The notes under the pieces were generated by a model. That model ran no database searches. It worked only from the letters and a program-made list of their open reading frames with translations, and was not told the DNA's origin. Position numbers and translations under genes: made by a program. DNA of 64,000 nucleotides from Natronorubrum halophilum. Its GTDB lineage: Archaea; Halobacteriota; Halobacteria; Halobacteriales; Natrialbaceae. The stretch spans positions 620,001 to 684,000 of the forward strand of contig NZ_QQTY01000004.1 in NCBI RefSeq assembly GCF_003670115.1, given 5' to 3'. Positions within the stretch are counted from its first letter, which is position 1, and the number at the start of each line of letters is the position of its first letter. Positions 1-64,000 of the stretch are shown here, one piece after another.

Positions 1-1
1 G

Positions 2-1153
2 GTGACGGTGCTGGCGTTCGGACTGCTTCAATACTGGACTGACGGGGCCGTAATTAACGCGATCGAGGAGAACGAGCGGCTACAGGTACTGTTCGGCGGC
101 CTGCTCGGGCTGACGCCCGGCTGTGGCGGCGCGATCGTCGTGATGCCGCTGTACGTCCGCGGGACGGTCAGCTTCGGAACCGTGGTCGCGACCCTCGGGG
201 CAACGGCGGGCGACTCGGCGTTCGTCATCCTCGCTCTCGCACCCGAGGCCGCGCTGTACGCGTACGCCATCGCCTTTGTGGCCTCCGTCGCCACCGGCTA
301 CCTCGTCGACTCGTTCGGAATGGGCGTCTCCCGCGTCGACGCTGCCGTTGCGCGGCTCTCGCCCGCGACGGCCGACGGCGGGACCGTGGTCAACGGCGGC
401 GTCGGACCGAATCCCGCCCACGATTATGGCGGCCCGTCGCCCACCCACGCCCACGATACGGGGCCGGATCGCCGTTCTCGAGTGCTCACGCCGCTTTCTC
501 ATCTCCTCCACGTCGCGTGGTGGCTTGCCTCCGTCGCGGGACTCGTCCTCGGGACTCTCTACTTGCTTCGGGGCGGTCCGGAAGTCGCGCTGGCGCTCGA
601 TCTGGGCTTCGACGGCCTGTTCACCATGATCGGCGTCACCGGTGCGGTGTTGTCGCTGTACCTCTACGCGGTCGGTCGCCACTACGTCGGCGAAGGGGAG
701 ATCGCTCGCGCTCGAGACTCCTTCGGGTCGGTGTATGACACCCTCACCCACGCGGCGATGGAGACCAGTTTCGTCACCGTCTGGGTGCTCGTGGCCTTCC
801 TCGTCTACGAGTACGCCGTCCTCCTGACGGGGGTGAACGTCACCACCGTCGCCGCGGCGGCGGGCGTACTCGCGCCCATCGGCGGCGCAGTGGTCGGTCT
901 GATACCCGGCTGTGGTCCCCAGATCCTGCTGGCGAGCGTTTACGCCGAGGGCGGACTGCCCTTTTCTGCGCTGTCCGCCAACGCGATCGCCCAGGACGGC
1001 GACGCCCTGTTCCCGCTGCTGGCCGTCGACGCGAAGGCCGCTATCGTCGCGACGATCTACAACTTCCTGCCCGCGGTCGTCGTCGGCGTCGCGCTCCACT
1101 TCCTGTGGAGCCCGGTCTTCGGGATGGCGGAGTTCGGGTTCGGCGTGTTGTGA
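2..1153 (+). CDS. putative 10-TM heavy-metal (manganese-type) exporter, 5' partial
   Basis: A very hydrophobic protein built as two similar halves. Each half carries the same signature, GLTPGCG near residue 36 and GLIPGCG near residue 299, followed by a helix pair; this is the pattern of the putative 10TM heavy-metal exporter / putative manganese transporter family (PF11449-like). A polar, His- and Asp-containing linker of about 60 residues joins the halves. The reading frame is open to the first base, and family members usually have one more N-terminal helix before the first GxxPGCG motif, so the gene probably begins upstream and the GTG at base 2 is not a trustworthy start. Substrate cannot be read from sequence. 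Confidence 0.7.
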   Translation: MTVLAFGLLQYWTDGAVINAIEENERLQVLFGGLLGLTPGCGGAIVVMPLYVRGTVSFGTVVATLGATAGDSAFVILALAPEAALYAYAIAFVASVATGYLVDSFGMGVSRVDAAVARLSPATADGGTVVNGGVGPNPAHDYGGPSPTHAHDTGPDRRSRVLTPLSHLLHVAWWLASVAGLVLGTLYLLRGGPEVALALDLGFDGLFTMIGVTGAVLSLYLYAVGRHYVGEGEIARARDSFGSVYDTLTHAAMETSFVTVWVLVAFLVYEYAVLLTGVNVTTVAAAAGVLAPIGGAVVGLIPGCGPQILLASVYAEGGLPFSALSANAIAQDGDALFPLLAVDAKAAIVATIYNFLPAVVVGVALHFLWSPVFGMAEFGFGVL

Positions 1154-1234
1154 CCGGCTCTGGGTAGCGCCCAGTCGCTGACATGCTCTGTATTACTCCG
1201 TAAGGCCGAGCTGTCGGTCTTTTTCATCGAAGTG

Positions 1235-1275
1235 TTTGCGCCTCGGGTTCGTCGGAGACGAACCCGAGGCGCAAA
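1235..1275. terminator. perfect 19-bp inverted repeat between convergent genes
   Basis: Bases 1235-1253 are exactly the reverse complement of 1257-1275, leaving a 3-base loop (GGA). The stem is GC-rich. It lies between the ends of the exporter gene (1153) and uvrB (1431, opposite strand), so a bidirectional terminator or an RNA 3'-end stabiliser is the simplest reading. There is no long T run directly after either arm, although TTTTT occurs at 1220-1224, so function is inferred only. Confidence 0.55.
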
Positions 1276-1430
1276 AGTTCGTTCTCTATACTTATCGCGG
1301 GCTTCACGAGTTCTTCTGAATAACGAAACCGTGATACTATCTACTGCTAACGCGAGGACTCGAGGCCGGGGATAACGCCGTCGGACTCGATTTCCACACG
1401 TAAGCACGACGATCGTACGCTGACCGATGT

Positions 1431-3485
1431 TCAGAACTCCTCGGTCGGCGGCGCGATTCCCTCGTCGCCGCCCTCGAGTTCGAACTCCTCGCGAACTTCC
1501 CGAATCCGGTCGCGGATATCGGCCGCCAACTCGAACTCGAGGTTGCCCGCCGCCTCTTCCATGCGGTCCTCGAGTTCCTCGACGTAGCGGGCGGCCTCGT
1601 CGTCGTCCGCGAGTTCCTTTCCGGAAACGCTCGAGGTGTCGGTTTTGCTTCCCGGAAGGTTGGCCTCGCTGACGTCCTTCTCGATCGTCGTCGGCTCGAG
1701 GCCGCGTTCCTCGTTGTACGTCCGCTGAATCTCGCGGCGGCGCTGCGTCTCCTCGATCGCGGACTCCATGGCGTTCGAGGGCTCGTCGGCGTAGAGGACG
1801 ACCTCGCCGTTGACGTTCCGGGCGGCCCGCCCCATCGTCTGGACGAGCGTGGTTTCGCTCCGGAGGAATCCCTCTTGGTCGGCGTCCAGGATGGCGACCA
1901 GACTCACCTCGGGGATGTCCAGTCCCTCCCGCAGGAGGTTGATCCCGACGAGGACGTCGATCTCGCCGAGCCGAAGCGAGCGGATGATCTCGTGGCGCTC
2001 TAAGGTGTCCGTCTCGTCGTGCATGTACGCGACATTGACGCCCGATTCCTCGAGGAACTCGGTCAGGTCCTCGGCCATCCGCTTCGTGAGCGTCGTCACG
2101 AGGGTCCGCTCGTCGCGTTCGATTCGGGTATCGATGCGATCCATCAGGTCGTCGACCTGGCCGCTTGCCGGTGCGGTCTCGATCTGCGGATCGACGAGGT
2201 GGGTCGGGCGAACGATCTGTTCGACGATCCGGTCGCTCTCCTCGCGCTCGTAGTCGCTCGGCGTCGCGCTGACGTACAGCGTCTGGTCGGTCTTCTCCTG
2301 GAACTCCTCGAACGTGAGCGGACGGTTGTCGTACGCGGTCGGGAGCCGGAACCCGTTATCGACCAGCGAGTCCTTCCGGGACTTGTCGCCGGCGTACTGG
2401 CCCCGGATCTGGGGCAGGGTCACGTGGGATTCGTCGACCACGGTCAGGAAGTCATCGGGGAAGTAGTCCAGGAGAGTGTAGGGAGCCTCGCCGGATTCGC
2501 GATCCGAGAGGTAGACGGAGTAGTTTTCGATCCCCGAACAGTAGCCCGTCTCCTGCATCATCTCGAGGTCGAACGTGGTCCGCTCGTCGATGCGCTGGGC
2601 CGAGATCAGGTCGCCGTTGCGCTCGAAGTACGAGATTCGGGAGTCGAGGTCGTCGCGAATCTCGTCCATCGCGTCCTCGAGCGTCGTCTCCGGGATGGAG
2701 TAGTGCTCCGCCGGGTGGATCAACACGGCCTGCTGGTCGCCCTGCGTCTTCCCCTCGAGCGGGTCAACCTTGACCATGCGGTCGATCTCGTCGCCCCAGA
2801 GTTCGACGCGGACGGCGTAGCGGCCGTACATCGGGTAGATCTCGATCGTATCGCCGCGGACGCGGAACGTACCTTGCGTGAAGTCGACGTCGTTGCGCTC
2901 GTAGTTCAGGTCGACCAGTCGCGCCAGCAACTCGTCGCGACCGACCTCCTCGCCGACCTCGAGTCGAAGCGACATGTCGATGTAGTTGCGCGGGTCGCCG
3001 AGGCCGTAGATCGCGGAGACGCTCGCGACGACGATGACGTCCCCGCGCGTCAGCAACGAGCGCGTCGCGGAGTGGCGAAGTCGGTCGATCTCGTCGTTGA
3101 TCGAGGCGTCTTTGTCGATGTAGGTGTCGCTCTGCTCGACGTAGGCCTCGGGCTGGTAGTAGTCGTAGTAGGAGACGAAGTACTCGACGGCGTTTTCGGG
3201 GAAGAGGTTCCGGAACTCCTCGTACAACTGGGCCGCCAGCGTCTTGTTGTGGGCGATGACGAGCGTCGGCTTCTGGACCTCCTCCAGCACCCACGAGACG
3301 GTGTTGGTCTTGCCCGACCCGGTCACCCCGAGTAAGGTCTGTTTGTCCATTCCCGAGTCGAAGCCCGCGGCTAACTGCTCGATCGCCTCGGGTTGGTCGC
3401 CCGCGGGGTCGAAGGGGGCGTCGACCTCGAACGGGCGGTCGACGTCGGGACGGTCCGGCTGGAGGGGCCCTCGAGTCTCGCTCAT
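1431..3485 (-). CDS. uvrB: excinuclease ABC subunit B
   Basis: Damage-verification helicase of bacterial-type nucleotide excision repair; it is loaded on DNA by UvrA and recruits UvrC. Visible signatures: Walker A GVTGSGKT (about residues 53-60), the beta-hairpin stretch [12 protein letters not shown], the DESH box, the superfamily 2 motif [10 protein letters not shown], and a C-terminal UVR coiled coil that binds UvrC. Length 684 residues is normal for the family. The frame is open 27 codons further upstream, but the ATG at 3485 gives the usual N-terminus, and the extra residues are not UvrB-like. uvrA and uvrC are not in the window. Many haloarchaea keep this bacterial-type system, so its presence is expected. 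Confidence 0.97.
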
Positions 3486-3609
3486 TATCGGAGTCAGGGG
3501 CTCGAGGCACTTTACGCGCTCGCATCGGAGATCGACCCGCCTCGCCGGCGTCTCCCACGTGGCCACTGCTCGCCCAATCGTTATGGGTCGTCTCGTGGTG
3601 GCCGGACGT

Positions 3610-3876
3610 ATGACGGAGCAACTCCAGCAGGCTCGCGACGACCTCGAAGAAGCGGCGAAGTCGGCCGACGACGACGTCCGCGACGATATCCGGGAAACCG
3701 CCGAGGCCTTCGCCGACTACACGATGAGCGATACGGAACCCGATCACGCGATCCTCGACGAGCGACTCAACACGCTCCGACAGGCCCGCGAGCGGGCGGA
3801 CGGTAACACCAGGGACAAACTCGAGTCGGCCATCGAGACGACCGAAGACTACCGCGAAGGGATCGACCAGGCCTAG
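3610..3876 (+). CDS. small acidic helical haloarchaeal protein
   Basis: 88 residues, highly charged, with no Cys and a predicted all-helical make-up: an N-terminal amphipathic segment ([19 protein letters not shown]) followed by Asp/Glu/Arg-rich helices. It resembles small conserved haloarchaeal proteins of unknown function (DUF7553-like, recalled and not checked). The frame is open upstream, opposite uvrB, but ATG 3610 is the first start outside that gene and gives a sensible N-terminus. Divergent from uvrB with about 125 bp between starts. Function unknown. Confidence 0.65.
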
Positions 3877-4060
3877 CCGTCACGGGTCGATTCGAAGTCG
3901 TCTCGAGCGCCACGAGTCGGCGCTTCTCGCCGTCGGATTCGATCGCCGAACGGCCGTTCGATCGAACGCTCGAGCAGCGAACGGCTCGCGCACCCGGCAT
4001 CCGGATCGAAACCCGACGGCTGGATTGCGACCGCGATCGTACGCTGTCTGCCGCGGCACT

Positions 4061-4098
4061 TTCCGCCTACCGTGGCACCTTCCGCCTACCGTAGCACC
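4061..4098. repeat. 19-bp tandem duplication
   Basis: The unit TTCCGCCTACCGTGGCACC (4061-4079) is followed at once by the same 19 bases with one change, G to A (4080-4098). Lies in non-coding sequence. Probably a replication-slippage product. Confidence 0.8.
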
Positions 4099-4142
4099 GA
4101 GAGATTTGCTGTCCTCCTTAGCCGCCACGCCCTCTTCAGCCG

Positions 4143-4243
4143 CCACGTCCTCCCCAGCCGACTCGCTCACTCACTGCGTTCGTTCACTCCTCCCTCGCGG
4201 GTCGCGTCGCGGCTCGCTGCCGATCGCCGCGACGCAGCGCGCC
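4143..4243. repeat. dispersed intergenic repeat, copy A
   Basis: Begins CCACGTCCTCCCCAGCC and continues with CTCGCTCACTCACTGCG-like runs and a CGCGTCGCG-rich tail ending near CGACGCAGCGCGCCG. The same order of blocks recurs at 31304-31410. Both copies are non-coding. Confidence 0.65.
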
Positions 4244-4417
4244 GACGAACGGTTACCGTTCTCGTCGGCTTCGGTGCGGTCGCTCACCGTCTCCGTGATG
4301 GCTGCTCGTTCCACGCGTGGCCTCGCACGCTCGTCCGTTCTCACGGTTCGGGCGGCAGTTGTCGGGCCGGCACACGACTGCTCGAGTATTTTCTCCGAAT
4401 CGGTGATACGTCACGCC

Positions 4418-4621
4418 ATGAGCCGATCTTCCGGTTCAAACTGGCAGTACAAGGTTCTCGAGCCACCGCGCGGTCCGACGATGGAGGAGGCGGTCGATCC
4501 GACGGCGGAACTGAACGACCTCGGCACCGACGGCTGGGAGCTCGTGACGACCATCGAGTACACCGGTGGCGGCACGAAGTACCTCGTCTTCAAACGACCC
4601 GAGAGCGCTACCGATGAGTGA
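4418..4621 (+). CDS. DUF4177 family small protein
   Basis: 67 residues. The sequence NWQYKVLEPP at the start, LNDLGTDGWELV in the middle and YLVFKRP at the end fit the DUF4177 pattern (a short beta-rich domain with the conserved GWELV block). Biochemical role unknown. Its TGA (4619-4621) overlaps the ATG of the next gene (4614), so the two are translationally coupled. The ATG at 4418 is chosen because upstream in-frame sequence runs through the dispersed repeat and has non-protein-like composition. Confidence 0.75.
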   Translation: MSRSSGSNWQYKVLEPPRGPTMEEAVDPTAELNDLGTDGWELVTTIEYTGGGTKYLVFKRPESATDE

Positions 4622-5624
4622 CGAGGTAAGCACCCAGAACACCATGCGCGAACGGGCCGACGAGAGTCGGCTCAAGCTCTGGTTGCTTCTCGGTGCGAAT
4701 CGAACGCTCGTGACCGTCGTGATCTCGGTCGTGTTCTTCGCCCTGTTCGTCGGCATCGGCTCGCGACTCGAGCCGTCGCTCTCGAACCTGATCGAGAATC
4801 GCGGCGTCATCGAGACGCTGTTCTCCGCCATGATCGGCGCGCTCATCACGGGGGTCACGCTGGTCGTCACGATCAGTCAACTCATCATCTCCGAGGAAAA
4901 CGGCCCGCTCGGGGAGCAACACCGACGTATGAGCGAGACCATGGACTTCCGAGATCACGTCACGGATCTCGTCGGCAAACCGTCGCCGGCCGATCCGTCG
5001 GCACTGCTGCGGAACCTCGTCGACGCCACCGAGTCCCGAGCGGAGCAGTTCCGGGAGTCGGTCGACGCCGCCGACGATGAGGCGTTCGCCGCCGAAGTCG
5101 ACGAGTTCGTCGAGAGCCTGACCGGCAACGCCGACACCGTTCGCGAGAAACTCGAGGGAGCGCAGTTCGGGACGTTCGAGGTGTTGAACGCCGCACTCGA
5201 CTACAACTACTCCTGGAAGATCTTTCAACTCGAGCGCCTCGAGGACGACTACGGCGGCGTCATAAACGACGAGCAACGCGCCGCCATCGAGGAGCTCAGA
5301 ACGGCCCTCGTCATGTTCGGGCCGGCCCGAGAACACGTGAAGACGCTCTACTTCCAGTGGGAGCTTATCGACTTATCACGGCTCATCCTGTATGCGGCGA
5401 TTCCGGCGCTGCTGATCGCGGGCAGCGTGTTCACGTTCGTCGACGCGTCGACGGTTCCCGGCACGACCGCCGGCATCGAGAACGTGCTCTGGATCGTCGC
5501 GACCAGCTTTACGATCACGCTCGTGCCGTTTTTCCTCCTCACCGCGTACGTCCTGCGGATCGCAACCGCCGCGAAGCGGACGCTGGCGATCGGTCCGCTC
5601 ATCCTCCGGGGCTCCCAGCGCTGA
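4614..5624 (+). CDS. four-helix membrane protein of unknown function
   Basis: 336 residues. Two membrane segments near the N-terminus (about 31-49 and 70-93), a long soluble helical middle (about 100-250, acidic, likely coiled coil), and two membrane segments near the C-terminus (about 256-275 and 290-316). The layout suggests a membrane-anchored protein with a large cytoplasmic domain. No catalytic motif was recognised. The ATG at 4614 overlaps the end of the DUF4177 gene, marking a two-gene operon, and avoids an unlikely 16-codon extension. Confidence 0.75.
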   Translation: MSDEVSTQNTMRERADESRLKLWLLLGANRTLVTVVISVVFFALFVGIGSRLEPSLSNLIENRGVIETLFSAMIGALITGVTLVVTISQLIISEENGPLGEQHRRMSETMDFRDHVTDLVGKPSPADPSALLRNLVDATESRAEQFRESVDAADDEAFAAEVDEFVESLTGNADTVREKLEGAQFGTFEVLNAALDYNYSWKIFQLERLEDDYGGVINDEQRAAIEELRTALVMFGPAREHVKTLYFQWELIDLSRLILYAAIPALLIAGSVFTFVDASTVPGTTAGIENVLWIVATSFTITLVPFFLLTAYVLRIATAAKRTLAIGPLILRGSQR

Positions 5625-5697
5625 TGGGGGTGGTGACTCCCGCTCTCGCCGGTCGAGAGTCGGTGAAACGAGCCGTCGCCGAATGCCCGTCCGTGTT

Positions 5698-6786
5698 CTA
5701 CCGAAGAAGCGGATTGGTCGGCGACGTCGCTTCCGGGCTCGAGTCGTCGAAGAATCCCTCCGCGCCGTCGAGGTCCAGGACGAACTCGGCTCCGAACGCG
5801 CCGGCCGCCGTCTGGAAGCCGTCGGCCGCATCGCCGGCGAGCACCCGCTGCGTAGCTGTCACGGCCGCATCGACGGTCACGATGTACGGATCGGGCGTTC
5901 GAAGGCGAGCGACGACGCGCTCATCGCCGGAGCGCGCTTCGCCCCAGAGATACGCCGAGCCGCGTTCGCGCGCCCGCTCCGACGGCCCCTCGCGGATGCC
6001 GGTGAGACGCTCGAGCGTCCACTGCACGGGGTTCGAAGCGAGTATCGGCGCGAGATCGCGGTGGAGTCTGAGGGCCGTTCGAGCCGGCTGCGGCATCACC
6101 GCGTATATCTCGACGTTCGGGATCCCCGTCGTGTAGTAGGCGCTCGAAACGTCTCCCGTCGGCATCGTTACGGCCGGACGATCCCCGCGGCCGAAGTCGA
6201 TCCGTCGGGTCCGCCACGCCGCGGGCACGTCCTCGAGGGTCCCGCCGCGGCGGATCGTCCCGCCGTCTTCGGCACCTTCGATCACCGTTCTGAGCGTGCC
6301 GACCGACGGCACTCGAACGGAGTCGACGCCCAGCGCGAGGTCGGTCGCGTCCGGTAGCCGATCCGCGAGGTGCGCGGCGAGACAGTCCATCGGAACCGTC
6401 GAAAAGGCGGCGGCCGGTAGCAGGGTGACGCCGGCGTCGATCGCCTCGTCGTCTCGATCCTCGAGCGCTTCGATGACGGGGATCTCGCCCGTGATATCGA
6501 CGTACTCCGCCTCGCTCTCGAGACAGCCCTCGACGAGTGCCTCGGCGGTGTTCGAGAACGGGCCGGCACAGTTCAGGACGCAGTCGACGTCTGCGAGAGC
6601 CTCCGCGACGACCGCGGGATCCTCGAGATCGAACCGTCGTCCCGGCTGCTCGAGGTCGTCGACCTGCTCGCGAAGCCGGTCACGGTTACGGCCGGCGAGA
6701 ACCGGGTCCAGTCCGCGGTCGATCGCCTCTCGAGCGATCAGCGCTCCGACGAAGCCGTACGAGCCGTAGATCAACAGCGTACCCAT
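5698..6786 (-). CDS. saccharopine dehydrogenase-like NAD(P)-binding protein
   Basis: 362 residues with an N-terminal Rossmann fold: MGTLLIYGSYGFVGALIAREA (GxYGFxG nucleotide loop), then AGRN after strand 2 and the block VLNCAGPFSNTAEALVEGCL, typical of the saccharopine dehydrogenase / trans-acting enoyl reductase group. The C-terminal half is the family's substrate domain. These proteins are often annotated as saccharopine dehydrogenase but rarely perform lysine metabolism; some reduce lipids. The ATG at 6786 starts immediately before the first strand; the frame extends 17 codons upstream without protein-like features. Specific substrate unknown. Confidence 0.8.
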   Translation of the reverse strand: MGTLLIYGSYGFVGALIAREAIDRGLDPVLAGRNRDRLREQVDDLEQPGRRFDLEDPAVVAEALADVDCVLNCAGPFSNTAEALVEGCLESEAEYVDITGEIPVIEALEDRDDEAIDAGVTLLPAAAFSTVPMDCLAAHLADRLPDATDLALGVDSVRVPSVGTLRTVIEGAEDGGTIRRGGTLEDVPAAWRTRRIDFGRGDRPAVTMPTGDVSSAYYTTGIPNVEIYAVMPQPARTALRLHRDLAPILASNPVQWTLERLTGIREGPSERARERGSAYLWGEARSGDERVVARLRTPDPYIVTVDAAVTATQRVLAGDAADGFQTAAGAFGAEFVLDLDGAEGFFDDSSPEATSPTNPLLR

Positions 6787-6896
6787 ACCGGACTCGATGG
6801 GGTCGGGGCGGTTAAACGACGACCCAGCGATTGTCATCGGAGACGAACTCGATCCTCGCCGGTACCCGATCGAGTCTCAGCCCGCTCGCCAGCGCC

Positions 6897-8027
6897 TCAC
6901 TCGAGTCGGTCCAACACCGCGTCCTTCTCGTAGGAGAGCGTGAGCGACCGCGAGCGACCGCGACCGTCGACCTCCGTGTAGTCGGCGTCGATCAGTCCCA
7001 GTTGGTCGAGTTTGTTGACGATCTCGGAGTAGCGCGTGTAGCCGAGGTCCGTTCGCTCGCGGAACGCCTCGTAGACGTCGCCGGCCTGATCGCCGTCGTT
7101 GTTCGCGATCACCTCGAGCAGCGTCCGCTCCGTGCCGGCCAGTCCCGAGAGGCTGCGCGAGAGGTTGATGTACTTCGACTTCTCGTAGGCCTCTTCGACG
7201 TCTTCCATCTCGACGGTGCGGCTGGCCCGCATCTCGGCGTTCAGCCCGGCCCGGCGCAGCAGGTCGATCCCGACGCGGAGGTCGCCGCTCTCGGCGGTGA
7301 GTTCGGCGACGCGTGCGACGGTCTCCCTCGAGATGACGCCGTCGTTGAACCCGCGTCTGATCCGTTCGTCGAGGATGTCGACGATCTCGGGCTGGTCGTA
7401 GACCGGGAAGTAGACGTCTTCGGGGCGGAAGACGCTCTGGACGCGGGAGTCGAGTTCGTCGATGACGTCCAGTGCGGGGTCGGAGGAGACGACGACGACA
7501 CCGATCTTCGCGCCGGGGTACTCCTCGTGGGCCCGCAGGAGCGAGTAGAGCGTATCGCTCGCCTCGTTCTCGTAGAAGAGGTAGTTGACGTCGTCCAAGG
7601 CGACGACGAGGACGCGGTCCTCTTCGACGAGTTTCTCCGCGATCTGGCCGAACAGCTTCTTGAACGAAATTCCGGAGGACGGCGGCTCGTAGTCGAACGT
7701 GCCCTCGAACAGCCTCGAGAACACCGAGTACCGGGTTGCGTTCACCTGACAGTTGACGCGGATCGTGCGCACGTCGCTGGTCTGGGCACCCACCTCGTCG
7801 AACAGTTTCTGGATCGCCGTCGTCTTGCCGGTTCCCGGCGGTCCGCGAACCATGACGTTGAGCGGCCGCGACCCGCGCACCGCTGGACGCAACGCGTACG
7901 TCAGGCTCTGGGTCTGGCCCTCGCGGTGCTTGAACGTCTCGGGAACGTAGTCGATTTCGAAGACGTGCTCGTTTTTGAACACCGACTCGTCCCACGACAA
8001 CATCCCCCCGTCGGGGTCGTCCACCAT
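6897..8027 (-). CDS. cdc6: Orc1/Cdc6 family replication initiator, atypical paralogue
   Basis: 376-residue AAA+ ATPase with C-terminal winged helix. Walker A GPPGTGKT at residues 62-69; Walker B VVALDDVN at about 141-148, where the usual Asp-Glu is Asp-Asp; sensor 1 VVVVSSDP; the final 80 residues contain the winged-helix segment. It should bind origin recognition boxes and load MCM. Start ATG 8027 is chosen because sequence upstream is AT-rich and not acidic. No clear origin recognition boxes were seen in the 410 bp upstream, so it may act at an origin elsewhere or as a regulator. Confidence 0.9.
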   Translation of the reverse strand: MVDDPDGGMLSWDESVFKNEHVFEIDYVPETFKHREGQTQSLTYALRPAVRGSRPLNVMVRGPPGTGKTTAIQKLFDEVGAQTSDVRTIRVNCQVNATRYSVFSRLFEGTFDYEPPSSGISFKKLFGQIAEKLVEEDRVLVVALDDVNYLFYENEASDTLYSLLRAHEEYPGAKIGVVVVSSDPALDVIDELDSRVQSVFRPEDVYFPVYDQPEIVDILDERIRRGFNDGVISRETVARVAELTAESGDLRVGIDLLRRAGLNAEMRASRTVEMEDVEEAYEKSKYINLSRSLSGLAGTERTLLEVIANNDGDQAGDVYEAFRERTDLGYTRYSEIVNKLDQLGLIDADYTEVDGRGRSRSLTLSYEKDAVLDRLE

Positions 8028-8438
8028 TACTTTCACCACGCTCTCGAAGCTACTTAGTTGTTCGCTGCGAACATACGCCGAACTGGCGCTACCTATGTTA
8101 CACCCGTCTATAAAACTCACTACGAATACTAGATCTTCCCTGACACTAGCCATAATACTTAACAAATAGCGTCAGAATGAGGGTATTAGCGGGATACTGT
8201 CCACCGGTCGTCACTCACGAGGAACGATTCGTGCACTCTCCAAGCCGGTATCCCGCGTCTATGACCGCTTCGGCCCGTTGTAGGGCGCGACACACTCGAA
8301 CGCGACGCTCACGCCACGCGGCCGATTCGAATCGGCCGCCCGTGGCCGTGACATTTTGGATGGCGGATACGCTGGCAGCGCCAACACCGGTCTCGATTCG
8401 CTCGGTCGACGCGATCTGCCGGTCCGAACCGTGGACCG
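8028..8438. promoter_or_regulatory. 411-bp non-coding region upstream of the Orc1/Cdc6 gene
   Basis: The first 140 bp next to the cdc6 start are AT-rich and hold TATA-like stretches (for example around 8107-8112 and 8150-8165). No inverted G-rich ORB-type repeats or A/T-rich duplex-unwinding tract flanked by such repeats were found, so this is not called an origin. The rest is GC-rich with no gene. Confidence 0.4.
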
Positions 8439-8606
8439 TCAGGCCAGTTCGATTCGCTCCACCTCTCGCTCGAGATCCGCCGGTGCGATTCGACTCCCGT
8501 GGGTCATTCGGACGTGCGCTCGCACCAGCCGTTCGACCTCGTCGGCACTGCTCGAGCGAACCATGAACTGACAGTTCCCGCTCGAACACGAAAATCGGTA
8601 GGGCAT
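8439..8606 (-). CDS. DUF1059 family small protein
   Basis: 55 residues read on the minus strand from ATG 8606 to TGA 8439-8441. It begins MPYRFSCSSGNCQFMVRS and contains AHVRMTHG, the Cys pair plus His-rich helix seen in DUF1059 proteins. It is too short for many gene finders and lies just downstream of the MutS-like gene on the same strand (gap about 64 bp). The two Cys and the two His may bind metal. Function unknown. Confidence 0.75.
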   Translation of the reverse strand: MPYRFSCSSGNCQFMVRSSSADEVERLVRAHVRMTHGSRIAPADLEREVERIELA

Positions 8607-8670
8607 ACCATCACATGATCGGGGTGCGGGGGTAGGTGTTGCACTTGCATACCCCAGTGCCGTGTGTTGA

Positions 8671-10722
8671 TCACTCGAATTTCTCGAGGAGCCGATCGTA
8701 GAATATCGGCTCGGTGTCGCCCGCCGCCGCGGACCCGCCGTTGGCCGCCACCGCCCCGCCGGCTTCGGTCGCCAGTTTCTCGACGATCAGTTCCGGCGTC
8801 GATCGGGCGAGGTGATCCTTGACCGGCGACCGGTTCACCTCGAGGTCCCCGTCGACGAGTCCGACCGCTTCGATCCCGTCGACGGTCACGTCGTAGTCGG
8901 CCATCTCGCGGATCTCGCCGGCCAGGTGGGAGACGAACACCGCCGTCGCACCGTTTTCGGAGAGCGCCTCGAGAATGCCGGCGATGATCTTCGCCGACGC
9001 ACCGGGTTCGGTGATGCTCTCGAGTTCGTCGACCAGCACGAGCGAGCCCTCGCCGCCCTGGGCGAGGTCGGCGAACTCCCGCACCGTCGACTCGAACGCG
9101 CCCGCGTCCAGCGTTCCCTGCGTTTTGGCGTGGTAGTGCAGATCGTCGAACCGGCGCAATCGGACCCGTTCGGCGGGGACTGGAAGGCCCATGTGGGCCA
9201 ACACGACCACGCTCGCCACCAGGTCCAGCATCGAGGTCTTCCCACCGCTGTTGACGCCCGACAGCAGCGCCACGTCCGCCACCTCGTAGTCGACGGGATC
9301 GATCTCCTCGAGGGGTTCGTCGAGCAGCGGCGAGCGGCCGCCGTCGATCGCGAAGCCAACACGGCCGGGACTCCCAGCGCTGTCGTCGGTTTCGACGAAC
9401 TCCGGCATCGTACACTCGAACTCCCGTCCGAACCGAGCGATCGCGAGCTCGACGTCGAGTTCGAGGGCGTTCCGGACCAGCCGCTGGGCGTCCTCGCGCC
9501 GGTCGGCGAGATCCCCCGCGAGATCGCGTTTGAGTCGCCCGGCGCGGCGCTCTTTCGCCGCCGTCAGCTCCTCGCGCAGCCGCCCGACGACGTCCTCGTC
9601 ACGCTCGACCGGAAACGTCGGCTCGTCGCCGAAGATCCGGCGGGCCAGTTCGGCCTCGCCCTGATCGAGGTCGAGCGCCTCGATCAGGTGCTCGCGGGCC
9701 GCATCGACCGCCGCCGCGTACTCGTCCGCGAGCTCGCGCGAGAGCAGCGAGTCGACGCCGGCCCCGCGTTCGACCAGCGAGAGCAGATCCGAACCCTCGA
9801 TCGTCACGTCCTCCTCGCGGATCGCCTCGCGGAGGTGGTCGTTGGCGACGCTCTCGGCCGTCCCCGCGGCCGCGTCCAGATCGTCGACCGCCGTCGTCAA
9901 CCGATCGAGTTCGTCGTCTCCCGCGACCGTTCCGTCGGCCTCGAGTCGCAATAACCCGTCCTCGAGGGCGGCGAGGTCGCAAGCGGTCTCGAGCCCGGCC
10001 GTTCGGTGGACCTCGACGGCGGCTTGCAGCCGGTCTCGGTTGCGCGCGAAAAAGGCCAGCGGACGTTCGGGAACGACCTCCGCGGTGGTCTCGAGCGCAT
10101 CGGGTCTGACCTGCACGTCGCCGTCGACGGTGACGCCGGCGAACGACTCGTCGAGCGCGATCACCGTCGAGTAGCCCCGGGCGAGTTCGGCCAACCCCTG
10201 GGCGTCTTCGATGATCTCCACGGAGAGTTCCGGAACGGCTTCGCGCGCTTCCGAGTACCGCTCGGCGTCGGTCGTCGCCAGACACCGCTCCCGAACCCGG
10301 ACGTCGCCCGGCTGCTCGAGGGGTTCGACGCCCTCGAGGGAGTCGAGAACGGCGGTATCGTACTCGCGCTCGAGCGCCTCGCGTGCGAACGCCTGTACGT
10401 CCTCGATACGCGACCGGCGCGGACTGGGATAGATCGTCTCGAGTCGCTGGGCGGCGTAGTCGGTGACCGTGCGCGATTTGAGCAACGCGAGAACGTTCCG
10501 GTAAACCTCGCGGGCGCGATCGGTCGCGAGGAACCCGCCGGGATCGTCGTGTTCCAGCCGAATCGCTCCGCGGGCGATGCGGGCAGCTCGACCCTGGCTG
10601 ATCCCCGGTGCGGTCGCGATCGCCGCGACGTCGCCCGCCCGAAGAGCGCCTTCGGGGTCGTCGAGTGCGTCCAGCGCCCGCGCTGTCTTTTCGCCGACGC
10701 CCGGAATCGACTCGAGATCCAT
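8671..10722 (-). CDS. HhH-containing MutS family ATPase (MutS5/MutS2-like)
   Basis: 683 residues. N-terminal helix-hairpin-helix repeats (LESIPGVGEKTARAL at about 2-16 and TAPGISQGRAARIA at about 37-50), then a long helical lever region and a C-terminal MutS ATPase domain: Walker A SGVNSGGKTS near residue 487, Walker B LVLVDELES near 562, and the FVSHLAGEI segment. The MutS mismatch-reading domain I (Phe-x-Glu) is absent and there is no C-terminal Smr nuclease domain, so it is not a classical mismatch sensor. It more likely handles branched or recombining DNA. The ATG at 10722 begins exactly at the HhH domain. Confidence 0.88.
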   Translation of the reverse strand: MDLESIPGVGEKTARALDALDDPEGALRAGDVAAIATAPGISQGRAARIARGAIRLEHDDPGGFLATDRAREVYRNVLALLKSRTVTDYAAQRLETIYPSPRRSRIEDVQAFAREALEREYDTAVLDSLEGVEPLEQPGDVRVRERCLATTDAERYSEAREAVPELSVEIIEDAQGLAELARGYSTVIALDESFAGVTVDGDVQVRPDALETTAEVVPERPLAFFARNRDRLQAAVEVHRTAGLETACDLAALEDGLLRLEADGTVAGDDELDRLTTAVDDLDAAAGTAESVANDHLREAIREEDVTIEGSDLLSLVERGAGVDSLLSRELADEYAAAVDAAREHLIEALDLDQGEAELARRIFGDEPTFPVERDEDVVGRLREELTAAKERRAGRLKRDLAGDLADRREDAQRLVRNALELDVELAIARFGREFECTMPEFVETDDSAGSPGRVGFAIDGGRSPLLDEPLEEIDPVDYEVADVALLSGVNSGGKTSMLDLVASVVVLAHMGLPVPAERVRLRRFDDLHYHAKTQGTLDAGAFESTVREFADLAQGGEGSLVLVDELESITEPGASAKIIAGILEALSENGATAVFVSHLAGEIREMADYDVTVDGIEAVGLVDGDLEVNRSPVKDHLARSTPELIVEKLATEAGGAVAANGGSAAAGDTEPIFYDRLLEKFE

Positions 10723-10888
10723 GCTTCGTGAGCAGCGTATCAAACCGGAGCGAGAAAAAGTTCCCGCCCGGCTACCTGGGGTCCGGATGGTACCACTGCA
10801 CATGACAGTGGATACCGACGTCGATTCCCGACTCGAGGCTTGCGCGCTCCGGGTCGCTCGTTATCCAGTCGGCTTCCCAAGGACAGGT

Positions 10889-11113
10889 ATGGTACTCAAG
10901 AGATTCCTCGGATCGACGGTGACGCGGTCGCTGACGGTCATTTCGGTGCTCGCAGAGGCGAAGAAGGCGTTCAGCGAAGGCAAGCAAACCCGCGCAGTCT
11001 TGCTGCTCGGCGTCGCCGTCCTCGCCTGGAAGTGGATGCTTATCGGCCTGGTCGCACAGGGCGCCCTCAAACTGGTTCGCGGCGGTCGGTCGTCGGGCTC
11101 GAGTCCGGCGTAG
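10889..11113 (+). CDS. small single-pass or two-pass membrane protein
   Basis: 74 residues starting MVLKRFLGSTVTRSLTVISV. An amphipathic N-terminal part is followed by a hydrophobic segment (about residues 38-63, LLLGVAVLAWKWMLIGLVAQGAL) and a short basic/Ser tail. Conserved-looking haloarchaeal style, unknown function. Divergent from the MutS-like gene. The frame is open far upstream, but that part overlaps the MutS gene on the other strand and is not protein-like. Confidence 0.6.
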   Translation: MVLKRFLGSTVTRSLTVISVLAEAKKAFSEGKQTRAVLLLGVAVLAWKWMLIGLVAQGALKLVRGGRSSGSSPA

Positions 11114-11335
11114 TCGTCCATATCGACGGCCGTTCGGGGTCCGGCCGCTGAACCGAGGCGGAGCCAGTCTGTTTTGATTACGACTCGAGCGGTGGCGCCG
11201 TGTGAGGACGGTCGCGTCGTCGAAGCGCGAACCGACCGGCGCGAGTCCGACGGGGAGCCGATCGATCTCGACGACAGAAACGCCGATTTCGGGCGTGTCA
11301 GGTTCGGTCGAGCGCGGTCGCATCGGCGACGACCG

Positions 11336-12661
11336 TCAGTCGTCGCTCGGTGCACCGCCGGCGCTGGTAGCGGCCGGGTTCTCGGAGACGACCCAGCCGT
11401 CTTCGGTCGCGTTCTCGGCGATGTGGGGCTGGAACACCCAGGCGGTCAACACCAGAATCGGGATCATGGTGAGCGCGACGACGGCGTAGCCCGCGTGCAG
11501 GTTCGGGAGGAACGGCGCGGCGAACAACAGCGGGTAGACCGACCCGCCGACGGTGCCGATGCCGCCGACGATGCCGGCGACGGTTCCCGAGTTGTTCGGG
11601 AACATGGCGGGAACCTGCGCGAAGATCGCCCCTTCGGAGAACGCACAGCCCACGCCGACGAGGAAGCCGGCGACCACCGCGATGTAGATGTTTCCGGTCA
11701 ATCCGGCGGCCGTCATCCCGAATAAGGCGAGCACGACGAACGTCATCGTCGCGTACGTCCACTGCTCGCGGTACCGTCCTCCGAACCACGGAAGGAGCTC
11801 CACCTCCTTGCGCGCCACCACGTCGCTGATGTAGCCGCCGAGCGGACGGAGCAATCCGGCTGCGATCGAAAACGTCGCCGCGAACGTCGCCGCGATCACG
11901 AGGTCGCCCTGACCGAACCCTTCGCGGTAGTACGTACCCAACCAGCCGTTCATCGCGACCTCGAGGCCGAAGGTCATGACGTACGCCGCCGAGAGCACGA
12001 CCGCGCCGTGGCGGGTGGCGATGTAGAGCCACTGTTGCCTGCTGACTCCCTGTTTCGTGGCCTGACGTCGCGCTTCGGTTTTGGCGGCATCTCCGACGAC
12101 GAAGTAAACGATACCGAGAACGATCGCCAGAACGCCCGTGTAGAAGAAGGCGGCTCGCCAGTTCGCGGCGAAGAGCGGATCGCTGTACCCCTCACCGAAG
12201 AGCCGCGGCAGCGTAAAGTACGCGCCGAGCCCCGCGCCGGCGTTGCCGACGCCGGCGAAGACGCCTTCCGCCAGTCCCAGGTTCTCCTCTTCGAACCACT
12301 GGGAGACGTGTTGGATGCCGATGACGAAGGTGATCCCCGCCAACGAGGCGATGACTCGAGAGACGGTGAAAATCTCGTAGTTCGGCGCGAACGCGCTGAT
12401 GATCGAGAAGATCCCGACGATCACCAGCGTGAACCCGGCCGTCACCGGCGCGCCGAACTTGTCGGTAAGCGGCCCGATGATGATCCGGCCGAGCGGAACC
12501 GCGATGACGGCCGCACTCGAGACCAGACCGAGTTGGGTCACCGAGAGTCCGTATTCGTCCGCAATCTCGCCCGTAAACGGAGCAAACGAGAACCAGATCA
12601 CGAATCCGAGGTTGAACATCGCGGTCGCGAGCAGCAGGTTGATCCACTTGCGGTCGATCAT
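11336..12661 (-). CDS. narK: NarK/NasA-type nitrate/nitrite MFS transporter
   Basis: 441 residues with about 12 membrane helices. The MFS loop motif [15 protein letters not shown] after helix 2 and the glycine-rich nitrate signatures in helices 5 and 11 ([14 protein letters not shown], and [18 protein letters not shown]) are diagnostic of the nitrate-nitrite porter family. It would move nitrate in or nitrite out across the cell membrane. No nitrate or nitrite reductase genes are nearby in the window. ATG 12661 gives the usual short cytoplasmic N-terminus before helix 1. Confidence 0.88.
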
Positions 12662-13100
12662 CCACTCACCTCGCACTCGCTCGTCGCGTTGCGCGCCGAT
12701 GGTCGACGAAGCCGCGTGACGAATTCGCGGACGGTCGCTATCGACGAACTAGCCACGGGACGACGCTCCGTAGCGGTTCGTTCTCTGCTCTCCGTGACCA
12801 GGATACCGTCCATCCCTCTCACTCTGGGGAAACATTTGTAGCTCTGAACCCGGATTTTGTGACCGTTCGAACTCATATTACGGTTCAAGTTGCATCACAG
12901 GTGCTACATAAGCGTACTTATTAGTCGATTCTAACAATACTACGAAGTGGCCACATCACTAATGGCTTGTCACATCCTTTAAGAGCGGGACGAAACGAGC
13001 TATCGGCGGCTACAAATCGACATTCGGCCCACTGATCGGGAATAATTCGACGGATGTTACTCGAGCGGTAGCGAACGAGAAAATCACGCTTCTCAACACA
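12662..13100. promoter_or_regulatory. 439-bp region upstream of narK, downstream of MC1
   Basis: No gene seen. The half nearest narK is GC-rich; the stretch 12880-12990 is AT-rich with several TATA-like candidates on the minus strand for narK. No obvious palindromic operator was identified. Confidence 0.4.
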
Positions 13101-13406
13101 TTACTCTTCGAGGTGTTCGATCCCTTTCTTCGAGACGTTCGCCTCCGTAATTTCGCTCGGCATCCAGTCGGGCTTGTCGTCGGGCGCAGTCTCTTCCCAC
13201 GCCCAGCCGTCGTAGATGTGAACCTTGTCGGTGCCTTTCTCCCGCAGTTTGAGTTCGACGCGGTCTGCCTCGTCTTCACTCGAACCCGGCTCGAGTCGTC
13301 GGGCCGCCTTGAGGGCAGCCTGACGGGGTGTGTTTCCCGAAAAGACGCTCGATTCGTCGCCCGACTCGCGCAGTGCAAAGTTTCGTTTACCGTCTTCGCG
13401 TACCAT
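13101..13406 (-). CDS. non-histone chromosomal protein MC1
   Basis: 101-residue DNA-bending chromatin protein of methanogens and haloarchaea; it binds as a monomer and sharply bends DNA. Recognised by NFALRESGDESSVFSGNTPRQAALKA early, the aromatic HIYDGWAWEE block, and the P-x-x-x-P loop (KPDWMPSEI). The N-terminal start MVREDGKRNF is the family standard. A TATA-like CTTTATG on the minus strand (13444-13450) lies about 40 bp before the ATG, giving a short leader. Divergent from the AbrB-like gene with about 240 bp between starts. Confidence 0.93.
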   Translation of the reverse strand: MVREDGKRNFALRESGDESSVFSGNTPRQAALKAARRLEPGSSEDEADRVELKLREKGTDKVHIYDGWAWEETAPDDKPDWMPSEITEANVSKKGIEHLEE

Positions 13407-13604
13407 GGTTTTCGACTCCGTGTCAATTCAGCACATGATCCGACATAAAGATATCCCCGAAAACCGACCGACTGCGCCGGTATCTTTAAGTGTATAGCCT
13501 ACGCCAGTATTCCGCAATATCTGTTTCTGAACTCGTGGCGATAGCGCTACGGCTATTCTCCCGACCAATGTGTGTGACAGTCTCCCGTTGAGGCGTCGAA
13601 AACA

Positions 13605-13614
13605 CTTAAGTATA
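13605..13614 (+). promoter_or_regulatory. TATA box of the AbrB-like gene
   Basis: CTTAAGTATA, a classic haloarchaeal TATA element, lies about 33-42 bp before ATG 13647, predicting a start site around 13636-13640 and a leader of under 12 bases. A closely similar element (TTTAAGTGTATAGCCTACG) sits about 120 bp upstream at 13485 in the same orientation. Confidence 0.6.
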
Positions 13615-13646
13615 TCCTACGGCGAAGTTCGTCATAGAATCCCGCG

Positions 13647-13844
13647 ATGGTACGGAAAAAGAAGCTGAGTCCAAGCGGTGCCAAAGATGAAGACGGCAAC
13701 TACCACAACGTTCACCTCAACCTCCACGAGGATGAACTCGCAGTCGCGGGCATGGATATCGGCGACGAGGTCTTCGTTCGGGTCCGGGACGGAAAGATCA
13801 TTATCCAGAAAGCCGACGAAGAAGAGGTCGAACACGAGTTTTAA
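13647..13844 (+). CDS. AbrB/SpoVT-like swapped-hairpin protein
   Basis: 65 residues starting MVRKKKLSPSG. The core VHLNLHEDELAVAGMDIGDEVFVRV followed by GKIIIQKA is a single beta-strand-rich SpoVT/AbrB motif (the GD-V-V turn). Such proteins dimerise as DNA-binding transcription factors or antitoxins. No toxin gene is adjacent, so a small stand-alone regulator is more likely. Short leader promoter at 13605. Confidence 0.75.
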   Translation: MVRKKKLSPSGAKDEDGNYHNVHLNLHEDELAVAGMDIGDEVFVRVRDGKIIIQKADEEEVEHEF

Positions 13845-14084
13845 CGAACCGTCAATCGAGAGCGCGGAACGTTCTTCGTGACCGAGCGACTCGATGAGAC
13901 GTGGAAGTTTCGCTCCTGTAGAGGCACGAGTCCCCTCGGAGTTCGCGTGGTTTCCACCCCGTTCGTGCTCGATTTTCCGGATCGCTTCGTCCGCAGTTAC
14001 GTCCGTCGTCGTCGTTCATCGCCTCCGAAACGCGAATGCGACCACCGCGGTAGAGCGGACGATCCAAGGCGCGACATCCTTTCT

Positions 14085-14100
14085 TTTAGGTCAACCTAAA
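14085..14100. promoter_or_regulatory. iron box 1 (DtxR/IdeR/SirR-type operator)
   Basis: TTTAGGTCAACCTAAA, a 16-bp near-perfect palindrome matching the half site TTAGGTT of the DtxR/IdeR operator. It lies just upstream of the TATA-like element of the downstream unit. Confidence 0.75.
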
Positions 14101-14101
14101 T

Positions 14102-14112
14102 TACTTATACTT
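14102..14112 (+). promoter_or_regulatory. TATA-like element between two iron boxes
   Basis: TACTTATACTT, centred about 29 bp before ATG 14136, is the best TATA candidate. The position implies a leaderless transcript whose start coincides with iron box 2. Confidence 0.5.
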
Positions 14113-14119
14113 CCTATTC

Positions 14120-14135
14120 TTTAGGTTAGCCTAAA
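14120..14135. promoter_or_regulatory. iron box 2 (DtxR/IdeR/SirR-type operator) abutting the start codon
   Basis: TTTAGGTTAGCCTAAA, again a near-perfect 16-bp palindrome, ending on the base before the ATG at 14136. Its centre is 35 bp from that of box 1. A metal-bound repressor here would cover the transcription start. Confidence 0.78.
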
Positions 14136-15056
14136 ATGGTTGGCGCGACACTCGGCGACATCAGACGGTATATCGAGTCGCTCGCGAGCGATTCGGGGTC
14201 GTACTATCTCGTCTGCGGGCGAACCGGCGAACACCCGGTTCCCGCCGCGGGACTGGCCTTCGAGTGCCGTTCGACGGCTCGAGCGGCCGCACGGGCGACC
14301 GAACAGTATCGAGCGGCGCTCCGCCGATACGATCCCCGCCTTCCCTTCTACGACGTGATCGTCTGCCATCACATCGCGAACGAGGCGACGACCGAGGACC
14401 GAGAACAACCGGCGTCTCCGGTCGCCGACGCGCGCGATGACCCGGCGACCGCGGCGCACGCGTCCGACGACCAGACGGTGATCAACTTCTGTCACACCGT
14501 CGCCGGTGCCGTCTTCGAGACAGTCGCCGAGTCGCCCCACGACGGCCTCGAGGACGCGATCATGGACACCTATTTCGAGGTCGCCGAAACGATCGAGGGG
14601 CCGGACGAACTCTGTCTCCGCCTGCTCGAGAGTATGGCGACCGAGATCGATACCCGACTCGAGGCCGAGGAGCAACTCGACGTCCTCCTGGCGGCCGCTC
14701 AGCGGCTTCCGTCGCAGCCGTCGGGTGGCGATCCCCTCGAGTCGGTGTTATCCGAACTGGAGTCCGTCGCGCTGTTGGGGACGTACACGGTCGACTCTCG
14801 CTCGACCGATTCGGCGACCGGAACGCGGTCGTGGACCGTGACGCTCGACGAGTACGCGCTCGGCCGCTCGGGGGAGCGCGTCGTGACCCTGCCGATCGTC
14901 CTCGAACTGTTCCGCCGGTTCCCGACCCGGGAACTCTCCCTCGTTGCAGCCGATTCGCCGGCCACCCGCTCGACGTCGTGGCGAATGACGGTCACGACTG
15001 CGCCAACCGACAGTCCGGACGGGCTGGTACGCGTTTCCGAACTCTCCCACCCATGA
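14136..15056 (+). CDS. haloarchaeal protein of unknown function, iron-box controlled
   Basis: 306 residues, soluble, acidic. Begins MVGATLGDIRRYIESLAS and contains YYLVCGRTGEHPVPAAGL and a Cys-rich-free core; no enzyme motif recognised (resembles DUF7551, recalled only). First gene of a two-gene unit: its TGA (15054-15056) overlaps the ATG of the next gene at 15053. Two DtxR-type palindromes bracket its TATA element, so it is predicted to be derepressed when iron or manganese is scarce. The Idr/SirR regulons of haloarchaea hold siderophore and iron-uptake genes, but this protein has no transporter features. Confidence 0.75.
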   Translation: MVGATLGDIRRYIESLASDSGSYYLVCGRTGEHPVPAAGLAFECRSTARAAARATEQYRAALRRYDPRLPFYDVIVCHHIANEATTEDREQPASPVADARDDPATAAHASDDQTVINFCHTVAGAVFETVAESPHDGLEDAIMDTYFEVAETIEGPDELCLRLLESMATEIDTRLEAEEQLDVLLAAAQRLPSQPSGGDPLESVLSELESVALLGTYTVDSRSTDSATGTRSWTVTLDEYALGRSGERVVTLPIVLELFRRFPTRELSLVAADSPATRSTSWRMTVTTAPTDSPDGLVRVSELSHP

Positions 15057-15859
15057 GCATCACGACCCACGTCCACGAGGCCCTCGAGCGTGTCGACACG
15101 GAGCGAGAGGAGGTTGCCGAGACGGTGACCGCCGTCGACAGGTTCGCGCGACGAGTCGATGAGATCCGGCCAGTATCGCCGATCAAACCGACGGGAGGCG
15201 GCTACGCTGCCGATGGAGGCGTAGTCGCCGCGGCGACGCGGTCTCGGCCCCGCCCACCGACGAATCGTTGCCAGGACGTCCGTGAGCTGTTCGCCGAGAC
15301 GATCTACGCCACCAGTACCGACGCCGATGTCGATCGCGCCGACTCGCTGCAGACGACGATCAGCGACGAACTCGGGCAGGAGATCGCGCTCCTCCTGTCC
15401 CCGGAGACCGACCGCCAGTTCACCCCCGACGTGAAAGGCGCTGTGCTCACCGTGACGCGAAAGCGACGCGCCGAACTGAAGGCGATAGACGAGGCGCTGT
15501 CGACGGAAGCCGACTCCCTTCGCTCGGCCGTGACCGCCCTCGAGACGGTTACGGACTGGCTCACCCGGGTCAACGAGATTCCGCTGTCGGAACTCGGATT
15601 CGACGACCTGCGATCGCGACACGAGGCCCTCTCGAGCCATCGCGATCGGTGTCGGCAAGCGCTGCAGGACCGTCAGGCGGTCCTGCACGGAACGACGAAG
15701 CACCACGCCGCTGCCGGCGTTCCCCACCAGTCGCTCGTCTCGTCGCTCTACCGGCCCTTCCCGACGGCATACCCGGTTGTGGTGACGTTGTGTCGACTCG
15801 AGGAGTGCTGTGCGGACTGTCAGCGAACCGTTCGGGACCATCTTACTCGACGCGCCTGA
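15053..15859 (+). CDS. haloarchaeal DUF7260-like protein
   Basis: 268 residues, mostly helical. N-terminal THVHEALERVDTEREEVAETV and a middle KRRAELKAIDEAL / RHEALSSHRDRCRQALQDRQ pattern fit a long helical bundle of the haloarchaeal DUF7260 type (recalled, not searched). Four Cys occur in the last 25 residues (TLCRLEECCADCQR), an unusual concentration for a haloarchaeal protein and possibly a metal site. Translation-coupled to the upstream gene through an ATGA overlap, hence under the same iron boxes. Confidence 0.72.
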   Translation: MSITTHVHEALERVDTEREEVAETVTAVDRFARRVDEIRPVSPIKPTGGGYAADGGVVAAATRSRPRPPTNRCQDVRELFAETIYATSTDADVDRADSLQTTISDELGQEIALLLSPETDRQFTPDVKGAVLTVTRKRRAELKAIDEALSTEADSLRSAVTALETVTDWLTRVNEIPLSELGFDDLRSRHEALSSHRDRCRQALQDRQAVLHGTTKHHAAAGVPHQSLVSSLYRPFPTAYPVVVTLCRLEECCADCQRTVRDHLTRRA

Positions 15860-15949
15860 CCGCCCGCTCGAGTCGCTCCGGAACGACACACGCGCCCGCG
15901 TCTTCTCGCCGGAGCGCCTCGCGGACTGAACCAACGAAGAGCCGCGGCC

Positions 15950-17662
15950 TTACCGAAGCGCCTCGAGGTCGAACTCGAACGCCGCGACGGGCACCTCGAG
16001 ATCGTACTCGACGAGCACTTTCGGATGGAGTTCGCCGATCACGCCGACGTCCTCGCCGTCGATGACGACCGCGGCGGTTCGACCCGAAATGAAGGCCGGG
16101 TGGTCGGTGGGCGGCGTCTCGAGGTCGACGTCGAACTTGCGCGCGAGCGCCTGCAGGCGCGCTTTCGCGTCCTCGTAGCCGGCGTCGTGGTTCGCGAGGA
16201 CGGCCCCGACGTGGCGGCTCTCGCCGACGCCGGTGTTCTCGCTCTCGTCGAGTGCCGCACGGAAGCCGACCTCCGAGAGGTGCTGTGGATACGAGCGGTG
16301 GGTGTTTCGCTCGAGGATCATCATGAGCGAGGGCGTGACCCACGTCCGTAGCATGGTGTAGTCCTCGCTGTAGACCTCTTTGATCGTCGCGGGCTCGCCG
16401 GCGCCGTAGGCGTCCGACCCCGGTTCGATATCGAGGCGCTCGTAGTTCGCTTCCTCGCTGATCATGTGGAAGTTCAGCATGTCCTCGAAGCCCAGGCCGA
16501 CGAGTTGCGTGCGCACGGCGCGCTCGAGTCGCGAGCGCTCGTGACGGCCGCCGACGGTCCCCACGTCGGGGTAGGTCGGCTCGAGTTCGTTGAAGCCGTA
16601 GGCGCGCCCGAGGTCGTCGATGACGTCCAGCGGGTGGAGCACGTCGACGCGGTAGGGTGGGATGGTCACGTCGTAGACGAGGTCGCCGGCTTCGCTTTCT
16701 TGCTTTTCAGCTTCGAGACCCGAGCGCTCCGCCAGATCGATCACTTCCTCGGGATCGAGATCGATGCCGAGGATGGTCTCGATGCGGCCGTGGGTGACCG
16801 TCTTCGTCTTCGTCGACAGGTCGGGACGCACCAGTTCGTGATCCGGGTACTCGACCGTCACGTCCTCGAGCGTCGCCCCGCGCGCCGAGAGCGCGTAGCA
16901 GACGATGTTCAGCATCTTGTCGATCGTCCACTGGTCCGTGCCGGTCATCTCGACGAACAGGTCCCTCGAGTCGGTCGACACCTCGGTCCGGCGGCCGTTG
17001 ATCACCGGCGGGAACGAGAACAACCCGATGTCGTCGTAGATCGCGGGGTAGCGCTCGTAGCCGCTGACGAGGTCGGCGTAGGCCCGGCCCGTCTGATGCT
17101 CCTCGAGGACGTCCGCGGGCGTCATCTCCTCGTCCGAATCGAGCGGAACGAACCGATCTTCGTCGGGTTCGACGCCGACGTACCGGATGGTCGAACCCCC
17201 TTCGGTGGCGGACCCTCCCTTCAACATCGTCAGATCGTGAATCCCGATCGCGCCCTTCGCGCGCTTGCGCCCCATCGTCGCGTGGAGCTTTTCCTGGAGC
17301 TGAATGAGCGAATCGAGGGCGTCCTCGTCGAGGCTCACGTCCCGGATCACGGCACCCGTGACGTACGGCCGTTCGTCGGGCACCGACTCGTCGACCTCGA
17401 TGGTCCACTCCGCCGAGTTCGGCGACGGCACGTGGACGCCGCGGGCGTCGCCGTACTGGTAGCGCATCGAGCGCGCGACGCCCTCGACCGAAAGCCGATC
17501 GAGGCGGTCGGGGGCGAACTCGAGTTCGAACTCGCCGTCCTCGGTGCGGCCCTCGAACTCGAGGCCGAGTCCGAACAGGTCGTCGATGAGGTCGTCGTCG
17601 CGTTTGTCCTCGTGGCCGGTCAGTTCTCGCAGTTCGTCGGGGTCGATATCGACGGTGGGCAT
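15950..17662 (-). CDS. pheT: phenylalanine--tRNA ligase, beta subunit
   Basis: 570 residues, archaeal/eukaryal-type beta subunit. Domains in order: N-terminal B1-like region (MPTVDIDPDEL), B3/B4 editing region (about 100-290), B5 domain (about 300-370), and catalytic-like B6/7 region with the NFHMISEEANYERL block. It pairs with PheS to form the heterotetramer that charges tRNA-Phe; the beta subunit hydrolyses mischarged Tyr-tRNA. ATG 17662 overlaps the pheS stop by one base, so translation is coupled. An in-frame extension of 39 codons overlaps pheS and is rejected. Confidence 0.96.
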   Translation of the reverse strand: MPTVDIDPDELRELTGHEDKRDDDLIDDLFGLGLEFEGRTEDGEFELEFAPDRLDRLSVEGVARSMRYQYGDARGVHVPSPNSAEWTIEVDESVPDERPYVTGAVIRDVSLDEDALDSLIQLQEKLHATMGRKRAKGAIGIHDLTMLKGGSATEGGSTIRYVGVEPDEDRFVPLDSDEEMTPADVLEEHQTGRAYADLVSGYERYPAIYDDIGLFSFPPVINGRRTEVSTDSRDLFVEMTGTDQWTIDKMLNIVCYALSARGATLEDVTVEYPDHELVRPDLSTKTKTVTHGRIETILGIDLDPEEVIDLAERSGLEAEKQESEAGDLVYDVTIPPYRVDVLHPLDVIDDLGRAYGFNELEPTYPDVGTVGGRHERSRLERAVRTQLVGLGFEDMLNFHMISEEANYERLDIEPGSDAYGAGEPATIKEVYSEDYTMLRTWVTPSLMMILERNTHRSYPQHLSEVGFRAALDESENTGVGESRHVGAVLANHDAGYEDAKARLQALARKFDVDLETPPTDHPAFISGRTAAVVIDGEDVGVIGELHPKVLVEYDLEVPVAAFEFDLEALR

Positions 17663-19188
17663 CAGTAGGTCACCTCCGCGTTCCGCAGGAACTCGAGATC
17701 GGCGAGCGTGCCGTGGAGGTCGCGGATGTCCTCCGCACCGGTGGTCAGCATGGCGAGTCGCTCTAAGGCCAGTCCCCAAGCCATGACGTCGCAGTCGACG
17801 CCGAGGGGTTCTAACATCTCCTCGCGGAAGATGCCCGAGTTACCGATCTCGATCAGTTCGCCCGTTGTGGGATGGGTGCCGAACAGTTCGAAGCTGGGCT
17901 CCGTGTAGGGGTTGTAGTGGGGTTTGAACTGGATGTCCTCGATCCCGAACTGGGCGTAGAACTCCTCGAAGGTGCCCATCAGGTCCCGCACCGAGAGATC
18001 ATCGGCCATCACCCAGCCTTCGATCTGGTAGAACTCGAGCAGGTGCGTGGCGTCGAGCGTGTCGTTGCGGTAGGCCTTCTCGACGCTGAAAAAGCGCGCG
18101 GGCGGTTCGATCTCGCCGATCTCGGTACCGGACAGGTACCGGGTCGTCAGCGAGGTCGTGTGCCCGCGGAGCGCGAGCGCGCGGGCGAAGTCCTCGTCCC
18201 ACGGGGAGTGGTAGCCTTCGCTATCTTCGCCGACGCCGTCGCGGTGGGCGCGCTCGACGCGTTCGACGAGGTCCTCGGGAAGCTCGTCGATGTGGCTCGG
18301 CTGCTCGAGGGCGAACCGATCCCAGTGCGTCCGCGCGGGATGGTCCTGGGGCATGAACAGGCAGTCGTTGATCCAGAAGTCCGCGTCGGCGTGCGGGCCG
18401 TCCATCTCCTGAAAGCCCATGCCGACGAGGACGTCTTTGACCCGCTCGGACATCTGGCGCAGGATGTGGACCGTGCCGCCCTCGAACGCCTCGGCGTCAG
18501 CCTCGACGTTGTACTCGGCGAACTCGACGGTCTTCCACTCCCCACCGGTCAGGAGTTCGGGCGTGACCTGGCCGACCGTCTCGGCGGTCTCGATTCCCGC
18601 CATCAGTTCGGTGACCGCGAGGTCGGTCAGCGTCACCTCCCGGACGGTCGACTCGGTGCGCTCTATCAGTCCGCGGCGCTCGAGTTGCTCGAGCGTTCCG
18701 TCGTCGACGCCGGCGGCGTCGACCGGAACCGCACCCTCGCCGGCGAGCGCCTCGAGCGCGTTCGCTTCCGCGTCCGCGGCCGGATCGGCGTCCGGATCGG
18801 CCGTGATCTCGCCGCCGTCGATGACGCCGTACCCCTTCCGGGCGTAGTTCGAAAGGGCGATATCGACCTGTGGACCCTCGAGTCCCGAGGCCCCGATGAC
18901 CCGCCCCATCTGGACGGGATCGCTATCGGCTCCGGCCTCGAAGGCCGCTTCGTAGAGTCGGACTTCGGGAAGGGTGTCGTCGGCGTACTCGCGCCCTTCT
19001 TCCGTGAGCGTGACCGTTTCGTCGACTCGCTCCTCGACGGCGACCAGCCCCTCGTCTTCGAGTTCGAAGACCGCACCGGTGACGGTCTCGGGGGGTAAAT
19101 CGGTCGCCGCAGCGAGGGCGTCGACGGACTGTTCCTCGTCTGCGCTCGCGGTCTCGACGACCGCGACCTGTTGTGCTGGAAGTTGCAT
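17662..19188 (-). CDS. pheS: phenylalanine--tRNA ligase, alpha subunit
   Basis: 508 residues. N-terminal winged-helix repeats (about 1-220) of the archaeal/eukaryal alpha subunit lead into the class II catalytic domain: motif 1 GFQEMDGPHADADFWINDCLF, motif 2 FFSVEKAYRNDTLDATHLLEFYQIEGWV, and motif 3 VMAWGLALERLAM. It catalyses Phe activation and transfer to tRNA. First gene of pheS-pheT; its TGA (17662-17664) shares one base with the pheT ATG. Start ATG 19188 places MQLPAQQVAVVETAS directly at the first winged helix. Confidence 0.96.
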   Translation of the reverse strand: MQLPAQQVAVVETASADEEQSVDALAAATDLPPETVTGAVFELEDEGLVAVEERVDETVTLTEEGREYADDTLPEVRLYEAAFEAGADSDPVQMGRVIGASGLEGPQVDIALSNYARKGYGVIDGGEITADPDADPAADAEANALEALAGEGAVPVDAAGVDDGTLEQLERRGLIERTESTVREVTLTDLAVTELMAGIETAETVGQVTPELLTGGEWKTVEFAEYNVEADAEAFEGGTVHILRQMSERVKDVLVGMGFQEMDGPHADADFWINDCLFMPQDHPARTHWDRFALEQPSHIDELPEDLVERVERAHRDGVGEDSEGYHSPWDEDFARALALRGHTTSLTTRYLSGTEIGEIEPPARFFSVEKAYRNDTLDATHLLEFYQIEGWVMADDLSVRDLMGTFEEFYAQFGIEDIQFKPHYNPYTEPSFELFGTHPTTGELIEIGNSGIFREEMLEPLGVDCDVMAWGLALERLAMLTTGAEDIRDLHGTLADLEFLRNAEVTY

Positions 19189-19669
19189 TCGCTTACCTGA
19201 ATTGCCGCGCGTCGGTCAGTTAGCGGTTCCGACTCGGATTCGACGTCGACGCTCGGCGGATTCGACGGCGCGTCACGGTTGCCCGCGACGACGCCGGAAG
19301 AATCTCGAGCCGACGACGCCGACGTGGACGGTTTCGCCGCGAGCAACCGATGTGGTCGCTCTCGGCTCCACCGGCCCGGATCACCGGGCGAAAACGAAGC
19401 CGAATCCCGTCCGCTGGCGCGTTGATCGGGTGCCGACACCGGCCGAGTGGGATTCGGGTGCCATAGGACCCGCCTCTCGACGATAGACGAAAAATCTTGC
19501 GTTCAGCGTCGTTCACCCGCCCCGAACCAGCGTCGTGATATATAATTGAACTGTGCGCTACGGACGATTGTACATCTGTGTTATAAACCATACGTACATC
19601 GGTCAGTACTACCGACATATCCAGTACAGAGTGGCCGGTAATCGGTCGCTCTGCAACACAAACGAAACT
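19189..19669. promoter_or_regulatory. 481-bp divergent region between pheS and the UbiA gene
   Basis: The pheS-proximal 300 bp are GC-rich and hold no gene. Around 19537-19547 there is GATATATAATT, and TTATAAA occurs near 19580, either of which could serve the rightward UbiA transcript with a leader of about 60-100 bases. No operator-like palindrome identified. Confidence 0.4.
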
Positions 19670-20611
19670 ATGGCACGAAAAAATCACGCCCTCTCGGACG
19701 AGGGCAGCATGACAACGGCGCTACGAAACGCGTTGTTCGCCCGATTCCCCGCGGGGACGGGACGGTACTGGAACGTTCTGGTGTACAGTTCAGCGTATCT
19801 ATCGCTGATCGCGATGGCCGAGGTGGTCATCGTTTCGGCACTCCTCTCGCTGCCGCCGAGTCCGGCGGCGGTCGTCGTTGGACTGGTCGTTTTCGCCGTC
19901 TACACGAATGATCGCCTCGCAGATGTCGACACCGACGCGGTGTCGAACCCCGAACAGGCAGCGTTCGTTAGACGATATCGAGACGAACTCTACGTGTTGG
20001 CGTCGATCGCGTACGGACTCGCCGTCGCGCTCTCCGTGATCGGCGGTCCAATCGCACTCGCGATAACCCTGCTTCCGGGGGTGTTCTGGGTGTGTTACGC
20101 CACGGACTGGATTCCCGGCACTGGCGTACACGTTCGGCGATTGAAGGACGTCTTCCTCGTGAATACGATCGTGGTCGCGTTCGCGTGGGCCACGACGCTG
20201 ACATTCCTTCCCCTCGCGTTCGCCGACGGCACCGTAACGATTCCGACGCTGATCGTCTTCGCGTACTTCTTCCTCCGGGTGTTCACCAACACGGAGATCC
20301 CGAACGTCCGCGATATCGATGGCGACCGGGAGATCGGCGTGCTGACGATTCCGGTGATGTTCGGTGTTGAGCGAACGCGCCAGATTCTCACCGGGATCGA
20401 TCTCTGTACGGTCGGGCTCGTGGTAGCCGCAGTCCACATCGGATACCTATCCGCCCTACTGGCGTTTCCGCTTCTCGTCGGTATCAGCTACTCGCTCGGC
20501 GTCACATCACTGATCGGCCGGTACGAGAACGAGAGACTGTTGGCGAAGGCTGCCGAGTGCGAGTACCTCGTCGCCTTCGTCGCCCTTACGTTCGTCGTGC
20601 TGTTGTCCTGA
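19670..20611 (+). CDS. UbiA family prenyltransferase
   Basis: 313 residues, about nine membrane helices. The two Asp-rich motifs of the UbiA superfamily are present: YTNDRLADVDTD near residue 79 and IPNVRDIDGDREIG near 214, which bind the Mg-diphosphate of a prenyl donor. Candidate roles are lycopene elongation, lipid (digeranylgeranylglyceryl phosphate) or quinone synthesis; sequence alone does not decide. Neighbours (a histidine kinase, pheS) give no hint. The ATG at 19670 is preferred over a 39-codon upstream extension with no protein-like character; ATG 19709 is an alternative. Confidence 0.82.
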   Translation: MARKNHALSDEGSMTTALRNALFARFPAGTGRYWNVLVYSSAYLSLIAMAEVVIVSALLSLPPSPAAVVVGLVVFAVYTNDRLADVDTDAVSNPEQAAFVRRYRDELYVLASIAYGLAVALSVIGGPIALAITLLPGVFWVCYATDWIPGTGVHVRRLKDVFLVNTIVVAFAWATTLTFLPLAFADGTVTIPTLIVFAYFFLRVFTNTEIPNVRDIDGDREIGVLTIPVMFGVERTRQILTGIDLCTVGLVVAAVHIGYLSALLAFPLLVGISYSLGVTSLIGRYENERLLAKAAECEYLVAFVALTFVVLLS

Positions 20612-20641
20612 CCTAATCAACAATCAACCTACATTTTTGAG

Positions 20642-22396
20642 GTGCGGTTTTCCGGACATTTAATACCTGATGGAAGCATTCTCTTGGTATCTGTGTTCTC
20701 TCTTACGATTCTATCAGGGATCTTACTTGCCACCGTCGCGATCGGGGCGTCAGCGGCGCTCCTCGCCTGGCGAGAACGACCCGAACCGGGCGCAGTTCCG
20801 CTCGTCGTGATGCTAGCCGGACAGTGTTTCTGGTCGGCGCTTCTGGTTTTCGATCTGGAGGCATCGACGCTCAGCGGGAAAGTCTTCTGGGCGAACCTCA
20901 GGTGGATCGGCGTCGTCGCCATTCCGGTCGGCTGGCTGCTCTTCTCGCTCGAGTACACCGGCAGAGATCGGTACGTTCAGCCACGCTACATCGCTCTCCT
21001 CTTGATCGTACCCCTGATCACGGTCGTGTTGGCTCTCACCGACAGCGGGTTGCTCCATACCGAGTCGAATCTGGTTCGCGAGGACGGAATACTGCTGCTC
21101 AGTCGAACGCCCGGCCCCTGGTTCTGGGTCATCACCAGTTACACGTACCTGCTGGGACTGCTCGGTGCCGTTCCGCTCCTCAGGCTGATCCGGAACGACT
21201 CGCTGCCGTTCAGGGGACAGAGCATGGCGCTTCTCGTCGGAATCCTCGCACCGTGGGTGAGTAACATCCTCTTTCTCATGGGTGCCATCCCGGTTCCGGG
21301 GCTCGATCCCACACCGGTCGCGTTTTCGATCTCCGGCGTCGCCTGTCTCGGCGCGCTCACGCGTTTTCAGCTCTTCGGGACGAGTCCGTCGCCGAACCCG
21401 CGCGCCCGCCGACTGCTCTTCGAGCGGATGCCGGACGGTGCCCTCGTTATCGACGCCCACGACTACGTCGTCGACATCAACGAAACCGGCGCAACGATCC
21501 TTGGAACGGTGCCCGGTAGCGTACTCGGAAGTCCGTTTCAGGAGATCGTTCCCGACGATTCGATGGCTCCGACGGACGGGACGGTCCCGGAACGTCCCTT
21601 CAGGAGTTCACACGACGATCGACTGTACGACGTGACGGCGACGCGTATTACCGACATCCACGATCGGACGATCGGTCACGTCATCACGTTTCACGATATC
21701 AGCGAACACGTGCGCCAGCAACAGCGCCACGAAGTTCTGAACCGCGTCTTCAGACACAACATCCGTACCGAAACGAACGTCATCAGCAGCTACGCGGAAC
21801 TCCTCGCGGACAGGGAGAATCGGGGTGTTGCCGACGAAATCACGGCCAGCGCGAGACGGATCGAAGAGTTGGCGTCCAACTCTCGAGAAATCATCGAGGT
21901 CTTCGAACAGGGGCGGGAGTCGATCGAGGCCGCGCCGCTCGAGTCGCTCATCGACGACGGGATCGAAACCGTTCGCGAGGAGTATCCGGCCGCTCGCATC
22001 GAGCGCGAGCCGAATCTGGGCGGCGTTTCCGTCGCCAGCCTCCTCGAACCCGTGTTCGAAAACCTCATCGAAAACGGCGTCGAGCACAACCCCGATTCGA
22101 ACCCGTCCGTTCGAATCGGAGCCGAGACGGACGGCGATCTGGTTCGGGTCCGTATCGCTGATGACGGTCCCGGTATCGACGACTACGAACGGGACGCCCT
22201 CGAACGCGGCACCGAGACACCCCTCGAACACGGGAGCGGCCTCGGCCTCTGGTTGGCCAAGTGGGGTGCCGAAATCGCCGGCGGGACGATCTCCTTCGAG
22301 ACGAACGAGCCGACCGGATCGGTGGTCACCGTCGAGGTTCCGGTGTTGTCGTTCGCCGACGACTCGCGAGACGAACCGGACGGGTCGTCGTCGTGA
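20642..22396 (+). CDS. 7TM-sensor PAS histidine kinase
   Basis: 584 residues. Seven membrane helices in about residues 12-240 (HisKA_7TM-type sensor), one PAS domain (about 265-360), then a kinase core with H-box RVFRHNIRTETNVI (His near 371), N-box NLIENGVEHN near 473, and G-boxes DDGPGID near 508 and GSGLGLW near 532. This is the layout of the haloarchaeal sensor kinases whose partners are usually unlinked response regulators; none is adjacent. The GTG at 20642 is the only start before helix 1 in a good position; the exact start is uncertain. Signal unknown. Confidence 0.85.
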   Translation: MRFSGHLIPDGSILLVSVFSLTILSGILLATVAIGASAALLAWRERPEPGAVPLVVMLAGQCFWSALLVFDLEASTLSGKVFWANLRWIGVVAIPVGWLLFSLEYTGRDRYVQPRYIALLLIVPLITVVLALTDSGLLHTESNLVREDGILLLSRTPGPWFWVITSYTYLLGLLGAVPLLRLIRNDSLPFRGQSMALLVGILAPWVSNILFLMGAIPVPGLDPTPVAFSISGVACLGALTRFQLFGTSPSPNPRARRLLFERMPDGALVIDAHDYVVDINETGATILGTVPGSVLGSPFQEIVPDDSMAPTDGTVPERPFRSSHDDRLYDVTATRITDIHDRTIGHVITFHDISEHVRQQQRHEVLNRVFRHNIRTETNVISSYAELLADRENRGVADEITASARRIEELASNSREIIEVFEQGRESIEAAPLESLIDDGIETVREEYPAARIEREPNLGGVSVASLLEPVFENLIENGVEHNPDSNPSVRIGAETDGDLVRVRIADDGPGIDDYERDALERGTETPLEHGSGLGLWLAKWGAEIAGGTISFETNEPTGSVVTVEVPVLSFADDSRDEPDGSSS

Positions 22397-22409
22397 GGTC
22401 AGCGGCGCG

Positions 22410-23843
22410 CTAGCCGTTCGAGAGGCGTGTCGTCTCGAGGTCGCCGGAACCGACCCACTCGAATCCGGACTGTTCGGCGGACGCCTTCGCGGCCGACACC
22501 GCCGCGGGGTCGAACTCGTCGGCGAATTCGATGCGAGCCTCGACGGGTTCGGCCGCCGGAATCTCGGGGATGAACTCGTCGTCCTCGAGGAGTCCGTCGA
22601 CGGTGATCGCTCCTCCAGCGCCGAGTGCGGCCCCGAGCGCGCGGTAGCGGTCGTTTTCCGTCTCGAACTCGTCGCCGGTTCCGAAGGTGTCGTTGCCGAT
22701 TCGGGCGGTTTTTTTCGGTCCCGAGAGCGTCCCGAACTCCGCGTCCGGGGCGTCGTCGCGATTGCGCTCGAGTCTCGCGCCGTGGCTCGGGCCGTCCGAT
22801 CCCCGGCCGCCACTTCCGTCGCTCGCGTTACCGTCGTTGCGAACCCGCGAGACCGACGGAGAGCCACCTCGGATTTCGAACCCGTCCGCCTCCGTGGATG
22901 GCACTGAGGTGATCGGACCCTCCGATTCCGTCGACGTTGCCGGTTTCTGTGGTTCCAGCGCAGTTCCCGATCCGTCCACGGTCCGATCCGTCGTCCCGGT
23001 CGCGGCGTCGGCGCTGATTTCGGGTTCGGCCTCGTCGATGAGCGATGCGACTGCGGCCGGTTTCGAACCCCCATCGCGACGCGTCGCTCGGGGTCCGTCC
23101 GAGCGTCGCCCGGCGCGCTCGAGCGCCCACGAGGGCCACGGTCCCGAAGCGTCGTCAGCCGACACGTCGTCGCTCGAAGCGTCTCCCTCGGGAACGTACG
23201 CCCCAAGGGCGTGTTCCGGAAGCAGCGGTCGCTCGAACGCCGAAACCCGCCGGCCGTACCGATCGCGAAGCGCCTCGAGTTCGCCCGTCTCGACCAGCGC
23301 GGCCCGCCAGCGGTCGACGCCCGCGGACAGCAGGACGAACGTCGCGTCGGTCCCCTCGAGCAGGCGCTCGTTGACGGCGAACACCGCGGCTGGCAGGTTG
23401 TCGTCCGCGAGCGGCGTGTCCGGGTAGGCGAACGTCGTCTCCCGGCGTCGCCCCCGCGGATCCGTCGCGGCGAGTTCCAGCCGGTCCCGTCCGGTCGCGG
23501 CCGGTCCCGTTCGGGTACACTCGAACGACCACCCGATCGCCTCGAAGACGGCGTCGAGTTGCCGCGCCAGCGCGGTCTGGGCGTACCGAGCCGAACAGGT
23601 AAGCCCGCGATCGCTCCGACAGATCGTTCCGTGCATCATCGCGGTCCGGTCGCGCGCGTCGGCGAGGACGTCCTCGAGGATCGATCGGAGCGACGTCTCG
23701 CCACCGGCCCGTCCGGGCGGAACGGCGGTTCGATACTCCCGCCGCTGGGACCGAACGTCGGCGGGCGTGACGCCGAACGAACCGAGAATATCGGCACAGA
23801 CGACCACGTCACGGGTCGGATCGCCCGCCTGTCCGGTCTTCAT
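22410..23843 (-). CDS. haloarchaeal protein with disordered acidic middle, unknown function
   Basis: 477 residues. An N-terminal globular part (about 1-230) has scattered Cys (VVCADILGSFG, TICRSDRGLTCSARY), a central part (about 230-400) is Ser/Asp/Gly-rich and probably disordered, and a short conserved-looking C-terminus ends SAEQSGFEWVGSGDLETTRLSNG-like. No catalytic motif recognised. It is the neighbour of trpS on the same strand (146 bp apart). High GC and low-complexity middle make most opposite-strand frames open, but this frame has the acidic bias of a real gene. Confidence 0.6.
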   Translation of the reverse strand: MKTGQAGDPTRDVVVCADILGSFGVTPADVRSQRREYRTAVPPGRAGGETSLRSILEDVLADARDRTAMMHGTICRSDRGLTCSARYAQTALARQLDAVFEAIGWSFECTRTGPAATGRDRLELAATDPRGRRRETTFAYPDTPLADDNLPAAVFAVNERLLEGTDATFVLLSAGVDRWRAALVETGELEALRDRYGRRVSAFERPLLPEHALGAYVPEGDASSDDVSADDASGPWPSWALERAGRRSDGPRATRRDGGSKPAAVASLIDEAEPEISADAATGTTDRTVDGSGTALEPQKPATSTESEGPITSVPSTEADGFEIRGGSPSVSRVRNDGNASDGSGGRGSDGPSHGARLERNRDDAPDAEFGTLSGPKKTARIGNDTFGTGDEFETENDRYRALGAALGAGGAITVDGLLEDDEFIPEIPAAEPVEARIEFADEFDPAAVSAAKASAEQSGFEWVGSGDLETTRLSNG

Positions 23844-23989
23844 CGACGCGGCCTACGACGCGGGTCCGGATATATTTTCTCCCCGTCTGACGGAGAAATA
23901 TCGAGGCCCTCTGGAAACTGACGCCGACCGGACCGCACGAGGGATCTTCGATCAGTCCGCAACTGGCGTCGCTCGTTACGATGGGGGTC

Positions 23990-25612
23990 CTACTGGCGTC
24001 GGCGAGGCGATTCGAGTTCGATATCCGCTTGCTCGAGTAGCGCTGCGACCTCCTCGCGTTTTTCCTGGTGTTCCTCGAGGAACTCCTTCATCAACTGCGC
24101 GGCCTGCTCCTTGCAGTCGCCGCAAAGTCGTTCGCCGCCGACGCACTCGTCGTAGACGCGCTTGGCGAACTCGTCGTCGTCGCCGGCCAGCAGGTAGGCG
24201 TACAGTTCGTAGACCGGACACTCGTCGGCTTTCCCGCCGAGTTCGCGCTGTTCTTCGGCCGTCTCGCGGCCGCCGGTCGTCGCCGATTTCACCTTGTCGT
24301 AGCCGTCTTCGGGGTCGTCGAGCAGCGAGATGTGGCTGGCCGGGATCGAGGAGGACATCTTCCCGCCCGTCAGCCCGGTCATGAATCGGTGGTAGATCGA
24401 AGACGGCGGCTGGAAGCCGTAGCCCCCGTTGTCGACTTCGACTTCGCGGGCGAGTTCTTCGGCCTCCTCGCGATCGATTTCGAACGCGTCGATGTGGCTC
24501 TCGTAGACGCGCTTTTCGCCCTCGATGGCGTCGATCAGCGCGTCGAAGGCGGCGTCGGTTGCCCGCCGATCGAAGAAGCGGGTTCGCGGCCGGATCGGCT
24601 CCATGCCGGCCTCGTTGAGCTTCGTCAGCACCGAGGTGAGGACGTCGGCGGCGACGCCCAGTTCCGAGAGCGGCGTCTCCTCGAGCGCTTCGGCGACGTG
24701 GACGCACCGGAGCGTGTCGTCGTCGAACTCCTCGGGCTCGAGTCGCTCGTAGAACTCGGTGACGAGGGCGCGCTCGACGGGCTCGAGTTCGAAACTGGCG
24801 TAAGCTTCGGACACCTTGAAAAACCGCATCCGTTCGGCGAGGTCCCGAGCCAGCCGGACGTGGGGGTCCTGATCCGGGCCGACGGGGATGACGGTCGGCT
24901 TCGGCTCCTCGAGTTGCGGGTAGAGGATGTCGGCCATCTGGGTGACCACGCTCTGCATGTGCGAGACGTCGGTCTCGCCGTCGAAGCCGTAGATCGCCTG
25001 GAATTCCGAGAAGTTTGCCTCGGCTCCGAGGTCGAAGGCCAGGTCTTGGACCTCGCGGTTCGTGGACTGCCGGTAGAGCTCCCCCTCCTCGGGGTCGAAG
25101 CCGAGCGCGAGCAGCGACAGCAGGTAGTTGCGTGCGTGCTCGTCGATGTCCGCCCAGCTCATCCCGCGGGCCGAGTTGGCCTCGAGGTCGGCGATCAGGG
25201 CGTAGGCGTCGGCCCCCTGCTGTTGGTGCCAGATGATCTCGTCGAAGACGAGTTTGTGGCCGATGTGAGGATCGCCCGTCGGCATAAAGCCCGAGAGGAC
25301 GGCCGCAGGATCTCCGTTTTGCAGCGCCCGTGCGACGGGCCGATAGTCCCGATGCCCGAAGATGACGCCCCGACGCATCAGGTAGTGCGGATTCGGCACC
25401 CGCTCGAGGATTTCGTCGAACTCTTCGATGCCGAACTCCTCGAAGAGCTTTCGGTAGTCAGAGACGCTCGAGGATCCCCACGGGTCCAGTGCGACGTCGT
25501 CGACGACTCCGCCGTCTGCTCGAGGGATCGCCGGTCCCTCGCCGTCGGCCCCGGCGGCTCCACCGTCGGTCCGTGGCTCCGTTCGCTTCTCGAGTGGGTC
25601 GTCTCCGGTCAT
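23990..25612 (-). CDS. trpS: tryptophan--tRNA ligase
   Basis: 540 residues, class I synthetase of the archaeal/eukaryal type. HIGH motif as DPHIGHK near residue 115 and KMSKS as GGKMSSS near 417. The C-terminal part carries a Cys cluster (DECPVYELY, DECVGGERLCGDCKEQA) typical of the archaeal enzymes. About 45 N-terminal residues are Gly/Asp-rich and specific to haloarchaea. It charges tRNA-Trp. The start ATG 25612 is used; a later Met would remove only disordered residues. Confidence 0.95.
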   Translation of the reverse strand: MTGDDPLEKRTEPRTDGGAAGADGEGPAIPRADGGVVDDVALDPWGSSSVSDYRKLFEEFGIEEFDEILERVPNPHYLMRRGVIFGHRDYRPVARALQNGDPAAVLSGFMPTGDPHIGHKLVFDEIIWHQQQGADAYALIADLEANSARGMSWADIDEHARNYLLSLLALGFDPEEGELYRQSTNREVQDLAFDLGAEANFSEFQAIYGFDGETDVSHMQSVVTQMADILYPQLEEPKPTVIPVGPDQDPHVRLARDLAERMRFFKVSEAYASFELEPVERALVTEFYERLEPEEFDDDTLRCVHVAEALEETPLSELGVAADVLTSVLTKLNEAGMEPIRPRTRFFDRRATDAAFDALIDAIEGEKRVYESHIDAFEIDREEAEELAREVEVDNGGYGFQPPSSIYHRFMTGLTGGKMSSSIPASHISLLDDPEDGYDKVKSATTGGRETAEEQRELGGKADECPVYELYAYLLAGDDDEFAKRVYDECVGGERLCGDCKEQAAQLMKEFLEEHQEKREEVAALLEQADIELESPRRRQ

Positions 25613-25728
25613 TAGGTGCGTTTTGGCGCGCCAGCGCGCAAAAGCCTTCGGCTTCGCCGCGGTGAGTCGGCGGCCGAGCGACGCGCGGTAGTACAGAGTA
25701 AAGCGTCCTCGCGACGAACACGCTCCCG

Positions 25729-26124
25729 ATGCAGATTCGAATATTCGGACACGAACGCGACATCGAGGGCTCGAGGATCGACGCAGCGCCGGCGACGATC
25801 CGCGAGCAAGTACGCGAGTACGAGGCCGGCGAGCGGGACGCGTTCGACCTCGAGATCGAGTACCCGGAGAATTTCACGGGACGCGTCATGCGGGAGATGG
25901 TGCGCATTCCGTCCGGCGAAACGCGAACGTACGGAGATATCGCAGCGGCCCTCGATAGCGCACCGATCGCCGTCGGACAGGCCTGTGGCCGGAACCCCGT
26001 TTCCGTGATCGTTCCGTGCCACCGGATCGTCGGCGCGGATTCCCTCGTCGGCTACGGCGGCGGGCTCGAGCTGAAGCGACAGCTGCTCGAGCACGAAGGC
26101 GCGACGATTCCGGGGGCCCCGTAG
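25729..26124 (+). CDS. ogt: methylated-DNA--[protein]-cysteine S-methyltransferase
   Basis: 131 residues. The active-site motif VIVPCHRIV is present with nucleophile Cys97, preceded by the Asn hinge ACGRNPVSV and the Arg-finger/Tyr region SGETRTYGDIA. It transfers the alkyl group from O6-alkylguanine irreversibly to its own cysteine. Compact form with a reduced N-terminal domain. Divergent from trpS. Real start ATG 25729 gives MQIRIFGHERD. Confidence 0.92.
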   Translation: MQIRIFGHERDIEGSRIDAAPATIREQVREYEAGERDAFDLEIEYPENFTGRVMREMVRIPSGETRTYGDIAAALDSAPIAVGQACGRNPVSVIVPCHRIVGADSLVGYGGGLELKRQLLEHEGATIPGAP

Positions 26125-26194
26125 CCGGTCGATTCGGTCCGTCGTTCCAGTTCGACTCCGAGATGGTTCGTGACGCTTTCGCCGAGTCGCCGTA

Positions 26195-27400
26195 TCAGAC
26201 GCGATGTCGCTCTTGGGTTGCCGCGCGCAACTCCTCGAGCCGGTCGACCGGTTCGACGTCGGCGAAGACGACCGCCGCGAAGACGGCTTCGCCGTCGGGC
26301 CGTGGCGCGTCGCCGCCGAGGATTCCCCTCCCGCCGATGGTCGACTCGAGGGTTCCGCGCCCCTCCGCGATCGCCCGTCGGTTGAGCCACGCCGGCGGCC
26401 CGCCGACGATCAACAGCGCGCGCTCGGCTGCGTCGCGCTCGCACTCGAGCGTGAGCGTATCGTGGATTCCCTTTCGGACCACGGTTTCGACGGCGCTGAC
26501 CGCGCTGCTCGTCTCGACGTCGGGCTCCGTCGCGAAGAGACCGAGCCCGAACCGCGAGCCGCCCGTTTCGACCGGCTGTTCACCGTAGCCGAGGCTCACG
26601 ACGGCCGTTTCGTTCCCCATCACCCGGCCGATATCGCTCGCGTCGATCACGGTCTCGGCGACGCTGTCGCCGGACGCGGCGCTAGCGGCGAAGACGGCCG
26701 TCACTCGCCTCGCCAGTTCGCGGTTGCAGCGGTCGCGACCGTCGACGAGTCCCTCACCCGTACGGAGCCACCGCTCGTTGTCGAAGGGAACGATCGCGCT
26801 CGCGAGGCCGTCGAGTCGCTCGAGCGTCTCGATCGCGTTGGCCGCCGCGTTCGGTCGCGACGGGCCGTTCGCCGTCTCGGAAGCGATCGCGGACCCGGAT
26901 TCGCTCGAGCCACCGCCGTTTTCGGGTGGGGTGTCGGCACGTCCGGCTTCGGGGGCGCCGTCGACCGCCGGCTCGAACTCGCGGTCGGCCGGCAGCGTCG
27001 CGAGCACGTAGACTGGTTCGTCGTACCGTCGCTGTAACGTTGCGACCAGCGCCGGGACCGTCCCGCCGCCGGTCGCACCGCCGAGGCCGACCGCGACGAG
27101 AAACCCGTCCGCAGCCGCCGAGGCTCCGCGATCCAGCACCCGCTCGAGTTCGTCGACGTGCTCCTCGCCGACCTCGAGCCCTCGCTGTAACTCGCCGTCG
27201 AGACCGGCGTCGAGTCCGACGTCCTGCCCGTACTGATAGCGGTGGGATTCCGGGACGTCAGTGTATTTCGGCAGCGCTTCGCCGTCAGTATCGAACGCGA
27301 AGACGTCGGCGACGAACGAGCGGTCCGCCGGCTCGGCGGCCCGAATCGCGTCGACGATCTGACAGCCCGCGCCGCCGATACCGATCACCTCGAGTTGCAT
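26195..27400 (-). CDS. non-canonical FtsZ/tubulin family protein
   Basis: 401 residues. N-terminal nucleotide strand and T1 loop MQLEVIGIGGAGCQIVDA match FtsZ/CetZ. The tubulin signature (T4, normally GGGTGSG) is altered to GGATGGG near residues 107-113, and the T7 synergy loop reads VIDASDIGRVM instead of NxDxxD, keeping both Asp but losing the Asn. A Gly/Ser/Asp-rich insert (about 150-195) interrupts the GTPase domain. It is thus likely to bind GTP but may hydrolyse or polymerise differently from FtsZ1/FtsZ2/CetZ. ATG 27400 is preferred over 27442 because family members begin at the first strand. Confidence 0.75.
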   Translation of the reverse strand: MQLEVIGIGGAGCQIVDAIRAAEPADRSFVADVFAFDTDGEALPKYTDVPESHRYQYGQDVGLDAGLDGELQRGLEVGEEHVDELERVLDRGASAAADGFLVAVGLGGATGGGTVPALVATLQRRYDEPVYVLATLPADREFEPAVDGAPEAGRADTPPENGGGSSESGSAIASETANGPSRPNAAANAIETLERLDGLASAIVPFDNERWLRTGEGLVDGRDRCNRELARRVTAVFAASAASGDSVAETVIDASDIGRVMGNETAVVSLGYGEQPVETGGSRFGLGLFATEPDVETSSAVSAVETVVRKGIHDTLTLECERDAAERALLIVGGPPAWLNRRAIAEGRGTLESTIGGRGILGGDAPRPDGEAVFAAVVFADVEPVDRLEELRAATQERHRV

Positions 27401-27527
27401 ACTGCTGTTATCACCCGCCGGGACTTTCACGGTTGCGCTCACGATCGTCGCGTTCGGTTCGCGGCCGCGACTGGATCGCGGTGCTCGAAACGACGGTCAG
27501 CGGACGAACGGCGTAGAAATAGCAGAC

Positions 27528-28583
27528 TCAGGGCGTCAGCCGCTCGAGCGACCACCAGTCGATCTCGCCAGCGTCGTCGACCAGTGCGAACACCATCGTC
27601 TTGCGCACGCCGTGGGCGAGTCGAACGTCCAGCGCGAGGTCGCGGGGCTCGAAGACGTAGCCGTCGGGATGGACCCGGACCAGCAACTCGGAGTGACCGA
27701 GATTTTCGACCGACTCCACCTCGGCGTAGGTCCGGAAGTCCGCGCCGAACTTGTAGCCCGTCTTGGGGACGACGTCGCGTTCGCGCAGGGTCGTGTAGAC
27801 GGCGAGGCGTCGAACGAATCGCTCGCCTTCGACCTCGCGACCCCGTTCCCGGACCCTCTCCGGATCGAGATCGATCACCCCGCGTTCGGCGAGAGAAGCC
27901 GCCTCGAGCAGCGAACACTGGAGCGTGGGCTCGTCGTACTCCCGTCCCTCGAGCGGTTGGCCGTAGAACCCCCGCTCGTAGAGCTCCAGCGGGGGATCCC
28001 AGACGACGACGCGATCCGCCAGCAGATCGGCCTCGCAGCCGTCGGGAAGCGGTGCCGCCGAGGAGCCCGACGGCTCCCGCCGGGAGACCTCGAAGTAGGT
28101 AATTTCGCTTTCCTCGTCGACGACCGCGAGGACGCCATCCCGGAGTTCGTCGGCCGCCACGTCGGTTCGCTCGCTGATGACCCGCAACACGTAGGCAATT
28201 TCGCCGTCTCCGGGTCCCTTTCCGCGCGGGAATACGGCGAAGTCCGCTTTACCGCCGGGCGGGTCGGTGATCCACGGCTCCGCGGCCGGCGAGAGATAGA
28301 ACCCGCGCGACCGGAGGTCGGCGTAGACGAGAAACCGGACGCCGAACTTCGTCCCGGGCTCTCGGGCCACGAACGACCGGAAATCGAGTCGTTCGCCGCT
28401 CGCGTCGACGATCGCCTCGAGGTCCCCCCGGTAGAGCAGGTGAGCCGCCTCGACGGGCGACAGTGCAATTTCGTTCCCCTCGAGCGGATAGCCGTAGCCT
28501 CGCGAATCGTGATAGCGCTGGCGCGCATCGTCCCCTACGCGGACGACGCCCGCCGCCTCGTCGAACCGCCCCTCGAGTGACAT
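27528..28583 (-). CDS. endA: tRNA-splicing endonuclease, fused two-repeat type
   Basis: 351 residues formed of two EndA-like halves (the fused homodimeric form of haloarchaea). Each half has the GVRFLVYADLRSRGFYL / GADFRTYAE type strand. The C-terminal half keeps the catalytic Tyr-His-Lys: TGYKFGADFRTY, GHSELLVRVH and RKTMVFALV; the N-terminal half has TKFGVRFLVY. It cuts bulge-helix-bulge introns in tRNA and rRNA precursors. The ATG at 28583 gives MSLEGRFDEA; the 69-codon upstream extension lies in a repeat and is rejected. Confidence 0.93.
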   Translation of the reverse strand: MSLEGRFDEAAGVVRVGDDARQRYHDSRGYGYPLEGNEIALSPVEAAHLLYRGDLEAIVDASGERLDFRSFVAREPGTKFGVRFLVYADLRSRGFYLSPAAEPWITDPPGGKADFAVFPRGKGPGDGEIAYVLRVISERTDVAADELRDGVLAVVDEESEITYFEVSRREPSGSSAAPLPDGCEADLLADRVVVWDPPLELYERGFYGQPLEGREYDEPTLQCSLLEAASLAERGVIDLDPERVRERGREVEGERFVRRLAVYTTLRERDVVPKTGYKFGADFRTYAEVESVENLGHSELLVRVHPDGYVFEPRDLALDVRLAHGVRKTMVFALVDDAGEIDWWSLERLTP

Positions 28584-28855
28584 AGCCGGGTGTTGGCCGG
28601 CCGGGACTAAGTGGCTGCGGATCGATCCCGAGTCGAGTACACCGGATGCAGTTCGGAGACGAACGCGTCGAAAGCCCCTGGCACGCTCGACTCCCACGAC
28701 TCGCTGTGGTCCTCGTCTCACTGCGTTCGACTGCGGTCCTTGCGTCGGCGGGGTTCGTCGACCGTGCCAGCCCCTTTCAGTCCCACCCACCGCAGCGCCG
28801 GCTGGTCGGGGTCTGTAGGGCGGTGGATGGGTCCACTGTGGAGCGCGTCGTTGGG
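28584..28855. repeat. intergenic repeat-like region with inverted arms
   Basis: Non-coding stretch upstream of endA. Bases 28671-28691 (AAAGCCCCTGGCACGCTCGAC) and 28757-28777, read as reverse complement, agree at about 17 of 21 positions, making a long imperfect stem around a 65-bp GC-rich middle. Layout resembles recurrent haloarchaeal intergenic repeats; whether it recurs in this genome could not be tested. Confidence 0.5.
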
Positions 28856-29632
28856 TTAGTCTCCCATCGTTGATTCGGCCTCGAGCGTCCGGTCTACCAC
28901 CTCGTCACATGTCACGTCGAGACAGCGGGTTCCGCTGGCGGTTTCGAAGGTGGGGAGGCCACAGCCGCACTCGCCGTCGACGATGCCGGTGGGGAGCGCG
29001 AAGCCGGTCTCGCAGTCGGGGTAGTGCTCGCAGCCGGTGATGAGCCCGCCGCGCCGGAGGATCCGGAGGTCGCCGCCACAGTTCGGTTCCGGACAGTTCC
29101 ACTCGCGATCGAAGGCCTCGCGGACCGCCGCGTCCAGGGACTCACAGCCGCGGTCGAGGCAGACGTTAAAGGCGAGGCCGCGCTCGACGCGCATCCGCGG
29201 GAGGCCACAGTCACAGTCACACTGCTCGTCGCGGATCGTCGCGTCGGCCGGCACGCCGTAGCGATCGCCACAGCCGACGCAGTGGACGCCGCTCGAACGC
29301 ACCAACGCAGCGCCGCAGTCCGGACACTGACCGATCGGCGTCCCGGCCGCCGAGGCCGGGTAGTGGGCGAACCCGTCCTGGTCGTGGGCGGCGATCCGCA
29401 GCGTCTGGGTGTCCTTTTTCGCGACGAGCGTGAAATCGTTCGCGCGATCGCTCGAGATGCTGTCGGCCCGCGTTAGCCACGCGACGGGCTGGTAGCCGTC
29501 GATATCGTGAACCAACACGGTGTTGTCGGGTTTGACGATTGTCGTCACCCGGCCGCGGTACTCCTCGCGGTCGGTGTCCTCGGCGATAACGGTACAGTCG
29601 CCCGCGAGCACGCGAATCGCATCGTCGATCAT
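28856..29632 (-). CDS. NucS N-terminal-like DNA-binding protein with zinc ribbons
   Basis: 258 residues. The first 90 (IRVLAGDCTVIAED, GRVTTIVKPDNTVLVHD, GYQPVAWLTRAD) match the N-terminal DNA-binding domain of the NucS/EndoMS nuclease. No nuclease domain follows. Instead there are several four-Cys units of the topoisomerase C4 zinc-finger style: CPDCG...HCVGCG, CDCDCG...CLDRGC, CPEPNCGG...CEHYPDC and CGCG...CLDVTC. It probably binds branched or single-stranded DNA without cutting. Same strand as and upstream of endA. Function not established. Confidence 0.75.
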   Translation of the reverse strand: MIDDAIRVLAGDCTVIAEDTDREEYRGRVTTIVKPDNTVLVHDIDGYQPVAWLTRADSISSDRANDFTLVAKKDTQTLRIAAHDQDGFAHYPASAAGTPIGQCPDCGAALVRSSGVHCVGCGDRYGVPADATIRDEQCDCDCGLPRMRVERGLAFNVCLDRGCESLDAAVREAFDREWNCPEPNCGGDLRILRRGGLITGCEHYPDCETGFALPTGIVDGECGCGLPTFETASGTRCLDVTCDEVVDRTLEAESTMGD

Positions 29633-29701
29633 AGGCTATCTGGCCGCGCGTTCGTATTTAAACTCGAGGACGGTCGGAACGCGAACGCGGTTCGATTGCG
29701 G

Positions 29702-30304
29702 CTAGCCGTCGACCTCGTTTCCGTCCTCGAATGCCGTCTCGACGCCGCTAATCAGATTGCCAGCCGTCGTGCCACCCCTGTCGCGCCAGTGGACCTCGCC
29801 CGTCCCGTCGATGGCGATCGTCGTTGGGGTTCCGGTGACGCTGTAGAAGTCGAACAGCGCTCCTGGTTCGTCGATCCCGATCGTCCAGTAGCCGTCCTGT
29901 TCGACCCACCAGTCCGACAGCTCCGAGCGCGACGGCTGTGCGCCGGAACTCCCGTTGATGAGGGTCATGACGTGGACGGAGCCGTCGGGACCCACGTCGT
30001 GTGACGCCTCGAGACGGTCGTACGCCTCACCGACGCGTGACAGCATTCCTCGGCTGGTCGGACACGTGATCCGGATGAAGTTGATCAGTTGCACCTGTCC
30101 GGACGTTGGAACCTCGAACGTCCCGCCTTCGCTGCCCGGCGCGTCGACGGCGGTGACGTCGAACGGCGGGTCCCGCTGTACGCCCTCGTTCGCCTCCTCT
30201 TCCTCGTCATCCTCGAGACAGCCGCCGAGTATCGGTAGCGTCGCGACGCCGGCGATAACCGATCGTCGGTTCGTGGTCGCGGCCGTCCAGTGGCGCTTCA
30301 CCAT
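29702..30304 (-). CDS. Tat-exported thioredoxin-fold lipoprotein with one active-site Cys
   Basis: 200 residues. N-terminus has a twin-arginine signal (NRRSVIAGVA) and lipobox (LGGC, Cys near residue 28), so it should be exported folded and anchored by lipid outside the cell. The rest is a TlpA/thioredoxin-like fold: INFIRITCPTSRGM corresponds to the WCxxC region but reads CPTS, losing the second Cys, and GTPTTIAID holds the cis-Pro loop. Single-Cys versions may act as peroxidase-like or reductant-accepting proteins. ATG 30304 is chosen because the signal peptide begins right after it. Confidence 0.78.
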   Translation of the reverse strand: MVKRHWTAATTNRRSVIAGVATLPILGGCLEDDEEEEANEGVQRDPPFDVTAVDAPGSEGGTFEVPTSGQVQLINFIRITCPTSRGMLSRVGEAYDRLEASHDVGPDGSVHVMTLINGSSGAQPSRSELSDWWVEQDGYWTIGIDEPGALFDFYSVTGTPTTIAIDGTGEVHWRDRGGTTAGNLISGVETAFEDGNEVDG

Positions 30305-30561
30305 TGATTGCTCGGTCGGACGTAGACGCCGCGGCGTCAGGAGTGTTTCCCTTGTGTCCGGTCCGGCGACCGACGGACGAACCGCCTTTCGTAGCCTCGA
30401 GTGACGACCGCGATAGCAACTACATCGAGGACGGCGCGGGCACGTACCCGCCCCGGCGAACCGAGCGAATCGAGCGATTCGAGGAGGGACGTCTCGCTCG
30501 TGGATACCGTCCTGCCCATTCTGGCACAATACGTTTCACGCCACCGGACCTCTACCCGCGT

Positions 30562-31155
30562 ATGGCCGACACTACTGTCGAAATCGTGTTGTTCGACGGC
30601 TTCGACGAACTGGACGCGATCGGTCCCTACGAAGTGTTCGAGAACGCCGCTCAGGCCGGTGCCTCCCTCGAGACGACCCTTGTGACCCTCGAGGAGACCG
30701 ACATCGTGACCGCGAGTCACGACCTGCGCGTCGAATCACAGGGAACCCTCGGAGAGCCGGACGTCCTGCTCGTTCCCGGCGGCGGCTGGACGACGGCGAA
30801 CGAGGGTGTCCGCGCGGCCGTCGAAGGCGGGGTGTTGCCGGACACCGTCGACGAGCGGTACACCGAGGGCGCGACGGTCGCGTCGGTCTGTACCGGCGCG
30901 ATGGTACTCGCCGAAGCGGGCCTGCTCGAGGGCCGTCCCGCGGCGACCCACCCGGTCGCGGAGGACGATCTCGAGGCCCACGCCGCGAACGTGGTCGATA
31001 AGCGGGTCGTCGACGACGGCGACGTGTTGACCGCGGGCGGCGTCACCTCCGGCATCGATCTGGCCCTGTGGCTCGTCGAGCGCGAGTTCGGCGAGGACGT
31101 CTCGAGCGAGGTCAGCGAGGAGATGCAGTACGAGCGAAGCAACGTGTTCGGGTAG
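30562..31155 (+). CDS. DJ-1/PfpI family protein
   Basis: 197 residues. The class I glutamine amidotransferase-like fold is shown by MADTTVEIVLFDGFDELDAIG (with the conserved Glu replaced in the DELD loop), the LLVPGGGW strand and the nucleophile elbow ASVCTGAMVLAEAG (Cys near residue 113). The FDELDAIGPYEVF form places it with the ThiJ/transcription-regulator-like (isonitrile hydratase-like) branch rather than proteases. Activity unknown. ATG 30562 begins the first strand; the open frame upstream is not protein-like. Confidence 0.85.
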   Translation: MADTTVEIVLFDGFDELDAIGPYEVFENAAQAGASLETTLVTLEETDIVTASHDLRVESQGTLGEPDVLLVPGGGWTTANEGVRAAVEGGVLPDTVDERYTEGATVASVCTGAMVLAEAGLLEGRPAATHPVAEDDLEAHAANVVDKRVVDDGDVLTAGGVTSGIDLALWLVEREFGEDVSSEVSEEMQYERSNVFG

Positions 31156-31515
31156 TCGTCGTATCGGTAACGGTCCGGGGATCGGCTGGGTGGGAGACAG
31201 TCGACCGCGTTGCTCTCGTTTCGAATGCGTGTGGAGTGTCTGCGCGACCGTTTCGGGTGCGTGTGGAGAGTCGGTGACTCGCTCGTACTGGCGTCGATGA
31301 GTTCCACGTCCTCCCCAGCCGATTCACTCGCTCTCTGCGTTCGCTCGCTCATCCCTCGCACGGGTTCGCGTCGCGTCTCGCGCTGCTCGCCGCGACACAG
31401 CGCGCGCCACCGCACGTGGTTCGGTCGGTTCGAAACGCTTCGACTGTCGTCCGAACCGGCGAACCCGATTGCTTCTTGCCAAACGGCTATCCGTGACGGC
31501 CGGGTAAGCCGGTCC
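31156..31515. other. 360-bp intergenic stretch, no gene seen
   Basis: Between the DJ-1 gene and the HAD gene. It contains copy B of the dispersed repeat (31304-31410). Open frames across it are Arg/Ser-rich and not acidic, so none is called. Confidence 0.6.
31304..31410. repeat. dispersed intergenic repeat, copy B
   Basis: Starts with the same 17 bases as copy A (CCACGTCCTCCCCAGCC) and keeps the order of the following blocks: a CTC-repeat ending in CTGCGTTCGCTCG, ATCCCTCGC, a GCGTCGCG-rich tail and CGACACAGCGCGC. Same orientation as copy A at 4143. Confidence 0.65.
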
Positions 31516-32166
31516 ATGAACGCAGTGCTGTTCGATATGGACGGCGTCCTCGTCAACAGTGAGGACTACTGGGTCGAGTTCGAGCGCGAAGAGATCCTTC
31601 CCTGGGTCGTCCCGGATCAGGACGTCGACGTCGCCGAAGTGAGCGGGATGAACTTCCGCGAGATCTACGACTACCTCGAGGCCGAGTACGAGACGGCCGT
31701 CTCCCGCGAGGCGTACGTCGAGCGGTTCTCGGCCGCCGCCGAGGAGCTCTACACCGAGCGCGTCGACCTGCTCGACGGAGCCCACGACTTGCTCGAGCGA
31801 CTGGACGACGAGGGCGTTCCGACCGCAGTCGTCTCCTCCTCGCCTCACCAGTGGATCGGCTGGGTCGTCGAGCGCTTCGATCTCGAGGGCGAGTTCGACC
31901 ACGTCATCAGCGCCGACGACATCGACGCGGCGAGCAAGCCGGAACCCGACGTCTTCGAGTACGCGGCCGACGAGGTCGGCGTCCCGGCCGCGGAGTGCGT
32001 CGTCGTCGAGGACTCCGAAAACGGGATCGAGGCGGCGGCTCGAGCCGATACCGTCGTCGTCGCGTACCGGATCGACGCCCACGGCGATATCGACCGCTCG
32101 GCGGCGGACGCGGTCGTCGATTCGCCAGCGGAACTGCAGGGGACCGTCCTCGAGTTGGTCGCGTAG
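31516..32166 (+). CDS. HAD superfamily phosphatase (beta-phosphoglucomutase-like)
   Basis: 216 residues. Motif I FDMDGVLVNSE with the nucleophile Asp and acid/base Asp, motif II AVVSSSP, motif III Lys in DDIDAASKPEPDVF, and motif IV VVVEDSENGIEAA: the complete haloacid dehalogenase set with a helical C1 cap (about 15-85) as in beta-phosphoglucomutase and phosphoglycolate phosphatase relatives. A small sugar phosphate or 2-phosphoglycolate is the likely substrate class. ATG 31516 is the family-standard start. Confidence 0.9.
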   Translation: MNAVLFDMDGVLVNSEDYWVEFEREEILPWVVPDQDVDVAEVSGMNFREIYDYLEAEYETAVSREAYVERFSAAAEELYTERVDLLDGAHDLLERLDDEGVPTAVVSSSPHQWIGWVVERFDLEGEFDHVISADDIDAASKPEPDVFEYAADEVGVPAAECVVVEDSENGIEAAARADTVVVAYRIDAHGDIDRSAADAVVDSPAELQGTVLELVA

Positions 32167-32214
32167 AAACTGAGCGGACGCCGACACCGCGCACAGCATT
32201 CGCTCGTCGCGTAC

Positions 32215-34575
32215 CTACGCGACGTCGACTGTCCGCCGCTCCTCGAGCGGAAGCAACGGCTCCTCGGGGAAGGCGACGCTGACGGTGTACTCGAGTTCGT
32301 TCGCGTCGGCACCGAAGACGCCGACGGGGACGGTCTCCTCGTCGCGCAGGTAGGTGTTCGTACTGGACATCTCGATCCCGTTGACGGTTACTCGGATGCC
32401 GGCTCGAGCGGGTTCGCCGACGTTTCGAACCGTCACGTCGCAGACCTCGTTCTCGCCCGTCGGGATCGCCTCGGGGAAGTTGCCCCAGTCGACCTCGATC
32501 GACGGCAGCGATTGGCCCCCCTCGTAGACGCGTTCGGCGACGCCCGCCGACAGACCGGCATCGACGAGTCCCTCGATGCCGGCACCGACGATATCGCCGG
32601 GCGTCGACAGCCCCTCCGTCGACAGCTTGCTCGCCCGCCCTGGACCGACGCCGTCGATGGCCGTCAACCCGACGGCGTCCTCGGCGACGCCGTTCTCGAT
32701 CCGGGCTTCCACCCGGCGGGCGAGGTTCGCCGCGTGCGGCCCCGCGAGGCGATCGAGGAAGGCCCCCAGCGCGGAGATGAGCCGCGTCGCGTTTTGCCGG
32801 ATGACCCACGCGTCGCTTCGCAACTCCGCGGGGATACTGCCGCTGGCCGCGCCGTACAGGATCGCGAGCACCTTCCGATCGCCCGCGTCGAAATCGTCCG
32901 TCTCCCGGCCGACGAGCACCGCGTTGATCGCGTCGCGTTCGTCCTGTCGGGCCGACACCGAGTCGAACTCCTCGGCGATTGCGACCGCCTCGAGAATGTC
33001 GTCGGCGTCGAGCGTTTCGGTTCCACCATCGGTGACGCGATCGCACAGCGCCGCGAACTCGGCGGCCGTCTCGAGCCGGAGGTAGTACTTCGAGGCCAGC
33101 ACGCCCCGCGGCGTCGCCTCGATCGAGAGCTCCTCGCCGGTCTCGACGAAGCCGCGGCCGACCAGGTCCTCGAGGCAGTCCCGGACGCGCTGTCGGAGGT
33201 TCGGGAAGTCGTACGCTTCGGGCTTGGACTGGCCGCGAACGTAGTAAAACGTCGTCTCGAGCCAGTCCATCACGTCCTCCAGGTCGGTGATCGTCCCCAT
33301 CGCGATCTCGGCGTTCAAGTGGGTCTCGAGGCTCTCCGCGAGACGGGATTCGATCTCCTTCCCGTCGCGGAGCAGGCGGCGGTACTTGTCCGCGTCCGCG
33401 CCGTCGCAGACGACCCAGCCGTAGCCGACGTCGTCGTACCCCGGCCGTCCCGCGCGCCCGAGCATCTGGAGCACGTCGAGCGGGCTCATGTCGACCTCGC
33501 CCTCGAGCGGGTCGTGGACCTTCGTGTCCCGAATGACGACGCAGCGTGCGGGCAGGTTGACCCCCCAGGCCAGCGTCGAGGTCGAGAACAGCAACTCGAC
33601 GTGGCCCGCCTTGAACCACTCCTCGACGAGGTCGCGGTCGTTCTTCGAGAGCCCCGCGTGGTGGAAGGCGACGCCGTCGAGGACGGAGTTACGGAGGGTG
33701 TCGTTCTCGAGGTCCTTCGTCTCGGTGTGGAACTCGTAGTCGCCCCGGGCACCCATCGGAACGTCGCGCTCGGCGATCTCGTCTCTGGCCTTCTTGGCCG
33801 CCTGGACGGTGTCCTGTCTCGAGGAGACGAAGACGAGCGACTGCCCGTCCTCCCGGAGGTGTGGCTCCGCGAGGTCGATCGCTCGATACAGCCGACGGTA
33901 CTTGTCCGCAAACGAGTTCTCCCCGTGCGTGTAGGTCTTGACGCCCGCGTTGAGATCGACGGGGCGGTACTCGTCGCCGAACTCGAACGTCGCCTCCTCC
34001 GGCGCGTCGAGCCACGCCGCCACGTCGTCGACGTTCGGCATCGTCGCCGAGAGCGCGATGACTCGAGGATCGCAGAGTCGGCGCAGGCGAGAGATCGTGA
34101 CCTCGAGCACCGAACCTCTGCGATCGGCGTCCAGCAGGTGGACCTCGTCGATCACGCAGACGTCGATGTCGGTGACGAAGTCGTAGCGTCGCGAGTCGTG
34201 TTTGCGGGTCGCCGAGTCGAGTTTCTCGGGCGTCATCACGAGGATGTCAGCGCGGCGCGCGCGCCGTGGGTTCAGATCTCGTTCACCCGTGACGACGTAG
34301 ACCGAGTAGTCGAGGGTCTCGAAGCGATCCCAGTCGTCTTCTTTCTCGTTCGTCAGGGCTCGCATCGGGGCGATAAACAGCGCCGTGCCGCCGTCGGCGA
34401 GCGCCTTGCAGATTGCGAGCTCCGCGAGGGCCGTTTTGCCCGAGGCCGTCGGCGCGCTCGCGACCACGTTTTCGTCGGACTCGAGCAGTGCTGGCAGTGC
34501 CTCGCGTTGCATCGAATTGAACTCCTCGAAGGCAAAGGCGTCAGCGAATTCGGGGAGAACCTCGGCGACCTCCAT
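32215..34575 (-). CDS. hel308: Hel308-like superfamily 2 DNA helicase
   Basis: 786 residues. Q-like FEEFNSMQREALP, Walker A APTASGKTA, motif Ia APMRALTNEK, DEVH box VIDEVHLLD, SAT, and motif VI QMLGRAGRPG. After the winged-helix and ratchet domains there is a HhH segment (TAIDGVGPGRASKLS), then a C-terminal extension of about 95 residues with a beta-rich immunoglobulin/CARDB-like look that standard Hel308 lacks. It unwinds lagging-strand ends at stalled forks. The ATG at 34575 is chosen over the adjacent GTG 34578. Confidence 0.9.
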   Translation of the reverse strand: MEVAEVLPEFADAFAFEEFNSMQREALPALLESDENVVASAPTASGKTALAELAICKALADGGTALFIAPMRALTNEKEDDWDRFETLDYSVYVVTGERDLNPRRARRADILVMTPEKLDSATRKHDSRRYDFVTDIDVCVIDEVHLLDADRRGSVLEVTISRLRRLCDPRVIALSATMPNVDDVAAWLDAPEEATFEFGDEYRPVDLNAGVKTYTHGENSFADKYRRLYRAIDLAEPHLREDGQSLVFVSSRQDTVQAAKKARDEIAERDVPMGARGDYEFHTETKDLENDTLRNSVLDGVAFHHAGLSKNDRDLVEEWFKAGHVELLFSTSTLAWGVNLPARCVVIRDTKVHDPLEGEVDMSPLDVLQMLGRAGRPGYDDVGYGWVVCDGADADKYRRLLRDGKEIESRLAESLETHLNAEIAMGTITDLEDVMDWLETTFYYVRGQSKPEAYDFPNLRQRVRDCLEDLVGRGFVETGEELSIEATPRGVLASKYYLRLETAAEFAALCDRVTDGGTETLDADDILEAVAIAEEFDSVSARQDERDAINAVLVGRETDDFDAGDRKVLAILYGAASGSIPAELRSDAWVIRQNATRLISALGAFLDRLAGPHAANLARRVEARIENGVAEDAVGLTAIDGVGPGRASKLSTEGLSTPGDIVGAGIEGLVDAGLSAGVAERVYEGGQSLPSIEVDWGNFPEAIPTGENEVCDVTVRNVGEPARAGIRVTVNGIEMSSTNTYLRDEETVPVGVFGADANELEYTVSVAFPEEPLLPLEERRTVDVA

Positions 34576-34706
34576 CACACGAAAACGGGGTGTGACGGGT
34601 CAAAGGGGTTTCCTTTACTGTCGGACAGCAGTCGTCCGGGTTCGAACGACCGATTCTCAACCAGTTCTCGTCAGTAGTCTTCGGGGTGAGGGACTCACAC
34701 GGTGTG

Positions 34707-35306
34707 TTATCGCGTGTTGAACACGGCGGCCAGCACCGCGCCGCCGGTGGTGAACACCAGCGGATAGAGGATCCCGCCGAGGACGAGCGCGGGGACGAAC
34801 TCCGGGGCGACCGAGCCGGACGCGTCGACGCCGAAGACCGTTCCTTCGGAACTCGTCTCGGCGACGAGCGCACCGAGGCCCATCACGACGGCGTAGCCGA
34901 TCGTAACCGGGACGCCGGCGACGACGCCCTCGCCGATATCGGTCACGCCCCACTGTACGACTAGCAGTGCACCAAGCCCGAGGAGAACGAGCGGCGGGAT
35001 CACGTATAGCAGCGTCGCGCTGGTGCTCCCCGACTCGGCGATGAAGTCCACCGTGCTCGTGCTCCCGAACGAGCCGAACGAACCGGTCGTCTCGACGTCG
35101 ACCATGTGGGCGTTGTAGAAGTACCAGGCGACGCCCTTCCACTCGGCGGCGTCCTCGCCGAAAACCTCGCGAACCTCGTCGACGATCAGCACGTACGTCA
35201 CGAGGTAGCCGATCGCGCCGGCGAGAACGCCGAGGCCCGCACTCGCCGCGGTGCTCGAGTACCGCGCTGTCGCGCTCTCGTCGATCGTCGCCGATTGTGG
35301 CGTCAT
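34707..35306 (-). CDS. five-helix haloarchaeal membrane protein
   Basis: 199 residues with hydrophobic segments at about 21-42, 97-117, 128-148 and 168-195. The extracellular-looking loop after the first helix has Gly/Ser/Thr-rich composition (TTGSFGSFGSTST). It resembles haloarchaeal multi-pass proteins of unknown function (DUF7978-like, recalled). Same strand as hel308 and upstream of it, about 130 bp apart. ATG 35306 precedes the cytoplasmic N-terminus; there is no enzyme motif. Confidence 0.7.
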   Translation of the reverse strand: MTPQSATIDESATARYSSTAASAGLGVLAGAIGYLVTYVLIVDEVREVFGEDAAEWKGVAWYFYNAHMVDVETTGSFGSFGSTSTVDFIAESGSTSATLLYVIPPLVLLGLGALLVVQWGVTDIGEGVVAGVPVTIGYAVVMGLGALVAETSSEGTVFGVDASGSVAPEFVPALVLGGILYPLVFTTGGAVLAAVFNTR

Positions 35307-35423
35307 TGTACCATTCTTAAAGTGGTGTTGAATTAATGAGCGTTGTGGTTTCGCTCGATGAACGTCAGCAACGATGACCATTCTCCGGCTCTGTACTCTG
35401 TTTATACGCTGAGTAGTGCAATA

Positions 35424-35443
35424 CCACGCCGTGAACGGCGTGG
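35424..35443. repeat. left-end palindrome of the TnpB element
   Basis: CCACGCCGTGAACGGCGTGG: a 7-bp perfect stem (CCACGCC/GGCGTGG) with a 6-base loop, about 110 bp before the tnpB start. Such subterminal hairpins are what a Y1 transposase recognises at IS200/IS605 ends. Confidence 0.7.
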
Positions 35444-35550
35444 ATACGCGCCGTCACTTGATGACGCCATCCACCGAGGACAGCCCGGCAGGATATTCCG
35501 CGTGAATCGCAATCAACACCGTTATATAATTTTGCAAACATAGGTTATGC

Positions 35551-36834
35551 ATGGCGAAAGAGGTCGTCCCACGCACCATCGTTGCTTCCATCAGGAACCA
35601 GCGACAAGTGCAACCCGACCTCGACCCGCTTGGATTCGCCGCCAGTAAACTCTGGAACATCGCAAGATGGACTTGCGACCGTATCTGGAACGAAACTGGC
35701 CTCATCCCCGAGGATAGCGACCTAAAATCGTACCTAAAGTCCCACGAACGCTACGCCGACTTACATTCTCAATCGAGTCAGCGCGTTCTCGAAGAACTCG
35801 CTGAAGCGTTCAAAGGCTGGTACACGAAACGCCGAAACGGGGGCCAGAAAGCGAATCCACCAGCATACCGCAAACACAACAACGACCACCCACGCTCCAC
35901 AATCACGTTCAAAGGCGCAGGATTCAAAGTCGACACAAAGTACGGACGGATCCGCCTCTCGAAAGGGCGGAACCTCAAAGAATACTGGTCCGACTTCATC
36001 CTCTGCGACATCCAAACCCGTCCAGACATTGACTTGGACGACGTGAAAAGCGTTCAACAAGTTCGCGCAGTCTGGAACGATTCGAAAGACGAGTGGGAGT
36101 TACACCTCGTCTGTAACATCGAAGTAGATGCGCCAGACACGCCCGGTGGGAAGACCGTAGGTGTTGACCTCGGTATCAACAACTTCGCCGCACTCGCCTA
36201 CGAGGATGGCGAGGCTGAGTTGTATCCGTTGAACTGCTTGAAGCAGGACGATTACTACTTCAGCAAGCGTATCGCTCGCTGTGATGAATCGTCCTCGGAG
36301 CAGGCCACACGGTTGAACGCGAAAAAGTCCAATCGTCGCACTCACTATTTTCACGTCCTGTCCAAACACATCGTTCAACGATGTGTTGAAGAAGATGTTG
36401 GTACCATAGCCATTGGCGACCTTGGTGGTATCCGTGAAGACGAGGATAGCGAAGTGAAGGATTGGGGTAAACACGGCAATCTTGACCTGCACTCGTGGGC
36501 GTTCGACCGTTTCACGAACTTGTTGGAGTACAAAGCTAACGTCGAGGGTATCTCGGTGGACCGGGTATCTGAACGCGGTACGTCCAAGTCGTGTTCGTGT
36601 TGTGTCCGGGAGAGAAAGTCGAACCGCGTGGAACGCGGGTTGTACGTGTGTGACGAGTGTGATATGGTTGCAAATGCTGATGTGAACGGTGCTGAAAATA
36701 TTCGACAGAAAGTATCTCCGAGTCTCACCCGTGGTGGGAGAGATAGGAGTAACGGCTGGTTGGCACAGCCATCGACGTATTTGTTCGATTCCGAGAGCGG
36801 ATGCTTTGCACCGCGAGAACAGGTATTGTCGTAG
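35551..36834 (+). CDS. tnpB: TnpB RNA-guided nuclease-like protein
   Basis: 427 residues. N-terminal wedge domain, then RuvC parts: GVDLG with Asp206, IAIGDLGG where the expected catalytic Glu is Gly289 (canonical form is IxxEDL), and ANADVNGAEN with Asp377. A Cys4 zinc finger lies between (KSCSCCVRE...YVCDEC). Spacing of the three sites matches known TnpBs. The loss of Glu suggests either an inactive nuclease or one using an alternative acidic residue just downstream (REDEDSE). The C-terminus FDSESGCFAPREQV is typical of the haloarchaeal branch. Confidence 0.92.
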   Translation: MAKEVVPRTIVASIRNQRQVQPDLDPLGFAASKLWNIARWTCDRIWNETGLIPEDSDLKSYLKSHERYADLHSQSSQRVLEELAEAFKGWYTKRRNGGQKANPPAYRKHNNDHPRSTITFKGAGFKVDTKYGRIRLSKGRNLKEYWSDFILCDIQTRPDIDLDDVKSVQQVRAVWNDSKDEWELHLVCNIEVDAPDTPGGKTVGVDLGINNFAALAYEDGEAELYPLNCLKQDDYYFSKRIARCDESSSEQATRLNAKKSNRRTHYFHVLSKHIVQRCVEEDVGTIAIGDLGGIREDEDSEVKDWGKHGNLDLHSWAFDRFTNLLEYKANVEGISVDRVSERGTSKSCSCCVRERKSNRVERGLYVCDECDMVANADVNGAENIRQKVSPSLTRGGRDRSNGWLAQPSTYLFDSESGCFAPREQVLS

Positions 36835-36893
36835 ACCTTAATATCCCAACCGCGGTCGGGATTCCCGCGTCTTCAGGCACGGGAGGATGTCAA
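36700..36893 (+). ncRNA. possible guide (omega/re) RNA region at the tnpB 3' end
   Basis: In TnpB systems the guide RNA scaffold overlaps the 3' end of tnpB and the right end, with the guide starting just past the element. The tail here contains a hairpin with stem TCCCG (36863-36867) / CGGGA (36880-36884). The call rests on position and on the family's known arrangement; no promoter or processing site is visible. Confidence 0.35.
36863..36884. repeat. right-end hairpin of the TnpB element
   Basis: A 5-bp stem TCCCG/CGGGA with a 12-base loop, followed by GGATGTCAA, the conserved right terminus of haloarchaeal TnpB elements. Confidence 0.55.
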
Positions 36894-37920
36894 TTTCGCC
36901 GTAAACGTTCGGACACGAGAACGGACCGTCGAACTGCTATTCCGGTAGTTGAGCCGTTCCTCTCGGTATTCGAGTTCGATTCAGACCGCGACTTCGCCGG
37001 AGTTTCTCTCTCCGGTCCGAACGTAGTCATCGGCCGCGGCAACGATGCGAACCAGCGGTGTCATGACCACGAGCAAGAACCCAACGAGGACGGTCCGCGT
37101 GTAACTCGGTTCAGTTGTTACTACCGTCTCCTCGAGAAGGTGCTCAGGCTGCAATGGATGTGTGACGTGGGGCACGGAAACCGCGTTCGGTGACTCGACA
37201 CCTGCTTCGAACTCGATAATTATCTGCTCAGAGTATTACTCAAATAGCTCCCATTTAATGCCGTTCCGACTCGATTGGCCGGCGAGAACCGTCCATCAAT
37301 GCAACCGATACCCTGCCAGCAGCCATAGCCCGGGTCACCCGGCGGACGGCGGCCGTGCACTCGAATTCGACGGCGAGTGTCGTTGGCTGTCTCTCGTCCG
37401 CAGGATGCGTTTCACTCCGCCCGGGTTTCTCTCCCTGGAAATCTGGGAAAACATAATCTTCGACGGTCGGGTACTGGACGCCGCCTTCGGACCGCGTCGT
37501 GTTGCTCTCGCGTACGCGAGACGATTCTCTCCGTAGAGACTGTATTCCCTCCCAATGGACCTTGCGCTCTCCGTCAGCGGAGTTACGCCGTTGGACTACA
37601 CTCGGCGATGCGATCGTTCCCATTTCAGGAGTGAACGGCAGGTGGTTGAAACGGTCCTGAATATATATCTAATCTGGTCTTTATGTCTATATATACCTTA
37701 CTTGATAATTTGGCGGGGTGCACCTATAACCGTTCGATTCGTTCTCACATCATCTCCCTGTACAGAGAACCGGTCGAAGACGACGACGTGCGAGCGTCGA
37801 TCGGCGTCTCGATCGATCGCGCTGAGAGCACTGACCGCGTCTGGCGGACTGATGGGACAGAGAGCCTACCGGCCGTTAAGCCCGCATACAGTAGCGAGTC
37901 CAAACCGGTATCCGACCTGC
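36894..37920. other. 1-kb eroded region between TnpB element and catabolic island
   Basis: No intact gene is convincing. Base composition changes along it: AT-rich near 37200-37250 and 37640-37720, GC-rich elsewhere. A short reading frame on the minus strand (36981-37175) has a good membrane segment and may be a remnant. The stretch looks like decayed sequence left by insertion or deletion at the island edge. Confidence 0.45.
36981..37175 (-). pseudogene. possible remnant of a small membrane protein gene
   Basis: 64 residues from a GTG with the hydrophobic block TVLVGFLLVVMTPLVRIVAA followed by DDYVRTGERNSGEVAV, loosely like the end of DUF1634-type membrane proteins. In-frame sequence continues about 20 codons upstream to a TAA with no better start. 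Could also be a real small gene; weak support. Confidence 0.3.
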
Positions 37921-38958
37921 TCAGGCGGCCTTGAATTCGGCGAACACGTCGATGACCTCTTCGACGTTCGGACCGAGCGAATACAGCGACGGTTCGGTAC
38001 ACCCCGTCTCACAGTACTCGGCGACCTTCTGGACGCAGTCTTCGGGCGTTCCGGCGGCGACGACGTTGGTGACGACCTCGTCGGGAACGAGACGGCTGGC
38101 CCGCTCGATATCCTCGGCGTTCGCCGGCCAACCGCCGAGTTCTTCGCCGATCTGTTCGCCGACTTCCGGTGCGATACCCGACGCCTTGGTGATGTGGGGC
38201 TGTTGGCCGATATACTGGGTGACGAGCCCTCGAGCGGTGTCGATGGCGACGTCTCGGTCCTCGTCCATCGAGACCGCGATCAGCTGCGGCCGGTCGACGT
38301 CTTCGATACTCCCGCCTTGCTTTTGGGCTCCTTCCTCGAGCTTCGCCATCGCCTTCTCGTTGTGCTCCGGGGGAATGATGTAGTTCATGTAGACGCCGTC
38401 GACGACGCCCTTCGCGGCGAGTTCGCCGGCCATCTTGTTCATCGTCAGGCCGGTCGCGCCGATGTAAATCGGAACCGTTCGCGGATCGGCGTTCGCCCGC
38501 ACCAGATCGAGTTCGATATCCTCGACCTGGATGAACTGCCCGTCGTACGTCACGTTCTCTAAATCGAGGAGTTTCTTGAGAACGGTACAGTACTCCCACA
38601 TGTATCGGAGCGGGCTCTCTCGGTCGATACCGACCTGTTTTGCGAGCGGATCCCACCACGCGCCGATGCCGAGCATCGCTCGCCCGTCGGATAACTCGTC
38701 CAACGTCGAGAACGTCTGTGCCATCAACGCGACGTTTCGCGTGTAGCAGTTCGTCACCCCCGGCCCGAATTTGATCGACTCCGTTACCTGCGAGTACGCG
38801 CCCATCACCGTCATCGCGTCGCGAACCAACCGGGATTCTCCCTGCCAGACCGTGTCGAATCCCTTCTCTTCGGCGTAGATCGCGTACTGAATCTCGTCGT
38901 CGATGTTTTCCCGTTCCCAGTTCCAGATCCCGAGTCGATCGAAGGTCGGGTCCCCCAT
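37921..38958 (-). CDS. LLM-class F420-dependent oxidoreductase
   Basis: 345 residues, TIM-barrel luciferase-like monooxygenase/F420 enzyme family: DRLGIWNWE at the start, YAIYAEEKGFDTVWQGES, the IKFGPGVTNCYTRN strand with the family's non-prolyl cis peptide region, TLDELSDGRAMLGIG, and PIYIGATGLTMNKMAGELA. Closest in style to methylenetetrahydromethanopterin reductase-like F420 enzymes. It could oxidise or reduce a ring or imine intermediate of the island's pathway. One base separates its start from the end of the M20 hydrolase gene (38960), which lies upstream on the same strand, so both form an operon. Confidence 0.88.
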   Translation of the reverse strand: MGDPTFDRLGIWNWERENIDDEIQYAIYAEEKGFDTVWQGESRLVRDAMTVMGAYSQVTESIKFGPGVTNCYTRNVALMAQTFSTLDELSDGRAMLGIGAWWDPLAKQVGIDRESPLRYMWEYCTVLKKLLDLENVTYDGQFIQVEDIELDLVRANADPRTVPIYIGATGLTMNKMAGELAAKGVVDGVYMNYIIPPEHNEKAMAKLEEGAQKQGGSIEDVDRPQLIAVSMDEDRDVAIDTARGLVTQYIGQQPHITKASGIAPEVGEQIGEELGGWPANAEDIERASRLVPDEVVTNVVAAGTPEDCVQKVAEYCETGCTEPSLYSLGPNVEEVIDVFAEFKAA

Positions 38959-38959
38959 C

Positions 38960-40198
38960 TCAGTCCACCTCTTCGGCGAGCGTCACCGCGGCGTTCGCGA
39001 TCGTCGACGCCGCCGCGTAGCAGTCGTCCCAGCTCGTATACTCCGATTCGTTGTGGCTCTTCCCGTTCTCGCTCACGGCGAACACCATCCCCGTATCGCA
39101 GATGCTGTGCATGTGCGTGGCGTCGTGCCCGGCCCCGCTGAAGATCTGCATGCTGTCGTACTCGAGGTCGTCCGCGGCCGTCTGGACCGCGTCGACGCAG
39201 GTGTCCGCGAAGGTTACGGCCGGTGCCTGCATCCGGTCTTCGTACTCCCACTCGAGGTCCTCTCGCTCGGCGGCGGCCGACGCCTCTTCGAGGACGCGGG
39301 TCCGCGCTTCCTCGATCACGTCGTCGGACGGATCGCGGAAGCCCCAGGTGAACGTCACCTCGTCGGGGATGATGTTGATCGAGTTCGGCTTCGCGTCGAT
39401 GTAGCCGGTCGTGCCGACGGTCCGCTCGCCGAGCGTGCTCGGAATGCGCCGGATCTGCGTGATGACGTCGGCGGCGGCGACCAGCGCGTCCTGGCGATAG
39501 TGCATCGGCGTCGGTCCCGAGTGGTCCGCCTCGCCGTAGAACGTAATCGCCCCCCAGGTGAAGCCGACGATACCGGTGACGACCCCGACCTGTTTGTCGT
39601 TCTCCTCGAGGTACGGTCCCTGCTCGACGTGCAACTCGAGGTAGGCTTCGTACTCCTCCGACGGCTCACACGGGACGTCTCCCTTGTAGCCGATCCGCTC
39701 GAGTTCGTCTTCGAAGACGGCTCCGTCGACGTCGGTTGCGGCGTACTCCGTTGCGAGGTCGTGTGCACCGACCCACACTCCGCTTCCCTGCATGGCGGGC
39801 TGAAACCGGGAGCCTTCCTCGTTCGTCCAGTTGACGATCTCGATCGGATGAGCGGTGTCGACGTCGTGGTCGTTGAGCGCTCGAATCAGTTCCAGCGCTG
39901 CGACGACGCCGAGCGCACCGTCGTAAATGCCGCCGTACGGCTGTGAATCGAGGTGCGAGCCGACCAGTACCGGTTTCGCGTCAGGGTCGGTTCCCTCTCG
40001 GCGGCCGAACATGTTTCCGAACTCGTCGACGCGCATCTCGAGTCCGGCGGCGGCCATCTGTTCGGCGAACCAGTCGCGAACCGCCTTGTCTTCGTCGGAC
40101 AGCGTCAGTCTGTGTAGTCCGCCGTCATCCGTGGCACCGATCTCCGCTTGCGTTTGCATCGTCTCGACGAAACGATCTTTCGCTATACGAACGGGCAT
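38960..40198 (-). CDS. N-carbamoyl-L-amino acid hydrolase / allantoate amidohydrolase family (M20)
   Basis: 412 residues. Metal ligands are in GSHLDSQPYGGIYDGALG (His and bridging Asp), NWTNEEGSRF (Glu pair), LELHVEQGPYLE (His) and SGAGHDATHM (His). This is the HyuC/AllC branch of peptidase family M20, which removes the carbamoyl group from N-carbamoyl amino acids or from allantoate/ureido compounds, giving ammonia and CO2. First gene of a two-gene minus-strand unit with the F420 oxidoreductase. It fits directly after the hydantoinase encoded at 42541. Confidence 0.9.
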   Translation of the reverse strand: MPVRIAKDRFVETMQTQAEIGATDDGGLHRLTLSDEDKAVRDWFAEQMAAAGLEMRVDEFGNMFGRREGTDPDAKPVLVGSHLDSQPYGGIYDGALGVVAALELIRALNDHDVDTAHPIEIVNWTNEEGSRFQPAMQGSGVWVGAHDLATEYAATDVDGAVFEDELERIGYKGDVPCEPSEEYEAYLELHVEQGPYLEENDKQVGVVTGIVGFTWGAITFYGEADHSGPTPMHYRQDALVAAADVITQIRRIPSTLGERTVGTTGYIDAKPNSINIIPDEVTFTWGFRDPSDDVIEEARTRVLEEASAAAEREDLEWEYEDRMQAPAVTFADTCVDAVQTAADDLEYDSMQIFSGAGHDATHMHSICDTGMVFAVSENGKSHNESEYTSWDDCYAAASTIANAAVTLAEEVD

Positions 40199-40934
40199 AC
40201 TACTTGATCTGTGGAGCGGTAGATAAGTCTTCGGTGAGATCCCCTCGAAATAGAGAGGTTCTGTTGAATACTAGTAGCGTTAACTACCGATATTGGAATA
40301 AAATATCTTTAAACTGAGCCAATACTCTGGAACACATTCAGCAATTTCCCCTTCTCCCGTCTCTATTTTCAAATGAAAGAAATACTAAGATAACGCTCAT
40401 GTCGATAAACGGGCGTGCTGTCTTTTCCCATAACTATGCGAAAAAGTTGTGTATTTTCCAGTAAAGATGCATACATTGTGTGGTATGGGCTGTTTATACC
40501 TGATATATTTGTTGTATGTATGATTCCCGCGTCAAAATATTCCTCGGAAAATATGGTTGAGAATAGAGGTTTACGGACGTACGGTTGTAATATCTTGCTC
40601 GCTGACCGGTCCACTACCAGCGATATCGGTCGGCGGTCGCGCTGTAACGTCGTGCTCACACGCACGTTCTCGGTATCTTCCCGGTGCGACGACGAACTCC
40701 ATCTACAACTGAATCGACGTACACGCCGATCGCACTGTCGTCGTCCGATCGAGCACGTGACGTCTGCAGTGGTGATACCAGCGGCTACCGCGGGACGTGC
40801 GCGCCGGGGAACCGTTATGAGCGACCCGCGCGATGGGTTCGCTATCCGCTGCGGGCGACAGTTCGGTCGGTCGTCAGCCCCGGACGGAGGCGTGACTCTC
40901 ATATGTCAAAAACAGCACATACGACAAAACGAAC
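40199..40934. promoter_or_regulatory. 736-bp AT-rich divergent region
   Basis: No supported gene. The first 350 bp are markedly AT-rich and hold several TATA-like stretches for the leftward hydrolase operon (for example around 40303-40312) and TTTATACC near 40492. The remainder is GC-rich and precedes the isochorismatase gene. GGTTCTGTTGAATA at 40258 recalls an insertion-sequence end but nothing else supports one. Confidence 0.4.
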
Positions 40935-41549
40935 GTGTACGATCGCGCGGGATTAGACCATCGGATCGGCTACGGGACGACGCCTGCGGTTATCGTCGTC
41001 GATCTTCAACGCGGGTTCACCGACCCGGCGTGTCCCCTCGGCGGTGAGCTCTCGTCCGTCGTCGACCGGACGAACGACGTGCTCGCGGCCGCCCACGACA
41101 CCGACGTCCCCGTCGTACTCACGCGTATCGTTACGAACCACCCGAACGCAGCGGATCTCGGAACGTGGGTCGAGAAGATTCCGACGCTCGAGGTGCTGTC
41201 GGCTGGTTCGGAGTGGATCGAGATCGACGACCGCCTCGACGTCGGCGACGACGACCACGTCCTCGATAAACGACAGGTGAGCGCGTTTCACGAGACCGAG
41301 CTAGATTCGATGTTGTCGGCGTGGGGCGTCGATACGGTCGTCGTCACCGGCTGTACGACCAGCGGGTGCGTTCGAGCGACGGCCGTCGATGGCTGCTCGC
41401 ACGGGTTCCGCGTGGTCGTTCCCGAGGAGGGCGTGGGTGATCGGGCGAGCGAACCCCACGAGGCGAACCTCTTCGATATTCAGGCGAAATACGGGGACGT
41501 CAGGCCGGTCGCGGAGGTTCGAGAATTCATAGCCGGCTGCCGTCCGTAG
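40935..41549 (+). CDS. isochorismatase-fold amidohydrolase (N-carbamoylsarcosine amidase-like)
   Basis: 204 residues. The cysteine-hydrolase triad is present: Asp in VIVVDLQRGF, Lys in LDKRQVSAF, and Cys in VTGCTTSGCVRATAVD, with the cis-peptide before the Cys. The TTSGCVRATAVD form and GGELSSVVDRTN start are those of N-carbamoylsarcosine amidohydrolases and related ureide amidases. In this cluster it may hydrolyse an N-carbamoyl or ureido compound in parallel with the M20 enzyme. The start is a GTG at 40935; no in-frame ATG occurs before the first catalytic strand. Confidence 0.87.
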   Translation: MYDRAGLDHRIGYGTTPAVIVVDLQRGFTDPACPLGGELSSVVDRTNDVLAAAHDTDVPVVLTRIVTNHPNAADLGTWVEKIPTLEVLSAGSEWIEIDDRLDVGDDDHVLDKRQVSAFHETELDSMLSAWGVDTVVVTGCTTSGCVRATAVDGCSHGFRVVVPEEGVGDRASEPHEANLFDIQAKYGDVRPVAEVREFIAGCRP

Positions 41550-41641
41550 GTTCGTCCTCGAGCCCTGGTATCTCGGTTTGCACGCTGGGTCGGTCCCGAT
41601 GACGGTGGCCGGCTTGCCCCCTCAGTCGACGTTTCGAGGGA

Positions 41642-42391
41642 TCAGTGCATCGCATCCCCGCCGTCCGGGCTGAGCGTCTGGCCCGTGTAGTAGCCGCTCT
41701 CTTCGGACGCGAGAAACACGACCGTCGGGACGACGTCGTCGACCGTCCCCAGCCGCCCCATCGGAAGCTCCGCCGCTTTCGCTTCGCGCCACTCGTCGCT
41801 GATGTCGTCGAGGAGGGCCGTCCGCACCGGCCCCGGGGCGACGGCGTTGACGCGGACCGTCGGCGAGACCTCGCGTGCAAGCGCGCGCGTCATCGCGATG
41901 ACGCCGCCTTTCGCCGCGGAGTAGTGGACCAGTTCGTCGCCGCCGATGATCCCCAGTTGCGAGGCGACGTTGATGATCGACCCGCCGCCGCTCTCGAGCA
42001 TCCCCGGAAGCGCAAACCGGGTCGCGAGAAACACGCCTCGAAGGTCGACGGCGATCGTCTCGTCCCACATCTCCACCGGCATCTCGGCGAGCGGTGACTG
42101 GGTCAACAGTCCGGCGTTGTTCACGAGAACGTCGATCGAGCCGACCGTCGATTCGAACGCGTCGATCATCGATTCGACGGCGTCGGCGTCGCTGACGTCG
42201 GCTTCGAACGCGGAGGCGCTGCCCCCGGCGCGCTCGATTCCGTCGACGACCTCGTCGGCGTCTTCGGATCCTTCGTGTGGCGGATAGTTGACCCCGACGG
42301 CTGCACCCGCATCGGCGAGCCCTTCGGCGATTCCGCGTCCGATCCCTCTACTCGATCCCGTGACGAGCGCGTTCGCTCCATCTAGCGTCAT
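41642..42391 (-). CDS. short-chain dehydrogenase/reductase (first copy)
   Basis: 249 residues, classical SDR: TGSSRGIGRG cofactor loop, VLVNNAGLL, catalytic Ser in INVASQLG, and YSAAK with catalytic Tyr and Lys. The Arg/Ser after strand 2 is weak (NYPPHEG), so NADP or NAD use is open. Substrate unknown; 3-oxoacyl-ACP reductase-like proteins of this type often oxidise sugars or alcohols. Divergent from the hydantoinase gene, with mirror-image promoter elements between them. Confidence 0.88.
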   Translation of the reverse strand: MTLDGANALVTGSSRGIGRGIAEGLADAGAAVGVNYPPHEGSEDADEVVDGIERAGGSASAFEADVSDADAVESMIDAFESTVGSIDVLVNNAGLLTQSPLAEMPVEMWDETIAVDLRGVFLATRFALPGMLESGGGSIINVASQLGIIGGDELVHYSAAKGGVIAMTRALAREVSPTVRVNAVAPGPVRTALLDDISDEWREAKAAELPMGRLGTVDDVVPTVVFLASEESGYYTGQTLSPDGGDAMH

Positions 42392-42415
42392 ACCATCACT
42401 TCCCCCGGACCCCTG

Positions 42416-42423
42416 TTAACTGT
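42416..42423 (-). promoter_or_regulatory. promoter element of the SDR gene
   Basis: TTAACTGT, that is ACAGTTAA on the minus strand, 25-32 bp before ATG 42391. Mirror image of the element at 42506-42513. Confidence 0.45.
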
Positions 42424-42505
42424 TTAGTTCCGCGCGACCAGTCGCGACCGGCGTCCGAGACGGAACGAGTCGTGCACTCGGGAGTAGAGCGGAGACCGAC
42501 CCACT

Positions 42506-42513
42506 ACAGTTAA
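42506..42513 (+). promoter_or_regulatory. promoter element of the hydantoinase gene
   Basis: ACAGTTAA, 28-35 bp before ATG 42541. Together with the mirrored copy at 42416 it suggests a co-regulated, leaderless divergent promoter pair. Confidence 0.45.
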
Positions 42514-42540
42514 GATAGTCACCATCATTTACCTTCCTGT

Positions 42541-43956
42541 ATGGCAACTGCTGACACCCGTGTGATCAATGCGCGTGTTGTAACACCGAGCGGAACGATC
42601 AACGGCGGTATCGCCGCAACCGACGGAACGATTACCGCCGTCGGGGCGACCAGTTCGCTCCCCGACGCTGCGGAGACGATCGATGCCGAGGGGAACTACC
42701 TCATTCCGGGGTTCATCTGTCCCCACAACCACATGGGCATCTCTCGCTTCGAAAACGAGTATCACGACCAGTACGAACTGGACATGGAGACGGAAACGCG
42801 GGCGTGTCTCGCCGGCGGCGTGACGTCGTTTTTCACCTTCCTCCTGCAGGAAGAGCCGTATATCCCGGACATGGATTTCTTCGTCGAAACCGGCGAGGAG
42901 CAATCCTACATCGACTTCGGATTCCACGCGATCATCCATCAGGACCACCACATCGACGAACTCGAGGGGCTTGCGGAGGAGGGAGTCCGCTCGTTCAAAC
43001 TCTTCTTTAACATGTACAAGGTGTCGGCACCGGAACTCGGGATCGGTCACTCCGATGCCGGACGCGTCTACGAAGTCCTCGACAGGACCGCCGATATCGA
43101 AGATGCGGTCGTCATGTTCCACGCCGAAAACGACGATCTCGGGACGAAAAAGGTCGAGGAACTCAAAGAATCCGGTCGGGACGACCTCAGCGCTTGGGCG
43201 GATGCGTCGCCGGGGATCAGCCAGGCGATGCAGATCGAACAGATCGGCATGCTCACGGACTATACGGACGCGACCTCCTACGTCGTCCACAACAGCATGA
43301 AAGAGACCGTCGACGCGCTCGAGCGGTACAAAGACCGGGGCGTCGACATTCACGGCGAAACCCTGCCGAGTTTCCTCGCGAACCACTGTGAGGAGGAGGA
43401 CGTCGGCGTCTGGGGGAAGATCTCGCCGCCGGTCGGCTACGAGGACGACCAGCAAGCGATCTGGAAGGCCCTCCGAAACGGGACGTTCGATCACGTCGGC
43501 ACCGATCACTGTCCGTACCAACTCGAGTTTAAGGGGCCGCGCGACGGCAGTGTCTGGGACTCGCCGCCGGGAGACCAGGGGTTACAGACGTTCCTGCCGC
43601 TCATGCTCTGTGACGGCGTGAACAAAAACCGCATTTCGATCGAGCGAATGGTCGAGGTGTGTTCGACGAACAACGCCAAGCGATTCGGCATCTATCCGCG
43701 CAAGGGCGCGCTCGTCGAAGGGGCCGACGCCGACGCCGTCATCGTCGACCTGACAAAAGAGATCACCGTCGACGAGGAGTTACTCTACGGGCTGGACAAC
43801 CGCTGGTGTTCGGCGTTCGGACGCACGTTGACCGGCGCGCCGACGCACACGATCAAAGGCGGTGAACTCGTCGTCGAGGACAACGAAATCCTCTCCGAAA
43901 ACGGGATCGGTAGCTACCTCCCGCGCTACGAAACCGGCGTCGAGCTACCCAACTGA
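42541..43956 (+). CDS. hydantoinase / dihydropyrimidinase-like cyclic amidohydrolase
   Basis: 471 residues of the amidohydrolase superfamily. Metal and catalytic sites: HNHMG (HxH, strand 1), the carbamylated Lys in SFKLFFNMY, His in FHAEND, His in VVHNSM, and Asp in GTDHCPYQ. The order and spacing match D-hydantoinase, dihydropyrimidinase and allantoinase. It opens a cyclic imide (5-substituted hydantoin or dihydropyrimidine) to the N-carbamoyl amino acid. Located beside an M20 carbamoylase and, later, a hydantoin racemase. Start ATG 42541, likely leaderless. Confidence 0.9.
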   Translation: MATADTRVINARVVTPSGTINGGIAATDGTITAVGATSSLPDAAETIDAEGNYLIPGFICPHNHMGISRFENEYHDQYELDMETETRACLAGGVTSFFTFLLQEEPYIPDMDFFVETGEEQSYIDFGFHAIIHQDHHIDELEGLAEEGVRSFKLFFNMYKVSAPELGIGHSDAGRVYEVLDRTADIEDAVVMFHAENDDLGTKKVEELKESGRDDLSAWADASPGISQAMQIEQIGMLTDYTDATSYVVHNSMKETVDALERYKDRGVDIHGETLPSFLANHCEEEDVGVWGKISPPVGYEDDQQAIWKALRNGTFDHVGTDHCPYQLEFKGPRDGSVWDSPPGDQGLQTFLPLMLCDGVNKNRISIERMVEVCSTNNAKRFGIYPRKGALVEGADADAVIVDLTKEITVDEELLYGLDNRWCSAFGRTLTGAPTHTIKGGELVVEDNEILSENGIGSYLPRYETGVELPN

Positions 43957-44089
43957 CGCGGCCCTCGAGACGGACCGATCTCTCGAGGTCGCGATCCGTA
44001 TTCGGCGCGGAGACCGCGTTACTTCCCGCTTCCGTCGGGTCCGGTTCTATCAGGTAGAACTAAATGGTCGCTACGCAGATTGGTACACG

Positions 44090-45217
44090 ATGACTGCCAC
44101 GGCCATTACGATCGAGTCCTTGGAAAAGTCGTTCCAGAACGAGACCGTTCTCAGGGACGTCGAACTAGCGGTCCGAGACGGCGAGTTCTGCGTCGTTGTC
44201 GGACCGAGCGGGTGTGGGAAGAGTACGCTTCTCAACTGCATCGCGGGGTTGCTCGAGTACGATATCGGCGAGATCACCATCGAGGGTCGAAACGCGACCG
44301 ACCTGTCCGTCCAGGACCGGGAACTCGGCTACGTGTTCCAGGAGTTCGAGGAGACGTTGTTCCCGCACAAAACGGTCGCCGAGAACATCGCGTTCGGACT
44401 CGAGCAGGGCGGCAGAGACTTTTCGGCGTCCGAAATCGACGAGCGTATCGAGGAGATACTGGCGCTGCTGTCGATCGGCGAGACGAAAGACGACCTGCCG
44501 GAGTCGCTCTCCGGGGGCCAACAGCAGCGAGTGGAGTTAGCGCGCCAACTCGCGCGCGAGTGCGACGTGATGCTCTTCGACGACCCGCTCGCTGACCTCG
44601 ACTACAAGCTCCAAAAGCGCATGGAACTGGAGATGCGCAGCATTCACAGCTCCCTCGACAGCACGTTTCTCTACGTCACGCACAACCAGGATCAGGCGCT
44701 CAAGCTCGCGGACAAACTCGTCGTGATGAACCGCGGGATGATCGAGCAGATCGGCACGCCGGAGTCGATATACAACGATCCGGCCACCGCGTTCGTCTGC
44801 CGGTTCGTCGGCGATTCGAACGCGATCCTCGTCGAGGACGCCGTCAGCGGCGAGGTCGGCGAGGCGGTCGACGTGCCGTCGGAGATCGGGTCGATTCGGG
44901 CGACGCTACAGAACGAGTCCGGTTCCGATTCCGGACTGGTACTCGTCCGACCCGAAGCCATCGCGATCGGTGCCACCGACTGCGACGTGACGGTCACCGG
45001 CGTGCTCGAGGGACGAACGTACACCGGCGAAACCACCGAATTCGCGCTCTCCGTCGATGGAATCGACCGCGAATTTCACGTCGTCGTCCCGGACCGGCCA
45101 GCCGTCGGTGAGGTCGGGGAATCCGTTTCACTCGGCTGGAACGCCGACGATTCGATGTACTTCAGTACGCTCAGCGTGACCGATACTGTTACCACCGCTG
45201 ATCTCATCGAGGGGTAA
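44090..45217 (+). CDS. ABC importer ATP-binding subunit 1 (PotA/FbpC-like)
   Basis: 375 residues. Walker A GPSGCGKST at 38-46, signature LSGGQQQR near 141, Walker B MLFDDPLADLD near 161-170 with Asp in place of the catalytic Glu, H-loop YVTHNQ, and a C-terminal TOBE domain (about 270-375). It belongs to the polyamine/Fe/spermidine (PotA/FbpC/UgpC) class. Gap to the next ATPase gene is only 2 bp. The Asp-for-Glu change points to a weak ATPase site. ATG 44090 is chosen; sequence upstream is not protein-like. Confidence 0.92.
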   Translation: MTATAITIESLEKSFQNETVLRDVELAVRDGEFCVVVGPSGCGKSTLLNCIAGLLEYDIGEITIEGRNATDLSVQDRELGYVFQEFEETLFPHKTVAENIAFGLEQGGRDFSASEIDERIEEILALLSIGETKDDLPESLSGGQQQRVELARQLARECDVMLFDDPLADLDYKLQKRMELEMRSIHSSLDSTFLYVTHNQDQALKLADKLVVMNRGMIEQIGTPESIYNDPATAFVCRFVGDSNAILVEDAVSGEVGEAVDVPSEIGSIRATLQNESGSDSGLVLVRPEAIAIGATDCDVTVTGVLEGRTYTGETTEFALSVDGIDREFHVVVPDRPAVGEVGESVSLGWNADDSMYFSTLSVTDTVTTADLIEG

Positions 45218-45219
45218 CA

Positions 45220-46425
45220 ATGGCCGATACAGAATACTCTCGGGAGCAGGCCGAATCGTCGACCGAGACGCCATCGGCGTCGGTGGACGACGGGAAGGCA
45301 CTCGAGGTACGCGACCTGACGAAGATCTACCCCGACGGCACGCTCGCCGTCGACGAGATCAGTTTCGACATCGAGGCCGGCGATTTCTGCGTACTGATCG
45401 GCCCGAGCGGCTGTGGAAAGTCGACGACGCTGCACTCGCTCGTCGGAAAGATTCCGGTCACCGACGGCGAAATTCTACTCGGCGGCGAGGACGTCACGCA
45501 CGCCCCGACCTACGAACGCGATATCGGGCTCGTCTTTCAGGATTTTCAGCTGTTTCCCCACCTGACCGTCGCTGAAAACATCGAGTACGGATTGAACCGG
45601 CTCGAGATCGAGCCGGACGTACGCGACGAGCGGATCGACGACGCGGTCGGGATGATGCGGCTCGGCGACCTCCGGGATCGAATGCCTGAGGAGCTCTCGG
45701 CGGGACAGAAACAGCGGGTCGCCCTCGCCCGGAGTATCGTCCTCGAGCCGAAGCTCCTCTTGCTCGACGAGCCGCTCGGTGACATGGACTACAAGCTCCA
45801 AAAACGGATGGAACGGGAGCTCCTCCGCATTCACCGCGAGTTCGACACCACGTTCGTCTACGTCACGCACGACCAGACCCAGGCGATGCGTCTCGCCGAC
45901 CAGATCGTCGTGATGAACGACGGACAAGTCGAACAGTCCGGCTCCGTCGACGAGGTCTACAATCACCCGGCAACGGCGTTCGTCTCGACGTTCGTCGGCG
46001 ATTCGAACATCTTTACGGGCGAGTTGACCGACGTTGCCGACGACGGCGACACCGCCCGCATCGAGACGGCGCTCGGCTCGTTTCTCGCGTCGACGTCGAA
46101 CCTTCGATCGGAGCCCGACGCGCTCGTCGGCGAACGCATTCCGTTCTCGGTGCGGCCGCAGTACCTGCAGGTCGCAGACGATCTGGAAAACGCCGTTGAG
46201 TGCGAGGTCGTCGACGTCATCCACCAACCCGGTTCGGGCACGCAGGTCATCCTCGAGGCGGCCGCGGCCGACGGGGACGTAGAGCAACTCCAGTTGAAAT
46301 CGTTCGATCGCATCGATCCGTCGGGCACGGTCACGGTGGGATGGAGTCCGGCGCAGGCGACCTTACTCGAGCGGACGAGCGTCGTCGAGGGAATCGACCT
46401 GGAAAAAGACGTGCTGGGCGAGTAA
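45220..46425 (+). CDS. ABC importer ATP-binding subunit 2 (PotA/FbpC-like)
   Basis: 401 residues. Walker A GPSGCGKST near 69, signature altered to LSAGQKQR near 158, Walker B LLLDEPLGDMD with a normal catalytic Glu, H-loop YVTHDQ, and TOBE domain at the C-terminus. An acidic, Ser-rich leader of about 25 residues precedes the fold. Same operon as subunit 1. It keeps the residues that subunit 1 lacks and lacks the one that subunit 1 keeps, so the two are probably partners in one heterodimer. Two permease genes (50235, 53263) and a binding protein (48810) complete the system. Confidence 0.92.
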   Translation: MADTEYSREQAESSTETPSASVDDGKALEVRDLTKIYPDGTLAVDEISFDIEAGDFCVLIGPSGCGKSTTLHSLVGKIPVTDGEILLGGEDVTHAPTYERDIGLVFQDFQLFPHLTVAENIEYGLNRLEIEPDVRDERIDDAVGMMRLGDLRDRMPEELSAGQKQRVALARSIVLEPKLLLLDEPLGDMDYKLQKRMERELLRIHREFDTTFVYVTHDQTQAMRLADQIVVMNDGQVEQSGSVDEVYNHPATAFVSTFVGDSNIFTGELTDVADDGDTARIETALGSFLASTSNLRSEPDALVGERIPFSVRPQYLQVADDLENAVECEVVDVIHQPGSGTQVILEAAAADGDVEQLQLKSFDRIDPSGTVTVGWSPAQATLLERTSVVEGIDLEKDVLGE

Positions 46426-46444
46426 CCGCTTTCGGTACGGCTGG

Positions 46445-46861
46445 TTATCGACGCCGAACCGTGATCGGCTGGACGCCGTCCCGAAGCGTGCGTTCTTCTA
46501 GCGCCGCGAGTTCGTCGCGAGTCGCATCGAGACACGCGACGTGATTGCCCGCGAGCTCCCCGGCGGGACTCTTGAAGCAGGTCGGACCGCAGGCGATCAG
46601 CAGCTCCTGTTCGTTTTTGTAGCCGGGGTACAGTAGTATATCTCCGCGCGAGGGGTAGACGGTGTGATTCTCTCGCGGAACCTCGGACAACTCGGCGTCG
46701 TCGACGTTGATCCACGTCGCGTACCCGCTCCAGCGCACGTGCATCAGTTCGGACTCGAGCGGGAGCATGGCCTCGAGCGCTCGAGCCGATGCCGGGGCTT
46801 CGTCCTCGAGGACCGTCGCGGTGTACGTTTCGCCGGCGACGACGAATTCGAGTTCAGTCAT
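46445..46861 (-). CDS. DUF3830 family protein (cyclophilin-like fold)
   Basis: 138 residues. Starts MTELEFVVAGETYTATVLEDEAPASARAL, with a beta-barrel pattern and the GDILLYPGYKNEQELLIACGP block that marks DUF3830. These proteins occur in gene clusters with hydantoin/Asp-Glu racemases and amidohydrolases. Role unknown. It lies 4-7 bp after the SDR gene's stop region on the same strand, so the two are one transcript. ATG 46861 is preferred over an adjacent GTG. Confidence 0.82.
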   Translation of the reverse strand: MTELEFVVAGETYTATVLEDEAPASARALEAMLPLESELMHVRWSGYATWINVDDAELSEVPRENHTVYPSRGDILLYPGYKNEQELLIACGPTCFKSPAGELAGNHVACLDATRDELAALEERTLRDGVQPITVRRR

Positions 46862-46867
46862 CACTCA

Positions 46868-47641
46868 TCACCACGCGGTCCACCCGCCGTCGACGCACAA
46901 CACGTGTCCGGTGACGAACTCACTCTCGGGACCCGCGAGGAACAGGGCGGCGTTCGCGACGTCCGTCGGCTTCCCGAACCGAGGCCAGGGCGTCGATTCC
47001 TGCCAGTCGGCGAGCAACTCCGCGTCGGTCTCGCGCCACTCAGCGTTCTGTGCGGTCTCGATGATCCCGGGGGCGAGCGCGTTGACGTTGATCTCGTCGG
47101 CAGCGTAATCGAGGGCCATCTGCCGGGTCAGATTCGAGACGCCGCCTTTCGACGCGCAGTAGGCTGCGCTACTCCCGCCGCCGACCAGCCCGTAGATCGA
47201 CGAGAGGTTGATGATCTTCCCGTCGTCGCTCTCCTTGAGCGCCGGCAGGGCCAGTTTGCTCGCGAGGAACACCCCGCGAAGGTTGACGTCCAGAATCTCG
47301 TCGTATTCGTCCATCGGCGTCTCGTCGGCCGAATACTGGTAGTAGATCCCGGCGTTGTTGACGAGGACGTCCAATCCGCCGAACGCCGAAACGGCCGTTT
47401 CGACGCCTTCGCTGACCTGCTCCGTCTCGGTCACGTCCATCTCGACGAACTCGTATTCGGCACCGACCGCGTCGAGGCGATCGAAGACGGGCGTCTCGTC
47501 CTCGAGTTTCGGCTCGCGTCTGACGTCGGCGATAACGAGGTCGGCTCCTTCCTCCCCGAATTTCGTCGCAATCGCGTTCCCGATTCCCGAACTTGCCCCC
47601 GTGATAAGGGCGGTACGACCGGCTAATCGATTTCCTGCCAT
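46868..47641 (-). CDS. short-chain dehydrogenase/reductase (second copy)
   Basis: 257 residues, classical SDR: TGASSGIGNA, VLVNNAGIY, Ser in INLSSIYG, and YCASK with catalytic Tyr/Lys. The ending FVTGHVLCVDGGW is typical of glucose-1-dehydrogenase/3-oxoacyl reductase-like enzymes. The Asp in VIADVR after strand 2 favours NAD. About 33 bp upstream of it on the same strand ends the asparaginase gene, so asparaginase, SDR and DUF3830 probably form one operon. ATG 47641 gives MAGNRLAGRTALITG. Confidence 0.88.
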   Translation of the reverse strand: MAGNRLAGRTALITGASSGIGNAIATKFGEEGADLVIADVRREPKLEDETPVFDRLDAVGAEYEFVEMDVTETEQVSEGVETAVSAFGGLDVLVNNAGIYYQYSADETPMDEYDEILDVNLRGVFLASKLALPALKESDDGKIINLSSIYGLVGGGSSAAYCASKGGVSNLTRQMALDYAADEINVNALAPGIIETAQNAEWRETDAELLADWQESTPWPRFGKPTDVANAALFLAGPESEFVTGHVLCVDGGWTAW

Positions 47642-47674
47642 TCGTGTGCACACACCGCGCCGATCGAAAAATAC

Positions 47675-48658
47675 CTATCGTTCGGCGTATTCGTCCGCGA
47701 ACAGCGCTTCGATCTCCTCGAGTGAGTATCCCGACTCGCAGGCGAGTCCGAGTTTGATTCGGGCTTTGTGCGCCGGGAGGTCGCCGCCGTGGATCGCGCC
47801 GTGTGATCGCAGCGTCTCTCCACCGCCGCCCCCGCCGTACACGGCAGCCGTCGTTCCGGCGTGACACCGCGACGTAACGACGACCGGCGTCCCCCCGTCG
47901 ATCGCGCTCGCAACCGCGTCCCCGATGGCGCTCGTCGCGTTTCCGAGCCCCGTCGCGTTGACGACGATTCCGCCGACGTCGTCCTCGAGCGCGCGGTCGA
48001 TCGCTCGCCGCCCGACGCCCGCTGCGCTCGTCACGATGGGGACGTCGCTCGACACTGATCGCGCCTCGAGCGTCCGGCAGTAACTCCTCGGCTCGCGGAA
48101 AACGCGGATCGACGACCGCGTGAGCGAGGCGACCGGTCCCGTATTCGGCGATTCGAACGTCTCGAGCGCACTGGTGTGCGTTTTCGTCACGTCGCGGGCG
48201 GCGTGGAGTTCTTCGTTGGCCGCGATGTACACGCCCTCCGCGATTCGGTCGTGGCTCGCCGCTCTGACTGCGGCGAGGAGGTTCGACGGCCCGTCCGAAC
48301 TGACCTCGTCCGGTCTGCGTTGTGCGCCGGTGAAGACGATCGGCCCGTCGGCGTCGCACGTCGAATCGACGAAGTACGCGGACTCCTCCATCGTATCGGT
48401 CCCGTGCGTGACGACGACGCCGTCCGCGCCGGCCTCGAGTGCGGTCTCCGCGGCGTCCGTGAGCGTCGCCATCGTCTCGAAGTCCATATCGAAGCTCGGT
48501 ATCTGTGCGACTTCCTCCACCGTCAGGTCCGCGTGCGTTTCTACGTCCGGAACGGCTGCGAGGAGTTCCTCGCCCCGTTTGTTCGGCATCGCGCCGGCGT
48601 CCGCGTCCGTACTCGCGATCGTTCCGCCCGTGCTGAGCACGACGATGCTGGCTGGCAT
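47675..48658 (-). CDS. L-asparaginase family protein
   Basis: 327 residues. Both catalytic triads are visible: Thr in VLSTGGTIAS, and the second Thr with Asp in VTHGTDTMEESA; Lys is in KTHTSALE. The family includes L-asparaginase I/II and glutaminase and can also act on related amides. In this cluster it may deamidate an amino acid amide. The ATG at 48658 starts MPASIVVLSTGG. An upstream in-frame GTG/ATG adds only eight residues. First gene of the asparaginase-SDR-DUF3830 unit; divergent from the binding protein gene. Confidence 0.9.
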   Translation of the reverse strand: MPASIVVLSTGGTIASTDADAGAMPNKRGEELLAAVPDVETHADLTVEEVAQIPSFDMDFETMATLTDAAETALEAGADGVVVTHGTDTMEESAYFVDSTCDADGPIVFTGAQRRPDEVSSDGPSNLLAAVRAASHDRIAEGVYIAANEELHAARDVTKTHTSALETFESPNTGPVASLTRSSIRVFREPRSYCRTLEARSVSSDVPIVTSAAGVGRRAIDRALEDDVGGIVVNATGLGNATSAIGDAVASAIDGGTPVVVTSRCHAGTTAAVYGGGGGGETLRSHGAIHGGDLPAHKARIKLGLACESGYSLEEIEALFADEYAER

Positions 48659-48773
48659 GATCGATAGTTTCGCCCCGCTCAATTATCTCTTTCGCGTGTG
48701 CGGGACGAGTGTGCACAACGAATAATCATTTCCAACTGTCATACGGTCAGTTGTGAACCAACCTCCAGTAAGA

Positions 48774-48784
48774 ACACTTAATAG
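48774..48784 (+). promoter_or_regulatory. TATA-like element of the binding-protein gene
   Basis: ACACTTAATAG lies about 26-36 bp before ATG 48810, consistent with a leaderless or near-leaderless transcript. Confidence 0.5.
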
Positions 48785-48809
48785 CAAGGGCTGTATGTTG
48801 ACGTTTGTG

Positions 48810-50180
48810 ATGGTAGACGGCATTAGCAGACGGAACTTCGTAAAGGGGGGAAGCGCAGCGACCGCTGCCGCAATCGCCGGCTGTGTGGGGGGCGATGACG
48901 ACGTCGGCGAACGAAAAGCCCACGATGACGACGAGATGGGCAACGGCGAACGTCCGCTGCAGTGGATCGGCCCGGACTGGGCGATTAACAGCGAACAGGC
49001 GGACAAGATGACGGAGATGGGTGACGTCGAGGTCAATACCACTATCGCGACGATCGGTGACACGCAAGCCCAGTTGCTGGGCGGTGACGCAGAAATCACC
49101 GACGTAATGACGACCGACACGACGGGTGCCGGCGCGTTGACCAGGGACAATCCGAGTACGATACCGATGCCGGTAGACGAACTGGATAACTGGGACGAAG
49201 AACAGATTTCGGACCTGTTTACGAATCCGACGGAACGGCTCAGTCACCTCGGGGCGCAGGTCGAGACGGTCAACCGCGAGCTGTGGGTCGATGGCGACAC
49301 TCGTGAGGAACTGCTGTTTTCACCGTACGCGTACAACTTCGACGCGATGGGATACAACCCGTCGTACGTCGATGACGTCTCGCTCTGGAGCGCCCTGTTC
49401 GACGAGCAGTACGAAGGGCGGACGATCGTCGGGGAGACCGCGGCGATCACCATCCCGCAGTCGATGATGCACCTGCTGGACAACGATATGCTCGATGCGG
49501 ATATCGGCGAACTGAACGACCCGACGCAGGATCAACTCGATGCGGCGATCGATTTCTTGATCGAACAGAAAGAGGTCGGCCAGTTCCGTTCCACCTGGGA
49601 AGCGTACGGCGAATCGGTGACGCTCATGGCGGGCGAAGAGGCCGTGATCGGCGACCTCTGGCAGCCGGCAGCGATGGACGTCAGGCGGGAGGGTACTCCG
49701 TGTACGTACGCGACGATGAGCGACGGCGTCCAGGGATACCGATACTGGTACGGCGGCATGTCGACGCTCATCGGCGCTCGAGAGCGACGAAACGTAAGCG
49801 AGGTGCAGTACCTGTACAATAACGTTCATCTCGGTGCCTGGTTCCCCGGTTTTATCCAGGGGAGCGGATACTCCGTCCCGCACTACGAGAACGAAGAACT
49901 CGTTCGCGACGGATCCGACGAGTCCGGAGACGGAATGGGGCCGGAGTACTACGACTGGGCGTACCGTGGCGAAGCCACCTACGATTCGCTCGACGAACCG
50001 GCGCTCTTCGATCCGCTCGATTACGACTGGTCGATGGAAGAGGGAAGCCCGGACTCCAACGGCGGAACCCGCGACAGCGGTCCGATCGAAGAGCGAATCG
50101 ACCGCATCGGCTTCTTCCAGATCTGGCCGAGCGAAGCCGACTACATGGTCTCGCGCTGGGAAGACTTCCTCGCCGCCTGA
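48810..50180 (+). CDS. ABC importer substrate-binding lipoprotein
   Basis: 456 residues. N-terminal Tat signal (ISRRNFVKGG) and lipobox AIAGC, so it is exported folded and lipid-anchored. The mature part is a two-lobe periplasmic binding protein of the polyamine/Fe (PotD/FbpA) style, acidic with aromatic patches (WEAYGESVTLMAGEEAVIGDLWQPAAM). Ligand unknown; location with hydantoin enzymes suggests a ureide, hydantoin or carbamoyl amino acid. ATG 48810 puts the signal peptide right at the start; an upstream ATG 48753 adds 19 residues with no signal. Confidence 0.88.
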   Translation: MVDGISRRNFVKGGSAATAAAIAGCVGGDDDVGERKAHDDDEMGNGERPLQWIGPDWAINSEQADKMTEMGDVEVNTTIATIGDTQAQLLGGDAEITDVMTTDTTGAGALTRDNPSTIPMPVDELDNWDEEQISDLFTNPTERLSHLGAQVETVNRELWVDGDTREELLFSPYAYNFDAMGYNPSYVDDVSLWSALFDEQYEGRTIVGETAAITIPQSMMHLLDNDMLDADIGELNDPTQDQLDAAIDFLIEQKEVGQFRSTWEAYGESVTLMAGEEAVIGDLWQPAAMDVRREGTPCTYATMSDGVQGYRYWYGGMSTLIGARERRNVSEVQYLYNNVHLGAWFPGFIQGSGYSVPHYENEELVRDGSDESGDGMGPEYYDWAYRGEATYDSLDEPALFDPLDYDWSMEEGSPDSNGGTRDSGPIEERIDRIGFFQIWPSEADYMVSRWEDFLAA

Positions 50181-50234
50181 CCCCGTCGAACCGCCAACTG
50201 AGTTTCCCGAAATCAACGACATTACACGACTGTT

Positions 50235-51143
50235 ATGAGTTCAGAACCTAAAACCGGCCTCTCGCGTTTGATACCGACAGACAGAGACGATATCGTGACG
50301 GAAGTAACCGGTCTCGTCGCCCCGACCGTGCTCTGGTTCGTGGTGTTCCTGATCGTCCCACTGCTGGTGATTCTCTTCTACAGCTTTCTCACGTACGAAT
50401 CGTTTAGCGTCGTCCAGGAGTTCACGCTCTCGGCCTGGGTCGACAACGTGATCACCTCCGGTGCGGTTCACAGCGCGTTCGTCAGGACCATCGGCGTCGG
50501 AATCATCGTGACCGCGATCACGCTCGTGTTCGGCTATCCCCTCGCCTACTACCTTCGATTCCACACGACACCGATGATGGGAATCGTCCTGCTGTTGTTC
50601 TTGGTTATTCCCTTCTGGACCTCCGAACTGATCCGGACGTTCGGCTGGCTCCCGATTCTCGGCCGAAACGGGGTCATCAACGGACTGCTGTTGAACCTCG
50701 GCGTGATCAGCGAACCGATGGGATGGTTGCTCTACTCTTCGTTTTCACAGGCGATCGGCTACCTACAGAACTACGTCGTGTTCATGGCCGCACCGATCTA
50801 CATCTCGCTGTCTCAGATCGACGAAGGGCTCATCGACGCGTCCGAGACGCTGCGTAGCAATCCGATCCAGACGTTCCGAAACGTCACGTGGCCGCTGAGC
50901 CTGCCCGGCGTCGCGATCGGCTGCATGTTCACGTTCGTGCTGACGATCGGTAACTTCACCGTCCCGTCGTTCCTCAGCGGCGGTGCAAACACCGTGCCGA
51001 CGTTGATCTTCAACCGGTACGGTCAGGGCCTCAACTACCCTTCTGCCGCGTCGCTCTCGATCACGCTTCTCGCCGTGATCTTCATCTTCGTGTTCGTCCT
51101 GTTCCGCGTCGTCGATATCGCGGATATCGCGAGTCAGGAGTAG
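50235..51143 (+). CDS. ABC importer permease 1 (PotB-like)
   Basis: 302 residues, six membrane helices. The coupling EAA loop appears as DASETLRSNPIQTFRNVTWPLSLPG near residue 205. Strong similarity in layout to PotB/ThuF-type permeases. It follows the binding protein by 54 bp, same strand, so likely one transcript. Forms the membrane channel with permease 2 at 53263. Confidence 0.9.
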   Translation: MSSEPKTGLSRLIPTDRDDIVTEVTGLVAPTVLWFVVFLIVPLLVILFYSFLTYESFSVVQEFTLSAWVDNVITSGAVHSAFVRTIGVGIIVTAITLVFGYPLAYYLRFHTTPMMGIVLLLFLVIPFWTSELIRTFGWLPILGRNGVINGLLLNLGVISEPMGWLLYSSFSQAIGYLQNYVVFMAAPIYISLSQIDEGLIDASETLRSNPIQTFRNVTWPLSLPGVAIGCMFTFVLTIGNFTVPSFLSGGANTVPTLIFNRYGQGLNYPSAASLSITLLAVIFIFVFVLFRVVDIADIASQE

Positions 51144-51367
51144 GGACTCGAGTTCGCTTCGCGGCTTTTTCGGACTCGAGTTCGTTTCGATTCGGCTGTC
51201 ACCCGATCAGTGCCGTCGCCGGTGAACCGACTCGTCACGCGCTTCGCTCGAGAGTTTCGCTGCGGTCGTCACAACTCGCCGCGAACCCCTTCTTCGAATC
51301 AGCGTCGGTTGCTCTGAGAAACGGTGCGAACCCGGCCGAAAGCAGATCCGCGAGCCCCGCGAGCGCC

Positions 51368-53149
51368 TCACTGGTGCCAGATGGTATCGTCTTTCTCCTC
51401 GAGATAGTCCTGATGCTTTTCCGCGTGCTCGTCGTAGATCGCATCGCCCGGTTTGGTCGGTTCTTTGGAGAACGTCGCGTCGAGCGTGTCGTCCACGCGG
51501 AGGATGCGTATCGCGACCTCGACGGCGCTGACGTAGCACTCGAGGCGGGTCGCTACCGGATCGAGTACGCCGAACGCGTACGGATCGCCGATCGTTTTTT
51601 CGGGAAGAATTAGCCCCTGCTGTGCATCGTCTTCGGCGTGCTCCGTTGCTTCTCGGAGATTCGCGACCGTCTGCATCGGATTCATGCCGGCGTTTCGCGC
51701 GAGCGTCGAAACGAACCTGTCGGTTGCGTCCGCGAACGCGTAGAGCGCCAGTTGTCTCCGGTCGTGTTCCGCGAGCGCGCGCTCTCGAATCGCCGTCGCC
51801 ACCTCGAGTTCCGTCGCACCGCCGCCCGGGAGAACGCCCGGCGGAGCGATCGTCTCGCCGTTCGCGACCGCGACGGCCGCCGTCGCCTTTCTGAGTTCCG
51901 TCGTCGCCTGCTCGGCGACCTGTCCGTGAACGCCGCGCAGGAGGAACGTGACCGACTCCGGATCGTCACACTCGTCGAAAACGACCATGCGACGACGTTT
52001 CCGACGCCCCTTCCGTCGGTCGATCGTCCGTTGTTCGACGAGGCCGGCGTGGCCGAGGTCCGATGCGGTCACGTCGGTCGGATCGACGACCGGCGTCGCA
52101 CCGGTCGCTCTCGCCAACTGCGTCAGTTTGAGTCGGTTGACACCGCGAACGCCGATGATCCCGCGCTCGGCGAGCAGTTCCTGATACTCGTCGCTGATCC
52201 CGACCCTCGTGACGACGACGTCGACGCCGGCGTCGACGAGACCAGCAACGACTTCCTCTCGCCGCCGTACGAAGACGTCGTCGAACGCCTCGACGTCGTC
52301 GGGGGAGTCGATGCGGATGCGTTCGTCGTCGCGTTGTATATCCGGGTCCTGTAGCCCGCCGGTTTTGCCGTCGTTGGCTTTGCCGCGTTTGAATCCGGTG
52401 AGCACGAGCACCGATGCGTCCTCCTTCCGGGTGGGCATCAGATCGCTACAGATCTCGTTGCGGTCGAGTACCGTGCCGCGGACGAGTCGCGAGTCGGCGA
52501 TCGAACCCGACCGGAGTTGGCGCACGGCGAGCGTTTCCGCGTCGGGCATTCCCACCCGTTCAGCGGCCTCGACCGCCAGTTTCGCCCACGTCTCCCGCGC
52601 GTTGCCGACGTCGTTTCCGGTCATTGCGGACCGCGCCACCGCCTCCTTCGTCGCCGTCGGGTCCGCGAACGACTCCACCGGGCGGGCCACCGATCGCAAC
52701 GTTCGTCGGGCGCACTCGAGTCCGGCCTGGTACCCTTCCTCGACCGTCGTCGGATGAACGCCGAGTTCCAGGAGCGCCTCCGCCTCCCGCAAGAGCGCAC
52801 CGAGTAACACGACGGTACTCGCGACGCCGTCCGGGATCGCTTCGCCGACGACCGCCGTCTCCCCCGGACGCTCCGAACCGGCGAGTCGGCGAATAACCGG
52901 TCCCATCGGGTGTTCGATCGGCAGTTCCTCGAGAATGGTCGCCCCGTCGCTGCTGATCGTATACTCGTTCATATCGGGTCGCGCGGAATCCTGTTTTTGC
53001 GCGCGCGACTGGCCCGTCCCGATCAACGTATCGCGGGAGAGCGGGCCGAGGGTCGACTCGAGGACGCCGGAGACCGCCTCGACGGCGACGATATTCGCTC
53101 GAGGGAACGTCAACACTACTTCCTCGGTCGACTCGTTTTCCGTACTCAT
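51368..53149 (-). CDS. divergent thermosome (group II chaperonin-like) subunit, ATPase motifs lost
   Basis: 593 residues with whole-length resemblance to archaeal Cpn60/thermosome subunits: SSDGATILEELPIEHP, LGVHPTTVEEGYQAGL, and the late GGGATELEV block. Nucleotide motifs are broken: the GDGTT loop reads IPDGVAS (about 105-111), the N-terminal GPxGMDK reads GPLSRDT, and the Asp of the HDAL hydrolysis motif is Lys in ELRKAT (near 420). The usual Gly/Met-rich tail is missing. It may be a non-hydrolysing or regulatory relative. It sits between the two permease genes on the other strand. Confidence 0.85.
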   Translation of the reverse strand: MSTENESTEEVVLTFPRANIVAVEAVSGVLESTLGPLSRDTLIGTGQSRAQKQDSARPDMNEYTISSDGATILEELPIEHPMGPVIRRLAGSERPGETAVVGEAIPDGVASTVVLLGALLREAEALLELGVHPTTVEEGYQAGLECARRTLRSVARPVESFADPTATKEAVARSAMTGNDVGNARETWAKLAVEAAERVGMPDAETLAVRQLRSGSIADSRLVRGTVLDRNEICSDLMPTRKEDASVLVLTGFKRGKANDGKTGGLQDPDIQRDDERIRIDSPDDVEAFDDVFVRRREEVVAGLVDAGVDVVVTRVGISDEYQELLAERGIIGVRGVNRLKLTQLARATGATPVVDPTDVTASDLGHAGLVEQRTIDRRKGRRKRRRMVVFDECDDPESVTFLLRGVHGQVAEQATTELRKATAAVAVANGETIAPPGVLPGGGATELEVATAIRERALAEHDRRQLALYAFADATDRFVSTLARNAGMNPMQTVANLREATEHAEDDAQQGLILPEKTIGDPYAFGVLDPVATRLECYVSAVEVAIRILRVDDTLDATFSKEPTKPGDAIYDEHAEKHQDYLEEKDDTIWHQ

Positions 53150-53227
53150 TACTCGAAGAGGGTCGTTCGATAACCAAAAGTCTATCCTCCGGTTCCGCCG
53201 GTATACGTCCCACGCCCGCCGGACAGT

Positions 53228-53239
53228 ACTTTTATATGG
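53228..53239 (+). promoter_or_regulatory. TATA box of permease 2
   Basis: CTTTTATATGGG lies 24-35 bp before ATG 53263, which predicts a leaderless mRNA and an independent promoter for permease 2 despite the reversed chaperonin gene between the permeases. Confidence 0.6.
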
Positions 53240-53262
53240 GATGGCTACACATCACACCGTAG

Positions 53263-54111
53263 ATGGCGACGAATCAGTCACCTGTCCGCAAGAATACCGG
53301 CCAATCGGCGATGATGCGATTTCTGCAGCACCTCAACACGAAGCGCCTGTTGGCGGCGTATTTCGTGATAATCTCGTTATACATTTACGCGCCGATGATC
53401 TCGTTGATCGTCTTCTCGTTCAACAGCGGGGGAATCGCCCCACCGTATCAGGGCTTTACTCTCGCGTGGTACAACGAACTGTTCGCGAACTCGGGAATGA
53501 TCACCGCGATCTGGCGATCGATCCAGCTCGCGCTCGTTGTAACGGTGATTACGACCGTACTCGGCACCGCAGCAGCCCTCGCGTACCGTTTTGAGTTCCG
53601 GGGAAAACGAGCGTTTCTGTACCTGATCATCCTCGGCATCATCACGCCCGGAATCGCGTTCAGCGTCGGTTCGACGCTGTTCCTCAACGAAATTCTCGGA
53701 TTTCCACGATCGATCTGGATCGCGCTTCCGGCCCACGTGGTCTGGACGCTCCCCTTCGCAGTCATCGTCTTGCTCGCCGGGTTCCCCCCGAACCTGGCGC
53801 AGAACGAACAGGCGGCGCGGGTGATGGGTGCCAGTCGACTCACGACGTTCCGTGAAGTCGTGTTACCCCAGATCGCGCCGACGGTGCTCGGCGCAGCCGT
53901 GTTCGCGTTCACGCTCTCCTACAACGAAGCGGAGCGGGGGCTGCTTCTGGTCGGGCGAAACCGCACGATGCCCATGGAAGTGTTCAGTATTGCGTCCGCC
54001 GAGCGCGCGACGCCGGAACTGTTCGCCCTGGGAAGCATCACGACGGCGTTTTCGTTCCTGTTGCTCATCCTCGCCGGCGCGCTCGTCACCTACGGCTCCA
54101 GGTCGTCCTGA
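53263..54111 (+). CDS. ABC importer permease 2 (PotC-like)
   Basis: 282 residues, six membrane helices. EAA coupling loop present as AARVMGASRLTTFREVVLPQIAP near residue 185. PotC-like partner of permease 1. Separated from it by the chaperonin-like gene on the opposite strand, an arrangement that suggests a later insertion or inversion within an ancestral permease pair. Confidence 0.9.
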   Translation: MATNQSPVRKNTGQSAMMRFLQHLNTKRLLAAYFVIISLYIYAPMISLIVFSFNSGGIAPPYQGFTLAWYNELFANSGMITAIWRSIQLALVVTVITTVLGTAAALAYRFEFRGKRAFLYLIILGIITPGIAFSVGSTLFLNEILGFPRSIWIALPAHVVWTLPFAVIVLLAGFPPNLAQNEQAARVMGASRLTTFREVVLPQIAPTVLGAAVFAFTLSYNEAERGLLLVGRNRTMPMEVFSIASAERATPELFALGSITTAFSFLLLILAGALVTYGSRSS

Positions 54112-54193
54112 GCGCTCGGCCCCGTACCGTCGCGGACGCACGGTTCGTGAGACGATATTTGCCGCATCGTTTCTGTCATAGAAAATCACGAAA

Positions 54194-54203
54194 AGTCTTT
54201 TTA
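54194..54203 (+). promoter_or_regulatory. TATA-like element of the deacetylase gene
   Basis: AGTCTTTTTA lies about 26-35 bp before ATG 54229, again the spacing expected for a leaderless transcript. Confidence 0.45.
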
Positions 54204-54228
54204 GCGGCTCTTCGAAGATAAAGCTGCA

Positions 54229-55065
54229 ATGACATCGAAGGTCTGCCTTACGTACGACTTCGACGCGGTATCGACGTGGCTCTGGTCATACGACTCCTGG
54301 GATATGCCGACACGACACTCGAGAGGCGTCTACGGTGCCGAGGTCGGCGCACCGCGCTTGCTCGATCTCCACGACGAACACGAGATCCCCGCGACGTGGT
54401 TCGTCCCGGGTCACACCATCGACAGCTTTCCGGAGATCTGTGGCGACGTCTGGGATCGCGGGTACGATATCCAACACCACGGCTGGAGTCACACCGGCCC
54501 GGCGACGTACGAAACGAAAGAAGACGAGAAAGCCGACGTCGACCGCGCGATCGAGTCGATCGTCGATCTCACCGGACGCAAACCGACCGGCTATCGCTCG
54601 CCCGCCTGGGACTACTCGGCGGACACGCTGGACATCCTCGACGAAGTCGGCATCGAGTGGGACTCGAGCAAGATGGCGTCGGACTTCGAACCCCACTGGC
54701 TCTACGGGGACTGGAGCGCTCCCGAAGACGGCCCCTACGACCGCGGTGAGCCGACCGACATCGTCGAACTCCCCGTCTCCTGGCAGCGCGACGACTGGCC
54801 GGCGCTGACCTTCACCTGGGCACGACCGCATCGAATGGGTTACGTGAGCGAGGATTCCCTCTTCCAGCGCTACTACGATCAGTTCGACTGGATGCACGAG
54901 AACGTCGACGACGGCGTCTTCATCCTGACGATGCACCCGCAGGTCATCGGGCAGGCACATCGCATCAGCCGACTCGAGGAACTCATCGAGCACATGCAGT
55001 CGAAAGACGACGTCGAATTCGCGGAGATGGACGACGTCGCGGCCGAGTTCCGAGAGAACAACTGA
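54229..55065 (+). CDS. polysaccharide deacetylase / PuuE-like amidohydrolase
   Basis: 278 residues of the NodB/CE4 fold. Zinc ligands: Asp in TYDFDA and the HxxxH of HHGWSHTG; the catalytic Asp is in TYDFDA and the catalytic His in TMHPQ; the RSPAWDYS segment is motif 3. Whole-length similarity is to the peptidoglycan-deacetylase-like/PuuE allantoinase branch rather than chitin deacetylases. A cytoplasmic ureide or cyclic amide hydrolase is therefore as likely as a sugar deacetylase; no signal peptide is present, favouring the former. Confidence 0.82.
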   Translation: MTSKVCLTYDFDAVSTWLWSYDSWDMPTRHSRGVYGAEVGAPRLLDLHDEHEIPATWFVPGHTIDSFPEICGDVWDRGYDIQHHGWSHTGPATYETKEDEKADVDRAIESIVDLTGRKPTGYRSPAWDYSADTLDILDEVGIEWDSSKMASDFEPHWLYGDWSAPEDGPYDRGEPTDIVELPVSWQRDDWPALTFTWARPHRMGYVSEDSLFQRYYDQFDWMHENVDDGVFILTMHPQVIGQAHRISRLEELIEHMQSKDDVEFAEMDDVAAEFRENN

Positions 55066-55101
55066 TCCGTTTCGTCCGCCCCGATCCGGCGACTGACCGA
55101 C

Positions 55102-55713
55102 TCAGATCCGATCGAGCAACTCCCGTTTTTTCGCCTCGAACTCGTCCGCGGTCAGGATCCCTCGCTCGTGGAGTTCGGCGAGTTGCTCGATGCGCTCGAT
55201 CGGATCGTCGGTCTCGGGGTCGCCGAGTCGCTGTTGGATCGTTGCGAGCGCATCAGCGGCCACCGTTCGGCCGCTCCGTCCGACGTCGATGTAGTACCGG
55301 CGTGTTCCGCGGAGGACCAGCCGCTGACTTCCGTTCGCCGTCTCGAGGCTCGCGGCGGCGAGTTCGTCGAAGGGAACCGTCCGGTACTCGTCGCTCGCGG
55401 GATCGTCGCGTTGCACGACGAGCAGTAGCCGGCGGTCCGTAACCACCGTCATCAGATCCGTTCCGTGGCTGGCCATCTTTCGCGTACGGCTCGCTTCTCG
55501 GGCGGCGTCGTCATGGTCGTCGCGCTCGTAATCCATGAGGCGGCCTCGGAGAACGGCGTGTAGCCGTTCACCGTCGTCAAGTCGGTCGACGAGCGCGGTG
55601 CGTCGGACACCACCCAATTCCGTCGCCCGAACCGACTCGCCCGCCGTCTCGGCGATCAGTCCGTCGCTGAACGGGATATCTCCGTCGTCTCGGTCTGCGT
55701 CGGAGCGTTTCAT
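55102..55713 (-). CDS. PH-like domain protein with SHOCT tail
   Basis: 203 residues. A PH-like beta-sandwich (about 75-155, with VVTDRRLLLVVQR and GSQRLVLRGTRRYYIDVG) is followed by a short C-terminal SHOCT motif (IEQLAELHERGILTADEFEAKKRELL). The N-terminal 60 residues are acidic and likely flexible. SHOCT motifs mediate oligomerisation. Function unknown. ATG 55713 is picked because the frame upstream lies in a GC-rich non-coding stretch. Confidence 0.78.
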   Translation of the reverse strand: MKRSDADRDDGDIPFSDGLIAETAGESVRATELGGVRRTALVDRLDDGERLHAVLRGRLMDYERDDHDDAAREASRTRKMASHGTDLMTVVTDRRLLLVVQRDDPASDEYRTVPFDELAAASLETANGSQRLVLRGTRRYYIDVGRSGRTVAADALATIQQRLGDPETDDPIERIEQLAELHERGILTADEFEAKKRELLDRI

Positions 55714-55916
55714 ACAGGTGGACTCCACCCGCACGTGTAATACGGTACCGGTTAGCCGAGTACACGGCGACGCCTCCCGCGGGCGTTCGCCCCCCTCGTC
55801 GCCTCGAGCGACCGTTTCGTCGCGTTCCGATAGTCGCGGCTTTCGGCCCGCCGAGCGGGCCGGGCACAGCAAACGCTTTGCGGGCTCCGGACGAACGCTC
55901 ACGCGGTAGCCGAGCT

Positions 55917-56645
55917 ATGAAAATCAAAGCGATCAATCCCAACACGACCCTCGAGATGACCGAAAACATCGGCGTCGTCGCGGACAGGTACACGAGCGAC
56001 GACACCGAGATCACGGCGGTCTCGCCCGAGCGCGGGCCGGTGAGCATCGAATCCTACTACGACGACTATCTCGCCGTCCCGGGAATTCTCGAGGAGATCA
56101 TCACCGCAGGCGACGAGTACGACGCCTTCGTAAACGCCTGTTGGGGCGACCCCGGTCTCGACGCGTGTCGCGAAGTGACGGACAAACCGGTCGTCGGAAT
56201 CGCCGAAGGATCGATGTACGTCGCGAATATGCTCGGCGCGACCTTCTCCGTCGCAACGATTCTCCCGCGTGCGCGGGATTTCATCGAAGAAGCGGTTCGA
56301 AAAACGGGGCTGGAAGGTAACTGCGCCTCCGTGCGCTGTACCGACTTGACCGTGGTCGAAACCGAAACGACTCGCGACGCTGCGGCCGAGGCCCTGCTCG
56401 ATGCGAGCCGGCGAGCGATCGACGAAGACGGTGCCGAAGTGATCTGTCTCGGCTGTGCCGGGATGGGCGGTCTCGACGAACCGCTCGAGGAGGAACTCCC
56501 CGTTCCGGTCATCGACAGCGTCGGCGCGGGTGCCGTACTCGCCGAAAGTCTCGTGCAACTCGAAAAGACCACGAGCAAGATTCGAACCTACAAACGACCC
56601 GAATCGAAGACGATCGCGGGCTATCCCGAGCAGTACCAACTGTAA
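55917..56645 (+). CDS. Asp/Glu/hydantoin racemase family protein
   Basis: 242 residues. The two catalytic cysteines of the racemase family are in NACWGDPGL and CLGCAGMGG, with the start MKIKAINPNTT that marks hydantoin racemases and DcgA-type enzymes. It probably interconverts D and L forms of 5-substituted hydantoins, letting the hydantoinase and carbamoylase work on both. Divergent from the PH/SHOCT gene. Last enzyme gene of the island before the regulator. Confidence 0.88.
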   Translation: MKIKAINPNTTLEMTENIGVVADRYTSDDTEITAVSPERGPVSIESYYDDYLAVPGILEEIITAGDEYDAFVNACWGDPGLDACREVTDKPVVGIAEGSMYVANMLGATFSVATILPRARDFIEEAVRKTGLEGNCASVRCTDLTVVETETTRDAAAEALLDASRRAIDEDGAEVICLGCAGMGGLDEPLEEELPVPVIDSVGAGAVLAESLVQLEKTTSKIRTYKRPESKTIAGYPEQYQL

Positions 56646-57223
56646 CGCGCTCTCACGGACCCGCTGCAGACTCGAATCGCCGTCCACGAAAGTATCGAAT
56701 GACCGTTTCGCGGCCGCTCGAGTTCACATGGTTCTTGTGAACAGACATCACTATTGTCACTCCATTCGTTCGCTTCTACTCGCCGGCAGTGATACTAGCG
56801 TCGACTTCGACAGAAATTATTGCCGTTTTCGAATATTTACACAGGTACTACTGTAATCTATGTATCGGCTAGTATTCTGGATGATCGTCCGATAATTGGG
56901 GATATTACTTTTATACAGGTCGAGAAATATGCGATTAGTGGATACAGTTCCACCCTTACCGCTCTAAAACCAAATTATCAAAGCCATATCGTATCGTTCT
57001 CGATCGCTTCTTTGAGCGTTTCAGCCGTGGTTGATCCATGGTAACGATGAACTAACTCTCGAGAGGTGTACGCTGAAATCCCCTGCTGTCAGCGTTGCTG
57101 TCGATCTCGGACACCGCGTCCGACGTGTAGTCGCGGACACTCGCGGCCTCTCGAGTATTTGGACGTTGATCGAATCGAAGCTGGTATACCGGTGGTTGTT
57201 GAAACATTTTCCAATTACCACAC
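56646..57223. promoter_or_regulatory. 578-bp AT-rich region upstream of the Lrp-like gene
   Basis: No gene supported. Several TATA-like stretches lie around 56816-56990 and TATACC occurs at 57184-57189. A near-palindrome at 57192-57221 ends two bases before the regulator's start codon. The rest shows no clear structure. Confidence 0.4.
57192..57221. promoter_or_regulatory. candidate Lrp-type operator overlapping the leader
   Basis: GTGGT(2 nt)TTG...CAA(2 nt)ACCAC form an imperfect 30-bp palindrome ending two bases before ATG 57224. Position suits autorepression by the Lrp/AsnC protein. Inference from position and symmetry only. Confidence 0.45.
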
Positions 57224-57739
57224 ATGGATGACAACACCGACACCGAAATCGCGCTCGACGAAACCGATCTCACGATCCTCGAGCGAGTCGAACAGAACAG
57301 CGATGTCAGCCTCGAGAGTTTGGCGGCCGAACTCGACCTCTCGAAATCCGCCGTTCACTACCGGTTGAACAAACTGAAAGAGAACGGTGTCATCACGTCG
57401 GTTTCCGCCGACGTCGATCCGCTGGCGATCGGTCTCAACATGCTGATGATTACGGACGTTTCGGTGTCTCACGACAGCGGATACGCGACCGATATCGGTG
57501 AGGCGCTGGCGGACATCGACGGCGTCTACCAGCTGTACTATACGATGGGAGACGTCGATTTCACCGTCCTGTCTCGAGTGCAAAACCGCGAACAGATGAA
57601 CGACCTCATCGACGATATCGTCGCTATCGACGGCGTCAATCACACCTCCTCGAAATTCGTCATGAAGGAACTCAAGACCGGGAACGAAACGGTTGCGAAC
57701 ATGTCCGACGAGATGATCGAAAACGTGCTGCAAGAGTAA
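57224..57739 (+). CDS. Lrp/AsnC family transcription regulator
   Basis: 171 residues. N-terminal winged helix-turn-helix (LDETDLTILERVEQNSDVSL to VHYRLNKLKENGVI) followed by the ligand-binding RAM/ACT domain (about 70-155). This family senses amino acids and forms octamers around DNA. Adjacent to the hydantoin island, it is the natural candidate for its regulator; amino acid end products could be the signal. A palindrome lies just before its start. Confidence 0.88.
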   Translation: MDDNTDTEIALDETDLTILERVEQNSDVSLESLAAELDLSKSAVHYRLNKLKENGVITSVSADVDPLAIGLNMLMITDVSVSHDSGYATDIGEALADIDGVYQLYYTMGDVDFTVLSRVQNREQMNDLIDDIVAIDGVNHTSSKFVMKELKTGNETVANMSDEMIENVLQE

Positions 57740-58399
57740 GTCGATCACCGGTAGCCTGCGATGGCCCACCGGCGATCAGAAAACCGTCTCGAGCGAACGA
57801 ACCATTCCCAAGAAACTCAATTAGAGTTTTTAGATACAGGTCTAATAACCTTTTCTTGATATTTTGTGGTCGTTCCCGAATTCGTCTACCGTTCCCTGTG
57901 TTCCGGCCCCATCTCTTCCGGGAGCGCGTCACGGTTCTCTCACGTCTTTTCGAAACACTCGGTAACTCTTGTACTCCTTAGTTTCTTACTGGCTGCATCT
58001 GGGGCTCCTTGCCGAAATTGCTAGAATATATCGAAAAACTCACCTTCAACTCCTTCTCTTGAATTAACCTAATGGTTTCCTGAGAGGTCGAAAGGATATA
58101 TCTGAAAACCACATGTACAGTGGCTATATCTCTCAGAATGTGTTCTATTGTCGACCGAGGGGCGTATCATGATCCAGCCAATATCGAATTTTCACTCGAA
58201 TCCGTGCCCCCAGTATGGAGTATCGATCGAGCCGGCCCGAACGAGAGCGTCGACAAATTATCGTTTTGGGTAATTATATCCTCTCTGTTAGTTTATGGCG
58301 AAGGGATAAACTCTAATAAAGTTTCTAAACCTGCGATGACGAGGAACACCGAGCGATTCGATCCGGCGAACCCGCCGTTGTCGTCCGACGAGCACTCGC
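57740..58399. other. 660-bp region after the regulator, no gene seen
   Basis: Strongly AT-rich in 57820-58330, unlike its flanks. It holds a hairpin with T-run at 57813-57831. An open frame on the plus strand (58120-58440) has poor start context and no acidic bias and overlaps the next gene, so it is not called. The AT-rich block marks the right edge of the catabolic island. Confidence 0.5.
57813..57831 (+). terminator. hairpin with T-run after the Lrp-like gene
   Basis: AAACTC/GAGTTT stem around AATTA, followed by TT, about 75 bp after the stop codon. Fits a transcription end. Confidence 0.5.
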
Positions 58400-58909
58400 T
58401 TACGTCTCCGCCGACGACACCTCTCCGAGTTGATTACTGAGGAGACTCGAGACGCGTTCGGGGCTGGGGACTCGCTCGAAGGTGAGTTCGGGTTCGCCGG
58501 AACCGGCGGTGTAGACGGTCAGATCCCCGTAGCCGAGCGCGCGGCCGGGAACGGTCTGGCTGAGACTGGTGTTCTGGACGCGGTCGAGGCGGAACTGGGT
58601 GACGTCTCTCGAGACGACGCCGTGTTTCTTGTACAGTTCCGTCGTGGTGATCACGTAGCGGGTATTCGTCCAGACGAGGTATCGAGCGAGCACGAGGACC
58701 GCGCCGGCGACCGCTAGCAGGACGCCGACGATCGTCAAGAGCCCGGCACCGTCGGTTACGGTCCAGCCGACGAGGACGAGGCCGAGGAGTACGATGCCGA
58801 CCCCGGCCGGCAGTCCCATCCCCATCGTGATCGGGTGGGGGCGACTCTCCCAGACGACGTCGTCATCGTCGCTGATGTGAAACCAGTCGGGGGTCGTGCT
58901 GAACGCCAT
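58400..58909 (-). CDS. bacterial PH-domain (bPH2) membrane protein
   Basis: 169 residues. Two neighbouring membrane helices (about 30-50 and 57-76) are followed by a PH-like domain with YVITTTELYKKHGVVSRDVTQFRLDRVQNTSLSQ, the pattern of the YdbS/YdbT-like bPH2 family. Function unknown; probably lies at the membrane face. Divergent from lipA. Confidence 0.83.
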   Translation of the reverse strand: MAFSTTPDWFHISDDDDVVWESRPHPITMGMGLPAGVGIVLLGLVLVGWTVTDGAGLLTIVGVLLAVAGAVLVLARYLVWTNTRYVITTTELYKKHGVVSRDVTQFRLDRVQNTSLSQTVPGRALGYGDLTVYTAGSGEPELTFERVPSPERVSSLLSNQLGEVSSAET

Positions 58910-59083
58910 TGCTGTGGGTATTCCACTCCGCCGCCTAAAGCTATCGGGCGGCTACGGTCCGTAAGCCGGACATACACCGCTCGAGACGGGTCGCATTCCG
59001 CGAGTACCCGACGGACGCGGCGCGCGTGTCGGGGTGACCCCGTCATCACCACGGTTTTTGACTCCGCGACCCGTTGACCGGGT

Positions 59084-60046
59084 ATGAGCAGCGCACGCAA
59101 GCCCGACTGGCTGAAGATGCGACCGCCGTCGGGACGGGAGTTCGCGGGCATTCGGGAGACGCTACGCGAACGGAACTTACACACCGTCTGCGAGGAGGCG
59201 AACTGTCCGAACCTCGGCGAGTGCTGGTCGGGCGGTGCCGGCACGGGCGACAGCGAGGGCGGCACGGCCACGTTCATGCTGATGGGCGATCGGTGCTCTC
59301 GAGCCTGCAACTTCTGTGACGTCGAAACCGGCGGGATGGAGGCGCTCGATCCCGACGAACCCGCGAACGTCGCGGAGGCGATCGCCGAGATCGGACTGGA
59401 CTACGTCGTCTTGACGAGCGTCGATCGGGACGACCTGCCGGATCAGGGCGCGGGCCACTTCGCCGAAACGATCCGCGAGATCAAGGCGCGCCATCCCGGC
59501 ATCCTCGTCGAAGTCCTGATCCCCGACTTTCAGGGCGAGGAACGGCTCGTCCGAAAGATCGTCGACGCCGATCCGGACGTGATCGCCCACAACGTCGAGA
59601 CCGTCGAACGACTGCAGTTTCCCGTGCGGGACCGCCGCGCGGGTTACGAACAGAGCCTCGGCGTGCTCGAGCAGGTCGAACGCGAGTCCGACATCTACAC
59701 GAAGACGTCGATCATGCTCGGCCACGGCGAGTACGACCACGAGGTCTACCAGACGATGGCCGACCTGCGCGAGCGCGGGGTGGATATCGTCACGCTGGGT
59801 CAGTACCTCCGTCCCTCGCGGAGCCACCTCGAGGTCAGGCGCTACGACCATCCGGACAAGTACGAGACGTGGCGTCGCGTCGCCGAGGAGGAACTGGACT
59901 TCCTCTACTGCGCCAGCGGGCCGATGGTACGCTCGTCGTACAAGGCGGGCGAACTGTTCGTCGACGCCGTACTGCGCGAGGGCAAGAGCGTCGAGGAGGC
60001 GAGAGCCGACGCGCGGCACACGTCGTCCCAACAGACGAACTCCTGA
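59084..60046 (+). CDS. lipA: lipoyl synthase
   Basis: 320 residues, radical SAM enzyme that inserts sulfur into octanoyl-lysine. First cluster CEEANCPNLGEC supplies the sulfur-donating Fe-S cluster; the radical SAM cluster is in CSRACNFC. The ending RSSYKAGE near the C-terminus carries the conserved RSSY. It makes the lipoyl cofactor for the E2 protein encoded downstream at 62415. ATG 59084; upstream gap of about 170 bp from the divergent bPH2 gene. Confidence 0.96.
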   Translation: MSSARKPDWLKMRPPSGREFAGIRETLRERNLHTVCEEANCPNLGECWSGGAGTGDSEGGTATFMLMGDRCSRACNFCDVETGGMEALDPDEPANVAEAIAEIGLDYVVLTSVDRDDLPDQGAGHFAETIREIKARHPGILVEVLIPDFQGEERLVRKIVDADPDVIAHNVETVERLQFPVRDRRAGYEQSLGVLEQVERESDIYTKTSIMLGHGEYDHEVYQTMADLRERGVDIVTLGQYLRPSRSHLEVRRYDHPDKYETWRRVAEEELDFLYCASGPMVRSSYKAGELFVDAVLREGKSVEEARADARHTSSQQTNS

Positions 60047-60154
60047 GCCGACGGCTGAAACCGCGGCCGTCACTTTCGGACAGACTCGCGCAAGTATTTA
60101 CGTATCGACACTAATTCTCCTCCGAACACGACGAAACAAGCACTGATGGACACA

Positions 60155-60174
60155 TGTGGACAAATATGGCCACA
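60155..60174. promoter_or_regulatory. inverted repeat upstream of pdhA
   Basis: TGTGG...CCACA, a 5-bp inverted repeat with 10 bases between, about 105-125 bp before the pdhA start. Possibly an operator; weak. Confidence 0.3.
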
Positions 60175-60279
60175 ACTAGCCCGATCGGATGGCAAGAATC
60201 TCGTATACAGTAAACTATTTTGGGAAACTCCTTTACCGTGAGCGATAGTTCGGTAGGGTATGTACAGGTGGGTCTACCC

Positions 60280-61386
60280 GTGAGTACGTTACAGCGCAAC
60301 CCCCGGGACCGAGTACAGATACTCGACGAAGCCGGTCGAGTTCTCGAGGGCGCCGAGGTTCCCGACCTGAGCGCCGAGGAACTGATCGAGATGTACGAGC
60401 AGATGCGGCTGGTTCGTCACTTCGACGAGCGGGCGGTGAGCCTCCAGCGACAGGGTCGGATGGGAACGTATCCGCCGCTGTCGGGCCAGGAAGGCGCTCA
60501 GGTCGGCAGCGCCCACGCCCTCGATCAGGACGATTGGGTGTTCCCCAGCTACCGCGAACACGGCACCGCGCTGGTTCGCGGCATGACCTTGGAACGCACG
60601 CTGCTCTACTGGATGGGACACGAACAGGGCAACAACATCCCCGACGACGCCAACATTTTCACCGTCGCGGTTCCCATCGCGACCCAGATCCCCCACGCGA
60701 CGGGGGCCGCCTGGGCCTCGAAGCTCAAAGGCGAGGAGAAGGCGTTCCTCTGTTACTTCGGCGACGGCGCGACGAGCGAGGGCGACTTCCACGAGGGCCT
60801 CAACTTCGCGGGCGTCTTCGATACGCCGTCGGTCTTCTTCTGTAACAACAACCAGTGGGCGATCTCGGTCCCTCGAGAGCGCCAGACGGCGAGCGAGACG
60901 CTGGCCCAGAAGGCCGAAGCCTACGGTTTCGAGGGCGTCCAGGTCGACGGGATGGATCCCCTCGCGGTCTACAAGGTCACCCGCGAGGCCGTCGAAAAAG
61001 CGAAGAACCCGGGCGAAGGCGAACTTCGCCCGACGCTGATCGAGGCGGTCCAGTACCGCTTCGGTGCACACACCACGGCCGACGACCCTACCGTCTACCG
61101 GGACGACGACGAGGTCGAACGCTGGAAGCAAAAGGATCCGATCCCGCGCCTCGAGGCGTATCTCCGGAACGAAGGGATCCTCGACGACGAGCGCGTCGAG
61201 GAAATCGAGTCCCGGATCCAGACGAACGTGGCCGACGCGATCGACACGGCCGAGTCGATCGAACGACCGGATCCCGAGGAGATCTTCGCACACGTTTACG
61301 AGGGGATGCCCCGACGGTTACAACGACAACTCGAGTACTTCGAATCGATTCGCGAGCGACACGGCGACGATGCGCTCTTAGAGTGA
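60280..61386 (+). CDS. pdhA: pyruvate/2-oxoacid dehydrogenase E1 component, alpha subunit
   Basis: 368 residues, thiamine diphosphate-dependent decarboxylase alpha chain. The diphosphate-binding motif GDG ([23 protein letters not shown]) with NN end is present. It releases CO2 and passes the acyl group to lipoyl-E2. The GTG at 60280 ([10 protein letters not shown]) is preferred because haloarchaeal homologues start this way; the 20-codon extension to 60220 lacks similarity. Haloarchaeal complexes of this type are known, but their 2-oxoacid may not be pyruvate. Confidence 0.92.
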
Positions 61387-61390
61387 TACC

Positions 61391-62413
61391 ATGGCTGCAG
61401 AGACAGACACACACGCACACGCAGACGCGGACGGAGAATCGGAGAGCCTCACGCTGGTGCAGGCGGTTCGAGACGGCTTGCACACCGAGATGGAACGCGA
61501 CGATGACGTCGTCGTCATGGGCGAAGACGTCGGGAAGAACGGCGGCGTCTTCCGCGCGACGGAGGGGCTGTACGACGAGTTCGGCGAGAATCGGGTTATC
61601 GACACGCCCCTCGCCGAATCCGGCATCGTCGGGACGGCGATCGGGATGGCCGCCTACGGCATGCGCCCGGTTCCGGAGATGCAGTTCCTGGGGTTCATCT
61701 ACCCCGCGTTCGACCAGATCGTCTCCCACGCCGCACGCCTGCGCTCTCGCTCGCGCGGACGGTATACGTGCCCGATGGTCATTCGGGCACCCTACGGCGG
61801 CGGCATCCGGGCCCCCGAACACCACTCCGAGTCGACGGAGGCGATGTTCGTCCACCAGCCCGGACTCAAGGTCGTCATGCCCTCGACGCCCCGCGATACG
61901 AAGGGACTGCTGATCAGCGCGATCCGGAGCCCCGATCCGGTGCTCTTCCTCGAGCCGAAACTTATCTATCGGGCGTTCCGCGAGGACGTTCCCAGCGAAT
62001 CGTACGAAATTCCGCTCGGCGAGGCGGCCGTTCGCCGCGAGGGAAGCGATATCTCGGTCTACACGTGGGGCGCAATGAGTCGGCCGACGATCGAGGCCGC
62101 CGAGAACCTCGCCGGCGAGATCGACGTCGAGGTCATCGACTTGCGGACGCTCTCGCCGCTGGACGAGGAGACGATCGTCGACTCGTTCAGGAAGACGGGG
62201 CGCGCCGCGGTCGTCCACGAGGCTCCCAAAACGGGCGGGCTGGGTGCGGAGATCACCGCGACGCTCCAGGAGGAGGCGCTGCTCCACCAGGAAGCGCCGG
62301 TCGAGCGCATTACGGGCTTCGACACGCCGTTCCCGCTGTACGCGCTCGAGGATTACTACCTGCCGGAACCGGCCCGCATCGAGGACGGCATTCGAGACGC
62401 GATGGAGTTCTAA
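61391..62413 (+). CDS. pdhB: pyruvate/2-oxoacid dehydrogenase E1 component, beta subunit
   Basis: 340 residues. Transketolase-like pyrimidine domain with VVMGEDVGKNGGVFRATEGL and the conserved Glu of the thiamine site, followed by the C-terminal transketolase domain. The His/Ala/Asp-rich start (about 1-18) is a haloarchaeal extension. Four bases separate it from pdhA and one base from the E2 gene, so the three are one operon. Confidence 0.93.
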   Translation: MAAETDTHAHADADGESESLTLVQAVRDGLHTEMERDDDVVVMGEDVGKNGGVFRATEGLYDEFGENRVIDTPLAESGIVGTAIGMAAYGMRPVPEMQFLGFIYPAFDQIVSHAARLRSRSRGRYTCPMVIRAPYGGGIRAPEHHSESTEAMFVHQPGLKVVMPSTPRDTKGLLISAIRSPDPVLFLEPKLIYRAFREDVPSESYEIPLGEAAVRREGSDISVYTWGAMSRPTIEAAENLAGEIDVEVIDLRTLSPLDEETIVDSFRKTGRAAVVHEAPKTGGLGAEITATLQEEALLHQEAPVERITGFDTPFPLYALEDYYLPEPARIEDGIRDAMEF

Positions 62414-62414
62414 C

Positions 62415-64000
62415 ATGGTCCGCGAATTCGAACTACCGGACGTCGGCGAGGGAGTCGCGGAGGGAGAACTGGTTTCGTGGCTGGTCGAGGAGGGCGACGA
62501 GGTTTCGGAAGACCAGCCGGTTGCGGAGGTCGAAACGGACAAGGCCCTCGTCGAGGTCCCGTCGCCGGTCAACGGGACGGTCCGCGAGTTGCACGTCGAG
62601 GCGGGCGCGGTCGTTCCCGTCGGGACGGTCATCATCTCGTTCAACGTGGAGGGCGAGGACAGCGAGACGCCACGCGCCTCGGACGCGAGTAGCGCGGAAC
62701 AACGTTCCGCTGACAGTCGAGCGGCAGAGCCGCGAGACGACGGTGAAACCGCGAGCGAGGGCGAGACGACCGCGTCGGAGGACCAGCAGCGGGCGAGCGC
62801 ACCCGCCGGCGTCGACGAACCCGACGACGCGACGACCCAGTCCGATGCCGACGAACCAGCCGGCAGCGCTGGTGCCATCGGTGCCGACGCCGACGAAACC
62901 GCGACGCCGCAGGATCGCGTCTTCGCGCCACCGCGCGTGCGAAAGATGGCCCGAGCGGAAGGGATTGACCTCGCGCAGATCCGTGGCAGCGGTCCCGGCG
63001 GTCGGATCACCGCGGCCGACGTGCAGGCTGCAACAGACGACGGAGACGAACGGGAATCCGGCGGGCGGACGGCACCCGAATCGACGGCCGAGGCCGACGA
63101 CTCGAGCGACACCGAAACCGGTGACGGGACGGCAGCGGCGGCCTCGAGTCAGGCCAGGACGGGAACGAGCGAGCCGCCGGCGCAGATCGAGTCCGCCGAC
63201 CGCGACAAGACACTTGCCGCACCCGCGACCCGGCGAATCGCCCAGGAGGCGGGCGTCGACATCGACGCCGTCCCGACCGACGAGAAACGCGAGGGCGAGG
63301 CATTCGTGACGCCCGAGGCGGTTCGGGAGTACGCCGAGGCCCAACGGCGGGCCCAGGAGGCCGATCGAGCGGCGGTCGAGGCCGGCGAACCGGTCGGCGA
63401 TGCCGAGGCGGGGCCCGACTTCGCACCCGGCGAGCGAGAGCGCCGCGAACCGTTCAAAGGCGTTCGCAAGCGGATCGCCGAGGCGATGGTCGAGTCGAAA
63501 TACAGCGCGCCACACGTCACCCACCACGACGAGGTCGACGTGACGGCTCTCGTCGAGGCTCGGGAGGAACTGAAACCGCACGCCGACGAGCAGGGGATCC
63601 GGCTGACCTACATGCCGTTCATCATGAAGGCAGTCGTGGCCGGGCTGAAAGAATACCCCGAGATGAACGCGGTCATCGACGAGGACGCGGAGGAGATCGT
63701 CTACCGGGATTACTACAACATCGGCGTCGCCACCGCGACCGACGTCGGACTGATGGTCCCGGTCGTCGACGACGCCGATCGGAAGGGACTCTTACAGCTC
63801 TCTTCTGAGATGAACGAGGTCGTCCAGAAGGCTCGCGAGCGCACGATCAGCCCCGACGAATTACGCGGATCGACGTTTACGATCACCAACGTCGGGGGCA
63901 TCGGCGGCGAGTACGCCACGCCGATCATCAATTACCCCGAGGCGGGGATCCTTGCAATCGGCGAAATCAAGCGCAAACCCCGCGTCGTAACCGACGAGAA
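62415..64000 (+). CDS. pdhC: dihydrolipoamide acyltransferase E2 component, 3' partial
   Basis: Runs off the window after 528 codons. Order: lipoyl domain with lipoylated Lys43 in ETDKALVEV; a long Ala/Asp/Glu-rich linker; a first peripheral-subunit-binding domain near residues 169-206 (VFAPPRVRKMARAEGID, GSGPGGRITAADV); a second, more divergent one near 266-310 (LAAPATRRIAQEAGVDID, VTPEAVREYA); and the start of the catalytic acyltransferase domain (RKRIAEAMVESKYSAPHVTH). The active-site DHR motif would lie just past the window end. Two binding domains may dock E1 and E3 separately. Confidence 0.92.
   Translation, partial: MVREFELPDVGEGVAEGELVSWLVEEGDEVSEDQPVAEVETDKALVEVPSPVNGTVRELHVEAGAVVPVGTVIISFNVEGEDSETPRASDASSAEQRSADSRAAEPRDDGETASEGETTASEDQQRASAPAGVDEPDDATTQSDADEPAGSAGAIGADADETATPQDRVFAPPRVRKMARAEGIDLAQIRGSGPGGRITAADVQAATDDGDERESGGRTAPESTAEADDSSDTETGDGTAAAASSQARTGTSEPPAQIESADRDKTLAAPATRRIAQEAGVDIDAVPTDEKREGEAFVTPEAVREYAEAQRRAQEADRAAVEAGEPVGDAEAGPDFAPGERERREPFKGVRKRIAEAMVESKYSAPHVTHHDEVDVTALVEAREELKPHADEQGIRLTYMPFIMKAVVAGLKEYPEMNAVIDEDAEEIVYRDYYNIGVATATDVGLMVPVVDDADRKGLLQLSSEMNEVVQKARERTISPDELRGSTFTITNVGGIGGEYATPIINYPEAGILAIGEIKRKPRVVTDE

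Follow-up and report, generated by a model that had tools for sequence, protein, structure and literature searches.

A twin-box promoter places an uncharacterised gene pair of Natronorubrum halophilum in a predicted haloarchaeal DtxR-type iron regulon

We propose that two adjoining genes of Natronorubrum halophilum, here called gene A and gene B, form an operon, read as a leaderless transcript, that belongs to the DtxR-type iron regulon of haloarchaea, and that their products take part in the use of siderophore iron, a reading to which, taken as a whole, we assign a probability of about 60%. Judged from the promoters of the pair and its relatives, membership of the gene A-B unit in the regulon is highly probable; that the two proteins handle siderophore iron in the cytoplasm after its uptake is a tentative suggestion. 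The pair lies in the window, by which we mean the whole stretch of 64,000 nucleotides that was analysed (G000:C4:620001-684000), in a genome of 4.67 Mb.

Results

The promoter of gene A carries an upstream iron box, TTTAGGTCAACCTAAA, at 14085..14100 and a downstream iron box, TTTAGGTTAGCCTAAA, at 14120..14135, neither of them assigned to a strand. The 14-bp cores of the boxes (14086-14099 and 14121-14134) are both TTAGGN4CCTAA palindromes, and the letters of the window bear out the two positions and the distance of 35 bp between centres that the original prediction had given. The TATA-like sequence TTACTTATA, part of a putative plus-strand promoter element (TTACTTATAC, 14101..14110), lies between the two boxes about 30 bp 5' of the ATG of gene A. 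The upstream box, recognised by pattern match and conservation, is thus 5' of the TATA-like element, and the downstream box covers the expected transcription start and touches the ATG at 14136, which directly follows the extended second palindrome; the predicted arrangement of a TATA-like element between the boxes and a second box abutting the start codon therefore stands. Allowing at most one mismatch, TTAGGTNNNCCTAA gives four strand-matches (two sites) in the window versus 0.12 expected, none of 100 shuffled versions of the window gave four such matches, and 14085-14135 is the sole exact box pair in the window. The genes upstream of the pair encode an MC1 chromosomal protein (13101-13403, minus strand) and a small protein that weakly resembles AbrB/MazE (13647-13841, plus strand).

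The boxes accompany gene A in its relatives. Comparing 73 gene A loci, which include one duplicate and hence represent 72 distinct loci, we found an exact box at most 320 bp from gene A in 42 of the 73 and a box pair spaced 34-37 bp in 32, with exactly 36 bp in 24 of these pairs. In the same stretches, the matches to seven control palindromes made by permutation numbered 0, 0, 0, 0, 0, 0 and 1. A pair with one mismatch in Halosimplex (L049) raises the loci with a box in gene A's own promoter to 43. The 30 loci without a proximal box comprise the duplicate, 26 with an exact box further upstream, in most cases where an operon encoding binding proteins and FAD oxidoreductases begins, one with only 1-mismatch boxes and two that could not be judged. 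Altogether 69 of the 72 distinct loci have a box (43 in the gene's own promoter and 26 further upstream), some of them in closely related genomes, so that the 69 are not 69 independent events. Loss of the boxes from relatives that keep the genes, which the original prediction had named as evidence against itself, was not seen.

Aligned, these promoters share a common layout of box, BRE/TATA and box. By this predicted layout gene A is leaderless in the type found in the window, and elsewhere 98-154 nt separate the beginning of the last box from the start codon. The leadered twin-box version, which in other genera lies about 100-150 nt from gene A (for example L019, L023, L042, L045 and L111), coexists with the leaderless one. 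Among relatives whose leaders measure about 85-140 nt we found no conserved ORF that would encode an upstream peptide between the second box and gene A. The promoter grammar of box, TATA and box at 34-37 bp could be used to find the remaining members of the regulon.

Across the genome, 17 sites match TTAGGN4CCTAA exactly, versus one for the reversed control pattern. Ten of them form five pairs spaced 34-36 bp, and at a sixth locus, C3:265068, an exact box is paired, at 36 bp, with a site that has one mismatch. Sites with one mismatch are at or below background (29 genome-wide versus 59 for the control); lone 1-mismatch boxes were for this reason dropped as evidence, and weight was given only to exact sites or to a site with one mismatch that lies 34-37 bp away from an exact one. 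Behind the boxes stand a siderophore synthesis operon (an aminotransferase, two IucA/IucC proteins and a Lys/Orn monooxygenase, by gene reading and Pfam) and, by Pfam, uptake genes for several Peripla_BP_2 lipoproteins with NAD(P)/FAD oxidoreductase, FecCD permeases and ABC ATPases, as well as genes for an amphi-Trp protein and a DtxR-family repressor. Since genes for siderophore synthesis, uptake and DtxR lie behind the boxes, the genome-wide box set is, as far as sequence can tell, an iron regulon. The prediction that these palindromes are DtxR/IdeR-like iron boxes is thus supported both by the genome-wide scan, which places them before siderophore and DtxR genes, and by their conservation across haloarchaeal families. 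The genome encodes three strong DtxR-family candidates (C5:281613, C2:830940 and C2:54143). A HEAT-repeat gene was rejected as a target, as the boxes at C3:278095 and C3:278130 lie at its 3' end, before a permease gene, which makes it a neighbour only. An exact single box also precedes a gene for a SAM-methyltransferase-like protein of 260 aa (G000:C4:511664; L119:3665-4498).

Gene A (14136..15056, plus strand) encodes a protein of 306 aa consisting of DUF7552 (residues 5-78, Pfam E 1.4e-34, 118.6 bits versus a gathering cut-off of 27) and DUF7551 (residues 116-301, E 1.6e-69, 234.2 versus 52.6 bits), and overlaps in ATGA with gene B (15053..15859, plus strand), which encodes a DUF7260 protein of 268 aa (E 1e-65, 222 versus 27 bits). 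As these are all uncharacterised families, the view that neither protein has a recognised function holds. None of the papers in the literature collection searched names DUF7552, DUF7551 or DUF7260, a search for PDB relatives by sequence returned none that was convincing, and we found in A and B no catalytic motif or solved homologue indicating reductase or carrier activity. All of 49 homologues of gene A have C27, C119 and C160, and 98% have H120. The four cysteines noted near the end of gene B are present, at positions 247, 252, 253 and 256, but only C253 (93%) and C256 (98%), which form a CxxC near the C terminus, are conserved among 44 homologues. Hydropathy revealed no membrane segments in either protein, and both are probably cytoplasmic.

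The best PDB match of an AlphaFold2 model of gene A, built from six sequences (pLDDT 70.7, pTM 0.58), was H-NOX (Foldseek, E 1.4e-3, probability 1.00), with BcsD and TRAPP Bet3 ranking high as well. The VIA list contained H-NOX, the PoxR/MopR sensory domains, BcsD, TRAPP subunits and MJ1460 at Z of about 6-7, values below the level of 8 that would stand out and similar to those of unrelated designed proteins. The H-NOX chain 3tfg_B aligns with the DUF7551 model over its whole length (residues 118-289, 152 aligned, Z 6.6, rmsd 4.8). H-NOX, V4R and TRAPP domains belong to one fold class, and its members (6mx5, 2o09; PoxR/MopR; BcsD; Bet3) fill much of the DUF7551 match list; the model suggests that DUF7551 may be built in the same way. 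Sequence comparison gave no support for homology to H-NOX or V4R: no HNOB or V4R Pfam match was found in 40 DUF7551 family members, no DUF7551 profile match in 13 HNOB proteins, and hhalign of DUF7551 against H-NOX/V4R gave a probability below 1%. Unlike canonical H-NOX, in which His102 and Y132/S134/R136 are conserved (HNOB alignment A3), DUF7551 has neither a conserved proximal-ligand His nor the YxSxR motif, and therefore is not a canonical haem H-NOX. The model of DUF7552 alone (pLDDT 74) has the order alpha-beta-beta-alpha-beta, and no fold match was found for it (no Foldseek E below 2, VIA best Z 5.2).

DUF7552 is present in 83 of the 125 genomes of the family, DUF7551 in 218 of the 391 Halobacteria genomes sampled and in 53 of 86 genera, and no relatives were found in viral contigs. 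Hfx. volcanii has matches to all three families, DUF7552, DUF7551 and DUF7260. Gene A often follows genes for a siderophore-binding lipoprotein and an FAD oxidoreductase: the row in Halobellus limi is iron permease, ATPase, two binding proteins, FAD protein, A and B, that in Halosolutus is two binding proteins, FAD oxidoreductase and A, and in Halobacterium hubeiense A-B is divergent from the iron cluster. DUF7260 is sometimes missing beside A (L048, L050), and the A-B pair is therefore not obligatory. Of 37 genomes with schizokinen-type IucC, 34 have DUF7552, versus 49 of the 88 without it (Fisher p 6e-5, phylogeny ignored), and yet A is present in many genomes that lack a schizokinen cluster and is therefore not tied to schizokinen.

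DUF7552 is also found as a protein of about 170 aa directly behind binding-protein genes (L078, L086, L103, L104). A second DUF7552 lineage of about 170-190 aa (L086:3943-4476, L103, L104, L083, L105, L101) has the conserved C-terminal block RRxNGxPxxxxTVT...DEWLRxEN.P.VH and stands mostly behind siderophore-binding protein genes. In one relative (G068:C4:494205-494423) a DUF7552 match contains an in-frame TAG stop, which suggests that this gene has decayed.

Discussion

Based on the boxes and the genes behind them, we propose that in iron-rich cells a DtxR-family repressor would sit on both boxes, as expected from DtxR biology, and that with one box 5' of the TATA element and the other over the transcription start it could block TBP/TFB or the polymerase. 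Upon iron starvation the repressor would leave, and A and B would be made alongside the proteins of siderophore synthesis and uptake; it is very likely, on this inferred direction of regulation, that starvation switches the pair on. The two proteins might then act after import, in the reductive release or hand-over of iron, together with the FAD-dependent oxidoreductase that is often encoded beside them. We favour such a role because A sits behind binding-protein and FAD-oxidoreductase genes and because A and B are probably cytoplasmic.

The main rival is a role of gene A beside the DtxR repressor as its regulatory partner, in which DUF7552, alone or with DUF7551, would sense iron, a siderophore or some similar ligand and modulate the repressor. 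Two congeners (L071, L076) encode DUF7552 as a protein of 89-91 aa directly before DtxR, with twin boxes in front, and the DtxR gene under twin boxes in the present genome (G000:C2:54143-54516; L112:2922-3517) likewise follows DUF7552, here as a frameshifted remnant of the gene that is intact in the congeners. In six further loci (L049, L095, L200, L207, L210, L213) a DtxR gene stands after A or A-B, and the folds that the DUF7551 model resembles are frequent in sensors. However, DtxR is absent from the neighbourhood of most A-B loci, the other DUF7552 lineage lies behind siderophore-binding protein genes instead, and the fold match is without sequence support. Moreover, where DUF7552 has decayed in this genome DtxR and its boxes are kept, indicating that DtxR is independent of DUF7552 in cis. 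Taken together, these observations make a co-regulator unlikely. It is equally speculative that DUF7551 is a haem-free H-NOX/V4R-like ligand domain which, with DUF7552, binds iron or a ferric siderophore by way of the conserved Cys/His and then sets the iron free or signals its presence to DtxR; if true, DUF7551-DUF7552 would be a new family of archaeal proteins that handle or sense iron.

Somewhat less likely still is a place for A and B, like that of Dps, in a branch of the response that spares iron or counters oxidative stress, rather than in siderophore iron use. Dps genes do occur beside DUF7552-DtxR loci and near boxes, one adjoining the DtxR locus of this genome and a second standing behind a 1-mismatch site, but the operon partners of A and B are mainly siderophore-binding and FAD-oxidoreductase genes.

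The original prediction had allowed for iron or manganese homeostasis, and of the two it is siderophore iron that is favoured by the siderophore genes behind exact boxes. DtxR homologues are able to respond to manganese and a ZIP-type transporter gene lies behind a 1-mismatch box (C3:101107), and yet such sites are at background and the exact boxes precede genes for siderophore synthesis and ferric-siderophore uptake, which makes MntR-like manganese operators very improbable. Chance palindromes in an AT-rich promoter can be dismissed, the single reversed-control match in the genome standing against 17 exact sites and a fixed spacing conserved across families.

The DtxR-type iron regulon is a haloarchaeal regulon type that is already described, and A and B are very probably unstudied members of it. 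DtxR-family regulators of haloarchaea include Idr1, Idr2 and SirR in Halobacterium and Idr, SirR and TroR in Haloferax volcanii. We find twin boxes before the iuc operon of Halobacterium salinarum NRC-1 (35 bp) and of Haloferax larsenii (36 bp). The iuc transcript of Hfx. volcanii is about 44-fold higher without iron, and the genes for siderophore export, import and reduction were described in that study as unknown (PMC7407949). In H. mediterranei the iuc, iron ABC and NAD(P)/FAD oxidoreductase genes drop together under denitrification, and the authors suspect the SirR repressor (PMC11218638). Leyn and Rodionov (2015) are cited as having predicted archaeal DtxR regulons (PMC11349517, PMC11218638). 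The tight, class-wide link of DUF7552, DUF7551 and DUF7260 to the iron regulon is new to us, and through conserved operators and operon partners it ties the three families to the haloarchaeal siderophore-iron path; given the presence of DUF7551 in more than half of the Halobacteria genomes sampled, its function would apply widely.

The promoter of gene A thus resembles the DtxR-family iron regulons of other haloarchaea, in which TTAGG/CCTAA palindromes likewise precede siderophore, iron ABC transport and DtxR genes. With the bacterial DtxR/IdeR iron boxes it shares TTAGGTT-like inverted half-sites and presumably metal-dependent repression. Unlike the bacterial systems, however, the control described here would act on a TATA/TBP promoter of the archaeal kind, whose TATA element stands between two separate boxes spaced 34-37 bp.
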